From Pseudoxanthomonas sp. (GTDB taxonomy: Bacteria > Pseudomonadota > Gammaproteobacteria > Xanthomonadales > Xanthomonadaceae), in NCBI RefSeq assembly GCF_024710765.1, contig NZ_JANJUE010000013.1, positions 1 through 42,626 on the forward strand: 42,626 bases of DNA. Direction: 5' to 3'. Position numbers and translations under genes: made by a program. Positions 1 through 42,626 of the stretch are shown here, in pieces (position 1 is the stretch's first letter; each line of letters starts with the position of its first letter). Below the pieces are notes generated by a model that was not told where the DNA came from, ran no database searches, and saw only the letters and a program-made list of their open reading frames with translations.

Positions 1-84
1 GTGCCGTCCCAAAATTCCCACCGGCGACACGGACCCCAACGGCGAAGCCGTTGGGGCGCCGAGGACCGGTGTGTGCTTTCTTTG

Positions 85-116
85 GTTACTTTCTTTGCAC
101 AAGCAAAGAAAGTGAC
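85..116. repeat. TTACTTTCTTTGC inverted-repeat hairpin
   Basis: Two 14-nt arms (85-98 and 103-116) pair fully around a 4-nt ACAA loop, with one G-T wobble. The motif resembles a dispersed intergenic hairpin I know from Xanthomonadaceae genomes. It is followed by GC-rich DNA rather than a T tract, so it does not look like a simple terminator. Confidence 0.65.
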
Positions 117-243
117 GCCCCGCGGCGAGCGCGCCATCGGCGAAAACCGATAGCAACCCGCGCGTCAGCGCCCGAAAAAGCGATGGCCTTTTGCTCTAGG
201 GGCCCCATCCGCAGCGGTAGCGACGGTGGGTAAACCCGAAGGG

Positions 244-270
244 CGCCGCGCACGACGCGCGCGGCGTTTT
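244..270 (+). terminator. Probable rho-independent terminator of a gene left of the window
   Basis: An 8-bp all-GC stem (244-251 with 259-266) around a 7-nt loop is followed directly by TTTT at 267-270. It is oriented to end plus-strand transcription arriving from the left, ahead of xseA. The U tract is short, so efficiency is uncertain. Confidence 0.45.
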
Positions 271-375
271 GGGTCGGCACACGGATTTGCCGTCGCAAAA
301 TTCCCACCGGCGACACGAACCCCTGACTCCCAAACGTTTCTTTATGAAACCGCCCCTCTGCGCTACGGTACCCCC

Positions 376-1704
376 ATGCAAGACCCCACCCGCGACGTCC
401 TCACCCCCAGCCAGCTCAACACCCTGGCCCGCGACCTCCTCGAAGGCGCGTTCCCCCTGATCTGGGTGGAAGGCGAACTCGGCAACGTCACCCGCCCCGC
501 CTCCGGCCACCTGTACTTCACCCTCAAGGACGCCCGCGCGCAGGTCCGCTGCGCCATGTTCAAGCCCAAGAGCCAATGGCTGCGCTTCGTCCCGCGCGAA
601 GGCCTGCGCGTACTCGCGCGTGGCCGCCTGACCTTGTACGAAGCGCGTGGCGACTACCAGCTGGTCATCGATCACCTGGAGGAAGCCGGCGAAGGCGCCC
701 TTCGACGCGCATTCGAGGCGCTGAAAGCCAAGCTTGCCGCCGAAGGCCTGTTCGATGAAGGACGCAAGCGCGCCCTGCCCGCGCACCCGCGCCGGCTGGC
801 GCTCATCACCTCGCCCAGCGGCGCCGCCGTGCGCGACGTGCTGAGCGTGCTGGGACGGCGTTTTCCCCTGCTGGACGTCGATATCCTGCCGGTGCAGGTC
901 CAGGGCGAAGCCGCCCCGGCCCAGATCGTGTCGATGCTCCGCCGCGCCGCCGACAGCGGCCGGTATGACGTGGTCCTGGTGACCCGCGGTGGGGGTTCGC
1001 TGGAGGATCTGTGGGCCTTCAACGACGAACAACTGGCGCGCGCGATCGCGGCGTCCCCGGTGCCGGTGGTGTCCGCGGTCGGCCACGAGACCGACTTCAC
1101 CCTCGCCGATTTCGCCGCGGACCTGCGCGCGCCCACGCCGTCGGTGGCCGCCGAGTTGCTGGTGCCGGACACGCGTGATCTAGCCACCCGCCTGCGCACG
1201 CTGGATCGGCGCGTGCATGATCTTCAGCGTCACCGGTTGCGCCAGGCCATGCAGCGCGCCGATCGCGCCGCCCTGCGTCTGAATGCACTGCGTCCGCAGG
1301 CGCGCCTGGCCCTGATCCGCCGCCGCCAGGACGACGCCATGCGACGCCTGCTGGCGCTGTGGCGCGAACAATCGGAACAGCGGCGCGCGCGCCTGCGCCA
1401 TGCCGCGGCCATCCTGCGTGCGGCGCAGCCGCAGCGCCGGCTCGCGCAATTGCAGGCGCGGCTGGACGCGCTGCGCGCGCGTCCCCAGGCCGCCGTGGCC
1501 CGCCAACTCCAGCGCGAAGCCCTGAAACTGCGCGGACTGGCACGTTCGCTGGAAGCGGTCAGCCCCCTGGCGACGGTGGCCCGCGGCTACGCCATCGTCA
1601 CCTGCGCCGATGGCGCGCTGGTGCGTTCGGTGGACCAGGTCGCCCCCGGCGACGCCGTACAGGCAAGGCTCGCCGACGGCGAACTGAAGCTGCGGGTCGA
1701 ATAG
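376..1704 (+). CDS. xseA: Exodeoxyribonuclease VII large subunit
   Basis: This 442-residue protein matches the usual size of the large subunit of exodeoxyribonuclease VII, which with XseB degrades single-stranded DNA into short oligonucleotides in both directions during repair. The N-terminal OB-fold is visible in the first 100 residues ([20 protein letters not shown]). The catalytic domain follows with [24 protein letters not shown] and [20 protein letters not shown]. An Arg/Ala-rich coiled coil occupies about residues 270-380, and the conserved C-terminal end VARGYAIV is present. ATG 376 was chosen because it starts the conserved N-terminus; the longer GTG-started frame from 226 runs through repeat DNA. 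No Shine-Dalgarno is seen, and a weak TACGGT lies 6 nt before the ATG, so a leaderless message is possible. No xseB lies next to it. Confidence 0.95.
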
Positions 1705-1782
1705 CGAACGGCGGACGACCCGCCTTCAACCCCGTTTTCCCGGCCTGCGCGTTTGCCCTTCCGACCTCTCGGGAGAACCGCC

Positions 1783-3519
1783 ATGCGCCACGCACGCCCC
1801 TGCGTCACCCTGCTCGCCATCGCCCTGCTCGCCGCCTGCCAGTCGCAGCCGGTGTCCGAATCATCCGCCGCGCAGGACGCCGCGGCGACCAGCGCCACCC
1901 TCGATTCGATCCAGGTCCGACGCGAGGCCGAAACCAGGACCCGTACCCAGTACGGCCGCGCCATGCCCACCGCGGCGCCCGCGCCGCCGCCGCCCGCAGC
2001 CATGAAGGTGACGGCCGGTTACGTGGCGATGCAGAGCCCGGGGCTCGTTTCCATACCGGCCGAACCGGCCAATACCGAACGCTATGCCGCGCGCGACGAC
2101 AATCCGGTCCACCGCACCCGCGAACAATCCGTGTCGACCTTTTCCATCGACGTGGACACCGGCAGCTACAGCAACGTGCGCCGGATGCTGCGCGACGGCG
2201 TGCGACCACCGGCCGACGCGGTGCGCGCGGAGGAGTTCATCAACTACTTCGACTACCGGCATCCGGCACCGGTGAATCGCGATGTCCCGTTCCGGGTCAC
2301 CACCGAACTCGCGCCCGCGCCATGGAACAGCGCGCGCCAGGTATTGATGATCGGCATCAAGGGCTATGACGTGGCGAAGGCGACGCTGCCACCGGCCAAC
2401 CTGGTGTTCCTGATCGACACCTCCGGTTCGATGGATTCGCCGGACAAGCTGCCGTTGCTGAAGCAGGTCTTCGCCCAACTGGTGCCGCAGCTGCGCGCGC
2501 AGGATCGGGTCTCCATCGTGGTTTATGCCGGCTCGGCCGGATTGGTGCTGCCGCCGACGCCGGGCGACCGCCACGACGAGATCCTGGAGGCGCTGGACCG
2601 CCTGCAAGCGGGCGGCTCCACCAATGGTGGCGACGGTATCCGGCTCGCGTACTCGATGGCGAAGCAGGCCTTCGTGAAGGACGGCGTCAACCGGGTGATC
2701 CTGGCGACCGACGGTGATTTCAACGTCGGCACCATCGACCAGGGCGCGCTGGAAACGCTGGTCGGCGACCAGCGCAAGTCCGGCGTCGCCCTGACCACGC
2801 TGGGCTTCGGCCAGGGCAACTACAACGACGCCATGGCCGAACGCCTGGCCGACGTCGGCGACGGCAACCACGCCTATATCGATACGCCGCAGGAAGCGCG
2901 CAAGGTGCTGGTGGAGGAAATGCAGTCGACCCTGCTGACCATCGCCCGCGACGTGAAGATCCAGATCGAATTCAACCCGGTCTACGTCTCCGAGTACCGC
3001 CTGATCGGCTACGAGAACCGCGTGCTCAAGCGCGAGGACTTCGCCAACGACAAGGTGGACGCGGGTGACATCGGCGCCGGCCACCAGGTCACCGCGCTAT
3101 ACGAGATCACCCCTGCCGGTTCCGGCGTCGATCGGCTGCCGCCGCTGCGCTACGCGCAGGCCGGCGCCACCAGCGAACCCGGCGCCAGGAACGGCGAGAT
3201 CGCCCACCTCGCGCTGCGCTACAAGGTGCCCGGCCAGGAACGCAGCCGCCTGATCGAAAGTCCGGTCAAGGCCGACACGTTCACCCGCACGCCGGGCGAA
3301 GGTTTCCGCTTCGCGACCGCGGTGGCCGCCTATGCCGATCTGTTGCGTGGCGGCCAGCACATCGATGGCTGGGACTGGCGCGAGGTGGCGGCCGCGGCGC
3401 GCGGCGCCCGGGGCGATGATCGTTTCGGCTTGCGCCGCGAGTTCAGCGATCTGGTGGAGCAGGCTCGCCAATTGACGTCGCGGGAGCGGGAGACGCCGGC
3501 CATCGCGCGCGGCCAATGA
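1783..3519 (+). CDS. YfbK-type von Willebrand factor A lipoprotein
   Basis: The 578-residue product begins with a lipoprotein signal (LLAIALLAAC, lipidated Cys19), followed by a low-complexity Ala/Pro linker and the YfbK N-terminal motif QSVSTFSIDVDTGSYSNVRR. A von Willebrand A domain with an intact MIDAS metal site (D212-T-S-G-S216) follows, with ATDGDFNVG downstream. The C-terminal third resembles the DUF3520 region of this family. ATG 1783 has a GGGAGA ribosome site 6 nt upstream. The family is thought to bind partner proteins through the MIDAS metal at the envelope; the substrate is unknown. The linker carries SATLDSIQV, similar to a motif in the anti-sigma-like protein at 7274-8374. A strong terminator follows at 3530-3560. 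Alternative: an uncharacterised surface adhesin. Confidence 0.88.
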   Translation: MRHARPCVTLLAIALLAACQSQPVSESSAAQDAAATSATLDSIQVRREAETRTRTQYGRAMPTAAPAPPPPAAMKVTAGYVAMQSPGLVSIPAEPANTERYAARDDNPVHRTREQSVSTFSIDVDTGSYSNVRRMLRDGVRPPADAVRAEEFINYFDYRHPAPVNRDVPFRVTTELAPAPWNSARQVLMIGIKGYDVAKATLPPANLVFLIDTSGSMDSPDKLPLLKQVFAQLVPQLRAQDRVSIVVYAGSAGLVLPPTPGDRHDEILEALDRLQAGGSTNGGDGIRLAYSMAKQAFVKDGVNRVILATDGDFNVGTIDQGALETLVGDQRKSGVALTTLGFGQGNYNDAMAERLADVGDGNHAYIDTPQEARKVLVEEMQSTLLTIARDVKIQIEFNPVYVSEYRLIGYENRVLKREDFANDKVDAGDIGAGHQVTALYEITPAGSGVDRLPPLRYAQAGATSEPGARNGEIAHLALRYKVPGQERSRLIESPVKADTFTRTPGEGFRFATAVAAYADLLRGGQHIDGWDWREVAAAARGARGDDRFGLRREFSDLVEQARQLTSRERETPAIARGQ

Positions 3520-3529
3520 CGCCCGGAGG

Positions 3530-3560
3530 GTGGACGGCGGCGACGCCGTCCACTCTTTTT
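3530..3560 (+). terminator. Rho-independent terminator of the von Willebrand gene
   Basis: A perfect 10-bp stem (3530-3539 with 3544-3553) and GCGA tetraloop are followed by TCTTTTT. It begins 11 nt after the stop codon, and its T tract touches the stop of the convergent GGDEF-EAL gene. Confidence 0.85.
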
Positions 3561-6520
3561 CAGCGACCGCCCATCTGCGCGCCCGGCCGACCCAGCAGGT
3601 AGCCCTGGCCGAAATTGCAGCCCAGTTCGAGCAGTGCGCTGCGCTGCGCTTCGGTCTCGATGCCCTCGGCAATCGTGTCGATGCCCAGGGTGCCGGCCAG
3701 CGCCAGGATGGCGCGCACCAACCCCGGGCTTTCCGGACGGCTGTCATCGCCAATGCCGGCCACGAAGCTGCGATCGATCTTCAGCACCGAAATCGGGAAG
3801 CGGTGCAGGTACGACAACGCCGAGAAGCCCGTGCCGAAATCGTCGAGCTGGGCCAGGATGCCATGCTGCCGCAGCGTGCTCAGGATGCGCAGGGTCCGTG
3901 GCGCATCGTCCAGCAGCGCCACCTCGGTGATCTCCACCCGCAGCCGCGCCGGATCCGCGCCCAGTGACTCGAACAGCGCCAACAGGCGGTCCGCGAAGTC
4001 AGGTGAACGGAAATGCCGCGGCGAGACGTTCACCGACACATAGCCCTCGCCCCCGCGCGCGATCTGGCGCACCACCTGCTCGTAGATCAGCCAGTCGATC
4101 TGCTCGATCAACCCGCTGTCCTCGCCCAGGCCGATGAACTCCGCCGGGGCCAGCAGGCCGCGGCGTTCGTGCTGCCAGCGCAGCAGCGCCTCGTAACCGA
4201 CCACCTCGCCATCATCCAGGCGCAGGATGGGCTGGTAGTACGGCACGAAGTCGCGATTGTTGATCGCCCGCCGCAGGTCGGCCTGCAGATCCAGGCTGTG
4301 CATCGCCGCCTCGCGCATGGCCTCGTCGAACGTGGCGCAGCGGTCGCGACCCTGTTCCTTGGCCCGGTACATCGCCGCGTCGGCGTCGCGCAGCAGTTCC
4401 TCGCCATTGCGATAGCGCGGATGCCAGACCGCGATGCCGAGGCTGGCGGAGGGATACAGTTCGCGGCCGGCCACCCACATCGGCCGGCTCAGCACCGCGA
4501 GCAGGCGCTGCGCCAGCTCGCGGATGTTCTCTTCGCCGTCGGCGTATTCCATCAGGATGGCGAACTCGTCGCCGCCCAGTCGCGAGACCACGTCGTTGCC
4601 GCGCACCGTCATGGTGATGCGGCGCGCCACCTCGATCAGCAGTTCGTCGCCGGCGGCATGGCCGATGCTGTCGTTGACCAGTTTGAAGCGGTCCAGATCC
4701 AGGAACAGCACCGCGAACGCCTGGCCGTCGCCGTGGCGCGCGCGTTCGATGGCCGCGGACAGCCGATCCAGCAGGTGCGGCCGGTTCGGCAGGCCGGTCA
4801 GGGCATCATGGGTGGCCTGGTAGGTCAGGCGCTGCTCGGCGCGCAGGCGCTCGTTGATCTGCGCGCGCAGCTGGGTGTTGGCATCGGCCAGCTCACGGGT
4901 GCGTTCGTCCACCCGCCGCTCCAACTCGGCATGGGCGGCACGCAGGTTTTCCTGCGCGCGCTGCCGGGCCAGGCCGTTGCCGATGTTGTGCGCCACGAAG
5001 TTCAGCAGGCTCTGATCGTGCGGGGTGAACTTCACCTCGGGAGAATAGCTCTGCACCACCACCACGCCCTGCACCTCGTCGCCCTGGAACAACGGCACGC
5101 CCAGCCAACTGTGGGCGGGCGGCCCGTGCTGGACCACCTTGCCCTCGTCGCTGAGCTGGGCGATGACGGTGCGATCGGCCAGCAGCGGCTTTCCCGTCTC
5201 GATGACGTACTCGGTCAGGCCGTTGCCAATCCTGCGCGAGCGCCGCAGCGGATCGCGCTCGTCGATCGAGTACGGGAAGCTCAGGGTCTGCCGATCCTCG
5301 CTGCACAGTGCGATGTAGAAATTGCGCGCATCGATGAGTTCGTCCACCACTGCGTGGAGATCCGCGTAGAAGCGCTCCAGGCTTTCGGAAGTGATCGCCA
5401 GGTCGGCGATCCGGAACAACGCGCCCTGCAGTTTCTCGGCGCGCTTGCGCTCGATGATTTCCGCCTGCAGCTCGCGGTTCGCCCGCTGCAGTTCGTGGGT
5501 GCGTGCTTCCACCCGGTGTTCGAGATCCGCGTGCGCATGCTTGCGATCCAGGGCGGTGAGGATGTGCTGGGCCACGTAGCCGAGCAGCGCGCGGTCCTCG
5601 TCCGCGTAGCTGGCCGGCGTGTCATAGCTCTGCACCACGATCGCCCCGCACACCCGATCGTCGCGGCGCATCGGCACGCCCAGCCAGTCCAGGCTGTCCG
5701 GACCATGGCTGGGATCGCGGATCACGCCCAGCTTCTGGCGGATGACCGTGGAAGGGCCCCGCAGCGGCTGGCCGTGGCGCAGCAGCGCGAAGGTCATGCT
5801 GTTGACCATCTCCTCTTCGGTGAACTCCCGTTCCGGTTCGGCGACGTAGGGATCCTTCTGGTCGGCGAAGTACAGGAAACGGATGGTCCGGCGCTGATCG
5901 TCGTAGGAGACGATGTAGCAGTTCTCCGCATACATCAGCGAGTTCACCACCGCGTGGATGCGGCGGAGCATCTCGCTCATCTCCAGTCCGGTGCCGGCCA
6001 GATCGGCGATTTCGTACAGGGCCTGTTGCAGTCGCTTGGATTTTTCCAGCGACACGATCCGGGCATGCGCGCGCGCGGTATCCAGGGTCGCCCCGATCAT
6101 CGCCCTGGCGAGCCGGCACCAGGCGTCGCGGCGGGCTTCCGGGACCGCCTGCGGCAGCGTCACCGCCAGCGCCATCCGCGCGTTGCCGTCGACGTTCTCC
6201 CAGGCCAGCAGCCAGCCCTCGTCGGTATCGGCCAGCGTGGCTTCGGCCAGCGCATGTTCGGCACGGCGGCGCAGCGCGGGGGACGCATCCGGCGAGGCGA
6301 TGCCGCCCGCGCCCAGGGCCCAGTCGCGCCACGCGATCGCCAGTTCCGAACCCGGTGGCAGCCCATCCAGCAGGATGCTCAGGATCCGCTCGGGCGCCGC
6401 CACCTCTCCTTCCCCGGGCAAGGTGCCGACACGTTCGCTCTGGCTGGGCACCCCGGTTCCGGACAGCATTGGCTTCTGATGAAAGTTCCCCGTGCCGAGC
6501 ATAACGCCATTGCGGTCCAT
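3560..6520 (-). CDS. GAF-GAF-GGDEF-EAL cyclic-di-GMP signalling protein
   Basis: A cytosolic protein of about 986 residues that should make and/or break cyclic di-GMP. After a divergent N-terminal region come two GAF-like sensor domains (roughly 150-320 and 370-530), each followed by a helical linker with heptad-like ERRVDERTREL or HRVEARTHEL segments. The diguanylate cyclase domain has intact GGDEF (residues 649-653) and an RGND inhibitory site five residues before it. The phosphodiesterase domain has intact EALLRW (777-782), SVNVSPRHF, VEITE, LDDFGTGFS, LKIDRSF and AEGIETE. Both active sites therefore look competent. No membrane segment is seen. The start is uncertain: ATG 6520, 6502 and 6469 are all possible, and none has a strong ribosome site. 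The gene sits in reverse orientation between the von Willebrand gene and the ECF sigma gene. Confidence 0.93.
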   Translation of the reverse strand: MDRNGVMLGTGNFHQKPMLSGTGVPSQSERVGTLPGEGEVAAPERILSILLDGLPPGSELAIAWRDWALGAGGIASPDASPALRRRAEHALAEATLADTDEGWLLAWENVDGNARMALAVTLPQAVPEARRDAWCRLARAMIGATLDTARAHARIVSLEKSKRLQQALYEIADLAGTGLEMSEMLRRIHAVVNSLMYAENCYIVSYDDQRRTIRFLYFADQKDPYVAEPEREFTEEEMVNSMTFALLRHGQPLRGPSTVIRQKLGVIRDPSHGPDSLDWLGVPMRRDDRVCGAIVVQSYDTPASYADEDRALLGYVAQHILTALDRKHAHADLEHRVEARTHELQRANRELQAEIIERKRAEKLQGALFRIADLAITSESLERFYADLHAVVDELIDARNFYIALCSEDRQTLSFPYSIDERDPLRRSRRIGNGLTEYVIETGKPLLADRTVIAQLSDEGKVVQHGPPAHSWLGVPLFQGDEVQGVVVVQSYSPEVKFTPHDQSLLNFVAHNIGNGLARQRAQENLRAAHAELERRVDERTRELADANTQLRAQINERLRAEQRLTYQATHDALTGLPNRPHLLDRLSAAIERARHGDGQAFAVLFLDLDRFKLVNDSIGHAAGDELLIEVARRITMTVRGNDVVSRLGGDEFAILMEYADGEENIRELAQRLLAVLSRPMWVAGRELYPSASLGIAVWHPRYRNGEELLRDADAAMYRAKEQGRDRCATFDEAMREAAMHSLDLQADLRRAINNRDFVPYYQPILRLDDGEVVGYEALLRWQHERRGLLAPAEFIGLGEDSGLIEQIDWLIYEQVVRQIARGGEGYVSVNVSPRHFRSPDFADRLLALFESLGADPARLRVEITEVALLDDAPRTLRILSTLRQHGILAQLDDFGTGFSALSYLHRFPISVLKIDRSFVAGIGDDSRPESPGLVRAILALAGTLGIDTIAEGIETEAQRSALLELGCNFGQGYLLGRPGAQMGGR

Positions 6521-6722
6521 GAACGGCAACCCGCGCCACAAACCCGGCGCGTTCCCGCGCAAACCCCTTCCCGGTCGCCCATCCGTTTGTCCGGTCATGC
6601 ATTTCGCACCGGCCACCACCCTGGTTTCCGCAGCCGTCCCTCCGGGGCGGCGCGCATTTTCGTTCAGCAACCTGACGGCCGCCCGCTTCCCGGAAAAGCG
6701 CGAAGCCCTTACGCTGATCGCA

Positions 6723-7277
6723 GTGAACGATGCCGCCGAACCCGCCGATGAAACGTTGATGCTGGCCTATGCCGCCGGCGATGCATCGGCTTTCGAGCGG
6801 CTCTATGCCCGCCACCGGGGTCCCCTGTACCGCTTCCTGCTGCGCAATCTGCGCGACGGCGCGCTGGCCGACGAGTTCTTCCAGGACGTCTGGCAGCGGG
6901 TCATCACCGCGCGCCAGGGCTGGAAGCCGGAAGCGGCCTTCACCACCTGGCTGTTCCGGATCGCCCACAATCGCCTGAACGACCACTGGCGGGCCGCCCG
7001 CCATCGTCCGCCGGCGCCCGAGGATGCGGACGAACGCACCGCGAAGGTGCCGGATCCGGATACGCCGGAGCGGCAACTGTCGGAATTCGAGCAGCGCCGC
7101 CGCCTGCAGTTGGCGTTGGCCGAATTGCCGGAGGAGCAGCGGCAGGTGGTGCAGTTGCGGCTGGAACAGGAACTGAGCCTGGAGGAAATCGGCGACATCA
7201 CCGGCGTGGGTCGGGAAACCGTCAAATCGCGGCTGCGTTACGCGATGGACAAGTTGCGCGCGAGACTGAACGAATGA
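6723..7277 (+). CDS. ECF-family RNA polymerase sigma factor
   Basis: The 184-residue product has the two-domain layout of ECF sigma factors. Region 2 includes DASAFERLYARHRGPLYRFL, FFQDVWQRVI and FTTWLFRIAHNRLNDHWR. Region 4 includes LPEEQRQVVQLRLEQELSLE and an HTH GVGRETVKSRLRYAMDKLR. GTG 6723 gives the normal ECF length; the longer frame from 6492 is low-complexity sequence. There is no clear Shine-Dalgarno. Its stop overlaps the start of the next gene by 4 nt (ATGA), so the two are translationally coupled, as is usual for sigma/anti-sigma pairs. Target promoters are unknown. Region 4 is conventional; no fused anti-sigma domain is present. Confidence 0.92.
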   Translation: MNDAAEPADETLMLAYAAGDASAFERLYARHRGPLYRFLLRNLRDGALADEFFQDVWQRVITARQGWKPEAAFTTWLFRIAHNRLNDHWRAARHRPPAPEDADERTAKVPDPDTPERQLSEFEQRRRLQLALAELPEEQRQVVQLRLEQELSLEEIGDITGVGRETVKSRLRYAMDKLRARLNE

Positions 7278-8374
7278 ACCGCCGTCCCCCCGAACCGCTG
7301 GATTCCGAGGAACGCCTGCTGGCCGATCAGCTGGCGCGGCTGGGGCCGCACGGCGAGCCTTCCTCCGCCCTGGACGCCCGCATCCTGGCCGCCGCGCATG
7401 ACGCCGTGGCCGCGCGTCCCGCGGCCCGGCGCAAACCGCGCTGGCCGGTGGCCATGGGCCTGGCCGCCAGTGCCCTGCTGGCGGTGGGCATCGCCTGGCA
7501 GTTGCGTCCGGTGGACGAAATGCGCTCCGCCGAGCAGGCCGCCGTCGCCGTGCCGGAAGCGCGCATGGTCGTGGTCGAGGACACGCCGGCCGCGACGGAT
7601 TCGGCCGCCGCCGTTGTCGAACAGGAAGTCGCCACCGCTGCCACGCAGGCCGCGCCGCCGGCACCGGCCAGGGTGGCCAAGCCGATCACGACGCCCCGGC
7701 AGGCACCGGCCGAACGCGCGGCAGCGCGGGATCGCGTTCCCCCGACCCGACGCCAGGCCCCGGCCGCCGAAGTCGCGTCGGTGGCCGAACCCGCGCCCGT
7801 CGAGGAGTACACCCGCGCGGCAGCGCCACCTCCACCCGCTCCGCCGCCGCCCACAGCCAGCAGCGCACGCGGCGATGCCACCACCCTGGACAGCATCGCG
7901 ATACCGGCCGGTTCCGCGCAGGCCTATGGCATCGCCGGCGACCGCCCGGGCTTCGTCGCCGACCCGGAAACCACCGCGGCCATCGCCGCCAAGCGCGAGA
8001 AAGCGCGCGCCGAACAGGCCCGCGATGCGGCGGACGCGGCCGAAGCCGCCCGCGGTGGCGCCGAGACGCGGGCGCGTAGTACCGCTTCCCCCAAGGCCAC
8101 TGCGCAGTCCGCGTCGCCTCCGCCCGCGCTCACCACCTCGGCTCCGGTCGCGCCGGCGCCGGCCAGCGCGACCCGAAACGCGCTCAAGCGCACCGACCTG
8201 CAGTTGCCGGTCAGCGAAGACACCAAGCTGCCGCCCGAGGATTGGCTGGAACGCATCCGCCTGCGCCGGGATCTCGGCGATCGCGCCAGCGCCGCCGACA
8301 GCCTGGTGCGATTCAAGCAGAACCATCCCTTCCAGAAGATTCCGGACGATCTGAAGGAACTGCTGGGCGAATGA
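7274..8374 (+). CDS. Membrane-anchored anti-sigma-like protein with Ala/Pro-rich tail
   Basis: The 366-residue product has a short cytosolic segment and one transmembrane helix near residues 56-76 (WPVAMGLAASALLAVGIAWQ). A long Ala/Pro/Glu-rich extracytoplasmic region follows, ending in a conserved-looking block (PPEDWLERIRLRRDLGDRA, then SLVRFKQNHPF). There is no recognisable zinc-binding anti-sigma (ZAS) HxxxCxxC motif. The role as regulator of the overlapping ECF sigma factor is inferred from the 4-nt overlap and topology. The C-terminal block resembles that of other Xanthomonadaceae proteins found beside ECF genes. It contains DATTLDSIAI, similar to the SATLDSIQV of the von Willebrand lipoprotein at 1783-3519. 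Its stop overlaps the yigZ start by 4 nt. The low-complexity middle prevents finer domain calls. Confidence 0.7.
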   Translation: MNRRPPEPLDSEERLLADQLARLGPHGEPSSALDARILAAAHDAVAARPAARRKPRWPVAMGLAASALLAVGIAWQLRPVDEMRSAEQAAVAVPEARMVVVEDTPAATDSAAAVVEQEVATAATQAAPPAPARVAKPITTPRQAPAERAAARDRVPPTRRQAPAAEVASVAEPAPVEEYTRAAAPPPPAPPPPTASSARGDATTLDSIAIPAGSAQAYGIAGDRPGFVADPETTAAIAAKREKARAEQARDAADAAEAARGGAETRARSTASPKATAQSASPPPALTTSAPVAPAPASATRNALKRTDLQLPVSEDTKLPPEDWLERIRLRRDLGDRASAADSLVRFKQNHPFQKIPDDLKELLGE

Positions 8375-8967
8375 GCCACACCCTGGCCGCCCAGGCCTCG
8401 CATCTGCTGGAGGTCAAGCACAGCCGGTTCCTGGTCGCGGCCGCGCCAACGACCGGTCCCGAGGAAGCGCTGGCGTTCCTGGCCCGGGTCGCCGACCCCG
8501 CCGCCACCCACAACTGCTGGGCCTACCGGATCGGCGCCGAATACCGCTCCAGCGACGACGGCGAGCCCGCGGGCACCGCCGGCCGCCCAATCCTGGCCGC
8601 CATCGACGGCCAGGGCTACGACCAGGTGATGGTGGTGGTCACCCGCTGGTATGGCGGCATCAAGCTCGGCGCGGGCGGGCTGGTGCGCGCCTACGGCGGG
8701 GCCGCCGCCGAATGCCTGCGGTTGGCCGAACGCAGGGCCCTGATCGTGATGCAGGTGCTGGAACTGGCGGCGCCGTTCGAGGATCTGGGGAGCGTGCACG
8801 CCGCCCTGTCCGGATTCGGCGCCGAGAAACTGGACGAGTCCTTCGACGAACACGGCGCCCGTCTGCGCCTGCGCCTGCCGGCCGAACATGGCGATGCCTT
8901 GAAAATCCACCTGCGCGACGCCACCCGTAATCGGGTGCGCTGGTCCGGGGCGGATCCGGTCGGCTGA
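8371..8967 (+). CDS. yigZ: YigZ/IMPACT family protein
   Basis: The 198-residue protein has the IMPACT (UPF0029) fold signature: KHSRFLVAAAPTTGPEEALAF, HNCWAYRIG, SSDDGEPAGTAGRPILAAI and VVVTRWYGGIKLGAGGLVRAYG. A C-terminal ferredoxin-like domain follows. Bacterial YigZ is of uncertain function; eukaryotic IMPACT regulates the Gcn2 translation-stress kinase. The start is the ATG of an ATGA overlap with the preceding anti-sigma-like gene, which makes it the third gene of that operon. The link to sigma-factor signalling may only be positional. Confidence 0.9.
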   Translation: MSHTLAAQASHLLEVKHSRFLVAAAPTTGPEEALAFLARVADPAATHNCWAYRIGAEYRSSDDGEPAGTAGRPILAAIDGQGYDQVMVVVTRWYGGIKLGAGGLVRAYGGAAAECLRLAERRALIVMQVLELAAPFEDLGSVHAALSGFGAEKLDESFDEHGARLRLRLPAEHGDALKIHLRDATRNRVRWSGADPVG

Positions 8968-9080
8968 TTTCGGAAAGGCCTGCTCCCTCGGGACGCTGAT
9001 CCAGGGGAGGCCCATTGCGGAAGAACTGTGGAAGCGGCCCGGCGCCGGACCGCGTCCACAGCATTTCCGATGGAATCCTC

Positions 9081-10877
<1,797 letters not shown>

Positions 10878-10944
10878 GGATGTCATTGCCGGCATGCGCC
10901 GGTTAACATCCGGCTTCCACCAATCTCATCGCGAAGGAACTGCC

Positions 10945-11178
10945 ATGACCGATTGCAGCTGCGAACATCCCCTCAACGATTCCCAGTACATGCAGCGCGG
11001 CGGGCTGGCGCTCAAGAGTTGTCCGCGCTGCTCGGTGCAGGCGGGTCGCCACCTCTTCCATGCACTGTCCAGCTTCGGCATGCGAACCATGGCCGACGGC
11101 CAGGAAATCGTGCAGTCGTGGTGCCCGGCCTGCCGCTCCAACAGCACGCCCGACAAACCCGCCTACGCCTGCCGCTGA
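10945..11178 (+). CDS. Small Cys-rich putative zinc-ribbon protein
   Basis: A 77-residue protein with seven cysteines: C4 and C6 near the N-terminus, the pairs C26-P-R-C29 and C60-P-A-C63, and C76 at the penultimate position. The two CPxC knuckles are spaced like a four-Cys zinc ribbon. ATG 10945 has a GAAGGA ribosome site 7 nt upstream, which supports a real gene. No signal peptide or membrane segment is seen. I do not recognise the family and give no function; metal binding is inferred from the Cys spacing only. It lies between the ABC exporter and the HAD phosphatase on the same strand. Confidence 0.75.
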   Translation: MTDCSCEHPLNDSQYMQRGGLALKSCPRCSVQAGRHLFHALSSFGMRTMADGQEIVQSWCPACRSNSTPDKPAYACR

Positions 11179-11229
11179 ACCTGCACCGATTGCCGCGGGC
11201 GGCATGATCCTTTCCGCCACGGTGCGACC

Positions 11230-11826
11230 GTGAATCTCGCGCTGTTCGACTTCGACGGCACCCTCACCGTCCGGGAAATGATGCCCGGCTTCATGCATGC
11301 CGCGGTCGCGCCGGCGCGCCTGGCCATCGGCAAGGTCGTGCTGGCGCCACTGGTGTTCGGCTATCGCGCCGGCTGGGTGTCCGGCAACCGGGTGCGCGCG
11401 GGCATCGTGGACTTCGGCTTCCGTGGTGTTCCCGAAGCCCGCCTGCGGGCCGCGGGCATGGCGTTCGCGAACGACGTGCTGCCCGGCGCGCTGCGTGAAG
11501 ACGCGATGGCCCGCGCGCGCTGGCATCGCGAACGCGGCGACACGGTGGTGGTGGTGTCCGGCGGACTGGAAACCTACCTGTCGCACTGGTGCCGATCACA
11601 CGATCTGGAACTGCTCTGCTCGCGCCTGGAAGTCCGCGAAGGACGCATGACCGGGCGCTACCACGGTGCGCAGTGCGTGGGCGAGGAGAAGGTGCGCCGC
11701 ATCCGCGAACGCTACGACCTGTCGCGCTATGCGCGCATCCACGCCTACGGCGACACCCACGAGGATCACGCGATGCTCGGGCTGGCGCACGAGGCCTGGT
11801 ACCGGGGCCAACCCTGGCAGCGTTGA
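11230..11826 (+). CDS. HAD-IB family hydrolase (SerB/PgpC-like phosphatase)
   Basis: A 198-residue haloacid-dehalogenase-type phosphatase with motif I ALFDFDGTLT (nucleophile D7), motif II VVVVSGG, a conserved Lys in GEEKVRRI (motif III) and motif IV AYGDTHEDHAML. Subfamily IB includes phosphoserine phosphatase and phosphatidylglycerophosphatase relatives; the substrate cannot be told from sequence. A short helical cap follows motif I. The start is GTG 11230; no in-frame ATG precedes motif I. A GC hairpin without a T tract (11834-11854) lies between this gene and the convergent desaturase. Confidence 0.85.
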   Translation: MNLALFDFDGTLTVREMMPGFMHAAVAPARLAIGKVVLAPLVFGYRAGWVSGNRVRAGIVDFGFRGVPEARLRAAGMAFANDVLPGALREDAMARARWHRERGDTVVVVSGGLETYLSHWCRSHDLELLCSRLEVREGRMTGRYHGAQCVGEEKVRRIRERYDLSRYARIHAYGDTHEDHAMLGLAHEAWYRGQPWQR

Positions 11827-11833
11827 TCGGTCC

Positions 11834-11854
11834 GCGCGCCCTGTCCGGGCGCGC
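11834..11854. terminator. GC hairpin between convergent genes
   Basis: An 8-bp all-GC stem (11834-11841 with 11847-11854) and 5-nt loop lie in the short gap between the HAD gene and the convergent desaturase gene. It lacks a T tract on either side, so a terminator role is plausible from position only. Confidence 0.4.
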
Positions 11855-11860
11855 GCATCC

Positions 11861-13027
11861 TCACGCCGCTTCCGGCGCGGGTTCGGGTTCCGGCAGCACC
11901 AGCGGCACCTTGATGCGCGCGCGACTCGGGAACGCATGCCGCAGGATGCGCCAGGCCACCTGGCCGAACTGGCGCGGCAGCGATCCGGTGTTGTAATGCT
12001 GGCCGTAGCGGGCGCAGATCTCCCGCACCTCCGCCGCCATCTCCGCGTAGCGGTTGGCCGGGATGTCCGGATAGAAATGGTGCTCGATCTGGTGGCTCAG
12101 GTTGCCGGACATCACGTCCATCCACTTGCCGCCGCCGATGTTGGACGAACCGCGCAGCTGGCGCAGGTACCAGTGGCCGCGTGATTCGTTCTTGATGCAC
12201 TCCTTGGGAAAGGTCTCGGCATCGGCGGTGAAGTGCCCGCAGAAGATGATCACGTAGGTCCACACGTTGCGCAGACCGTTGGCGACCAGATTGCCCAGCA
12301 GCACCGGCAGGAAGAACGGGCCGGCCAGCAGCGGGAACACCACGTAGTCCTTGATCAGCTGGCGTGCCATCTTGCCCAGCACCGGCCGCGCCTTGCGGCG
12401 CAGCTGGGCGGAGGTCATCTTGCCGTGCCACCAGCGGCCCAGCTTGAGATCCTGGATGGCCACGCCCCACTGGAAATAAAGGGCGAAGAACACCGCGACA
12501 ATGGGCTGCACCAGGTAGAACGGTTTCCACTTCTGTTCCGGGAAGATCCGCAGCAGGCCGTAGCCGATGTCGTCGTCCAGGCCGCGGATGTTGGTATAGG
12601 TGTGGTGGCGGAAATTGTGGGTGTGCCGCCAGTTCTCGCTGGTGGCGACAATGTCCCACTCGTAGGACTGGCCATTGATCTGCGGGTCGCCCATCCAGTC
12701 GTACTGCCCGTGGATGACGTTGTGGCCCAGCTCCATGTTCTCCAGGATCTTGGCGCCTCCCAGCAGCAGCGCGCCCAGGATCCAGACCGGCCAGAACAGC
12801 CACGCCCAGGCCTGCCCGGCCACGAGCAGGCCGCCCAGCAGCGCGGAGGCGAACAGCAGCGTGCGCGCGATCACTTCGATATAGCGGACCGCGGCGATGA
12901 CGCGGCGGATGTAGCGCGCGTCGCGCTCGCCGACCGTCGCCACGGTGCGTGCGCGCAGCGCATCCAGCTCTTCGCCGAAGCGATCCAGTTCGGCGGGCGT
13001 CAGCGCCCGGTTGCGTGAAGCGCTCAT
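11861..13027 (-). CDS. Membrane fatty acid (acyl-CoA) desaturase, DesA3/DesB type
   Basis: A 388-residue integral membrane di-iron desaturase that should introduce a cis double bond into saturated acyl chains. The three histidine boxes are present: H102xxxH106, HTHNFRHH at 135-142 and HQIEHH at 312-317. Hydrophobic helices lie at about 55-95, 170-190 and 230-265. ATG 13027 shares one base with the TGA of the upstream reductase gene (TGATG), so the two are coupled. The pair matches DesB/DesC of Pseudomonas aeruginosa and DesA3 with its oxidoreductase in mycobacteria. With the divergent FabR/DesT-like repressor next door, regulation by acyl-CoA saturation is likely. Regiospecificity cannot be read from the sequence; delta-9 on acyl-CoA is the best guess. 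Confidence 0.92.
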   Translation of the reverse strand: MSASRNRALTPAELDRFGEELDALRARTVATVGERDARYIRRVIAAVRYIEVIARTLLFASALLGGLLVAGQAWAWLFWPVWILGALLLGGAKILENMELGHNVIHGQYDWMGDPQINGQSYEWDIVATSENWRHTHNFRHHTYTNIRGLDDDIGYGLLRIFPEQKWKPFYLVQPIVAVFFALYFQWGVAIQDLKLGRWWHGKMTSAQLRRKARPVLGKMARQLIKDYVVFPLLAGPFFLPVLLGNLVANGLRNVWTYVIIFCGHFTADAETFPKECIKNESRGHWYLRQLRGSSNIGGGKWMDVMSGNLSHQIEHHFYPDIPANRYAEMAAEVREICARYGQHYNTGSLPRQFGQVAWRILRHAFPSRARIKVPLVLPEPEPAPEAA

Positions 13028-14133
13028 CAGAGATCCAGTTCCAGATCGGTCACGGCGCTGTTGATGCACAGCTTCAGCGCCTGGGTGGGTTCGTGCGCCA
13101 GCGCGCCGCTGGGCAGGTGGCGGGTGCTGCCGGCGGCCTTGCCGCAGGCGCAGGTATTGCAGATGCCCATGCGGCAGCCGGACGCGGGCTTCAGTCCCGC
13201 GTCTTCCAGGGCAACCAGCAGCGATTGCCCGCGCGCCACCTGCAGGCGGCGGCCGCTGCGGGCCAGATGGACTTCGACTTCGCCGCTATCTTCGACCGCG
13301 TGCGGCGCCGGGCTGAAGGCTTCGGCCCGGAAGTCCGCCACGCGTCCGTCCAGCAGGTGGCGCGCGGCCTCGACGAAGCCGCCCGGACCGCAGGCCATGA
13401 CCCGGCGATCGGCCAGCACGGGGATCCGCGCGGCCAGCCAGTCGGCGTCGATGCGGCCGCTGCGCTCCCCGGCTTCCCGCGCGGCCTCGCCGGTCAGGCC
13501 GACATGCAGGCGGAAGCGCGGATGGCGCACGGCCAGCGCGCGCAGTTCGTCCAGGAAACACAGTTCTTCGCGGGTACGCGCCCAGTACGCCAGGTCCAGT
13601 TCGACCGGCATCCCGTCGGCCGCCAATTGACGGGTCAGCGCCATCAGCGGGGTGATGCCACTGCCCGCGGCCAGGAACAGCCAGGCGCCCTGCGGACGCG
13701 CCGGCAAGCACAGTTCGCCGAACGCCGGGCCGAGCTCGAACACCTCGCCAGCACGGGCCGGCCCGTGCAGGTATTGGCTCACCTTGCCGGCCTCGACCGC
13801 CTTGACCGTGATCGCCAGCAGACCGTCCGCGCGCGGCGGTTCGGTCAGGCTGTAGCTGCGGGTATGGCGGACGCCGCCGATTTCCACGCCCAGGTTGACG
13901 TGCTGGCCGGGGCGGAAGCCGGCCCAGTGCCGATTGGGCTTCAACCACAGCGTGACCGCGCCGCGGGCGGCTTCCTCGCGCGCCACCAGGCGGGCGCGCG
14001 GGCGCTCCCAGGTCCAGTTCCGGTTGAGCCGGCCGGCCCAGAAATCAAAGACATCGGCGGTGACCAGCGGGCTGATCAACCGGCGCAGCGTGCCGGCGGG
14101 CCGGCGCGAGGCGGGAAGGACGCGAGCATTCAT
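13027..14133 (-). CDS. Flavin/2Fe-2S oxidoreductase, electron donor to the desaturase (DesC-like)
   Basis: A 368-residue fusion of a ferredoxin-NADP reductase module and a plant-type ferredoxin. The FAD-binding motif RSYSLT lies near residue 90, the nucleotide-binding motifs are LAAGSGITPLMALTRQL and ACGPGGFVEAA, and the C-terminal [2Fe-2S] site has CRMGICNTC (CX4CX2C) plus a final LCINS. It should pass electrons from NAD(P)H to the desaturase with which it overlaps by one base. ATG 14133 is preferred over GTG 14142 because the GTG sits within the likely promoter. The start lacks a good Shine-Dalgarno. Operator-like palindromes lie 24-47 nt upstream. Confidence 0.92.
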   Translation of the reverse strand: MNARVLPASRRPAGTLRRLISPLVTADVFDFWAGRLNRNWTWERPRARLVAREEAARGAVTLWLKPNRHWAGFRPGQHVNLGVEIGGVRHTRSYSLTEPPRADGLLAITVKAVEAGKVSQYLHGPARAGEVFELGPAFGELCLPARPQGAWLFLAAGSGITPLMALTRQLAADGMPVELDLAYWARTREELCFLDELRALAVRHPRFRLHVGLTGEAAREAGERSGRIDADWLAARIPVLADRRVMACGPGGFVEAARHLLDGRVADFRAEAFSPAPHAVEDSGEVEVHLARSGRRLQVARGQSLLVALEDAGLKPASGCRMGICNTCACGKAAGSTRHLPSGALAHEPTQALKLCINSAVTDLELDL

Positions 14134-14155
14134 GGGGGGCACTATACCGATATCA

Positions 14156-14182
14156 GTACAGTCGTGTATACAACCGTATATT
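14156..14182. promoter_or_regulatory. Operator-like palindromes between the desaturase operon and its TetR repressor
   Basis: In this AT-rich divergent region, TACA-GTCG-TGTA (14157-14168) and TATAC-AACC-GTATA (14167-14180) are perfect interrupted palindromes whose centres are 11 bp apart, about one helical turn. FabR and DesT bind inverted repeats at the same position in front of their targets. A good -10 hexamer for the repressor gene (TATGAT, 14195-14200) lies just to the right. Which sites are bound is inference. Confidence 0.6.
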
Positions 14183-14242
14183 AATTCTTGCCGCTATGAT
14201 GCGGACCAGTCTCCCTCCATTCAGCCCCGTACGCTCCAGTCC

Positions 14243-14890
14243 ATGTCCTCGACCGCCCTCCCCCACCACGACGACCACGGCCCAGGCCGCAAGGCGACGA
14301 TTTCCCGGGAGGATCTGCTGGCCGCGGCATTGAAGCTGCTGGGACCGCATCGCGGCGTCTCCACCCTCAGCCTGCGCGAGGTCGCGCGCGAAGCCGGCAT
14401 CGCGCCCAACAGTTTCTATCGCCAGTTCCGCGACATGGACGAACTGGCGGTGGCGCTGATCGACGTGGCCGGCAGCTCGTTGCGCAAGATCATCGGTGAG
14501 GCTCGCCAACGCGCCGCCAGCAGCGATCGCAGCGTGGTACGCAGTTCGGTGGAGGCGTTCATCGAACAGCTGCGCGCCGACGACAAGCTGCTGCACGTGC
14601 TGTTGCGGGAAGGCACCGTCGGCTCCGACGCCTTCAAGCAGGCGGTGGATCGCGAACTGGAATTCTTCGAGGAAGAGCTGCGCATCGACCTGATCCGCCT
14701 GGCGGTACGCGACAACGCGCCGCTGCACCAGCCGGCGCTGGTCTCCAAGGCCATCACCCGGCTGGTGTTCGCGATGGGTGCGACCGCGATGGATCTGCCG
14801 CCGGAGAAGGATCCGGAGCTCATCGATCAGATGTCGCAGATGGTGCGCATGATCATCACCGGCTCGCGCGCGCTCGCGGCCGGGCGCTGA
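14243..14890 (+). CDS. TetR-family repressor, FabR/DesT-like
   Basis: A 215-residue regulator. Its N-terminal HTH (TLSLREVAREAGIAPNSFYR, then QFRDMDELAVALID) is strikingly like FabR, the repressor of unsaturated fatty acid synthesis genes, and DesT of Pseudomonas, which senses the saturated/unsaturated acyl-CoA balance. The C-terminal ligand domain retains VRSSVEAFIEQL, LLREGTVGSDAFKQAV and a terminal helix. It is divergent from the desaturase operon, the arrangement expected for a local repressor. ATG 14243 fits the family start; a TATGAT -10 lies 43 nt upstream. The stop is only 9 nt from the convergent L,D-transpeptidase stop. Confidence 0.9.
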   Translation: MSSTALPHHDDHGPGRKATISREDLLAAALKLLGPHRGVSTLSLREVAREAGIAPNSFYRQFRDMDELAVALIDVAGSSLRKIIGEARQRAASSDRSVVRSSVEAFIEQLRADDKLLHVLLREGTVGSDAFKQAVDRELEFFEEELRIDLIRLAVRDNAPLHQPALVSKAITRLVFAMGATAMDLPPEKDPELIDQMSQMVRMIITGSRALAAGR

Positions 14891-14899
14891 GCCGCCCGC

Positions 14900-15406
14900 T
14901 CAAGGCATGATCCGGATCGGCGTGCCCACCGGCACCCGCCGCCAGATCTCGTCCATCTCCAGGTTGGTCACCGCGATGCAGCCATCGGTCCAGTCGCCAC
15001 GATACCCCGGCGGCGTGGCGCCGTGGATCATGATGTCGCCGCCCGGATCCACGCCGCGGGCCCGCGCCTGCCGCCGGTCCGCTTCATCGGGATAGGAAAT
15101 GCGCAGCGACAGGTGGAAACGGCTGCGCGCGTTGCGATAGGTGATGCGGTAGTCGCCTTCCGGGGTTTTCTCGTCACCCTGCTGGCGCTTGTGCCCGACC
15201 GGCGCATCGCCCAGCGCGATCCGGTAGGTCGAGATGACCCGTCCGCCGCGCAGCAGCTCCATCCGCCGCTGCGCCTTGTACACCCGGATAGCATCGGCTT
15301 GCTGTGCGGCGGGCAGCAGGCCGGGCGGTTCGCCTGCCGTCGCGCTTGCGGGCAACACGAGAAACAGCCCGAGAAATCCCAGCACGTACCCGCGATACCG
15401 GGTCAT
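14900..15406 (-). CDS. L,D-transpeptidase family (YkuD domain) envelope protein
   Basis: The 168-residue precursor has a signal peptide (GYVLGFLGLFLVLPASATAG) and a YkuD domain: IRVYKAQRRMELLRGGRVIS, then IALGDAPVGHKRQQGDEKTP, IMIHG and the catalytic-Cys motif DWTDGCIAVTNLEMDEIW. Such enzymes form 3-3 peptidoglycan cross-links or attach or release proteins from peptidoglycan in the periplasm; small members such as YafK/DpaA can work as amidases. The catalytic stretch has TDGC where many members have SHGC. ATG 15406 was chosen for its GGGAG ribosome site and proper signal peptide; the longer frame upstream is spurious. The 190-nt gap to the next gene shows no further gene. Confidence 0.88.
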   Translation of the reverse strand: MTRYRGYVLGFLGLFLVLPASATAGEPPGLLPAAQQADAIRVYKAQRRMELLRGGRVISTYRIALGDAPVGHKRQQGDEKTPEGDYRITYRNARSRFHLSLRISYPDEADRRQARARGVDPGGDIMIHGATPPGYRGDWTDGCIAVTNLEMDEIWRRVPVGTPIRIMP

Positions 15407-15596
15407 GCGCTCCCTTGTTCGAGACAGTGCATCCATCGGAGCCATGCTAGCGCAGCGCGCCGCCCCGGGCCCGCCATCACCCGAATCATCCGCTTTGCCC
15501 GCCATGCGGCATGGCCTGGATACGATGGTTTTCGTGTTCTCCGCCAGTCGGCGCAAAGCCCGCGGCGACAAGGCGCTCCCGTCACGCGGACGCGGG

Positions 15597-17228
15597 TCAC
15601 CCGGGCAAGGCGCGGGCCAGGATGACGCCGGCGTCCTCGTTTCCCGACAAGCTGCCGAATGCCCATTCGTGTCCCGGCGCCAGCCGCTGACGAACGAACA
15701 CATCGGCCATCGGGCTGCCGGCACGCAGCAGCGCGGCGGCCTGCAGGGCCCGCGCGAGCCGTTCCGTCACTGCGCGCGCGCCGGCTTCGCCGATGCCGGC
15801 GCCCTCGATCTCGGCGATCAATCGGGTAGCGAACGCGTCGAACGCCGGCGTCCTGCCGCTGGCCGATTCCAGTTCCGCCTGCAAGGCCACCCGCGTTTCC
15901 GGCTCGCGCGCCAGCGCCCGCAATACGTCCAGGCACTGGACGTTGCCGCTGCCTTCCCAGATCGAGTTCAGCGGCGCCTGCCGGTACAGGCGCGGCAGGA
16001 TGGATTCCTCCACGTAGCCCGCGCCGCCCAGGCATTCCTGCGCTTCGTTGACGAAGGCCGGCGTGCGCTTGCAGATCCAGTACTTGCCGAGGGCGGTGGC
16101 GATGCGCGCGAACGCGGCTTCGCCGGCATCGTGCGGCGCGCGATCGACCCCGCGCGCCACCCGCAGCGCGAAGGTGGTCGCGGCCTCGGATTCGATCGCC
16201 AGGTCCGCCAGCACGTTCGCCATCAGCGGATGGTCCACCAGCCGCTTGCCGAACGTGCGCCGATGGCGCGCATGGTGCAGCGCGTGCGCCAGCGCCATCC
16301 GCATCTCCGCCGCCGAGCCGAGCATGCAGTCCAGCCGGGTCAGCATCACCATCTCGATGATGGTCGCCACGCCGCGCCCTTCCTCGCCCACCCGCCAGGC
16401 CAGCGCGTCGCGGAACTCGACCTCGCTGGAAGCATTGGACCAATCGCCCAGCTTGTCCTTCAGGCGCACCAGCGCGAACCGGTTGCGTTCGCCATCGGGC
16501 AGGCGGCGCGGCATCAGCAGGCAGGTCAGTCCACCCGGCGCCTGCGCCAGCACCAGGAAACCGTCGCACATGGGCGCGGAGAAGAACCATTTGTGCCCGA
16601 CCAACCGGTAAGCCTCGCCGTCCGGCGTCGCCGTGGTGGTGTTGGCGCGCACGTCCGAACCACCCTGCTTCTCGGTCATGCCCATGCCCAGGGTGATGCC
16701 GGCCTTGTCGGCCAGGGGCAGATCGCGCGGATCGTACAGGGGCGCGGCGGCCCGCCCGGCCCATGCGCCCAGCGACGGTTCGCGCCGCAGTACCGGCACG
16801 GCCGCGTGGGTCATGGTCAGCGGACAGCTGGTGCCCGCATCGGCCTGGTGGTGCAGATAGCTCAACGCCGCCCGCGCGACGTGCGCGCCCGGCTCCGGTT
16901 CGTGCCAGGACAAGCCGGCCACCCCATGGGTCTTGGCCGCCTCCATCAGGCGGTGGTAGGCCGGGTGGAATTCCACCGTGTCGATGCGATGGCCGAAGCG
17001 ATCATGCGTGCGCAGGCGCGGGCGATCCCGGTTGGCGTCGAAGCCGATGCGGTACAGCTCATCGCCAGCCAACGCGCCGTATCCGGCCAGTCGCGGTGCG
17101 AAGCGGTCGGCGCCTTCGCGGGACACCGCCTCGCGCAACGCGGCATCATCCCGCCACAGGTCACGTGGCTCGAACGGCGGCGGCTGGTTCTCGACCCGAT
17201 GGGTTTCGAAGGGTGGCAGTCCATTCAT
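15597..17228 (-). CDS. AidB-like acyl-CoA dehydrogenase family protein
   Basis: The 543-residue length and sequence fit the AidB branch rather than the usual 380-residue acyl-CoA dehydrogenases. The N-terminal extension HRVENQPPPFEPRDLW, MTEKQGGSDVRANTT, SAPMCDGFLVLAQ, ECLGGAGYVEES and SIWEGSGNVQCLDVLRAL are typical. E. coli AidB is a flavoprotein of the adaptive response to alkylation that binds DNA and may detoxify alkylating agents; dehydrogenase activity in this branch is weak or unknown. ATG 17228 gives the conserved MNGLPPFETH start. No ada or alkB gene is near, so adaptive-response control cannot be assumed. Confidence 0.88.
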   Translation of the reverse strand: MNGLPPFETHRVENQPPPFEPRDLWRDDAALREAVSREGADRFAPRLAGYGALAGDELYRIGFDANRDRPRLRTHDRFGHRIDTVEFHPAYHRLMEAAKTHGVAGLSWHEPEPGAHVARAALSYLHHQADAGTSCPLTMTHAAVPVLRREPSLGAWAGRAAAPLYDPRDLPLADKAGITLGMGMTEKQGGSDVRANTTTATPDGEAYRLVGHKWFFSAPMCDGFLVLAQAPGGLTCLLMPRRLPDGERNRFALVRLKDKLGDWSNASSEVEFRDALAWRVGEEGRGVATIIEMVMLTRLDCMLGSAAEMRMALAHALHHARHRRTFGKRLVDHPLMANVLADLAIESEAATTFALRVARGVDRAPHDAGEAAFARIATALGKYWICKRTPAFVNEAQECLGGAGYVEESILPRLYRQAPLNSIWEGSGNVQCLDVLRALAREPETRVALQAELESASGRTPAFDAFATRLIAEIEGAGIGEAGARAVTERLARALQAAALLRAGSPMADVFVRQRLAPGHEWAFGSLSGNEDAGVILARALPG

Positions 17229-17297
17229 CGTGGGGCTCCCGTCGTCGGCTATCCACCGATTCTCGCGCAAAGCGGCGCCGGTGTGGCCGCGCCCACT

Positions 17298-18524
17298 TCA
17301 ACCGCGCGTCGTCAGCGCGGCGAGAAAATCCGGATTGAGCGCCAACCGGCCCATTACGCCGTGCTGGGTACCGCTGAGCACCCGCAGCATGTGCCGGCTT
17401 CCCCATGGCAGCCGCCCCATCGGCAGGAAGGCGATGTCGCGCATGCGCGCGATCCAGTCGTGGTCGGACTGGAATACCGGCGTCAGCCAGCGGCTCCAGA
17501 ACTGGTAGATGCGCACGTGCGCCTCGCGCTGGCGCTGGTAGCGCGCCAGCGCCGCCTCCAGCCCGTGCTCGCTGCGCAGTGCATCGCGCAACGCCAGCGC
17601 ATCCATCAACGCCATGTTGACGCCCTGCCCCAATTGCGGACTCATCGCATGCGCGGCGTCGCCGGCCAGCACCAGCCGGCCCCGCGACCAGCGACGCAGG
17701 GCGGCATCGCGATAACCTGCGCGCGCCAGCTGCGCCGGTTCCCGCAACCCGGCCAGTTGCGGCTCGATCGCGGGCCAGATGGTCGCCACCTCGCGTTTCC
17801 AGCCGTCGATGCCCGCACCGTGCCACTGTTCGAAGCTGGCCGCCGGCAGGCTCCAGAAAAAACTCAGCCGTGGCGTATCGTCGTCCGGTCGCGTGCCCAC
17901 CGGCAGCATCCCGATCATCTTGCGCGCCGCGACATAGCGCTGGCGCAGTTCGTCAGCGAACGGCCAGTCGCCCTCTGGCACCAGGCACCACAGCGCCCCC
18001 CACGGATACGGAGCGTCCAGCTTCACCGCGCCGGTGTGCCGGCGCAGTTTCGAGGCGGCGCCGTCCGCGGCAATCACCAGATCGTAGGGACCGTGGCGCG
18101 CGCCCCGCTCATCCACGAGCCAGCCGGTGTCCTCTTCCACCGAGGCGATGGACACGCCCTGTCGCACGTCGGTCCGCCCCGGCCAGGCATCGGCCAGCAG
18201 GGTGAACAAGGCGCCGCGTTGCATGCCCAGGCCGAACAGGCCGGCGTCCAGCCGCGCATAGCGCATGTCCATCACCGCGCGACCGCACGGGGTCTCCCCG
18301 TACAGCCGGCGCACCCGCCGGCCATGCGCCAGCGCGGCGTCCAGCAATCCCAGCTCCCAAAGCACCTGCAATCCGGTCGGCTGCAGCAGGAATCCCGCAC
18401 CGACCGGCCCCAGTTGCGGCGCGCGTTCGAACACTTCCACCGCGTGCCCGTCGCGCGAAAGCAGCAAGGCCAATGCCTGGCCGGCGGTGCCGTATCCGAC
18501 GATGGCGATATGTCTTTTCCGCAT
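17298..18524 (-). CDS. FAD-dependent monooxygenase (UbiH/PHBH-type fold)
   Basis: A 408-residue class A flavoprotein monooxygenase. The Rossmann FAD motif IAIVGYGTAGQALALLLSR is at the N-terminus, the DG motif is VIAADGAASKLRRH, and the GD motif is LVLAGDAAHAMSPQLGQGVN. Members hydroxylate aromatic or other small substrates with NAD(P)H and oxygen; the substrate is not predictable here. ATG 18524 is preferred because MRKRHIAIVG begins right at the Rossmann strand and a GGGGGA lies 10 nt upstream. An in-frame ATG at 18548 abuts the T tract of the cold-shock terminator. No room for a separate promoter is evident, so expression may depend on readthrough or a hidden promoter. Confidence 0.87.
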   Translation of the reverse strand: MRKRHIAIVGYGTAGQALALLLSRDGHAVEVFERAPQLGPVGAGFLLQPTGLQVLWELGLLDAALAHGRRVRRLYGETPCGRAVMDMRYARLDAGLFGLGMQRGALFTLLADAWPGRTDVRQGVSIASVEEDTGWLVDERGARHGPYDLVIAADGAASKLRRHTGAVKLDAPYPWGALWCLVPEGDWPFADELRQRYVAARKMIGMLPVGTRPDDDTPRLSFFWSLPAASFEQWHGAGIDGWKREVATIWPAIEPQLAGLREPAQLARAGYRDAALRRWSRGRLVLAGDAAHAMSPQLGQGVNMALMDALALRDALRSEHGLEAALARYQRQREAHVRIYQFWSRWLTPVFQSDHDWIARMRDIAFLPMGRLPWGSRHMLRVLSGTQHGVMGRLALNPDFLAALTTRG

Positions 18525-18548
18525 CCGTGTGGCGTCCCCCGTGCTCAT

Positions 18549-18572
18549 AAAAAACCCCGCCGAAGCGGGGTT
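18549..18572 (-). terminator. Rho-independent terminator of the cold-shock gene
   Basis: On the minus strand an 8-bp stem (18553-18560 with 18565-18572) with a UUCG-type loop is followed by six U. It lies 23 nt after the cold-shock stop codon and ends at the first possible ATG of the next gene. Confidence 0.85.
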
Positions 18573-18595
18573 CGAGAAATCTCGCAGCGTTGCAA

Positions 18596-18802
18596 TCAGT
18601 CGGACGGCGTGACGCTGCCGGCCTGAGCGCCCTTCGGGCCCTGGGTCACTTCATAGGTCACTCGCTGGCCTTCTTTCAGGCTGCGGAAGCCCTTGGAGTT
18701 GATCGCGGAGTGATGCACGAAGACATCGGCGCTGCCATCTTCTGGCGCGATGAATCCGAAGCCCTTGGCATCGTTGAACCATTTCACGGTACCGTACGGC
18801 AT
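18596..18802 (-). CDS. Cold-shock domain protein
   Basis: A 68-residue single cold-shock domain with both RNA-binding motifs, KGFGFI (RNP1) and VFVHH (RNP2), plus the typical start GTVKWFND and the end [12 protein letters not shown]. It binds single-stranded RNA/DNA as a chaperone or antiterminator. It is a monocistronic unit with its own promoter (18865-18893) and terminator (18549-18572). The 5' leader is about 55 nt, shorter than that of E. coli cspA, so strong cold-induced leader folding is less likely. Whether it is cold-inducible or constitutive cannot be told. An AAAGGA ribosome site lies about 13 nt upstream. Confidence 0.96.
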
Positions 18803-18864
18803 AGCGCTTGCGTTTCCTTTGTAAGGTGCGGGTGGTTAACGTGCGGCGGCAACCGCACCCGCGG

Positions 18865-18893
18865 AGTATGCAAAGGCTTTGCCGTGTTGACAA
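18865..18893 (-). promoter_or_regulatory. Sigma-70-type promoter of the cold-shock gene
   Basis: On the minus strand TTGTCA (18888-18893) and CATACT (18865-18870) are separated by exactly 17 bp, matching the -35 and -10 consensus at 5/6 and 4/6. The predicted transcription start near 18858 leaves a leader of about 55 nt. The -35 box directly abuts the stop codon of the upstream phosphorylase gene. Confidence 0.6.
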
Positions 18894-19640
18894 TCACCCG
18901 CGCGCGAGTTCGCCAATCAGTTCCGGCAATCCCGCCGAGGCCGCTTCGACGTTGGCCAGTACCTCGGCCATGGTGATCTCCTCGCCGGTACCGCAGCCGG
19001 CCGCCCAGTTGGCGACGATGGCGAGGCAGGCGTAATCCAGCCCCAGTTCGCGCGCCAAGCCGGCTTCGGGCATCCCGGTCATGCCCACCAGATCGCAACC
19101 GTCGCGGCGCATGCGCGCGATCTCGGCCTTGGTTTCCAGGCGCGGGCCCTGGGTGGCGCCATAGCAGCCACCGTCCACAAGTTTGACGCCGGTCACGCGC
19201 GCAGCCGCGACGATCTTGTGCCGCAGCAAAGGCGTATAGGGATCGCCGAAGTCCACGTGCAGCACTTCGCTGCCCGGCTCCTCGCAGATCGTGGAGATGC
19301 GTCCCCACGTGTAATCGATGATCTGATCCGGGCAGGCCAGCACGCGCGGACCGAACCGTTCGGTAATGCCACCCACCGTATTGAGCGCCAGCACCCGGGT
19401 GGCGCCGATGTCCTTCAGCGCGGCCAGGTTGGCGCGGTAATTCACCTGGTGCGGTGGCACCGAATGGCCTTCGCCATGCCGGGCCAGGAACGCGACCTTC
19501 TGGCCCAGCAGATGGCCGATGCGGATCGGACCGGACGGCTTGCCGAAGCGGGTATCGACTTCGCGCGTCTCGACATCGGCCAGCGCGGCCAGCCGGTAGA
19601 CGCCTGTGCCGCCGATCACCGCCAGCGCGATGCCGCTCAT
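18894..19640 (-). CDS. S-methyl-5'-thioinosine phosphorylase (MTAP/PNP family)
   Basis: A 248-residue nucleoside phosphorylase. Visible motifs are VIGGTGVYRL, FLARHGEGHSVPPHQVNYRA, LALNTVGGI, DGGCYGATQGPRLETKAEI, MTGMPEAGLARELGL and ANWAAG. It phosphorolyses a purine nucleoside to a base and sugar 1-phosphate. The GHSVPPHQ form, the family's presence in Pseudomonas relatives and the overlap with a hypoxanthine phosphoribosyltransferase favour methylthioinosine over methylthioadenosine as substrate; this is inference. Its ATG forms an ATGA overlap with the stop of hpt upstream. It is the last gene of the nagZ-hpt run. Confidence 0.88.
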   Translation of the reverse strand: MSGIALAVIGGTGVYRLAALADVETREVDTRFGKPSGPIRIGHLLGQKVAFLARHGEGHSVPPHQVNYRANLAALKDIGATRVLALNTVGGITERFGPRVLACPDQIIDYTWGRISTICEEPGSEVLHVDFGDPYTPLLRHKIVAAARVTGVKLVDGGCYGATQGPRLETKAEIARMRRDGCDLVGMTGMPEAGLARELGLDYACLAIVANWAAGCGTGEEITMAEVLANVEAASAGLPELIGELARG

Positions 19641-20212
19641 GCGCCTTCCTTCAGCGCATAGATGGCCGGCAGGTTGCGGCCCTGCTCGTAGTAGTCCATG
19701 CCGAAACCGAACACGTAGCGGTCGGCCACTTCCACGCCCATGTAGTCGGCCTGCACGCCTTCGACGCAGCGGTCATGGCGCTTGACGCTGAGCGCGGCGA
19801 TGCGCACGTCGGTGGCGCCCTGCTCCAGGCACCACTGGCGCACGGCCAGCAGGGTGTGGCCCTCGTCGAGGATGTCGTCGACCAGCAGCACGCGGCGGCC
19901 GTACAGCGCGGTGGCCGGGCGGTGCTTCCACACCAGTTCGCCCCCGGAGGTCTCGCCGCGATAACGGGTGGCGTGCAGGTAGTCGAATTCCAGATCCAGG
20001 CCGCGCGCGCCCAGTTCCAGCGCCAATTGGCCGGCGAACGGCAGCGCGCCGTGCATGATGGTCAGGTAGACCGGCACTTCGCCCGCGTAGTCGCGGGCAA
20101 TCGATTCGGCCATGCGCGCAATCGCATGGTCCAGGGTGGCGCGTTCCACCAGCAGATCGGCATTGGCCAGCGCATCGGCCAGCGCAGGACGCGTCGTTCC
20201 CAGTTTGCTCAT
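19637..20212 (-). CDS. hpt: Hypoxanthine-guanine phosphoribosyltransferase
   Basis: A 191-residue type I phosphoribosyltransferase with the PRPP loop RVLLVDDILDEGHTL, the N-terminal TIMHGALPFAGQLALEL and a base-binding tail ADRYVFGFGMDYYEQGRNLP. It converts hypoxanthine or guanine plus PRPP to IMP or GMP. ATG 20212 shares one base with the nagZ stop (TGATG), and the stop overlaps the phosphorylase start by 4 nt, so nagZ, hpt and the phosphorylase look co-translated. The phosphorylase would release hypoxanthine that this enzyme can salvage. Confidence 0.93.
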   Translation of the reverse strand: MSKLGTTRPALADALANADLLVERATLDHAIARMAESIARDYAGEVPVYLTIMHGALPFAGQLALELGARGLDLEFDYLHATRYRGETSGGELVWKHRPATALYGRRVLLVDDILDEGHTLLAVRQWCLEQGATDVRIAALSVKRHDRCVEGVQADYMGVEVADRYVFGFGMDYYEQGRNLPAIYALKEGA

Positions 20213-21216
20213 CACACCACTCCTGTATTGCCGAGCACGCGCGCCTGCGCCTGCCCATAACGTTGATCGGCCAGCAGGCCGTCCCAGCCCAGCGCGCCGC
20301 GGCCAATCAGGCCCACCAGCGCCGCGGTGTTCAGGGCGCGCCCTTCCATCGCCTTGAGCGACTCTTCCACCAGCTTCGGCGAACACACCAGCACCACGTC
20401 GCAGCCCGCGTCCAGGTGCAGGTCGATACGCGCCTTCACGCCGCCGGCGGAGAACGCCGCGGCCATGCCGATGTCGTCGGAGAACACCACGCCGCGGAAG
20501 CCCATCTCCGCGCGCAGGATGTCCTGGATCCAGCGCGGCGAGTAGCCGGCCGGTTCCGGCGCCACCGCCGGATACTTCACGTGCGCCATCATCACCGCAT
20601 CCGCGCCGGCCTCGATGCCCGCAACGAACGGCAGCAGATCCTGTCCGCGCAGTTCCTCCAGCGTGCGCGGATCAGCCGCATCGTCGAAGTGGGTGTCTTC
20701 CAGCACCGTGCCATGGCCGGGGAAATGCTTGAGCGTGGCCGGCATCCCCACGCTGTGCATGCCCTGCACGTAGGCGCGGGTGAACGCGGCCACCACCTGC
20801 GGATCCGCGTCGAACGCGCGATCGCCGATGGCGCGGTTGCCGCGCGCCAGGTCCACCACCGGGGCGAAGCTCAGGTCGATGCCGCTGGCCTGGATCTCGC
20901 TGGCCATGAGCCAGGCATGTTCCTGCGCCAGTTGCAGCGCGCCTTGCGGGTCCTGGGCGTAGCGCTTGCCGAAGCCCTCCAGCGGCGGCAGCGCGCTGTA
21001 GCCCTCGCGGAAGCGCTGCACCCGCCCGCCTTCCTGGTCCACGCAGATCAACTGCGGGCGGGGCGCGGCTTCGCGGATGGCGGCCGACAGTTCGGTCACC
21101 TGTGCGCGCGAGGCGAAGTTGCGGGTGAACAGGATGACGCCGGCGACCGCGTCGTGCTGCAGCCAATCGCGCTCCTGGGCGCTGAGTTCGGTGCCGGCAA
21201 TGCCGATGACGAGCAT
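20212..21216 (-). CDS. nagZ: Beta-N-acetylhexosaminidase of peptidoglycan recycling
   Basis: A 334-residue glycoside hydrolase family 3 enzyme of the NagZ type, cytosolic and without a signal peptide. It removes N-acetylglucosamine from anhydro-muropeptides in cell-wall recycling. Diagnostic motifs are ICVDQEGGRVQR, FAPVVDLARGNRAIGDRAF, the flexible catalytic loop KHFPGHGTVLEDTH and VVFSDDIGMAAAF with the nucleophile Asp. ATG 21216 gives the family start MLVIGIAGTEL; the gap to the upstream CYTH gene is 11 nt. Confidence 0.95.
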   Translation of the reverse strand: MLVIGIAGTELSAQERDWLQHDAVAGVILFTRNFASRAQVTELSAAIREAAPRPQLICVDQEGGRVQRFREGYSALPPLEGFGKRYAQDPQGALQLAQEHAWLMASEIQASGIDLSFAPVVDLARGNRAIGDRAFDADPQVVAAFTRAYVQGMHSVGMPATLKHFPGHGTVLEDTHFDDAADPRTLEELRGQDLLPFVAGIEAGADAVMMAHVKYPAVAPEPAGYSPRWIQDILRAEMGFRGVVFSDDIGMAAAFSAGGVKARIDLHLDAGCDVVLVCSPKLVEESLKAMEGRALNTAALVGLIGRGALGWDGLLADQRYGQAQARVLGNTGVV

Positions 21217-21227
21217 GGGGGTGGTCC

Positions 21228-21746
21228 TCAGGGAATGTCGTTGGCGTCGCGTTCGTCCGCCGACCATTGGGCGTACGGGCGCGAGGCCAGGGCCAGATTG
21301 TAATAGCGGGCGCTGTCGGTGACCTGCCTGCCGATCCAGGCCGGTTTCACGAAGGCTTCATCGGCGCTGCCCAGCTCGATTTCCGCCACCACCAGGCCGG
21401 CGTTGTCGCCCAGGAACTCGTCCACCTCCCACAGGTGCCCGGCGTGGCGGACGTAATGGCGACGCTTGTCGATCAGCCCGCCCACGCACAGGTCCAACAG
21501 CGCGCGCGCCTCCTCCACCGGAATCGGGTAGTCGAATTCCTGCCGGGTATGGCCGAGCTCGCGCGACTTGAGGTTGAGGTAGGCCGCCTCGCCCTGGATG
21601 CGCACCCGCACCGAAGCCTTCTGCCGCCCCTCGTCCATCGCCGCCATGTCGTTGAGATAACCCTGCGCCATCGGCACCACCTCGTGCGCCGCCTCGCACC
21701 AGCCCTCACCGGTGACCAGGAATTTGCGTTCGATTTCCAAAGGCAT
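21228..21746 (-). CDS. CYTH domain protein (YgiF/triphosphate tunnel type)
   Basis: A 172-residue single CYTH domain with the ExExK signature EIERKFLV at the N-terminus and alternating charged strands (ASVRVRIQGEAAYLNLKSRE, then EVDEFLGDNAGLVVAEIELG). Bacterial members hydrolyse inorganic tripolyphosphate or make cyclic nucleotides; most short ones are tripolyphosphatases. ATG 21746 directly precedes the conserved motif. It is separated from rlmD by a G-rich inverted repeat and followed 11 nt later by nagZ. Confidence 0.9.
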   Translation of the reverse strand: MPLEIERKFLVTGEGWCEAAHEVVPMAQGYLNDMAAMDEGRQKASVRVRIQGEAAYLNLKSRELGHTRQEFDYPIPVEEARALLDLCVGGLIDKRRHYVRHAGHLWEVDEFLGDNAGLVVAEIELGSADEAFVKPAWIGRQVTDSARYYNLALASRPYAQWSADERDANDIP

Positions 21747-21757
21747 GGGGGCGTACT

Positions 21758-21853
21758 GGGGATTTGGGATTGGGGATTCGGGATTGGCGAAGGCGCGCGT
21801 TCGGGAGGTTGGGGAAAGGGCTCTGGCAAATCCCGAATCCCCAATCCCGAATC
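21758..21853. repeat. GGGATT-type inverted repeat with G-quadruplex motif
   Basis: Two 20-nt perfect inverted arms (21766-21785 and 21829-21848) extend to 25 nt with one mismatch (21761-21785 and 21829-21853) around a 43-nt spacer. The left arm has four G runs of three or four (21758-21761, 21766-21768, 21772-21775, 21780-21782) with 3-4-nt loops, a canonical G-quadruplex pattern on the plus strand. Related G-rich repeats occur at 27581-27615 and 30514-30544. Confidence 0.8.
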
Positions 21854-23216
21854 ACCGTTTCCGCTCAAACAACGCAATCGATTCGACGTGGGCGGTGTGC
21901 GGGAACATGTCCATCACCCCGGCCGCTTTCAGTTCATAGCCCTGTTCGTTGACCAGGAAACCGGCGTCGCGCGCCAGCGAGCCGGGATGGCAGCTGACAT
22001 AGACGATACGGTTGAACTGTTTCAGCGGCAGTTGCTTCAACACCTCGATCGCGCCCGAGCGCGGCGGGTCCAGCAGCAGCTTGTCGAAACCCTGGCGCAT
22101 CCAGCCCGTACCACGCTGGTCCTCGGTCAGGTCGGCGGCATGGAACCGGGCATTGGCCAGGCCATTGCGCTGCGCGTTCTCGCGCGCACGCGCCACCAGT
22201 CCGGCGTCGCCTTCCACGCCCACTACCTCGCCCACCAGCCGCGCCATCGGCAGGGTGAAGTTGCCCAGCCCGCAGAACAGATCCAGCACCCGGTCCTGTG
22301 GTTGCGGGTCCAGTAGTTCGAAGGTCCGCGCGATCATCTTCTGGTTCAGCCCGGCATTGACCTGGATGAAGTCCAGCGGCCGGAACGCCAGCTCGACGTC
22401 CCACTGCGGCAGGCGGAAGGCCAACGCGGGCGCCTCCGGCCACAGCGGGTGCACGCTGTCCACGCCGCCGGGTTGCAGGAAGATGGCGAACCCGTGCGCC
22501 TGGCCGAACGCGATCAGGGCAGCGCGGTCCGCGTCGTCCAGCGGCTTCAGGTGCCGGAACACCAGTGCGATGCCACTGAACGCATCGGTGGCGTCGCCGG
22601 CGATGAATTCGATCTGGGGAATGTCGGCGCGCGCGTGCAGCCCATCCACCAGCGCGGCAAGCGCGGCGATGCGCCCGCCGATCTCCGGAATGACGGTATG
22701 GCATTCGGACAGGTCGGCGACGAAGCGCGGATCCTGTTCGCGGAAACCGACCAGGGTCTTGTCCTTCTTGTCGACCCGGCGCACCGAGAAACGGCCCTTC
22801 CGGCGATACCCCCAACTGGCGTCCACCAGTGGCGCCAGCACGGTGGCCGGAGCGACATGGCCGATGCGCTCCAGGTTTTCCATCAGCACCCGCTGCTTGG
22901 CGTGGATCTGCTTGTCCTCGTCCAGGTGCTGGAGCACGCAGCCACCGCAGGTGCCGAAATGGGCGCAGCGCGGCGCGACCCGGTCCGGCGAGGCCTGCAG
23001 CACTTCGACCGTGCGCGCCTCGTCGAAGTGACGGTTCTTTGCGGTCTGCTCGGCCATTACCCGCTCGCCCGGCAATGCGCCGGACACGAACACGGCCTTG
23101 CCGCTCTCGCCGGGCGTGGCGGCACGGCGGGCCACGCCCCGGCCATCGTGGGTCAGGTCGAGGATCTCGGCTTCAAAGGGGGTCTTGTCGATGCGGGGGG
23201 AACGGCTACGGGCCAC
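21852..23216 (-). CDS. rlmD: 23S rRNA (uracil-1939-C5)-methyltransferase
   Basis: A 454-residue RlmD-type enzyme: N-terminal TRAM domain (ILDLTHDGRGVARR), the four-Cys iron-sulphur motif beginning CAHFGTCGGCVLQH with a later CHT, and a C-terminal SAM methyltransferase domain (DFIQVNAGLNQKM, LDLFCGLGNFTLPMA, LLDPPRSGA, YVSCHPGSLARD). It methylates U1939 of 23S rRNA. The start is GTG 23216, with no strong ribosome site. The gap to the CYTH gene is filled by the G-rich repeat. The 243 nt upstream of its start carry no gene, only a weak inverted repeat (23365-23373 with 23398-23407). Confidence 0.94.
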   Translation of the reverse strand: MARSRSPRIDKTPFEAEILDLTHDGRGVARRAATPGESGKAVFVSGALPGERVMAEQTAKNRHFDEARTVEVLQASPDRVAPRCAHFGTCGGCVLQHLDEDKQIHAKQRVLMENLERIGHVAPATVLAPLVDASWGYRRKGRFSVRRVDKKDKTLVGFREQDPRFVADLSECHTVIPEIGGRIAALAALVDGLHARADIPQIEFIAGDATDAFSGIALVFRHLKPLDDADRAALIAFGQAHGFAIFLQPGGVDSVHPLWPEAPALAFRLPQWDVELAFRPLDFIQVNAGLNQKMIARTFELLDPQPQDRVLDLFCGLGNFTLPMARLVGEVVGVEGDAGLVARARENAQRNGLANARFHAADLTEDQRGTGWMRQGFDKLLLDPPRSGAIEVLKQLPLKQFNRIVYVSCHPGSLARDAGFLVNEQGYELKAAGVMDMFPHTAHVESIALFERKR

Positions 23217-23459
23217 GTGGCGAAAGCTGCGTGCGGATTACGGGGCGCCATTGTCGCATGAGCGGGAGGTTCGCCTTCCTCGCCGCCCCGCAAAGCGCAA
23301 ATCCCCCGACGCCCGCCCCCTTTTTCCGAGGGGGGCCACCAGCCTGCCGTCGACCTGTTGGCCTCCCCTGGCGGCACTCTTCGACAGGTGGGTGGCGCGC
23401 CAAGGGGAACCGAGACGGACTTGCCACCAGGCATGCCAGCCCGCGACGGCCATCGATTC

Positions 23460-24092
23460 CTACTTCTGCTTCCAGCCACCCGCATCCTGGTACCACCAGC
23501 CACTGCGGGCGCTGGCGATCCACTGCTGGGCGAAGGTCTGGCGGATCTGCGCCTCCCATTCCGGATGCCCGTTGGCGACCGCGATCTCGCGATAGACCGC
23601 CTTGCGGTCGCGGTTGTCGTCGGCCACCGCCTGGGTGATCGCCACGCGATCCTTCAGCGCCAGCTTGCCGGCGTCGCGCACTTCGATCATGCCGTCACGG
23701 GTCAGGCCCAGCGCGCCGGCGTCGAAACCGGCCTGCAACTGGCTGCGGAAACGCTCGGCCATGCGGCCCTGGATGGCCTGGATGGCGGGTGTCTTGATGT
23801 TGATGTCGGCCTTTTCCTGCGCGTGCGCGCTGGCGATGCCGATCAGCGAGAGCCAGTCGAAGCCGCGGCGCGAGACCGGCGTCAGCGAGGCACTCCCGCC
23901 CGGGGTGCCCGGCACGCTGGAATCGGGCTTGCGTTCCGGTTGGGCCGGGGTCTTCGCGTCGTCGCCGATGACCTTCTCGACGAACTCGCGCGCGGCCTCC
24001 TTGGCTTCGGCTGCGGGGAAGTAGACGTTGATGGTGACGCACGCGGTCAACAGTAGCGCGGCGGCGACGGAGGTTCCCAACCAACGGTGCAT
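23460..24092 (-). CDS. YdbL-like (DUF1318) lipoprotein with YnbE-like N-terminus
   Basis: The 210-residue precursor has a lipobox (SVAAALLLTAC) and a mature start VTINVYFPAAEAKEAAREFV. A Pro/Ser-rich linker follows, then a C-terminal DUF1318 domain ending NGHPEWEAQIRQTFAQQWIA and GWWYQDAGGWKQK, like the end of E. coli YdbL. In E. coli, YdbH, YnbE and YdbL are encoded together and YdbH shares in phospholipid transport across the envelope. Here no separate ynbE exists, and the short TINV strand next to the lipidated Cys recalls YnbE, so the two roles may be fused (inference). It starts 18 nt after the ydbH-like gene. Confidence 0.85.
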   Translation of the reverse strand: MHRWLGTSVAAALLLTACVTINVYFPAAEAKEAAREFVEKVIGDDAKTPAQPERKPDSSVPGTPGGSASLTPVSRRGFDWLSLIGIASAHAQEKADINIKTPAIQAIQGRMAERFRSQLQAGFDAGALGLTRDGMIEVRDAGKLALKDRVAITQAVADDNRDRKAVYREIAVANGHPEWEAQIRQTFAQQWIASARSGWWYQDAGGWKQK

Positions 24093-24110
24093 GTGTCTGT
24101 CTCCTGAGGA

Positions 24111-26132
24111 CTACTGGAATACCGGTTTGCTTTCGCCACGGGTCACGTCACCCAGGCGCTTGACCAGGGTCGGCCAGTCGACCCGGCGGTTGAAGCCCAC
24201 CACGGTCAGGCGCGGCAGGCCCTTGCCTTCCACAATGATAAAGCCGGCACCGGCTGAACCCAGCCCGTCCATCCGGCAGACGTCCTCGGCCAGATGGCAA
24301 CGGATGCCGATGCGGCGATATCCGAAGTCGTCGAACAACTTGAGCGCCTGCGCCTGCAGGCTGCTGCCCAGCCCCTGGCCGCCACCGACGCTGGAAAGAT
24401 CCTGCACCGCGCGCTGGCTGATCCGCTGGCGCCCGCGCCATTGCGGGTCGGTGTGAAGGTCCGCATCGAATCCCTGCGGACTCCAGTCCACCAGCCGCAG
24501 ATCGCGGATGTGGCCGTCCAGCGCACCGGTGATCTCGCCGAAACCGAATACCCCGGTCAGTGCCTGCAGATCCAGATCATCCAGCGCGATGTCCGCCGAC
24601 AGGGTGGGCGCGGTGCCGAACGGCCGCTCCATCGACAGACCGGATACCTCCACGCTGCCATCGAAGATGTGCGCGGTAAGGGTGCCATCGAAATCGAGGC
24701 GATCCTCGGCGTAGCGCACGCGCGGAATGCGGCCACTGAGATTGCCCTGGAACGCCGGCCAATGCATCGCCGTCGCCAGTTGGCCGATATCCAGGTTTTC
24801 CACACTCAGGCCGAAGTCGAACGCCAATCCGTGTTCCTGTTGCGGCGGGCGCAGGTTCAGCGCTTCGAAAGTCAGGCCGCCGCCGAGTGCCGGCACGGTG
24901 ACCGGCCGGCTCAACGCGATCGCCCCGTCCTCGCTGCGCAGCGGGAACGCAGCCTTGCCAAAAGGCAATCCGTGCAGCGCCCCTCCGTGCCAGCCCAGGC
25001 TGCTGTCGCGCCGGACATCCCCTGACAGCACCGGGTGCCCGCTGACGCCGAGCAACTGGAACCGATCCCGGCCATCGCGCAGATCCACCCCGCGCAATTC
25101 CATCCCCGCTTCATGCAACGCGCCGGCGCGCATCTCCAGGTGCGCCGACGCGGCACCGGCCATGCGCAGATCGGCCAGGCCGGCCAGGCCCAGCCAGCCG
25201 GACAGATAGCGGGCCTGCAGGGGCGCCAGGTCATCGCTGCGCAACTGCAGCGACGCATCGCGCAGATCGAGCGTGGAATCCAGACCCAGCGCGCCACGCA
25301 CCTGCAGCGCGCTGCCATCGTTCCAGGCCAGTTCCGGCAGCTCCCAGGTGCCATCGGGCCGGCGCCGCGCCGCCAGATCCAGCCCCACCGGCATGTCCGG
25401 CAACGCGATGTAGGCATTGCCGGCGAGCATTTCGCCACCACGCAGTTCTCCACCCAGGGTGATGAAGGTCTGGCGCGGGAACTGCCGGTAGTCGATTCGC
25501 ATCGCGGCCGACACGCCTTCGGCGGCGATGCGGCCATCGGCGGTATCCAGCGAGAGGCCATCCAGTCGCAGCGGACCGGAAACCTGCAGGGGGCCATGCT
25601 CCGGCACGCGCAGATCCAGCCGGCCGTCCAGCCGCCCGCCTTTCAGGCGCGCGTCGGTCCAGGCCTGCGCCACCAGCGCCTGCGCCCATTGCACCGGTAC
25701 CTGCACCAGATCCACCCGGGTCAGATCGGGGGCTGCCGCGTTGCGCGCCAGCGACAACGACGAGCGCCCTGCCGCCAGCCGGGCTTCCGTGCGTGCGACA
25801 TCGATGGCGACCGCCAGCCGCACCGGTGCGGCACCGGCCTGGCTCAGCCGACCCTCGCACTGCCAGCGCCCCTGCTCGCCACGTTGCAGCGGACAGGTCC
25901 AGCGCAGGTCGCGCCAGCGATAGCCCAGGTCATCCGCGCGCACCCGGCCTGCACGCAGGGACAGTTCGCCGGCTGATGCGCCGGGGGGCCAGTCCAGGCG
26001 GACGTCCACGTCTTCCAGCACCGCCACCGGCGTGCTCACCCGGGCAATGTGCGCACTGGCGACGCGCGCATGCGCGGGGACAACCGGTGTCAACCCGATC
26101 AGCACCAGCAGCGTTAACATGCGCACGCACAT
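24111..26132 (-). CDS. YdbH-like AsmA-superfamily envelope protein
   Basis: A 673-residue protein with an N-terminal hydrophobic signal or anchor (MLTLLVLIGLTPVVPA) and a long repetitive beta-rich body. The C-terminal block includes QRAVQDLSSVGGGQGLGSS, FDDFGYRRIGIRCHLAEDVC, GFIIVEGKGLPRL and VVGFNRRVDWPTLVKRL. With the YdbL-like lipoprotein next to it this fits the YdbH group of AsmA-like proteins, thought to form a hydrophobic groove for phospholipid movement between membranes. E. coli YdbH is longer (about 880 residues). ATG 26132 or 26120 may be the start. The coding strand begins only 15 nt from the divergent receiver-Hpt gene. Confidence 0.72.
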   Translation of the reverse strand: MCVRMLTLLVLIGLTPVVPAHARVASAHIARVSTPVAVLEDVDVRLDWPPGASAGELSLRAGRVRADDLGYRWRDLRWTCPLQRGEQGRWQCEGRLSQAGAAPVRLAVAIDVARTEARLAAGRSSLSLARNAAAPDLTRVDLVQVPVQWAQALVAQAWTDARLKGGRLDGRLDLRVPEHGPLQVSGPLRLDGLSLDTADGRIAAEGVSAAMRIDYRQFPRQTFITLGGELRGGEMLAGNAYIALPDMPVGLDLAARRRPDGTWELPELAWNDGSALQVRGALGLDSTLDLRDASLQLRSDDLAPLQARYLSGWLGLAGLADLRMAGAASAHLEMRAGALHEAGMELRGVDLRDGRDRFQLLGVSGHPVLSGDVRRDSSLGWHGGALHGLPFGKAAFPLRSEDGAIALSRPVTVPALGGGLTFEALNLRPPQQEHGLAFDFGLSVENLDIGQLATAMHWPAFQGNLSGRIPRVRYAEDRLDFDGTLTAHIFDGSVEVSGLSMERPFGTAPTLSADIALDDLDLQALTGVFGFGEITGALDGHIRDLRLVDWSPQGFDADLHTDPQWRGRQRISQRAVQDLSSVGGGQGLGSSLQAQALKLFDDFGYRRIGIRCHLAEDVCRMDGLGSAGAGFIIVEGKGLPRLTVVGFNRRVDWPTLVKRLGDVTRGESKPVFQ

Positions 26133-26147
26133 GGAGGCAGCATAACG

Positions 26148-26828
26148 ATGTCCCGGGACGAAGGAATGAAGCCACGCCTGCTGCTGGTCGAGGACGACCC
26201 GATCAGCCACGCCTTCATGCTGGCCGCGCTGGAGGCACTGCCCGCCCGGGTCGACAGCGCCGCCTCGGTCTCCCAGGCGCTGCGCGCCGAAGACCGCCAC
26301 GATCTCTGGCTCATCGATGCCAACCTGCCCGACGGCAGTGGCGCGCAACTGCTGGCCGGCCTGCGGCGCCTGCAGGCCCGGACGCCCGCGCTCGCGCACA
26401 CCGCCGATCCCTCGCCGGACCGGCACCGCGTCCTGATGGACGCCGGCTTTGCCGCGGTACTGGTGAAACCGCTGTCCGCAGCTGATCTGCAATCGGCGGT
26501 GCGCGCCCATTTGCCGGCGCATGCGGGCAGCGCCGGCGATTGGGACGAGAGCGCCGCGCTCAAGGCCCTCAACGGCAGCCGGGAACACGTGGAAACCTTG
26601 CGTCGCCTGTTTCTTGAAGAACTTCCCGGGAGCATCGATGCGGTTGAGCGATCATTCCGGGCCGGTGATCAGGAGGCGTTGCGCGCGGTGCTGCACAAGC
26701 TTCGCGCCAGCTGCGGTTTCGTCGGCGCCAGCCGGTTGGCGACGGCGGCGCAACAGCTGCACCAGGCACCCGCCTCGCTGGAAGCCCTGATGGATTTCCG
26801 CGCCGCGGCCGACGGGCTCCGGGGCTGA
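26148..26828 (+). CDS. Response-regulator receiver with C-terminal Hpt domain
   Basis: A 226-residue two-domain phosphorelay protein. The receiver (about 10-122) has acidic residues E15-D16-D17, phosphoacceptor D57 (WLIDANLPDGSG) and K107-P108. The switch Thr/Ser position near LAHTADPSP is less clear. The Hpt domain (about 135-226) has the HKLRASCGFVG motif with H183 as the likely phosphohistidine. A receiver fused to an Hpt domain without kinase or output domain suggests a relay module working with a hybrid kinase encoded elsewhere. ATG 26148 is supported by GGAGG 10 nt upstream; the later ATG 26166 would leave the ribosome site too close. Confidence 0.88.
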   Translation: MSRDEGMKPRLLLVEDDPISHAFMLAALEALPARVDSAASVSQALRAEDRHDLWLIDANLPDGSGAQLLAGLRRLQARTPALAHTADPSPDRHRVLMDAGFAAVLVKPLSAADLQSAVRAHLPAHAGSAGDWDESAALKALNGSREHVETLRRLFLEELPGSIDAVERSFRAGDQEALRAVLHKLRASCGFVGASRLATAAQQLHQAPASLEALMDFRAAADGLRG

Positions 26829-26845
26829 TTCGTCCGCGCCTCGGC

Positions 26846-27577
26846 TCAGGTGCGCGGCTTCAGCCGTCCCAACTCGCCGATCAGTTCCCACGATTTCAGG
26901 CCACGCGGGCCGAGGTGATGCGCCAGCACGCCGCGCAAGGCCAGCCGCAGGCTGGCCAGGTCCTCGGAGGGCGGTGGCTGGTGGGCGGCCAGCGCCAGCA
27001 GCGCGCGACCGGTCGCGGCCGCACTGCGTTCGGCATGTCCGCGATCGCTGAGCAGGCGGCGCGGGCCCTGCTCCGGATCCAGTTGGTAGCGCGCCGCCGG
27101 ATCGATCGGGCGGCCGTCGCTGTCGTGATCCAGTGCGAACCCGAACCCCAGCGCCTCCAGCAGGTCCCGCTCGAAACGGCGCAATGTCCACGCCAGCGCT
27201 TCGCCATGGCAGAATCGTTCGCGCGCGGCGGCGTAGGCATGGAACAGGTCCGGCGACGGGTCGTGCCGCGGCGCCAGCCGCAGCACCAATTCGTTGAGGT
27301 AGAAACCGGCCAGCATCGCATCGCCGCCCAACCGGGGCGCCGTGTCCAGCGCTTCGGCCGAGAGCAGCCGCGCCAGTTCGCCGCGGGGTTCCGCGTCCAG
27401 CCGGATGTACTGCAACGGCTGCAACGCCGCGCGCAGGGCCTGCTTCTTCGGCGTCGTCACCCCGCGCGCCACCAGGCCGAGCCGGCCATGATCCTCGCTC
27501 AGCACTTCCACCAGCAGACTGGTCTCGCGCCAGGGCCGCGCATGCAGGACGAACGCGTGTTCGCCGGTGATGCGCAT
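26846..27577 (-). CDS. recO: DNA repair protein RecO
   Basis: A 243-residue RecO: N-terminal OB-fold ([20 protein letters not shown], then [20 protein letters not shown]), middle [15 protein letters not shown] and a helical C-terminal domain. It loads RecA on SSB-coated DNA with RecR in the RecFOR pathway. It is the last gene of the rnc-era-recO stretch; a G-rich repeat (27581-27615) lies immediately upstream, between it and era. Confidence 0.95.
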
Positions 27578-27580
27578 TCA

Positions 27581-27615
27581 GGGGCCGGGATTGGGGATTG
27601 GAGATTGGGGATTCG
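27581..27615. repeat. G-rich GGGATT repeat between era and recO
   Basis: Four G runs (27581-27584, 27587-27589, 27593-27596, 27607-27610) lie in GGGATT-like units, on the strand opposite to era and recO. It resembles the arm of the inverted repeat at 21758-21853 but has no obvious partner arm here. Confidence 0.7.
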
Positions 27616-27665
27616 CAAAAACAGGAATGCGCGAAACCGGGAATGCCTGTGCGGGATGCGCCGGT

Positions 27666-28589
27666 TTACTCATAACCGAAGGCCTTGAGGGCGGTTTCGT
27701 CGTCGGACCAGCCTTCACGCACGCGCACCCAGGTTTCCAGGAAGACCTTGCGGCCGAACAGGTGTTCCATCTGCATGCGCGCCTTGCTGCCGATTTCCTT
27801 CAGCCGCGCGCCGCCCTTGCCGATGACGATCGCCTTCTGGCTTTCACGCTCGACCCACACCACCGCGCCGATGCGCAGCAGTTCGCCCTGCTTGGGCGAG
27901 ACTTCCTCGGTGAAGCGTTCGATTTCCACCGTGGTCGCATACGGCAGCTCCGCGCCAAGCTGGCGCATCAGCTGCTCGCGGATCAGCTCGCCGGCCAGGA
28001 AGCGTTCGCTGCGGTCGGTGATCTCGTCCTCGCCGAACATGGGCGGCGCTTCCGGCAACAGCGCCAGCACGTCCTTCACCAGCGCGTCCAGGCCATTGCG
28101 CTTGAGCGCGGAAATCGGATGCACGGCGGCGAACGTCCGGCCTTCGGACACCTGCGCCAGGAATGGCAGCAGCGCGCTCTTCTCGCGCAACCGGTCAACC
28201 TTGTTGATCACCAGTACCACCGGGATGCCCGCATCGCTGAGTACGTTGTAGGCCAGGGTATCCTCGTCTTCCCAGCGCCCCGCCTCGATCACCAGCAGGC
28301 CGGCATCCACGCCTTCCAGCGCGCCGCGCGCCGCGCGGTTCATCACCCGGCTCATCGCCGAGGCGGAAAACTTCCCCTGCTGCTTGTGCAGCCCAGGCGT
28401 ATCGACCAGCACGATCTGTCCGCCCGGGAACGTCGCGATGCCCAGCAGGCGATGGCGGGTGGTCTGCGGGCGGCTGGACACGATGCTGACCTTGGCCCCG
28501 ACCAGGGCGTTGGTCAGGGTCGATTTGCCCACGTTGGGGCGGCCGATCACGGCAACGCTGCCGCTGTGCATCTGGAGGGTATCGCTCAT
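27666..28589 (-). CDS. era: GTPase Era
   Basis: A 307-residue Era: G1 [10 protein letters not shown]3 DTPG, G4 NKVD and a C-terminal KH domain containing [20 protein letters not shown]. It helps 16S rRNA processing and 30S assembly. Its ATG (28589) overlaps the rnc stop by 4 nt (ATGA), so rnc and era are translationally coupled, the classic arrangement. Confidence 0.98.
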
Positions 28590-29263
28590 TCGACGGTATT
28601 CCGTTTGGTTTCTGCCAACCGGTCCAGTACCGCGGCGGCCGCGGCCTGTTCGGCGATGCGACGGGACGTGCCCTCGCCCTCGGCCGACACCGGCGGCTCC
28701 TGGATGCTGCAACGGGCCAGGAACTGCTTGGCGTGATCATCGCCGCTCTCGGACACCAGCTCGTACAGCGGCAATGGACGCTGGCGTGCCTGCAGCCATT
28801 CCTGCAGGCGGGTCTTGGCGTCCTTTTCCGGTTTGCCGACCGGCAGCGCGGCCAGCGATTCCTCGAACCAGGGCAGCACCACTTCGCGACAGGCCTCGAA
28901 GCCGGCATCCAGATAGATGGCCGCCACCAGCGCCTCAAGCGCATCGGCGAGGATCGAGTCCCGGCGATGGCCGCCGGATTTCATTTCGCCCGGTCCCATC
29001 GTCAACTGCGCGCCCAGATCCAGGCGACGCGCGATGGTGGCCAGCGAGGCTTCACGCACCAGTTCGGCGCGCGCGCGGGTCAATGCGCCTTCATCGGCCT
29101 TGGGCCAGCGCTGGAACAACGCCTCGGCGACCATCAGGTTGACGATGCCGTCGCCAAGGAATTCCAATCGTTCGTTGTGCGGCGCTCCAGCACTGCGATG
29201 GGTCAGGGCCTGCCCCAGCAAACCCTGATTGACGAACGCATGCGTGAGCCGGAGCGCGCTCAA
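28586..29263 (-). CDS. rnc: Ribonuclease III
   Basis: A 225-residue RNase III with the signature [20 protein letters not shown], the second acidic cluster [15 protein letters not shown] and a C-terminal double-stranded RNA-binding domain ([20 protein letters not shown], ending about VLDRL). It cleaves double-stranded RNA in rRNA and mRNA processing. The apparent start is TTG 29263, directly after the DUF4845 stop (TAA then GGT TTG) with AAGG nearby; no in-frame ATG precedes the catalytic motif. Coupling to the upstream gene is therefore likely. Confidence 0.97.
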
Positions 29264-29266
29264 ACC

Positions 29267-29653
29267 TTATTCCGTGCTGCCACCGCGACGGGTCAGCTCC
29301 TGGGTGTTGTCGAAACGGCCGACCACGTCCAGATTGCCCACCAGCGGACGGCGCACTTCGTAGCTCACCCGCATCAGCCAGCCACCATCGGTGCGCTCGA
29401 ACTTCACGTTGTTCGGCTTCACATTCTCGGAGTAGTTGATGTACAGGCGCCGGAAGAACAGGTCCTGGATCTTGGACGGATCCATGTCACCGACACCCGG
29501 CTCGCTTTCCAGGCCCTTCATCGAACTCTTGACCGAGTAGTACTCCTGGTACATCGGGAACAGCTTCATGCCGATGAAGGCCGCGAAGCCGACCACGCCC
29601 AGCACGATCAGGAAACTGATCAAGGTAATGCCGCCCTGACGCTTGTGATTCAT
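29267..29653 (-). CDS. DUF4845 single-span membrane protein
   Basis: A 128-residue protein with an N-terminal transmembrane helix (ITLISFLIVLGVVGFAAFIG, about residues 9-28) preceded by a basic, pilin-like MNHKRQGG start, then a small periplasmic domain (YYSVKSSMKGLES, LYINYSENVKPNNVKFER). It matches the DUF4845 family, found between lepB and rnc in many gammaproteobacteria; function unknown. ATG 29653 is preferred because GGGGGA lies 6 nt upstream; ATG 29659 would abut it. Confidence 0.9.
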   Translation of the reverse strand: MNHKRQGGITLISFLIVLGVVGFAAFIGMKLFPMYQEYYSVKSSMKGLESEPGVGDMDPSKIQDLFFRRLYINYSENVKPNNVKFERTDGGWLMRVSYEVRRPLVGNLDVVGRFDNTQELTRRGGSTE

Positions 29654-29691
29654 TGCCATTCCCCCGTTGAACGACCTGGATGATGTTGCCG

Positions 29692-30486
29692 TCACTGGAT
29701 GCGGTTGCCGATCCGGGACGGTTCGAAACTCCCCTTGCAGAACCAGTCCTCGCAGTTCAGCCAGATCAGGAAGGCCTTGCCGCGCAGGTTCTCCTCCGGC
29801 AGGAAGTGGGTCTGGGTCCACAGCCGGCCGTCCTCGCTATTATCACGATTGTCGCCCATCACGAAATAGTGGCCCGGCGGCACGATCCATTCGCCCTCCC
29901 CGGTCGCCCGATCCAGCACTTCCAGCACCTTGTGCGGACGACCCGGCAGTTGCTCCTCCAGCAGGGTCGCGCTCTCGGCGCCCATCGGCAGGCCGCGCCC
30001 GGCATAGGTGCCCAGGGTCTGGTAGGCCAGCGGCTGGCCATTGATGGAAACCGTGTTGCCCTGGAAGCCGATGCGATCGCCCGGCAGGCCGATGACGCGC
30101 TTGATCCAGTTGTTCTCCGGATCGTGCGGTGGCTTGAACACCACCACGTCGCCACGCTTGGGCTCGCCGATGGCGACGAACTTGCGGTTGTTGATCGGCA
30201 GGCGCAGGCCGTAGGCGAACTTGTTGACCAGGATGAAGTCGCCAATCAGCAGGTTCGGCATCATCGAACTGGACGGAATCTTGTAGGGCTCGGCGACGAA
30301 GCTGCGCAGCACCAGCACGATGGCCAGCACCGGGAAGAACGCCCGCGAGTAGTCCACCAGCACCGGCTCCTCGTCCAGCAGGCCGCCGCGTGCATTGCGG
30401 CGCTTGGCGAAGAACAGCTTGTCCAGCAGCCAGATGACACCGGTAAGCAGCGTCAACACGACCAGGATAGTTTCGAACCAGACCAT
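29692..30486 (-). CDS. lepB: Signal peptidase I
   Basis: A 264-residue type I signal peptidase: two N-terminal membrane helices (about 5-22 and 50-64), catalytic Ser in PSSSMMPNLLIGDFILV (S74) and general-base Lys in NWIKRVIGLPGD (K129), plus the C-terminal FVMGDNRDNSEDGR box. It removes signal peptides from exported proteins. ATG 30486 has AAGGAAC 5-11 nt upstream. It follows lepA after about 100 nt. Confidence 0.97.
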   Translation of the reverse strand: MVWFETILVVLTLLTGVIWLLDKLFFAKRRNARGGLLDEEPVLVDYSRAFFPVLAIVLVLRSFVAEPYKIPSSSMMPNLLIGDFILVNKFAYGLRLPINNRKFVAIGEPKRGDVVVFKPPHDPENNWIKRVIGLPGDRIGFQGNTVSINGQPLAYQTLGTYAGRGLPMGAESATLLEEQLPGRPHKVLEVLDRATGEGEWIVPPGHYFVMGDNRDNSEDGRLWTQTHFLPEENLRGKAFLIWLNCEDWFCKGSFEPSRIGNRIQ

Positions 30487-30513
30487 CTAGTGTTCCTTCT
30501 GTTCCTTCGGAAC

Positions 30514-30544
30514 GGGATTGGGAATCCGGGAGCCGGGATTCGCC
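30514..30544. repeat. G-rich GGGATT-type repeat between lepA and lepB
   Basis: The gap carries a shorter, degenerate member of the G-rich family (GGGATTGGGAATCCGGGAGC and following), again on the strand opposite the genes. No gene or terminator is evident here. Confidence 0.6.
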
Positions 30545-30589
30545 ATGGAAGCCGCTACGGTCCCCATCGCCTCGTCCCCTGCGCCCAGC

Positions 30590-32398
30590 TTACTTGTTGT
30601 CGACCTGCAGCACCGCCAGGAAGGCTTCCTGGGGAATTTCCACCCGGCCGACCTGCTTCATCCGCTTCTTGCCTTCCTTCTGCTTCTCCAGCAACTTCTT
30701 CTTGCGGGTGATGTCGCCACCATAGCACTTGGCCAGCACGTTCTTGCGCATCGCCTTGACCGTGCTGCGGGCGATGATCTGCGAGCCCACCGCAGCCTGG
30801 ATGGCCACGTCGAACATCTGCCGGGGAATCAGTTCGCGCATCTTCTCGGTCAACTCGCGGCCGCGGCGATCGGCCTGGCCACGGTGGACGATCAGCGACA
30901 GCGCGTCGACCTTGTCGCCGTTGATCAGCGTGTCCACGCGCACGAAGGGACCGGCCTGGAAGCGCAGGAAGTGATAGTCCAGCGAAGCGTAACCGCGACT
31001 CACCGACTTGAGCCTGTCGAAGAAGTCCAGCACCACCTCGGCCATCGGCAGTTCGTAGCTGATCTGCACCTGGCTGCCCATGTAGGTAATGCCGATCTGG
31101 CTGCCGCGCTTCTCCTCGCACAGGGTAATCACGTTGCCCACGTAATCCGGCGGGGTCAGGATGTTGGCGCGGATGATCGGTTCACGGATCTCCTGTATCT
31201 GGTTCACCGGCGGCAGCTTGGCCGGGTTGTCCAGCGGCATCACCGTGTCGTCGGTTTTCAGCACCTCGTACACCACCGTCGGCGCGGTGCTGATCAGGTT
31301 CAGGTCGTACTCGCGCTCCAGGCGCTCCTGCACGATCTCCATGTGCAGCATGCCCAGGAAGCCGCAGCGGAAACCGAAGCCCATGGCTTCCGAGCTTTCC
31401 GGCTCGAAACGCAGTGCGGCATCGTTGAGCCGCAGTTTTTCCAGCGCCTCGCGCAACGCCGGGTAGTCCTCGGCATCCACCGGGAACAGGCCGGCGAACA
31501 CGCGCGGCTGCATTTCCTGGAAGCCCGGCAGCGGCTTGGGCGCGGGGTCTCCCGCCAGGGTCAGGGTGTCGCCGACCGGCGCGCCGTGCACGTCCTTGAT
31601 CGACGCGGTGATCCAGCCCACCTCGCCGGCGCCCAGCTTGGGCAGTACCTTGCGCTTGGGCGTGAACACGCCGACGTTGTCGACCTGATGGGTGCGGCCG
31701 GTCGACATCACCAGGATCTTGCTGCCCGGAACGATGTCGCCCTGCATGACCCGCACCAGCGAGACCACGCCCAGGTAGTTGTCGAACCAGGAGTCGATGA
31801 TCAGCGCCTGCAGCTTGTCGGTATCGCGCGGCTGCGGCGGCGGAATCCGCTGGACGATGGCTTCCAGCACCAGATCCACGTTCAGGCCGGTCTTGGCGCT
31901 GACCGGAACCGCATCCTCGGCATCGATGCCGATGACGGCCTCGATTTCGCTCTTGGCGCGTTCGATGTCGGCGGTGGGCAGGTCGATCTTGTTCAGCACC
32001 GGCACCACTTCCAGGCCCTGCTCCACCGCGGTGTAGCAGTTGGCGACGGACTGCGCTTCCACGCCTTGGGCGGCGTCGACCACCAGCAGCGCGCCCTCGC
32101 AGGCGGCCAGCGAGCGCGAGACTTCATAGCTGAAATCCACGTGGCCGGGGGTGTCGATGAAGTTCAGGTGGTATACCTGCCCGTCCCGCGCCTTGTACGG
32201 CAGGGACACGGACTGGGCCTTGATGGTGATGCCGCGCTCGCGCTCGATCGGATTGGAGTCGAGCACCTGTGCTTCCATCTCGCGGGCCTCGAGGCCGCCG
32301 CAAAGCTGGATGATGCGATCGGCCAGGGTCGACTTGCCGTGGTCGACGTGCGCGATGATGGAGAAATTGCGGATGTTCCGCATGGAATCAGAGGACAT
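30590..32398 (-). CDS. lepA: Elongation factor 4 (LepA)
   Basis: A 602-residue translational GTPase: G1 [10 protein letters not shown]2 region [15 protein letters not shown]3 DTPGHVDF, G4 NKIDLPTAD and the LepA C-terminal domain ([40 protein letters not shown]). It acts on ribosomes in initiation or back-translocation. An internal ATG at 32383 (MRNIRNFS) matches the usual family start better than 32398; neither has a clear ribosome site. Confidence 0.97.
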
Positions 32399-32485
32399 GT
32401 GGGGCGGCGGCCGCGGCCGTCGTCAGGATAACGGGGCATTATCGCATGCCCGGGCGCGATCCGACCCCGGATGCCACAAACATGA

Positions 32486-32512
32486 ACGCCCACCGGGGAC
32501 TCCGGCGGGCGT
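32486..32512 (-). terminator. Hairpin after the DegP-family protease gene
   Basis: An 11-bp GC-rich stem (32486-32496 with 32502-32512) with one G-U wobble on the minus strand lies about 25 nt downstream of the protease stop. The T tract is weak, so it may attenuate transcription into lepA rather than stop it. Confidence 0.4.
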
Positions 32513-32536
32513 CCGAAAGCGCGGGTGGCAGCGGGC

Positions 32537-34057
32537 TTAGGGCTTGCCGTCGCCCGCGGTGACCGCCAGGAACCGGGTCACGCCGCCCTGCCGGACCAGC
32601 AGCATCACGGTCTGGCCGGGCTTGACGTCCTTGAGCTGGCCATTGAGCGCGGACGCCGAACCGACCGGCGTGCGCCCGACCTGCAGCACCACCATGCCAG
32701 GCGCCAGGCCGGCCTCGCGGGCGGCGTTGCCGTTGATGCGCGAAATCAGCACGCCCTCGCCCGCCTTCAGGCCCATCTGCTTGCGGGCATTGGCGTCCAG
32801 GTCCTGGCCGACGATGCCCAGCGGGTTGCTGCCGGCGGTCTGCGCCGGCTTGCCCGGCACCGCCGGCAAACCGCCCGCCGAGGCGGATTCCTCGTTGAGC
32901 TCGGTGAGGGTCACGCTGAGATCGCGCGGCTTGCCGTCACGCAGGACGGTGATGGTGGCCTTGGTACCCGGGGTGAGCGCGCCCACCAGCGGTGGCAGAT
33001 CCGGCGAATCGTTGATGGGCGTGCCGTTGAAGCCGGTGATGATGTCGCCGGGGACCACGCCGGCCTTCGCCGCCGGGCTGTCTTCCAGCACCTGGTTGAC
33101 CAGTGCGCCACGCGCGTCGGCGGCGCCCATGCCGCGCGCCTTTTCCGTCGTCAGCGGCTCGACCACCACGCCCAGCTGGCCGCGGCTGACCTTGCCGGTG
33201 GCCTTCAACTGGTCCACCGCGCCCATCGCCAGGTCGATCGGGATCGCGAAGCTGATGCCCATGTAGCCGCCGGAAGCGGAGAAGATCTGGGAATTGATGC
33301 CGACCACTTCGCCGCGCGTGTTGAGCAGCGGGCCGCCGGAGTTGCCCTGGTTGATCGCCACGTCGGTCTGGATGAAGGGCACGTAGCGCTGTTCCTGGCC
33401 GCCGGTGCTGCGACCGACCGCGCTGACCACGCCGGCGGTGACCGAGTGATCCAGGCCGAACGGCGAACCGATCGCCACCACCCACTGGCCCGGCTTGAGC
33501 GTCCTGGAGTCGCCCAGGCGCACGGTCGGCAGGCCCTTGGCCTCGATCTTGAGCAGCGCCACGTCGTATTGCTGATCGCTGCCGACCACCTTGGCGGTGA
33601 ACTCGCGGCGATCCGGCAGCTTCACTTTCACCTCATCGGCGCCGTCGATCACGTGGTGGTTGGTCAGCACGTAGCCGTCGCCGGAAATGATGAAGCCCGA
33701 ACCGGCGGAAACGCCGCGCGGGCCACGGCCGCGATCGCCGGGGCCGGGCATCTGGAAGCCAGGCGGCAGCATGCGGCGGAAGAACTCGGGAATCTCCTGC
33801 TCGTCCATGCCGTCGGCGCTGGACGCCGGGCGGCTGCCGATCTTGGCCTCGATGTTGACCACGCCGGGACCGACCTGTTCGACCAGGTGGGTGAAGTCCG
33901 GCAGGCCGCTGACCAGTTGCGGCGCGGAGGACTGCGCCACCGCGGGCACCGCCGCGACGGGCGCCGCCGGTGCTGGCTCGGCCGGACGCGCGCAGGCGGC
34001 CAGCGGCGCAGTGAGGATCAACAGGGACAACACGTTGGAACGGGCACTCAGGCTCAT
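32537..34057 (-). CDS. DegP/MucD-family periplasmic serine protease with a lipobox
   Basis: The 506-residue precursor has a trypsin-like domain with triad H135 (TNHHVIDG), D165 (YDVALLK) and S240 (NQGNSGGPLL), followed by two PDZ domains (about 310-390 and 420-500). Such proteases remove misfolded envelope proteins and limit sigma-E signalling; MucD lies in the equivalent operon in Pseudomonas. The signal peptide ends in a lipobox-like TAPLAAC (C22), so the enzyme may be a lipoprotein; residue 23 is Ala, predicting the outer membrane. A 9-bp hairpin (34104-34112 with 34117-34125) lies in the gap to the upstream anti-sigma gene. Confidence 0.93.
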   Translation of the reverse strand: MSLSARSNVLSLLILTAPLAACARPAEPAPAAPVAAVPAVAQSSAPQLVSGLPDFTHLVEQVGPGVVNIEAKIGSRPASSADGMDEQEIPEFFRRMLPPGFQMPGPGDRGRGPRGVSAGSGFIISGDGYVLTNHHVIDGADEVKVKLPDRREFTAKVVGSDQQYDVALLKIEAKGLPTVRLGDSRTLKPGQWVVAIGSPFGLDHSVTAGVVSAVGRSTGGQEQRYVPFIQTDVAINQGNSGGPLLNTRGEVVGINSQIFSASGGYMGISFAIPIDLAMGAVDQLKATGKVSRGQLGVVVEPLTTEKARGMGAADARGALVNQVLEDSPAAKAGVVPGDIITGFNGTPINDSPDLPPLVGALTPGTKATITVLRDGKPRDLSVTLTELNEESASAGGLPAVPGKPAQTAGSNPLGIVGQDLDANARKQMGLKAGEGVLISRINGNAAREAGLAPGMVVLQVGRTPVGSASALNGQLKDVKPGQTVMLLVRQGGVTRFLAVTAGDGKP

Positions 34058-34103
34058 CGAATGCGGGCCTCGATTACGGGTGGTGAAGGAGGTGGGTGAG
34101 AAA

Positions 34104-34125
34104 CCCGGCGCGGTATCGCGCCGGG
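34104..34125. other. GC hairpin between rseA-like gene and protease gene
   Basis: A perfect 9-bp GC stem around a 4-nt loop (GTAT), without a T tract, in the 89-nt gap. It could modulate readthrough or processing of the sigma-E operon message. Position only; no family match. Confidence 0.4.
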
Positions 34126-34146
34126 GAATGACGGTGCGACCGCCGC

Positions 34147-35067
34147 TCAGCGCTGCGGCGCGTGGGCCGGCTCGACCGGCGGCGAGGCGGGCGAAGGCGA
34201 CGGTTCGAACGGATAGAACGTGCGCGTGCCCGAATCGCTGGAGAAGCCGGCATTGAAGGCGCCGCTGGCCGGATACTGCGATAGCGTCGAACGCGGCCAT
34301 GGCCGCGCCTGCGGCGTGATCACCGGCGCCTGCGAGAACGGATCGGCGTTGCGGGCGAGCACGGTGGCCGGCGGGTTCGCGGATGCGGTGACCGCCGATG
34401 GAACCGAAACCGGCGGCCTGGCACTGGCCACTGCCCGGACCGGTTCACGCGTCACCCGCGCCGCGGCACTGCGGGCCGCCTGCTGGGTACGGGTGGCGCT
34501 GCGGCGGGAAGCCGCATCGGCACGGCGCGGCACGCTGGCCACCGCCACCGCGGCGGTCGCGGCCGAGGCCAAAGTTGTTTCTGCGGCCCCGGCGCTGTCG
34601 GCCAAGGTGCCGGTGTCGGCCGTGGCGGGAACGCCGGTGCCTTCAACCGGTGCGCTCGGCACCGCGGCCACGGCCGGCGCCGTGGACGCCGCGTCATCCT
34701 GCGGCGCCTGCTGGCGGGCCATGAACAAGGCGACCAGCGCGACCGAAGCGGCCAGCGCGCCACCGCCCCAGCGGGCCAGGCGACCGCGCGAGGCGTGCGC
34801 CGAATCCTGGTTGGCCGCCGGCTGGCGGGCCTCGGCCGCCACTGCCAGCGCCACCTTCGCGGCGAAACCCTCCGGCGCCGGGGCCTGGGCCTGGCCGCGC
34901 AGCACGTCGCCGCACAGCTGCCAGCGTTCCCAGCAGGCGTTCAGTTCGTCGTCGTGCTGCAGGCGGCGCAGCAGGAAACGGGCTTCGTCGGGCGACAACT
35001 CACCGTCCATCAACGCCGAGAGTTGCTGGCGGTTGTGGATGTCCAGTTTGTCGTGTTCTACGGTCAT
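34147..35067 (-). CDS. rseA: Anti-sigma-E factor, RseA/MucA family
   Basis: A 306-residue inner-membrane protein. The N-terminal RseA domain (LSALMDGELSPDEARFLLRR, then DDELNACWERWQLCGDVLRG) should bind and hold RpoE. One transmembrane helix (about 101-117) is followed by a long Ala/Pro-rich periplasmic tail ending RTFYPFEPSPSPASPPVEP. It is longer than E. coli RseA (216 residues) because of this low-complexity tail. Its ATG overlaps the rpoE stop by 4 nt. A periplasmic protease should cut it under envelope stress; no rseB or degS lies here. Confidence 0.92.
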   Translation of the reverse strand: MTVEHDKLDIHNRQQLSALMDGELSPDEARFLLRRLQHDDELNACWERWQLCGDVLRGQAQAPAPEGFAAKVALAVAAEARQPAANQDSAHASRGRLARWGGGALAASVALVALFMARQQAPQDDAASTAPAVAAVPSAPVEGTGVPATADTGTLADSAGAAETTLASAATAAVAVASVPRRADAASRRSATRTQQAARSAAARVTREPVRAVASARPPVSVPSAVTASANPPATVLARNADPFSQAPVITPQARPWPRSTLSQYPASGAFNAGFSSDSGTRTFYPFEPSPSPASPPVEPAHAPQR

Positions 35068-35684
35068 GGGCGGCTACGCTCCCGGGTGGCACTGTCTGTA
35101 TCGAGCAAGGGTCGCAACTCGGCGTCGATGGCTTCACGCGCACGGAAAATGCGGGAACGCACGGTGCCGATGGGGCAATCCATCTTCTGCGCGATTTCCT
35201 CGTAACTCAGGCCGTCCACCTCGCGCAGGGTGATGGCGGTCCGCAATTCCTCGGGCAATGCATCCACGGCCTTCATCACCGTGCGTTCCAGTTCCTGCCG
35301 CATCAGTTCGCGTTCGGGGGTATCCGTATCGCGAAGGCGGCTACCGGCGTCGTACTGTTCGGCGTCGGCGGCGTCGACGTCATCCGTCGGCGGCCTGCGG
35401 TTGTGGGCTACGAGGTGGTTCTTGGCGGTATTCACTGCAATCCGATGAAGCCACGTATAGAACTGGGCATCGCCCCGGAAGTTCCCCAGCGCGCGGTAAG
35501 CGCGCAGGAAGGTTTCCTGGGCCACGTCCTGGCATTCGCTCCAGTCGTGGATGTAGCGACCGATCAGGGCCACCACCCGATGCTGGTACTTGCGCACCAG
35601 CAGATCGAAGGCCGCGCTGTCGCCGCGCTGCACCCGCTTGACCAGTTCGAGGTCCAACTCCTGTGTTGAATCGGTTCCGGCCAT
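35064..35684 (-). CDS. rpoE: Extracytoplasmic stress sigma factor RpoE (AlgU-like)
   Basis: A 206-residue ECF sigma factor: region 2 FDLLVRKYQHRVVALIGRYI and FYTWLHRIAVNTAKNHLV; region 4 LPEELRTAITLREVDGLSYE, ending PIGTVRSRIFRAREAID. It directs envelope-stress genes. ATG 35684 is preferred over 35714: it gives the family start MAGTDSTQELDLELVKRVQ, has AGGAG upstream and lies about 34 nt after the predicted start of a sigma-E-type promoter, whereas 35714 would be almost at the transcription start. Confidence 0.96.
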   Translation of the reverse strand: MAGTDSTQELDLELVKRVQRGDSAAFDLLVRKYQHRVVALIGRYIHDWSECQDVAQETFLRAYRALGNFRGDAQFYTWLHRIAVNTAKNHLVAHNRRPPTDDVDAADAEQYDAGSRLRDTDTPERELMRQELERTVMKAVDALPEELRTAITLREVDGLSYEEIAQKMDCPIGTVRSRIFRAREAIDAELRPLLDTDSATRERSRP

Positions 35685-35725
35685 GCCGGGCTGCACTCCT
35701 GTGAGCTCGGCCATCAGCCGGGCAA

Positions 35726-35752
35726 TGTGACCGCATCCGCGGAAAAAAGTTC
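35726..35752 (-). promoter_or_regulatory. Sigma-E-type autoregulated promoter of rpoE
   Basis: On the minus strand GAACTT (35747-35752) and GTCACA (35726-35731) are 15 bp apart, matching the GGAACTT and GTCNNA boxes of sigma-E promoters. The predicted transcription start near 35719 leaves a leader of about 35 nt to ATG 35684. Autoregulation is the norm for this sigma factor. Confidence 0.7.
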
Positions 35753-36013
35753 ACGGGTGGGTCGCGGGCCCGACCGGCCCCGTTTCCCATCCCGCCACCT
35801 TGCCCGGCTGGCCGCTCGCGCGATTCCGGGCAAGGTGACCGGAACCTGCTCGCCAGCCGGGGAAAACCGGCGGAATATCAAGAATTTAACCGTCGGCGCG
35901 GGATCATTTTCCCGGCCGTCGATCAACCCCTGTCCCGGATATGCGGATTTGACGCGGGTTAAACAACCTCGGGATGATAGCGGTCTTGTCCATACGTAAA
36001 CGGATGGTCCGAC
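35753..36013. other. Non-coding divergent region between rpoE and fadJ
   Basis: About 260 nt without a credible gene. It contains the rpoE promoter at its left edge and, on the plus strand, a candidate promoter for the beta-oxidation gene: TTGACG (35949-35954) and GATGAT (35973-35978) separated by 18 nt. No clear FadR-like operator was recognised. Confidence 0.45.
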
Positions 36014-38077
36014 ATGGCCGCAAACTTCGATGGGCTTCGATTCAGTCACTGGCAGACCGAACTGCGCAGCGACGGCATCGTCGTCCTCAGCTTCGACCGC
36101 CAGGGTGCCAGCGTCAACGCGTTCTCCCAGGACGCCCTCATCGAGCTGTCCGACCTGCTCGAACGCCTCGCCATCGATCCGCCCAGGGGCGTGGTGCTGC
36201 GCTCGGCCAAGGCCTCGGGTTTCATCGCCGGCGCCGACCTGAAGGAGTTCCAGGAATTCGATCGCCGCGGCACCGTCAACGACGCCATCCGCCGCGGCCA
36301 GAGCGTGTTCCAGAAGCTGGCCGAACTGCCCTGCCCGACCGTCTCGGCCATCCACGGGTTCTGCATGGGCGGCGGCACCGAAATCTCGCTCGCCTGCCGC
36401 TACCGCGTGGCTTCCAGCGACGCATCCACCCGCATCGGCCTGCCCGAGATCAAGCTGGGCATCTTCCCCGGCTGGGGCGGCAGCGCGCGCCTGCCGCGGC
36501 TGGTCGGCTCGCCCAAGGCGATGGACATGATGCTCACCGGCCGCACCCTCTCGGCCAGCGCCGCGCGCGCGATGGGCCTGGTCGACAAGGTGGTGGAACC
36601 GGCCGTGCTGCTGGACACCGCCGTGGGCCTCATCCAGAGCGGCGTGCAACGTCCCTTCCAGCAGCGCTTCCTGGGCTGGATCAGCAACACCTGGATCGCC
36701 CGCAGGATCCTCGCGCCGCAGATGACCAAGCAGGTCGCGCGCAAGGCCCCCCGCGCGCATTACCCCGCCCCCTATGCGCTCATCAACACCTGGCTGCAGT
36801 CCGGTGGCAAGGGCATCCAGGGCCGCCTGGACGCCGAACGCAAGGCGGTGGTCAAGCTGGCGTCCACGCCGACCGCGCGCAACCTGGTGCGGATTTTCTT
36901 CCTAACCGAGCGGCTCAAGGGCCTGGGCGGCAAGGACCACGGCATCCAGCGCGTGCACGTGGTCGGCGCCGGCGTGATGGGCGGCGACATCGCCGCGTGG
37001 TCGGCCTACAAGGGCTTCGAGGTCACCCTGCAGGATCGCGAACAGCGCTTCATCGACGGTGCGCAGGCGCGCGCGCAGGAGCTGTTCGCCAAGCGGGTGA
37101 AGGACGAGGCCAAGCGCCCGGCGGTGGCGGCCCGGTTGAAAAGCGACCTGGCCGGCGATGGCGTGCCGGAGGCGGATCTGGTGATCGAAGCCATCATCGA
37201 GAATCCGGAAGCCAAGCGCGAGCTGTACCAGTCGGTCGAACCGCGCCTGAAACCCGATGCGCTGCTGACCACCAACACCTCTTCGATTCCGCTGACCGAG
37301 CTGCGCGAACACATCCAGCGCCCCGCGCTGTTCGCCGGCCTGCATTACTTCAATCCGGTCGCGCTGATGCCGCTGGTGGAAATCATCCGCCACGATGCGA
37401 TGGCGCCGGAAACCGAGAAGCGCCTGGCCGCGTTCTGCAAGGCGCTGGACAAGCTGCCGGTGCCGGTCGCGGGCACGCCGGGCTTCCTGGTCAACCGGGT
37501 GCTGTTCCCGTACATGCTGGAAGCGGCGAACGCCTATGCCGAAGGCATCCCCGGCCCGGTCATCGACAAGGCGGCGGTGAAGTTCGGCATGCCGATGGGA
37601 CCGATCGAACTGATCGACACGGTGGGCCTGGATGTCGCCGCCGGTGTCGGCCATGAGCTCGCCCCGTTCCTGGGCCTGACCGTGCCGGCGGCGCTCGGCA
37701 ACGTGGAGAACGGCAAGCGCGGCAAGAAGGACGGCCAGGGCCTGTACAAGTGGGAGAACGGCAAGCCGGTCAAACCGGACGTGCCGCAGGACTACAAGGC
37801 ACCGGAGGATCTGGAAGACCGCCTGATCCTGCCACTGCTCAACGAAGCGGTGGCCTGCCTGCACGATGGCGTGGTGGCCGACGGCGACCTGCTGGACGCC
37901 GGCGTGATCTTCGGCACGGGTTTCGCCCCGTTCCGCGGTGGCCCCATCCAGTACATCCGCAGTGCCGGCGCCGATGCGCTGCTGGCCCGGCTCAAGGCCC
38001 TGCAATCGCGCCACGGCGACCGCTTCGCCCCGCGCCCGGGCTGGGACTCGGAAGCATTGCGGCAACCAGCCGCATGA
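36014..38077 (+). CDS. Multifunctional fatty-acid oxidation complex alpha subunit (FadJ/FadB type)
   Basis: A 687-residue fusion of enoyl-CoA hydratase and 3-hydroxyacyl-CoA dehydrogenase. The N-terminal crotonase domain (1-190) has SGFIAGADLKEF, HGFCMGGGTEISLACRYR and GIFPGWGGSARLPRL. The dehydrogenase part (about 315-680) has VHVVGAGVMGGDIAAW, TNTSSIPLTEL, AGLHYFNPVALMPLVEII and FGTGFAPFRGGPIQYI. It is slightly shorter than E. coli FadB (729) and nearer FadJ (714). No thiolase gene (fadA or fadI) is adjacent, so it acts with a partner encoded elsewhere. A strong bidirectional terminator follows. Confidence 0.93.
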   Translation: MAANFDGLRFSHWQTELRSDGIVVLSFDRQGASVNAFSQDALIELSDLLERLAIDPPRGVVLRSAKASGFIAGADLKEFQEFDRRGTVNDAIRRGQSVFQKLAELPCPTVSAIHGFCMGGGTEISLACRYRVASSDASTRIGLPEIKLGIFPGWGGSARLPRLVGSPKAMDMMLTGRTLSASAARAMGLVDKVVEPAVLLDTAVGLIQSGVQRPFQQRFLGWISNTWIARRILAPQMTKQVARKAPRAHYPAPYALINTWLQSGGKGIQGRLDAERKAVVKLASTPTARNLVRIFFLTERLKGLGGKDHGIQRVHVVGAGVMGGDIAAWSAYKGFEVTLQDREQRFIDGAQARAQELFAKRVKDEAKRPAVAARLKSDLAGDGVPEADLVIEAIIENPEAKRELYQSVEPRLKPDALLTTNTSSIPLTELREHIQRPALFAGLHYFNPVALMPLVEIIRHDAMAPETEKRLAAFCKALDKLPVPVAGTPGFLVNRVLFPYMLEAANAYAEGIPGPVIDKAAVKFGMPMGPIELIDTVGLDVAAGVGHELAPFLGLTVPAALGNVENGKRGKKDGQGLYKWENGKPVKPDVPQDYKAPEDLEDRLILPLLNEAVACLHDGVVADGDLLDAGVIFGTGFAPFRGGPIQYIRSAGADALLARLKALQSRHGDRFAPRPGWDSEALRQPAA

Positions 38078-38081
38078 GTCG

Positions 38082-38115
38082 AAAGAAAAAGGCCGTGATG
38101 CGGCCTTTTTCTTTT
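38082..38115 (+). terminator. Strong terminator after the beta-oxidation gene
   Basis: A perfect 14-bp inverted repeat (38082-38095 with 38101-38114) with an A-rich left and T-rich right flank makes a classical bidirectional rho-independent terminator, beginning 5 nt after the stop codon. Confidence 0.9.
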
Positions 38116-38130
38116 CAACCTTCACACATC

Positions 38131-38247
38131 CTTGTACGTGCGACATAGGTCGCGACCGCTTGCTCTCAGGATGGCGGCCATCGAATCCAAAACCGCTTCG
38201 GTCCCCGCTTGGGATCGTCGGATCGCGACTTACGTCGCCCCTACAAG
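38131..38247. repeat. REP-like imperfect inverted repeat (GTCGCGA type)
   Basis: Two 29-nt arms (38131-38159 and 38219-38247) pair imperfectly, sharing the cores CTTGTA, GCGAC and GTCGCGA, around a 59-nt spacer. This resembles the dispersed GTAGG(A/G)GCGAC-type repeats common in Xanthomonadaceae intergenic DNA. It lies between the terminator and the kinase gene start. Confidence 0.7.
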
Positions 38248-38279
38248 CGTGCTTGTGACCGCGGCTATGATCCGGCCGC

Positions 38280-39098
38280 ATGAACCTCTCCTCCTTTCAT
38301 TGGCAACCCCTGCTCGATCGCTGGCAACTCACCCGCGATGGCGCCCCCTTCGCCACGCCGGGGAGCGAACTGTTGCCAGTGCGCTGGCAAGGCCATCTCG
38401 CCATGCTCAAGCGGGCGCTGGCGCCGGAGGAGAAATCCGGCGGCGTGCTGCTGCGCTGGTGGGACGGCAACGGGGCCGCGCAGGTCTACGCGCATGACGA
38501 GGACACCGTGCTGATGGAGCGCGCCACCGGCGGCGGCGATCTGTTCACGATGGTGCTGGAGGGACAGGACGACGAAGCCAGCCGCATCCTGTGCGCCACC
38601 CTCGCCCGCCTGCACGCACCGCGCAACGCACCACCGCCTGCGCACCTGGTGCCGCTGCGCCCCTGGTTTCGCTCGCTGGCAGCGGCGGCCGGTGAAGATT
38701 CGCGCTTCACCCGCTCCTGGGCCACCGCGCAGGCACTGCTGGACGACCCGCGGGATCCGGTGGTCCTGCATGGCGACATGCACCATCGCAACGTGCTGGA
38801 TTTCGGCGAGCGCGGCTGGCTGGCGATCGATCCCAAATGCGTCACCGGGGAGCGTGGTTTCGACTATGCCAACCTGCTGACCAATCCGGACCTTCCGATC
38901 GTGATCCGTTCGGGACGTTTCCGTCGCCAGGTCGAGGTGATTGCCGAGGCCGCGCAGTTGGACACCCGCCGCCTGCTGCGCTGGGTGGTCGCGTTTGCCG
39001 GATTGTCGGCCGCCTGGTTCCGTGAAGACGAGGACGACGACGGTATCGCCTCGGATTTTGCCGTGGCGGATCTGGCGTGGGCGATGCTGGAGGGTTGA
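38280..39098 (+). CDS. APH(6)/hydroxyurea-resistance-type phosphotransferase
   Basis: A 272-residue kinase-like protein with the APH(6)_hur signature: VLHGDMHHRNVLDFGERG, then WLAIDPKCVTGERGFDYANL, very like the catalytic loop of streptomycin 6-phosphotransferases. The catalytic Asp (HGDMHHRN) and metal Asp (IDPK) are present. Chromosomal members may phosphorylate aminoglycosides, sugars or metabolites; resistance is not proven by sequence. ATG 38280 lies 8 nt after a TATGAT hexamer (38266-38271), suggesting a leaderless message. The gene stands alone between a REP-like repeat and a repeat-rich gap. Confidence 0.88.
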   Translation: MNLSSFHWQPLLDRWQLTRDGAPFATPGSELLPVRWQGHLAMLKRALAPEEKSGGVLLRWWDGNGAAQVYAHDEDTVLMERATGGGDLFTMVLEGQDDEASRILCATLARLHAPRNAPPPAHLVPLRPWFRSLAAAAGEDSRFTRSWATAQALLDDPRDPVVLHGDMHHRNVLDFGERGWLAIDPKCVTGERGFDYANLLTNPDLPIVIRSGRFRRQVEVIAEAAQLDTRRLLRWVVAFAGLSAAWFREDEDDDGIASDFAVADLAWAMLEG

Positions 39099-39476
39099 AG
39101 GGTTTTCTTGCCGCGCATGATGCTGGATGGATGCCGGCATCGTTCGCCGGATTGCGCTTCCGTTCCCCCATCGTGCCGCGTGCCCTATCCGGGCGCGCTC
39201 CACGCTTCCAATTCCCGTCATCCCGGCAAAAGCGGGAAGCCCTTTTGCGGGAGAGTGAACCATTCGATGCCTTGCATCGTGCCAGGATGATCCCGGAGTT
39301 GGCCGGGCTGCCCCGTGAATTCGGGTGATGGCGTGAAAAGCACCCCCATCCGCTCTTCGGGCACCTTCCCCCGCGTGCGGGGGAAGGGACTGCCGGCACC
39401 GTCGGCGAAGGCGTCGCGGAGCAGGCATCCGGCATCGATTCGCCCCCCGGGTGAAGCCATTCGGCGTGCAGGGAGG
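39099..39476. other. 378-nt non-coding gap with dispersed repeats
   Basis: No credible gene is seen. It contains a CCTTCCCCCGC hairpin (11-nt arms 39364-39374 and 39377-39387) and sequence like the CATCCCGGCAAAAGCGGGA intergenic repeats of this family. Repeat accumulation suggests an accessory junction. Confidence 0.5.
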
Positions 39477-39869
39477 CTATCGGAAGTAGGACGCCTGCAG
39501 GAACCGCATGCCCGCCAGCACCTGATCCACCCGCGCTGGTGGAAGCATGCCGATGCATTCGCCCAGGCGGGTCTTGTAGAAACTGGCGACCTGCGAGACC
39601 ACCAATACGCTCGGCTTCTCCAGCCCGCCTTCGCCGGCTTCCAGCAGGACGTTGCCCGGTTCACTGGCGCGACGGAGGTTGCTGGTCACGCCGCAGACCA
39701 CGACCGTACCGATGCGCGAATGGTTGAACACGTCGTCCTGGATGATCAGGTGCGGGTGCGGTTGTCCCGGCATCAAGCCACGCGTCGGATCGGGTTCCAC
39801 CCAGTAGAGTTCGCCCCGGTGGATGCGTCCGGTGTGGGCGATGAGGCGGGGGTCGACGGTCCTGTCCAT
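39477..39869 (-). CDS. MazF/PemK-family toxin-like protein, no adjacent antitoxin seen
   Basis: A 130-residue protein with the MazF/PemK fold signatures: RGELYWVEPDPTRG at the start, PHLIIQDDVFN, VVVCGVTSNLRRASEPGNVL and a helical end (GMLPPARVDQVLAGMRFLQA). Family members are mRNA interferases usually paired with a small antitoxin encoded just upstream. Here upstream there is only an 87-nt gap to a divergent gene, and no small ORF resembling an antitoxin was found. ATG 39869 is preferred over GTG 39875; a TAAACT hexamer 6 nt before it suggests leaderless translation. Confidence 0.85.
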   Translation of the reverse strand: MDRTVDPRLIAHTGRIHRGELYWVEPDPTRGLMPGQPHPHLIIQDDVFNHSRIGTVVVCGVTSNLRRASEPGNVLLEAGEGGLEKPSVLVVSQVASFYKTRLGECIGMLPPARVDQVLAGMRFLQASYFR

Positions 39870-39956
39870 CCGCACAGTTTACGGGCTGGCCCCGCTTCTC
39901 TCCGGTTCGGGTACGCTGTGCCGCGCCGAGTCGTTCCTGCCCTTCCGGGAGTCCGC

Positions 39957-40637
39957 ATGTTCGATACCGCCAGGCACCGCCACATCGCCGCCGTCGTCGC
40001 GCTGGTCTACGTCGCGGTGCAATCATTCCAGTGGTACGTGTTCGGGCAGTTGCCGGAAGCGGGCGAACCGGCGCAGCAGTTGTTGCAGGGGTCGCATCCC
40101 CTCAATATCGCGCGGGCGGCCAGCATGCTGCTCTCGTTCTTCGGCCTGGCCTATCTGTTCCTCGTATCCTGCGGCATCGCCTGGCGACGCAACCCGACAC
40201 TGGCGGCATTGGCGTTCCTTGGCTTCTTCGTCTTCTGCCTGCTGGAAGTCCAGTTACGCGCGGTGGAACTGTTCCATGTCTACCTGGCGCTGCCCGATCA
40301 GTACCAGGCCACCACCGACCCCGCCGAACAGGCGCGCATCCTCGCCGCACAGGCCAGCTTCCAGTCCATCCAGTACGCGCTGTATTTCCCGCTGGGCCTG
40401 TCCTGGCTGCTGGGCAGCGTATTGATCTGCGTCGCGCTGGGGAAGGAACGCATCCACTGGCTCGCTCTATGGGCGTTCGGCCTGAATGCCGTGCGGTTGT
40501 TCCTGCGGATGATCGATACCTATCTCATTGGCCCGAAATTCGATGCGCTCTACGGCACGCTCTACCTGCCGCTGGTCTATCTGAGCTTCGTGCCACTGGC
40601 GATCTGGTTGTGGCGCTGGGACCCGCCCCGATCCTGA
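39957..40637 (+). CDS. Multi-pass membrane protein of unknown function
   Basis: A 226-residue protein with about six hydrophobic helices, including IAAVVALVYVAVQSF, AASMLLSFFGLAYLFLVSCG, LAALAFLGFFVFCLLEVQLR, YFPLGLSWLLGSVLICVALG and LYLPLVYLSFVPLAIWLW. No catalytic motif or known family is recognised. ATG 39957 has GGGAG 5 nt upstream, strong evidence for this start. It lies between the divergent MazF-like gene and the secreted glycosidase-like gene, about 100 nt before the latter. Confidence 0.75.
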   Translation: MFDTARHRHIAAVVALVYVAVQSFQWYVFGQLPEAGEPAQQLLQGSHPLNIARAASMLLSFFGLAYLFLVSCGIAWRRNPTLAALAFLGFFVFCLLEVQLRAVELFHVYLALPDQYQATTDPAEQARILAAQASFQSIQYALYFPLGLSWLLGSVLICVALGKERIHWLALWAFGLNAVRLFLRMIDTYLIGPKFDALYGTLYLPLVYLSFVPLAIWLWRWDPPRS

Positions 40638-40734
40638 TGTTCGGGAATGAAGGACGCGATGGAGAGCATGACAGTGCACATTTAACCGACCAAGCGATCT
40701 GCAAGAACTATCTTTTTTCCCAGGGAAGCATCGA

Positions 40735-42381
40735 ATGTCGCTATCCATCCAGATCAAAAATGCAGTCCTCGCAGCGGCTTTTACCTTTTCATTCGTGGCA
40801 GCAGGAGATGTACATGCTGCTGCAATTTCCCAGACACGTTCGGTAACACTGTACGAACCCGCAGGTGCCATATGGGATATCGAACATACGCCGGTTTTTG
40901 CAGACCGAGTAAAATTGGCCAAGAACACCGGCTTCAACGCGGTATGGCTGGTCGTACTGTGGAACAAACTCGATCCTGTCCCCAGCGCCTCCGGTGAAAT
41001 ATCGCTAGTCGACTGCTCACTTGCGGGCAACGCAGGGCAGTATCAATGCGCATTGGAGCGCGCTCTCCAGGTCATCCATCAGGAAGGCATGGATGTATTC
41101 ATTTCGCTGAACTATGCCAGCGCGGCCGCTTCAGATGAATTCAAGGCCGCTGCTCAATACGAAACGATGGCGTTCGGCCAGGGTCCCGCGAAACTGTACA
41201 GATATGGTCGCCATATCGCCCGCCTCGTCGCACGCAATGGACTTTCCCAGTCCGCACGATTCATGATGCACGACGAAGGAATCCTTGGTCCCTATCCCTC
41301 GTTGCATGCCTACCCGGATGTGCAACAGAACTTCCGCGACTATCTATACGGGATCAATTCCAGTCTTTCCTATTGGAATTCACGCTGGGGGCTCACCGGT
41401 GCTCAGACGTTATCCAACTGGTCGCAAGTCAAAACATTCGATTTGACCACTGCTCCGCTCGACCGCCCACAATTGCAGGACCATATCGCCTGGGTCAATT
41501 GGGTGTTCCGACAGACATTCGGTAGCGGCGCATTCGAATCCAGCATCCGCCAGATTATCCCCGGGGCCATGGTGGGCCTCCATGCCACCTACTTCACCCT
41601 GGTGAATCCCAATGGCCCTGTGTCCAATGCGCCGCAGACACCCGTTAGTTCGCTGTCCACGATGAATTTCGTATCGTTTCCCTATTATGACAGCGGTAGA
41701 AGCAACTTTGGCCTGTCCTTCGATCAATACGTCGACAACGCCGGGGTCTTTTTCCAGAACCGACCGCTCTTTGTCGGAGAGCTTGGCAGCATCAATTGCC
41801 AGGCACCTGGTGACTGTGTGGAGATCAACGGCCAACCCTATCGGACGAGCTTGCGGGTCAAGCGCCGTCAAGCAACTTTCCTGACCCAGGCACCGGCCCT
41901 TCTTGCGGCCAAGTCGATTGGATACAACGTCTGGAGCCTCAACGAGTTCCCCTTTCCGGACCGGGAGGGAAGCTTTGGCATCTATGAGGCGACGCCAGGC
42001 AACAGCAACACCTTCGAAAATCCCGTGTTCAAGCCCGCCGCTTGCGCGCTGCGAACTGTTCAAGGCAGCACATCTCCAACCCTGTGTGTCGCATCCGCGG
42101 GCGTAAACAATCAGTATTCGCCGCGTGCGCTGTGGCTCAGCGGCCGTGGATTCCAGCCAGGCGCACAGATCAGGCTATCGAATGAAATCGGTACATACAT
42201 TCACCCAACCCTTGTCTCACCCACTGTGGGATCCACCAGCAGCCTGTCTTTCCAGTTGGAAGATGCTGCCATCGCACTATTGGGCTGCGGCGCGAACACT
42301 ACCAACTGCGCCATTGTCGCGGAGGTAAGTCAACCTCAAACCGGCACCTGGTCCAACAAGGTACTGGTTCAAATCAATTGA
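40735..42381 (+). CDS. Secreted GH-A-clan (GH42-like) glycosidase-family protein with C-terminal Ig-like domain
   Basis: The 548-residue precursor has a Sec signal peptide (AVLAAAFTFSFVAAGDVHAA) and a TIM-barrel-like domain: KNTGFNAVWLVVLWNKLDPV, GMDVFISLNYASAA, a likely acid/base in MMHDEGILGPY (E181), a GH42-like LSYWNSRWGLTGAQTLSNWS and a likely nucleophile in LFVGELGSINC (E349). The two Glu are 168 residues apart, as in GH42 and related families. About residues 450-548 resemble an IPT/Ig-like domain (ALWLSGRGFQPGAQIRLSNE). Several Cys pairs suggest disulfides. An AGGGAA ribosome site precedes ATG 40735. The gene is visibly AT-richer than its neighbours, consistent with transfer. The substrate is unknown and the family call is by motif only. 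Confidence 0.7.
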   Translation: MSLSIQIKNAVLAAAFTFSFVAAGDVHAAAISQTRSVTLYEPAGAIWDIEHTPVFADRVKLAKNTGFNAVWLVVLWNKLDPVPSASGEISLVDCSLAGNAGQYQCALERALQVIHQEGMDVFISLNYASAAASDEFKAAAQYETMAFGQGPAKLYRYGRHIARLVARNGLSQSARFMMHDEGILGPYPSLHAYPDVQQNFRDYLYGINSSLSYWNSRWGLTGAQTLSNWSQVKTFDLTTAPLDRPQLQDHIAWVNWVFRQTFGSGAFESSIRQIIPGAMVGLHATYFTLVNPNGPVSNAPQTPVSSLSTMNFVSFPYYDSGRSNFGLSFDQYVDNAGVFFQNRPLFVGELGSINCQAPGDCVEINGQPYRTSLRVKRRQATFLTQAPALLAAKSIGYNVWSLNEFPFPDREGSFGIYEATPGNSNTFENPVFKPAACALRTVQGSTSPTLCVASAGVNNQYSPRALWLSGRGFQPGAQIRLSNEIGTYIHPTLVSPTVGSTSSLSFQLEDAAIALLGCGANTTNCAIVAEVSQPQTGTWSNKVLVQIN

Positions 42382-42443
42382 TCGCGAGACAGAGACAGGT
42401 GTTGCCATCGGCATACATTTTTCTTCCAGCCGGGGGGCGGGGT

Positions 42444-42475
42444 AAAAAAGCCCGCTTCGGCATTGCAGTGGCGGG
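42444..42475 (-). terminator. Weak terminator after the partial right-end gene
   Basis: On the minus strand a 5-bp CCCGC/GCGGG stem (42471-42475 with 42451-42455) is followed by C then six U (42444-42449), just after the partial gene's stop. The short stem makes this tentative. Confidence 0.4.
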
Positions 42476-42485
42476 AAGGCTCACC

Positions 42486-42626
42486 CTACCGCCTGAAGAC
42501 AAGACGCCCGGCGAGGAAGAACATCAGCACCGCCAGCAGCCAGGGCCCCAGCGATTCCCAGGGGTGCCGCAGGCGAAGTGCCGCGGGTTGGTTCACATGC
42601 GGATTGGAAGGCAGATAGAGGATGCG
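42486..42626 (-). CDS. 3' end of a membrane protein, possibly DUF3592-like (partial)
   Basis: The last 46 codons of a reverse-strand gene enter from the right edge: RILYLPSNPHVNQPAALRLR, then a terminal membrane helix GPWLLAVLMFFLAGRLVF and stop. The YxPxNP segment followed by one helix fits the end of DUF3592 proteins. The rest lies outside the window, so the family is only a suggestion. Confidence 0.5.
   Translation of the reverse strand, partial: RILYLPSNPHVNQPAALRLRHPWESLGPWLLAVLMFFLAGRLVFRR

Follow-up and report, generated by a model that had tools for sequence, protein, structure and literature searches.

An orphan gene for a probably secreted GH-A-like protein at a variable chromosomal spot in Pseudoxanthomonas sp.

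In clan GH-A, the catalytic glutamates sit at the ends of barrel strands 4 and 7 (PMC7105311, PMC8233224). The same two reports describe enzymes that have the GH42 fold, belong to other families and share low sequence identity with GH42. Three GH-A precedents with a GH42-like fold or weak GH42 similarity are relevant here: EngU (PMC5725463), Bs164 (PMC7105311) and Op5Man5 (PMC8233224). EngU is a metagenomic beta-glucanase that carries a signal peptide, resembles GH42 only locally and weakly, and founded family GH148. Bs164 is a GH164 beta-mannosidase whose catalytic residues are E160 and E297 (spacing 137), with Asn159 preceding E160. In the GH5 enzyme Op5Man5, the trimerisation domain comprises residues 367-586, and the same source lists Arg58, Asn155, Glu156, His240, Glu281 and Trp317 as identical in five GH5 exo-mannosidases. 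These precedents show that faint GH42 similarity can occur in GH-A enzymes belonging to other families and does not have to mean beta-galactosidase activity.

The gene described here is a real, accessory orphan, and its product, judging from the sequence, is probably secreted and probably a GH-A-type glycosidase. It lies on C224, one of the 443 contigs of a Pseudoxanthomonas sp. genome of 4.63 Mb. The window takes in this contig from end to end (42,626 nucleotides), and its relevant features are as follows.

39957 to 40637, + strand: membrane protein gene of the left flank, found in three congeners besides its own genome (65-89% identity)
40722 to 40726, + strand: AGGGA, a likely ribosome-binding site 8 nt 5' of the ATG, read from the sequence
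40735 to 42381, + strand: gene for the orphan, probably secreted GH-A-like protein, 548 aa; intact ORF with GC 0.553 and GC3 0.625
40735 to 40818, + strand: putative signal peptide, residues 1-28 (ending VHA, followed by A), from the translation read by eye
40831 to 42069, + strand: proposed (beta/alpha)8 catalytic domain, residues 33-445, from strands placed by eye and hhalign to GH42
41275 to 41277, + strand: codon of E181, the proposed acid/base (FMMHDEG), preceded by Asp180 rather than Asn, by eye
41779 to 41781, + strand: codon of E349, the proposed nucleophile (PLFVGELG), by eye
42040 to 42378, + strand: C-terminal domain, residues 436-548, probably all-beta and possibly Ig-like, from a low-confidence model
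42486 to 42626, - strand: 3' end of a small membrane-protein gene, within a 141-nt exact overlap with contig C321

The reading frame starts with ATG and has no internal stops, and the ORF of 548 codons, at the interval given in the preliminary description, is intact. The chance of that many open codons at the ORF's own base composition is 1.7e-9. GC content is highest at the third codon position (GC3 0.625, GC1 0.561, GC2 0.474), an order that is expected of coding DNA in this organism. The N-terminus, MSLSIQIKNAVLAAAFTFSFVAAGDVHA followed by A, is judged by eye, and by eye only, to be a Sec signal peptide, in agreement with the earlier view that the protein is secreted. Two further features that had been noted are present in the translation: the glutamates E181 and E349, spaced 168 residues apart, and several cysteine pairs, the eight Cys forming four close pairs (94/105, 355/361, 437/451 and 518/525).

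At E ≤ 10, the whole protein matches no family in Pfam, NCBIfam or PHROGs. The absence of a close CAZy family, named earlier as one mark of support, is seen here through Pfam and NCBIfam, the libraries standing in for CAZy. Among PDB sequences there is no relative (best E 0.24, 1.7 and 0.22). Whole-genome homology searches, which covered the organism's own phylum plus plasmids and phages, recover only the gene itself at E ≤ 1e-3, in one of 297 family genomes and one of 369 class genomes. Among the 37 congeners the best match has an E of 0.031, so that none passes E ≤ 0.01. With looser limits, and with the gene's own genome included in each count, matches occur in 5 of 398 order genomes (E ≤ 0.01), 39 of 398 phylum genomes (E ≤ 1) and 9 of 100 related genomes (E ≤ 10); the family, related, class, phylum and order samples overlap and do not represent distinct genomes. 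The best foreign match in the genome samples has an E value of 0.0022, and none reaches 1e-3. Frames were read by eye at 10 of the 27 weak-match loci from the related and phylum samples, and none of the ten was judged to be a relative. A single plasmid match (E 0.4) and zero phage matches were obtained. Scanning 84,980 species genomes and the viral contigs for peptide patterns yielded no confirmed relative; the degenerate pattern FPxxDREGxFG occurs in 13 stretches of the species genomes and one of the viral contigs, with a best tblastn E of 0.083. Since the pattern scans are estimated to overlook the majority of relatives with less than about 60% identity, and the whole-genome homology searches stayed within the phylum, distant relatives may exist.

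Read by eye, the translation contains eight candidate strand segments (SVTLYEP, AVWLVVLW, DVFISLNY, ARFMMHDE, AMVGLHA, NFVSFPYY, PLFVGELG and YNVWSLNEF), with a Glu at the ends of segments 4 and 7. The spacing of these residues falls inside the range of 160-174 seen in all 13 GH42 sequences. Counterparts of four of the six conserved exo-mannosidase residues can be placed by eye (E181, E349, H283 and W400), and H283, Y317/Y318, W400 and E404 are plausibly located by the same means. Automatic alignments behave differently. MAFFT sets W76, W218 and G219 on columns that are invariant (W, W and G) across the 13 GH42 sequences. In the hhalign and MAFFT alignments the GH42 catalytic Glu falls two residues past E181, and E349 is not set on the nucleophile by any automatic alignment (MAFFT with GH42). 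The catalytic reading consequently rests on the by-eye motifs FMMHDEG and PLFVGELG.

We infer the fold, catalytic residues, mechanism, secretion and substrate class, and it is reasonably probable that the protein is a secreted retaining beta-glycosidase of the clan GH-A type that falls outside the families tested (Pfam and NCBIfam models, and GH42, GH5 and GH39 profiles). Such a glycosidase would have a single catalytic domain followed by a small C-terminal domain, probably of beta type, with residues 33-445 or so most likely forming a (beta/alpha)8 barrel of the clan GH-A type. It would cut a beta-linked glycan, probably a polysaccharide, outside the cytoplasm by a two-step retaining mechanism. 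E349, on strand 7, would attack the anomeric carbon, while E181, on strand 4, would first protonate the leaving group and then activate water. Beneath the sugar, W400 of strand 8 would provide stacking, and H283 and Y317/Y318 would line the pocket.

Two positions depart from this pattern. The orphan has D180-E181 and V70-W71 at positions where all 13 GH42 sequences carry NE and VR, the spots being aligned partly by eye. With Asp180 in place of Asn and Trp71 in place of the strand-2 Arg, the -1 subsite should differ from that of characterised families. These two residues would mark either a different -1 subsite or lost activity. The latter leads to the alternative that a GH-A-type barrel has lost its glycosidase function, or works differently, and that the protein, glycan-binding or otherwise altered, is secreted to bind a polysaccharide. 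In its favour, Trp71 and Asp180 replace the R and N of every GH42 sequence compared, and occupy the positions of residues common to the five GH5 exo-mannosidases of PMC8233224. However, E181, E349, H283 and W400 are kept where a working enzyme needs them, as is the spacing, and both the substitutions and the counterparts depend on by-eye alignment. An altered barrel of this kind is therefore considered unlikely.

Profile comparison bears on whether there is a barrel at all. Profiles were made from loci found with Pfam models (GH42, n = 13; GH5, n = 9; GH39, n = 3). For residues 33-445, hhalign gives P values of 0.00095 with GH42, 0.031 with GH5 and 0.45 with GH39, GH42 being the best of three families tried. 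The score to GH42, 33.2, exceeds those of 400 of 400 shuffles (best 29.9) and of 345 of 345 decoy frames (best 26.2), which are stop-to-stop frames of at least 250 aa, many probably not real genes; the reversed sequence scores 15.3. The aligned stretch, residues 107-219, begins at the helix that precedes strand 3, ends in the GH42-type insert that follows strand 4, and pairs FRDYL...WNSRWG of the orphan with FRNWC...LNRQWG of GH42. A single helix-strand piece of 17 residues, which may be generic to GH-A, accounts for much of the signal. When the domain is divided, residues 33-135 (24.6 against 22.6) and residues 105-275 (25.0 against 23.7) each narrowly exceed 100 of 100 shuffles. Residues 270-445 and 330-445 give no signal over shuffles, their scores being reached by 56 and 50 of 100, respectively. 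The C-terminal half is thus at shuffle level, which leaves the nucleophile without profile support. Searches with hmmsearch --max are not significant for GH42 (2.4 bits, reached by 8 of 2000 shuffles and none of 345 decoys) or for GH5 (4.7 bits, reached by 4 of 2000 shuffles and 1 of 345 decoys), and report nothing for GH39.

Structure prediction is similarly limited. The single-sequence AlphaFold2 model of the mature protein is unusable (pLDDT 32.8), and that of the C-terminal part has seven strands at a mean pLDDT of 50.4. As AlphaFold2 without homologues is unusable here, the barrel and an Ig-like C-terminus are both unproven. The small C-terminal domain is probably all-beta, judging from its low-confidence model, which has no significant match among PDB folds (best E 0.055). 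Residues 436-548 match no Pfam family at E ≤ 10, the IPT/TIG domain (PF01833) included. With no Pfam match, a model of this confidence and no significant fold match, the TIG-like C-terminus of the preliminary description is not confirmed.

It is conceivable that the protein is not a TIM barrel, being instead another secreted alpha/beta protein in which the Glu pair and GH-like motifs are coincidental. The lack of a family match and of a usable model, the shuffle-level C-terminal half and the hmmsearch results are all compatible with this. Nevertheless, the hhalign score to GH42 lies above all 745 shuffles and decoys, and strand and helix motifs follow in order by eye across the whole domain, making a non-barrel fold distinctly improbable. 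The GH-A-like catalytic domain proposed earlier is moderately supported: the similarity to GH42, the Glu spacing and the eight strands support it, whereas no family HMM matches, no model is usable and the C-terminal half carries no signal.

The relationship of a GH-A-type enzyme to the known families can be considered one family at a time. Likeness to GH42 comprises the weak N-terminal profile similarity, the Glu spacing (168 against 160-174) and a helix-rich insert after strand 4, ending WNSRWG in the orphan and LN..WG in GH42. The orphan differs in its signal peptide, as read by eye, and in its closely spaced Cys pairs. Highly divergent but genuine GH42 membership, as an exported beta-galactosidase, would explain the best hhalign score of three families and the similar Glu spacing, but is very improbable given that PF02449 has no match at E ≤ 10 in the protein and zero matches at E ≤ 1e-10 in its own genome, that D-E and V-W replace the N-E and V-R of all 13 GH42 sequences, and that the roughly 108 residues after residue 440 are too few for a trimerisation domain of about 200. 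GH42 membership is rejected on these grounds, namely the missing Pfam match, the lack of room for a trimerisation domain, the Trp for the strand-2 Arg and the Asp for Asn. What survives of the earlier GH42-like assignment is the resemblance of the N-terminal half and of the insert after strand 4.

For GH5 (PF00150), there is no Pfam match at E ≤ 10 in the protein, nor any at E ≤ 1e-5 in its genome. On strand 2, GFNAVWLVVLW of the orphan is similar to GFNAVRLGVLF in one GH5 sequence (L070), but the strand-2 Arg is missing, and neither the hhalign P of 0.031 nor the 4.7-bit score is significant. GH39 (PF01229) likewise has no match at E ≤ 10 in the protein and none at E ≤ 1e-5 in its genome, and its hhalign P is 0.45. 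The GH148 enzyme EngU has a signal peptide and is a GH-A enzyme whose kinship is detectable only as local, weak GH42 similarity, as proposed for the orphan. It differs, by description only, in its length of 905 residues, a CBM4 after strand 4 and the motifs INNEN and VTEYN; the orphan has 548 residues, and no such insert is seen. Bs164 of GH164 has a signal peptide, a GH42-like barrel with a helical subdomain after strand 4 and Glu on strands 4 and 7, as proposed for the orphan. Its spacing of 137, its Asn159 and its trimerisation and beta-sandwich domains set it apart, again by description only.

A more specific form of the secreted-glycosidase reading is put forward tentatively and at less than even probability: the protein may be the founding member of an unclassified clan GH-A family, with a GH42-type strand-4 insert, no trimerisation domain, and Trp and Asp swaps that give it a new -1 subsite and, probably, a substrate that is new as well, GH148 and GH164 being set apart by description only. 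If the protein is an enzyme, Pfam and NCBIfam models miss this glycosidase altogether, and no relative can be detected among the genomes sampled from its genus, family, order, class and phylum. The unusual residues of its active site would then show how far the chemistry of GH-A can be altered and could hint at a glycan not yet studied. Were the protein inactive, the gene would still be a clear case of an orphan at a defined, variable chromosomal spot.

Both flanks of the gene can be traced in congeners. To the right, the window and contig C321 (L080) of the same genome overlap by 141 identical nucleotides, the end of the one being the start of the other. A usual largest k of the MEGAHIT assembler is 141, and since the overlap has this length, the two contigs are probably neighbours in the assembly graph. 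C321 thus gives the probable gene order right of the window: the small membrane protein, which matches no Pfam family, is followed by a DUF6959 gene (E 1.5e-19), a second protein with no match in Pfam, and then a PAS-HisKA kinase. To the left, the membrane protein gene has no significant Pfam match and is present in 4 of 38 genus genomes, its own included. Further upstream are a phosphotransferase-like and a fadJ-like gene, both named by reading the sequence. The orphan is a gene without telling neighbours. The earlier statement that regulators are missing from its surroundings applies inside the window, but the start of the PAS-HisKA kinase lies about 2 kb after the orphan's end on the adjoining contig.

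Nucleotide homology of the left flank to congeners G016 and G091 ends at 40616. In G016, only 28 bp separate the equivalent of this position from the point where homology starts again, which corresponds to C321 position 994; in the orphan's own genome about 2.86 kb separate those flanks, if the contigs join as the overlap says. In G091, the flank-to-flank gap is 768 bp and is occupied by other small ORFs; the spot may be one of gene turnover. The membrane gene also occurs in a third congener, G300 (65% identity), where blastn finds no match to the right flank in 13 kb of sequence. Because both flanks match two congeners in order, the gene belongs to the chromosome and is accessory. Contamination had to be weighed, as the genome is 4.5% contaminated and an AT-richer gene lies at a contig end; it is ruled out by the collinearity of both flanks with two congeners. 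The orphan is an accessory addition at a variable chromosomal spot; gain, we infer, is more likely than loss in all others. The near-empty site in one congener, the lack of matches in 37 congeners and the low GC agree with the earlier proposal of an acquired gene.

Base composition also sets the gene apart, as first described. The three upstream genes have GC of 0.63-0.69 and GC3 of 0.81-0.90 (fadJ-like gene, 0.686 and 0.897; phosphotransferase-like gene, 0.679 and 0.813; membrane protein gene, 0.631 and 0.846), against 0.553 and 0.625 for the orphan. Among 1-kb windows, those with the lowest GC (0.539-0.584) all lie over the orphan gene, and the next lowest is 0.619. On the adjoining contig C321 (L080), GC falls to 0.558 within positions 19001-20000; AT-richer patches are thus not unique to the orphan gene in this genome.

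Between 40300 and 42626 there is no clear mobile-element signature, only short repeats, including one perfect 12-nt inverted pair (40402-40413 and 42533-42544). Promoter- and terminator-like sites around the gene are no more frequent than in shuffles. In the gap of the congener (locus L033, 9531-10298), one small ORF seems alike, by eye, to a small ORF on C321 (L080, 430-960). Just left of the conserved membrane gene, at 39477-39875 on the - strand, lies a PemK/MazF-type toxin gene (Pfam PF02452, E 4.8e-21). The blastn alignments to G016 and G091 skip this toxin gene, which may thus be a second variable gene at this location.
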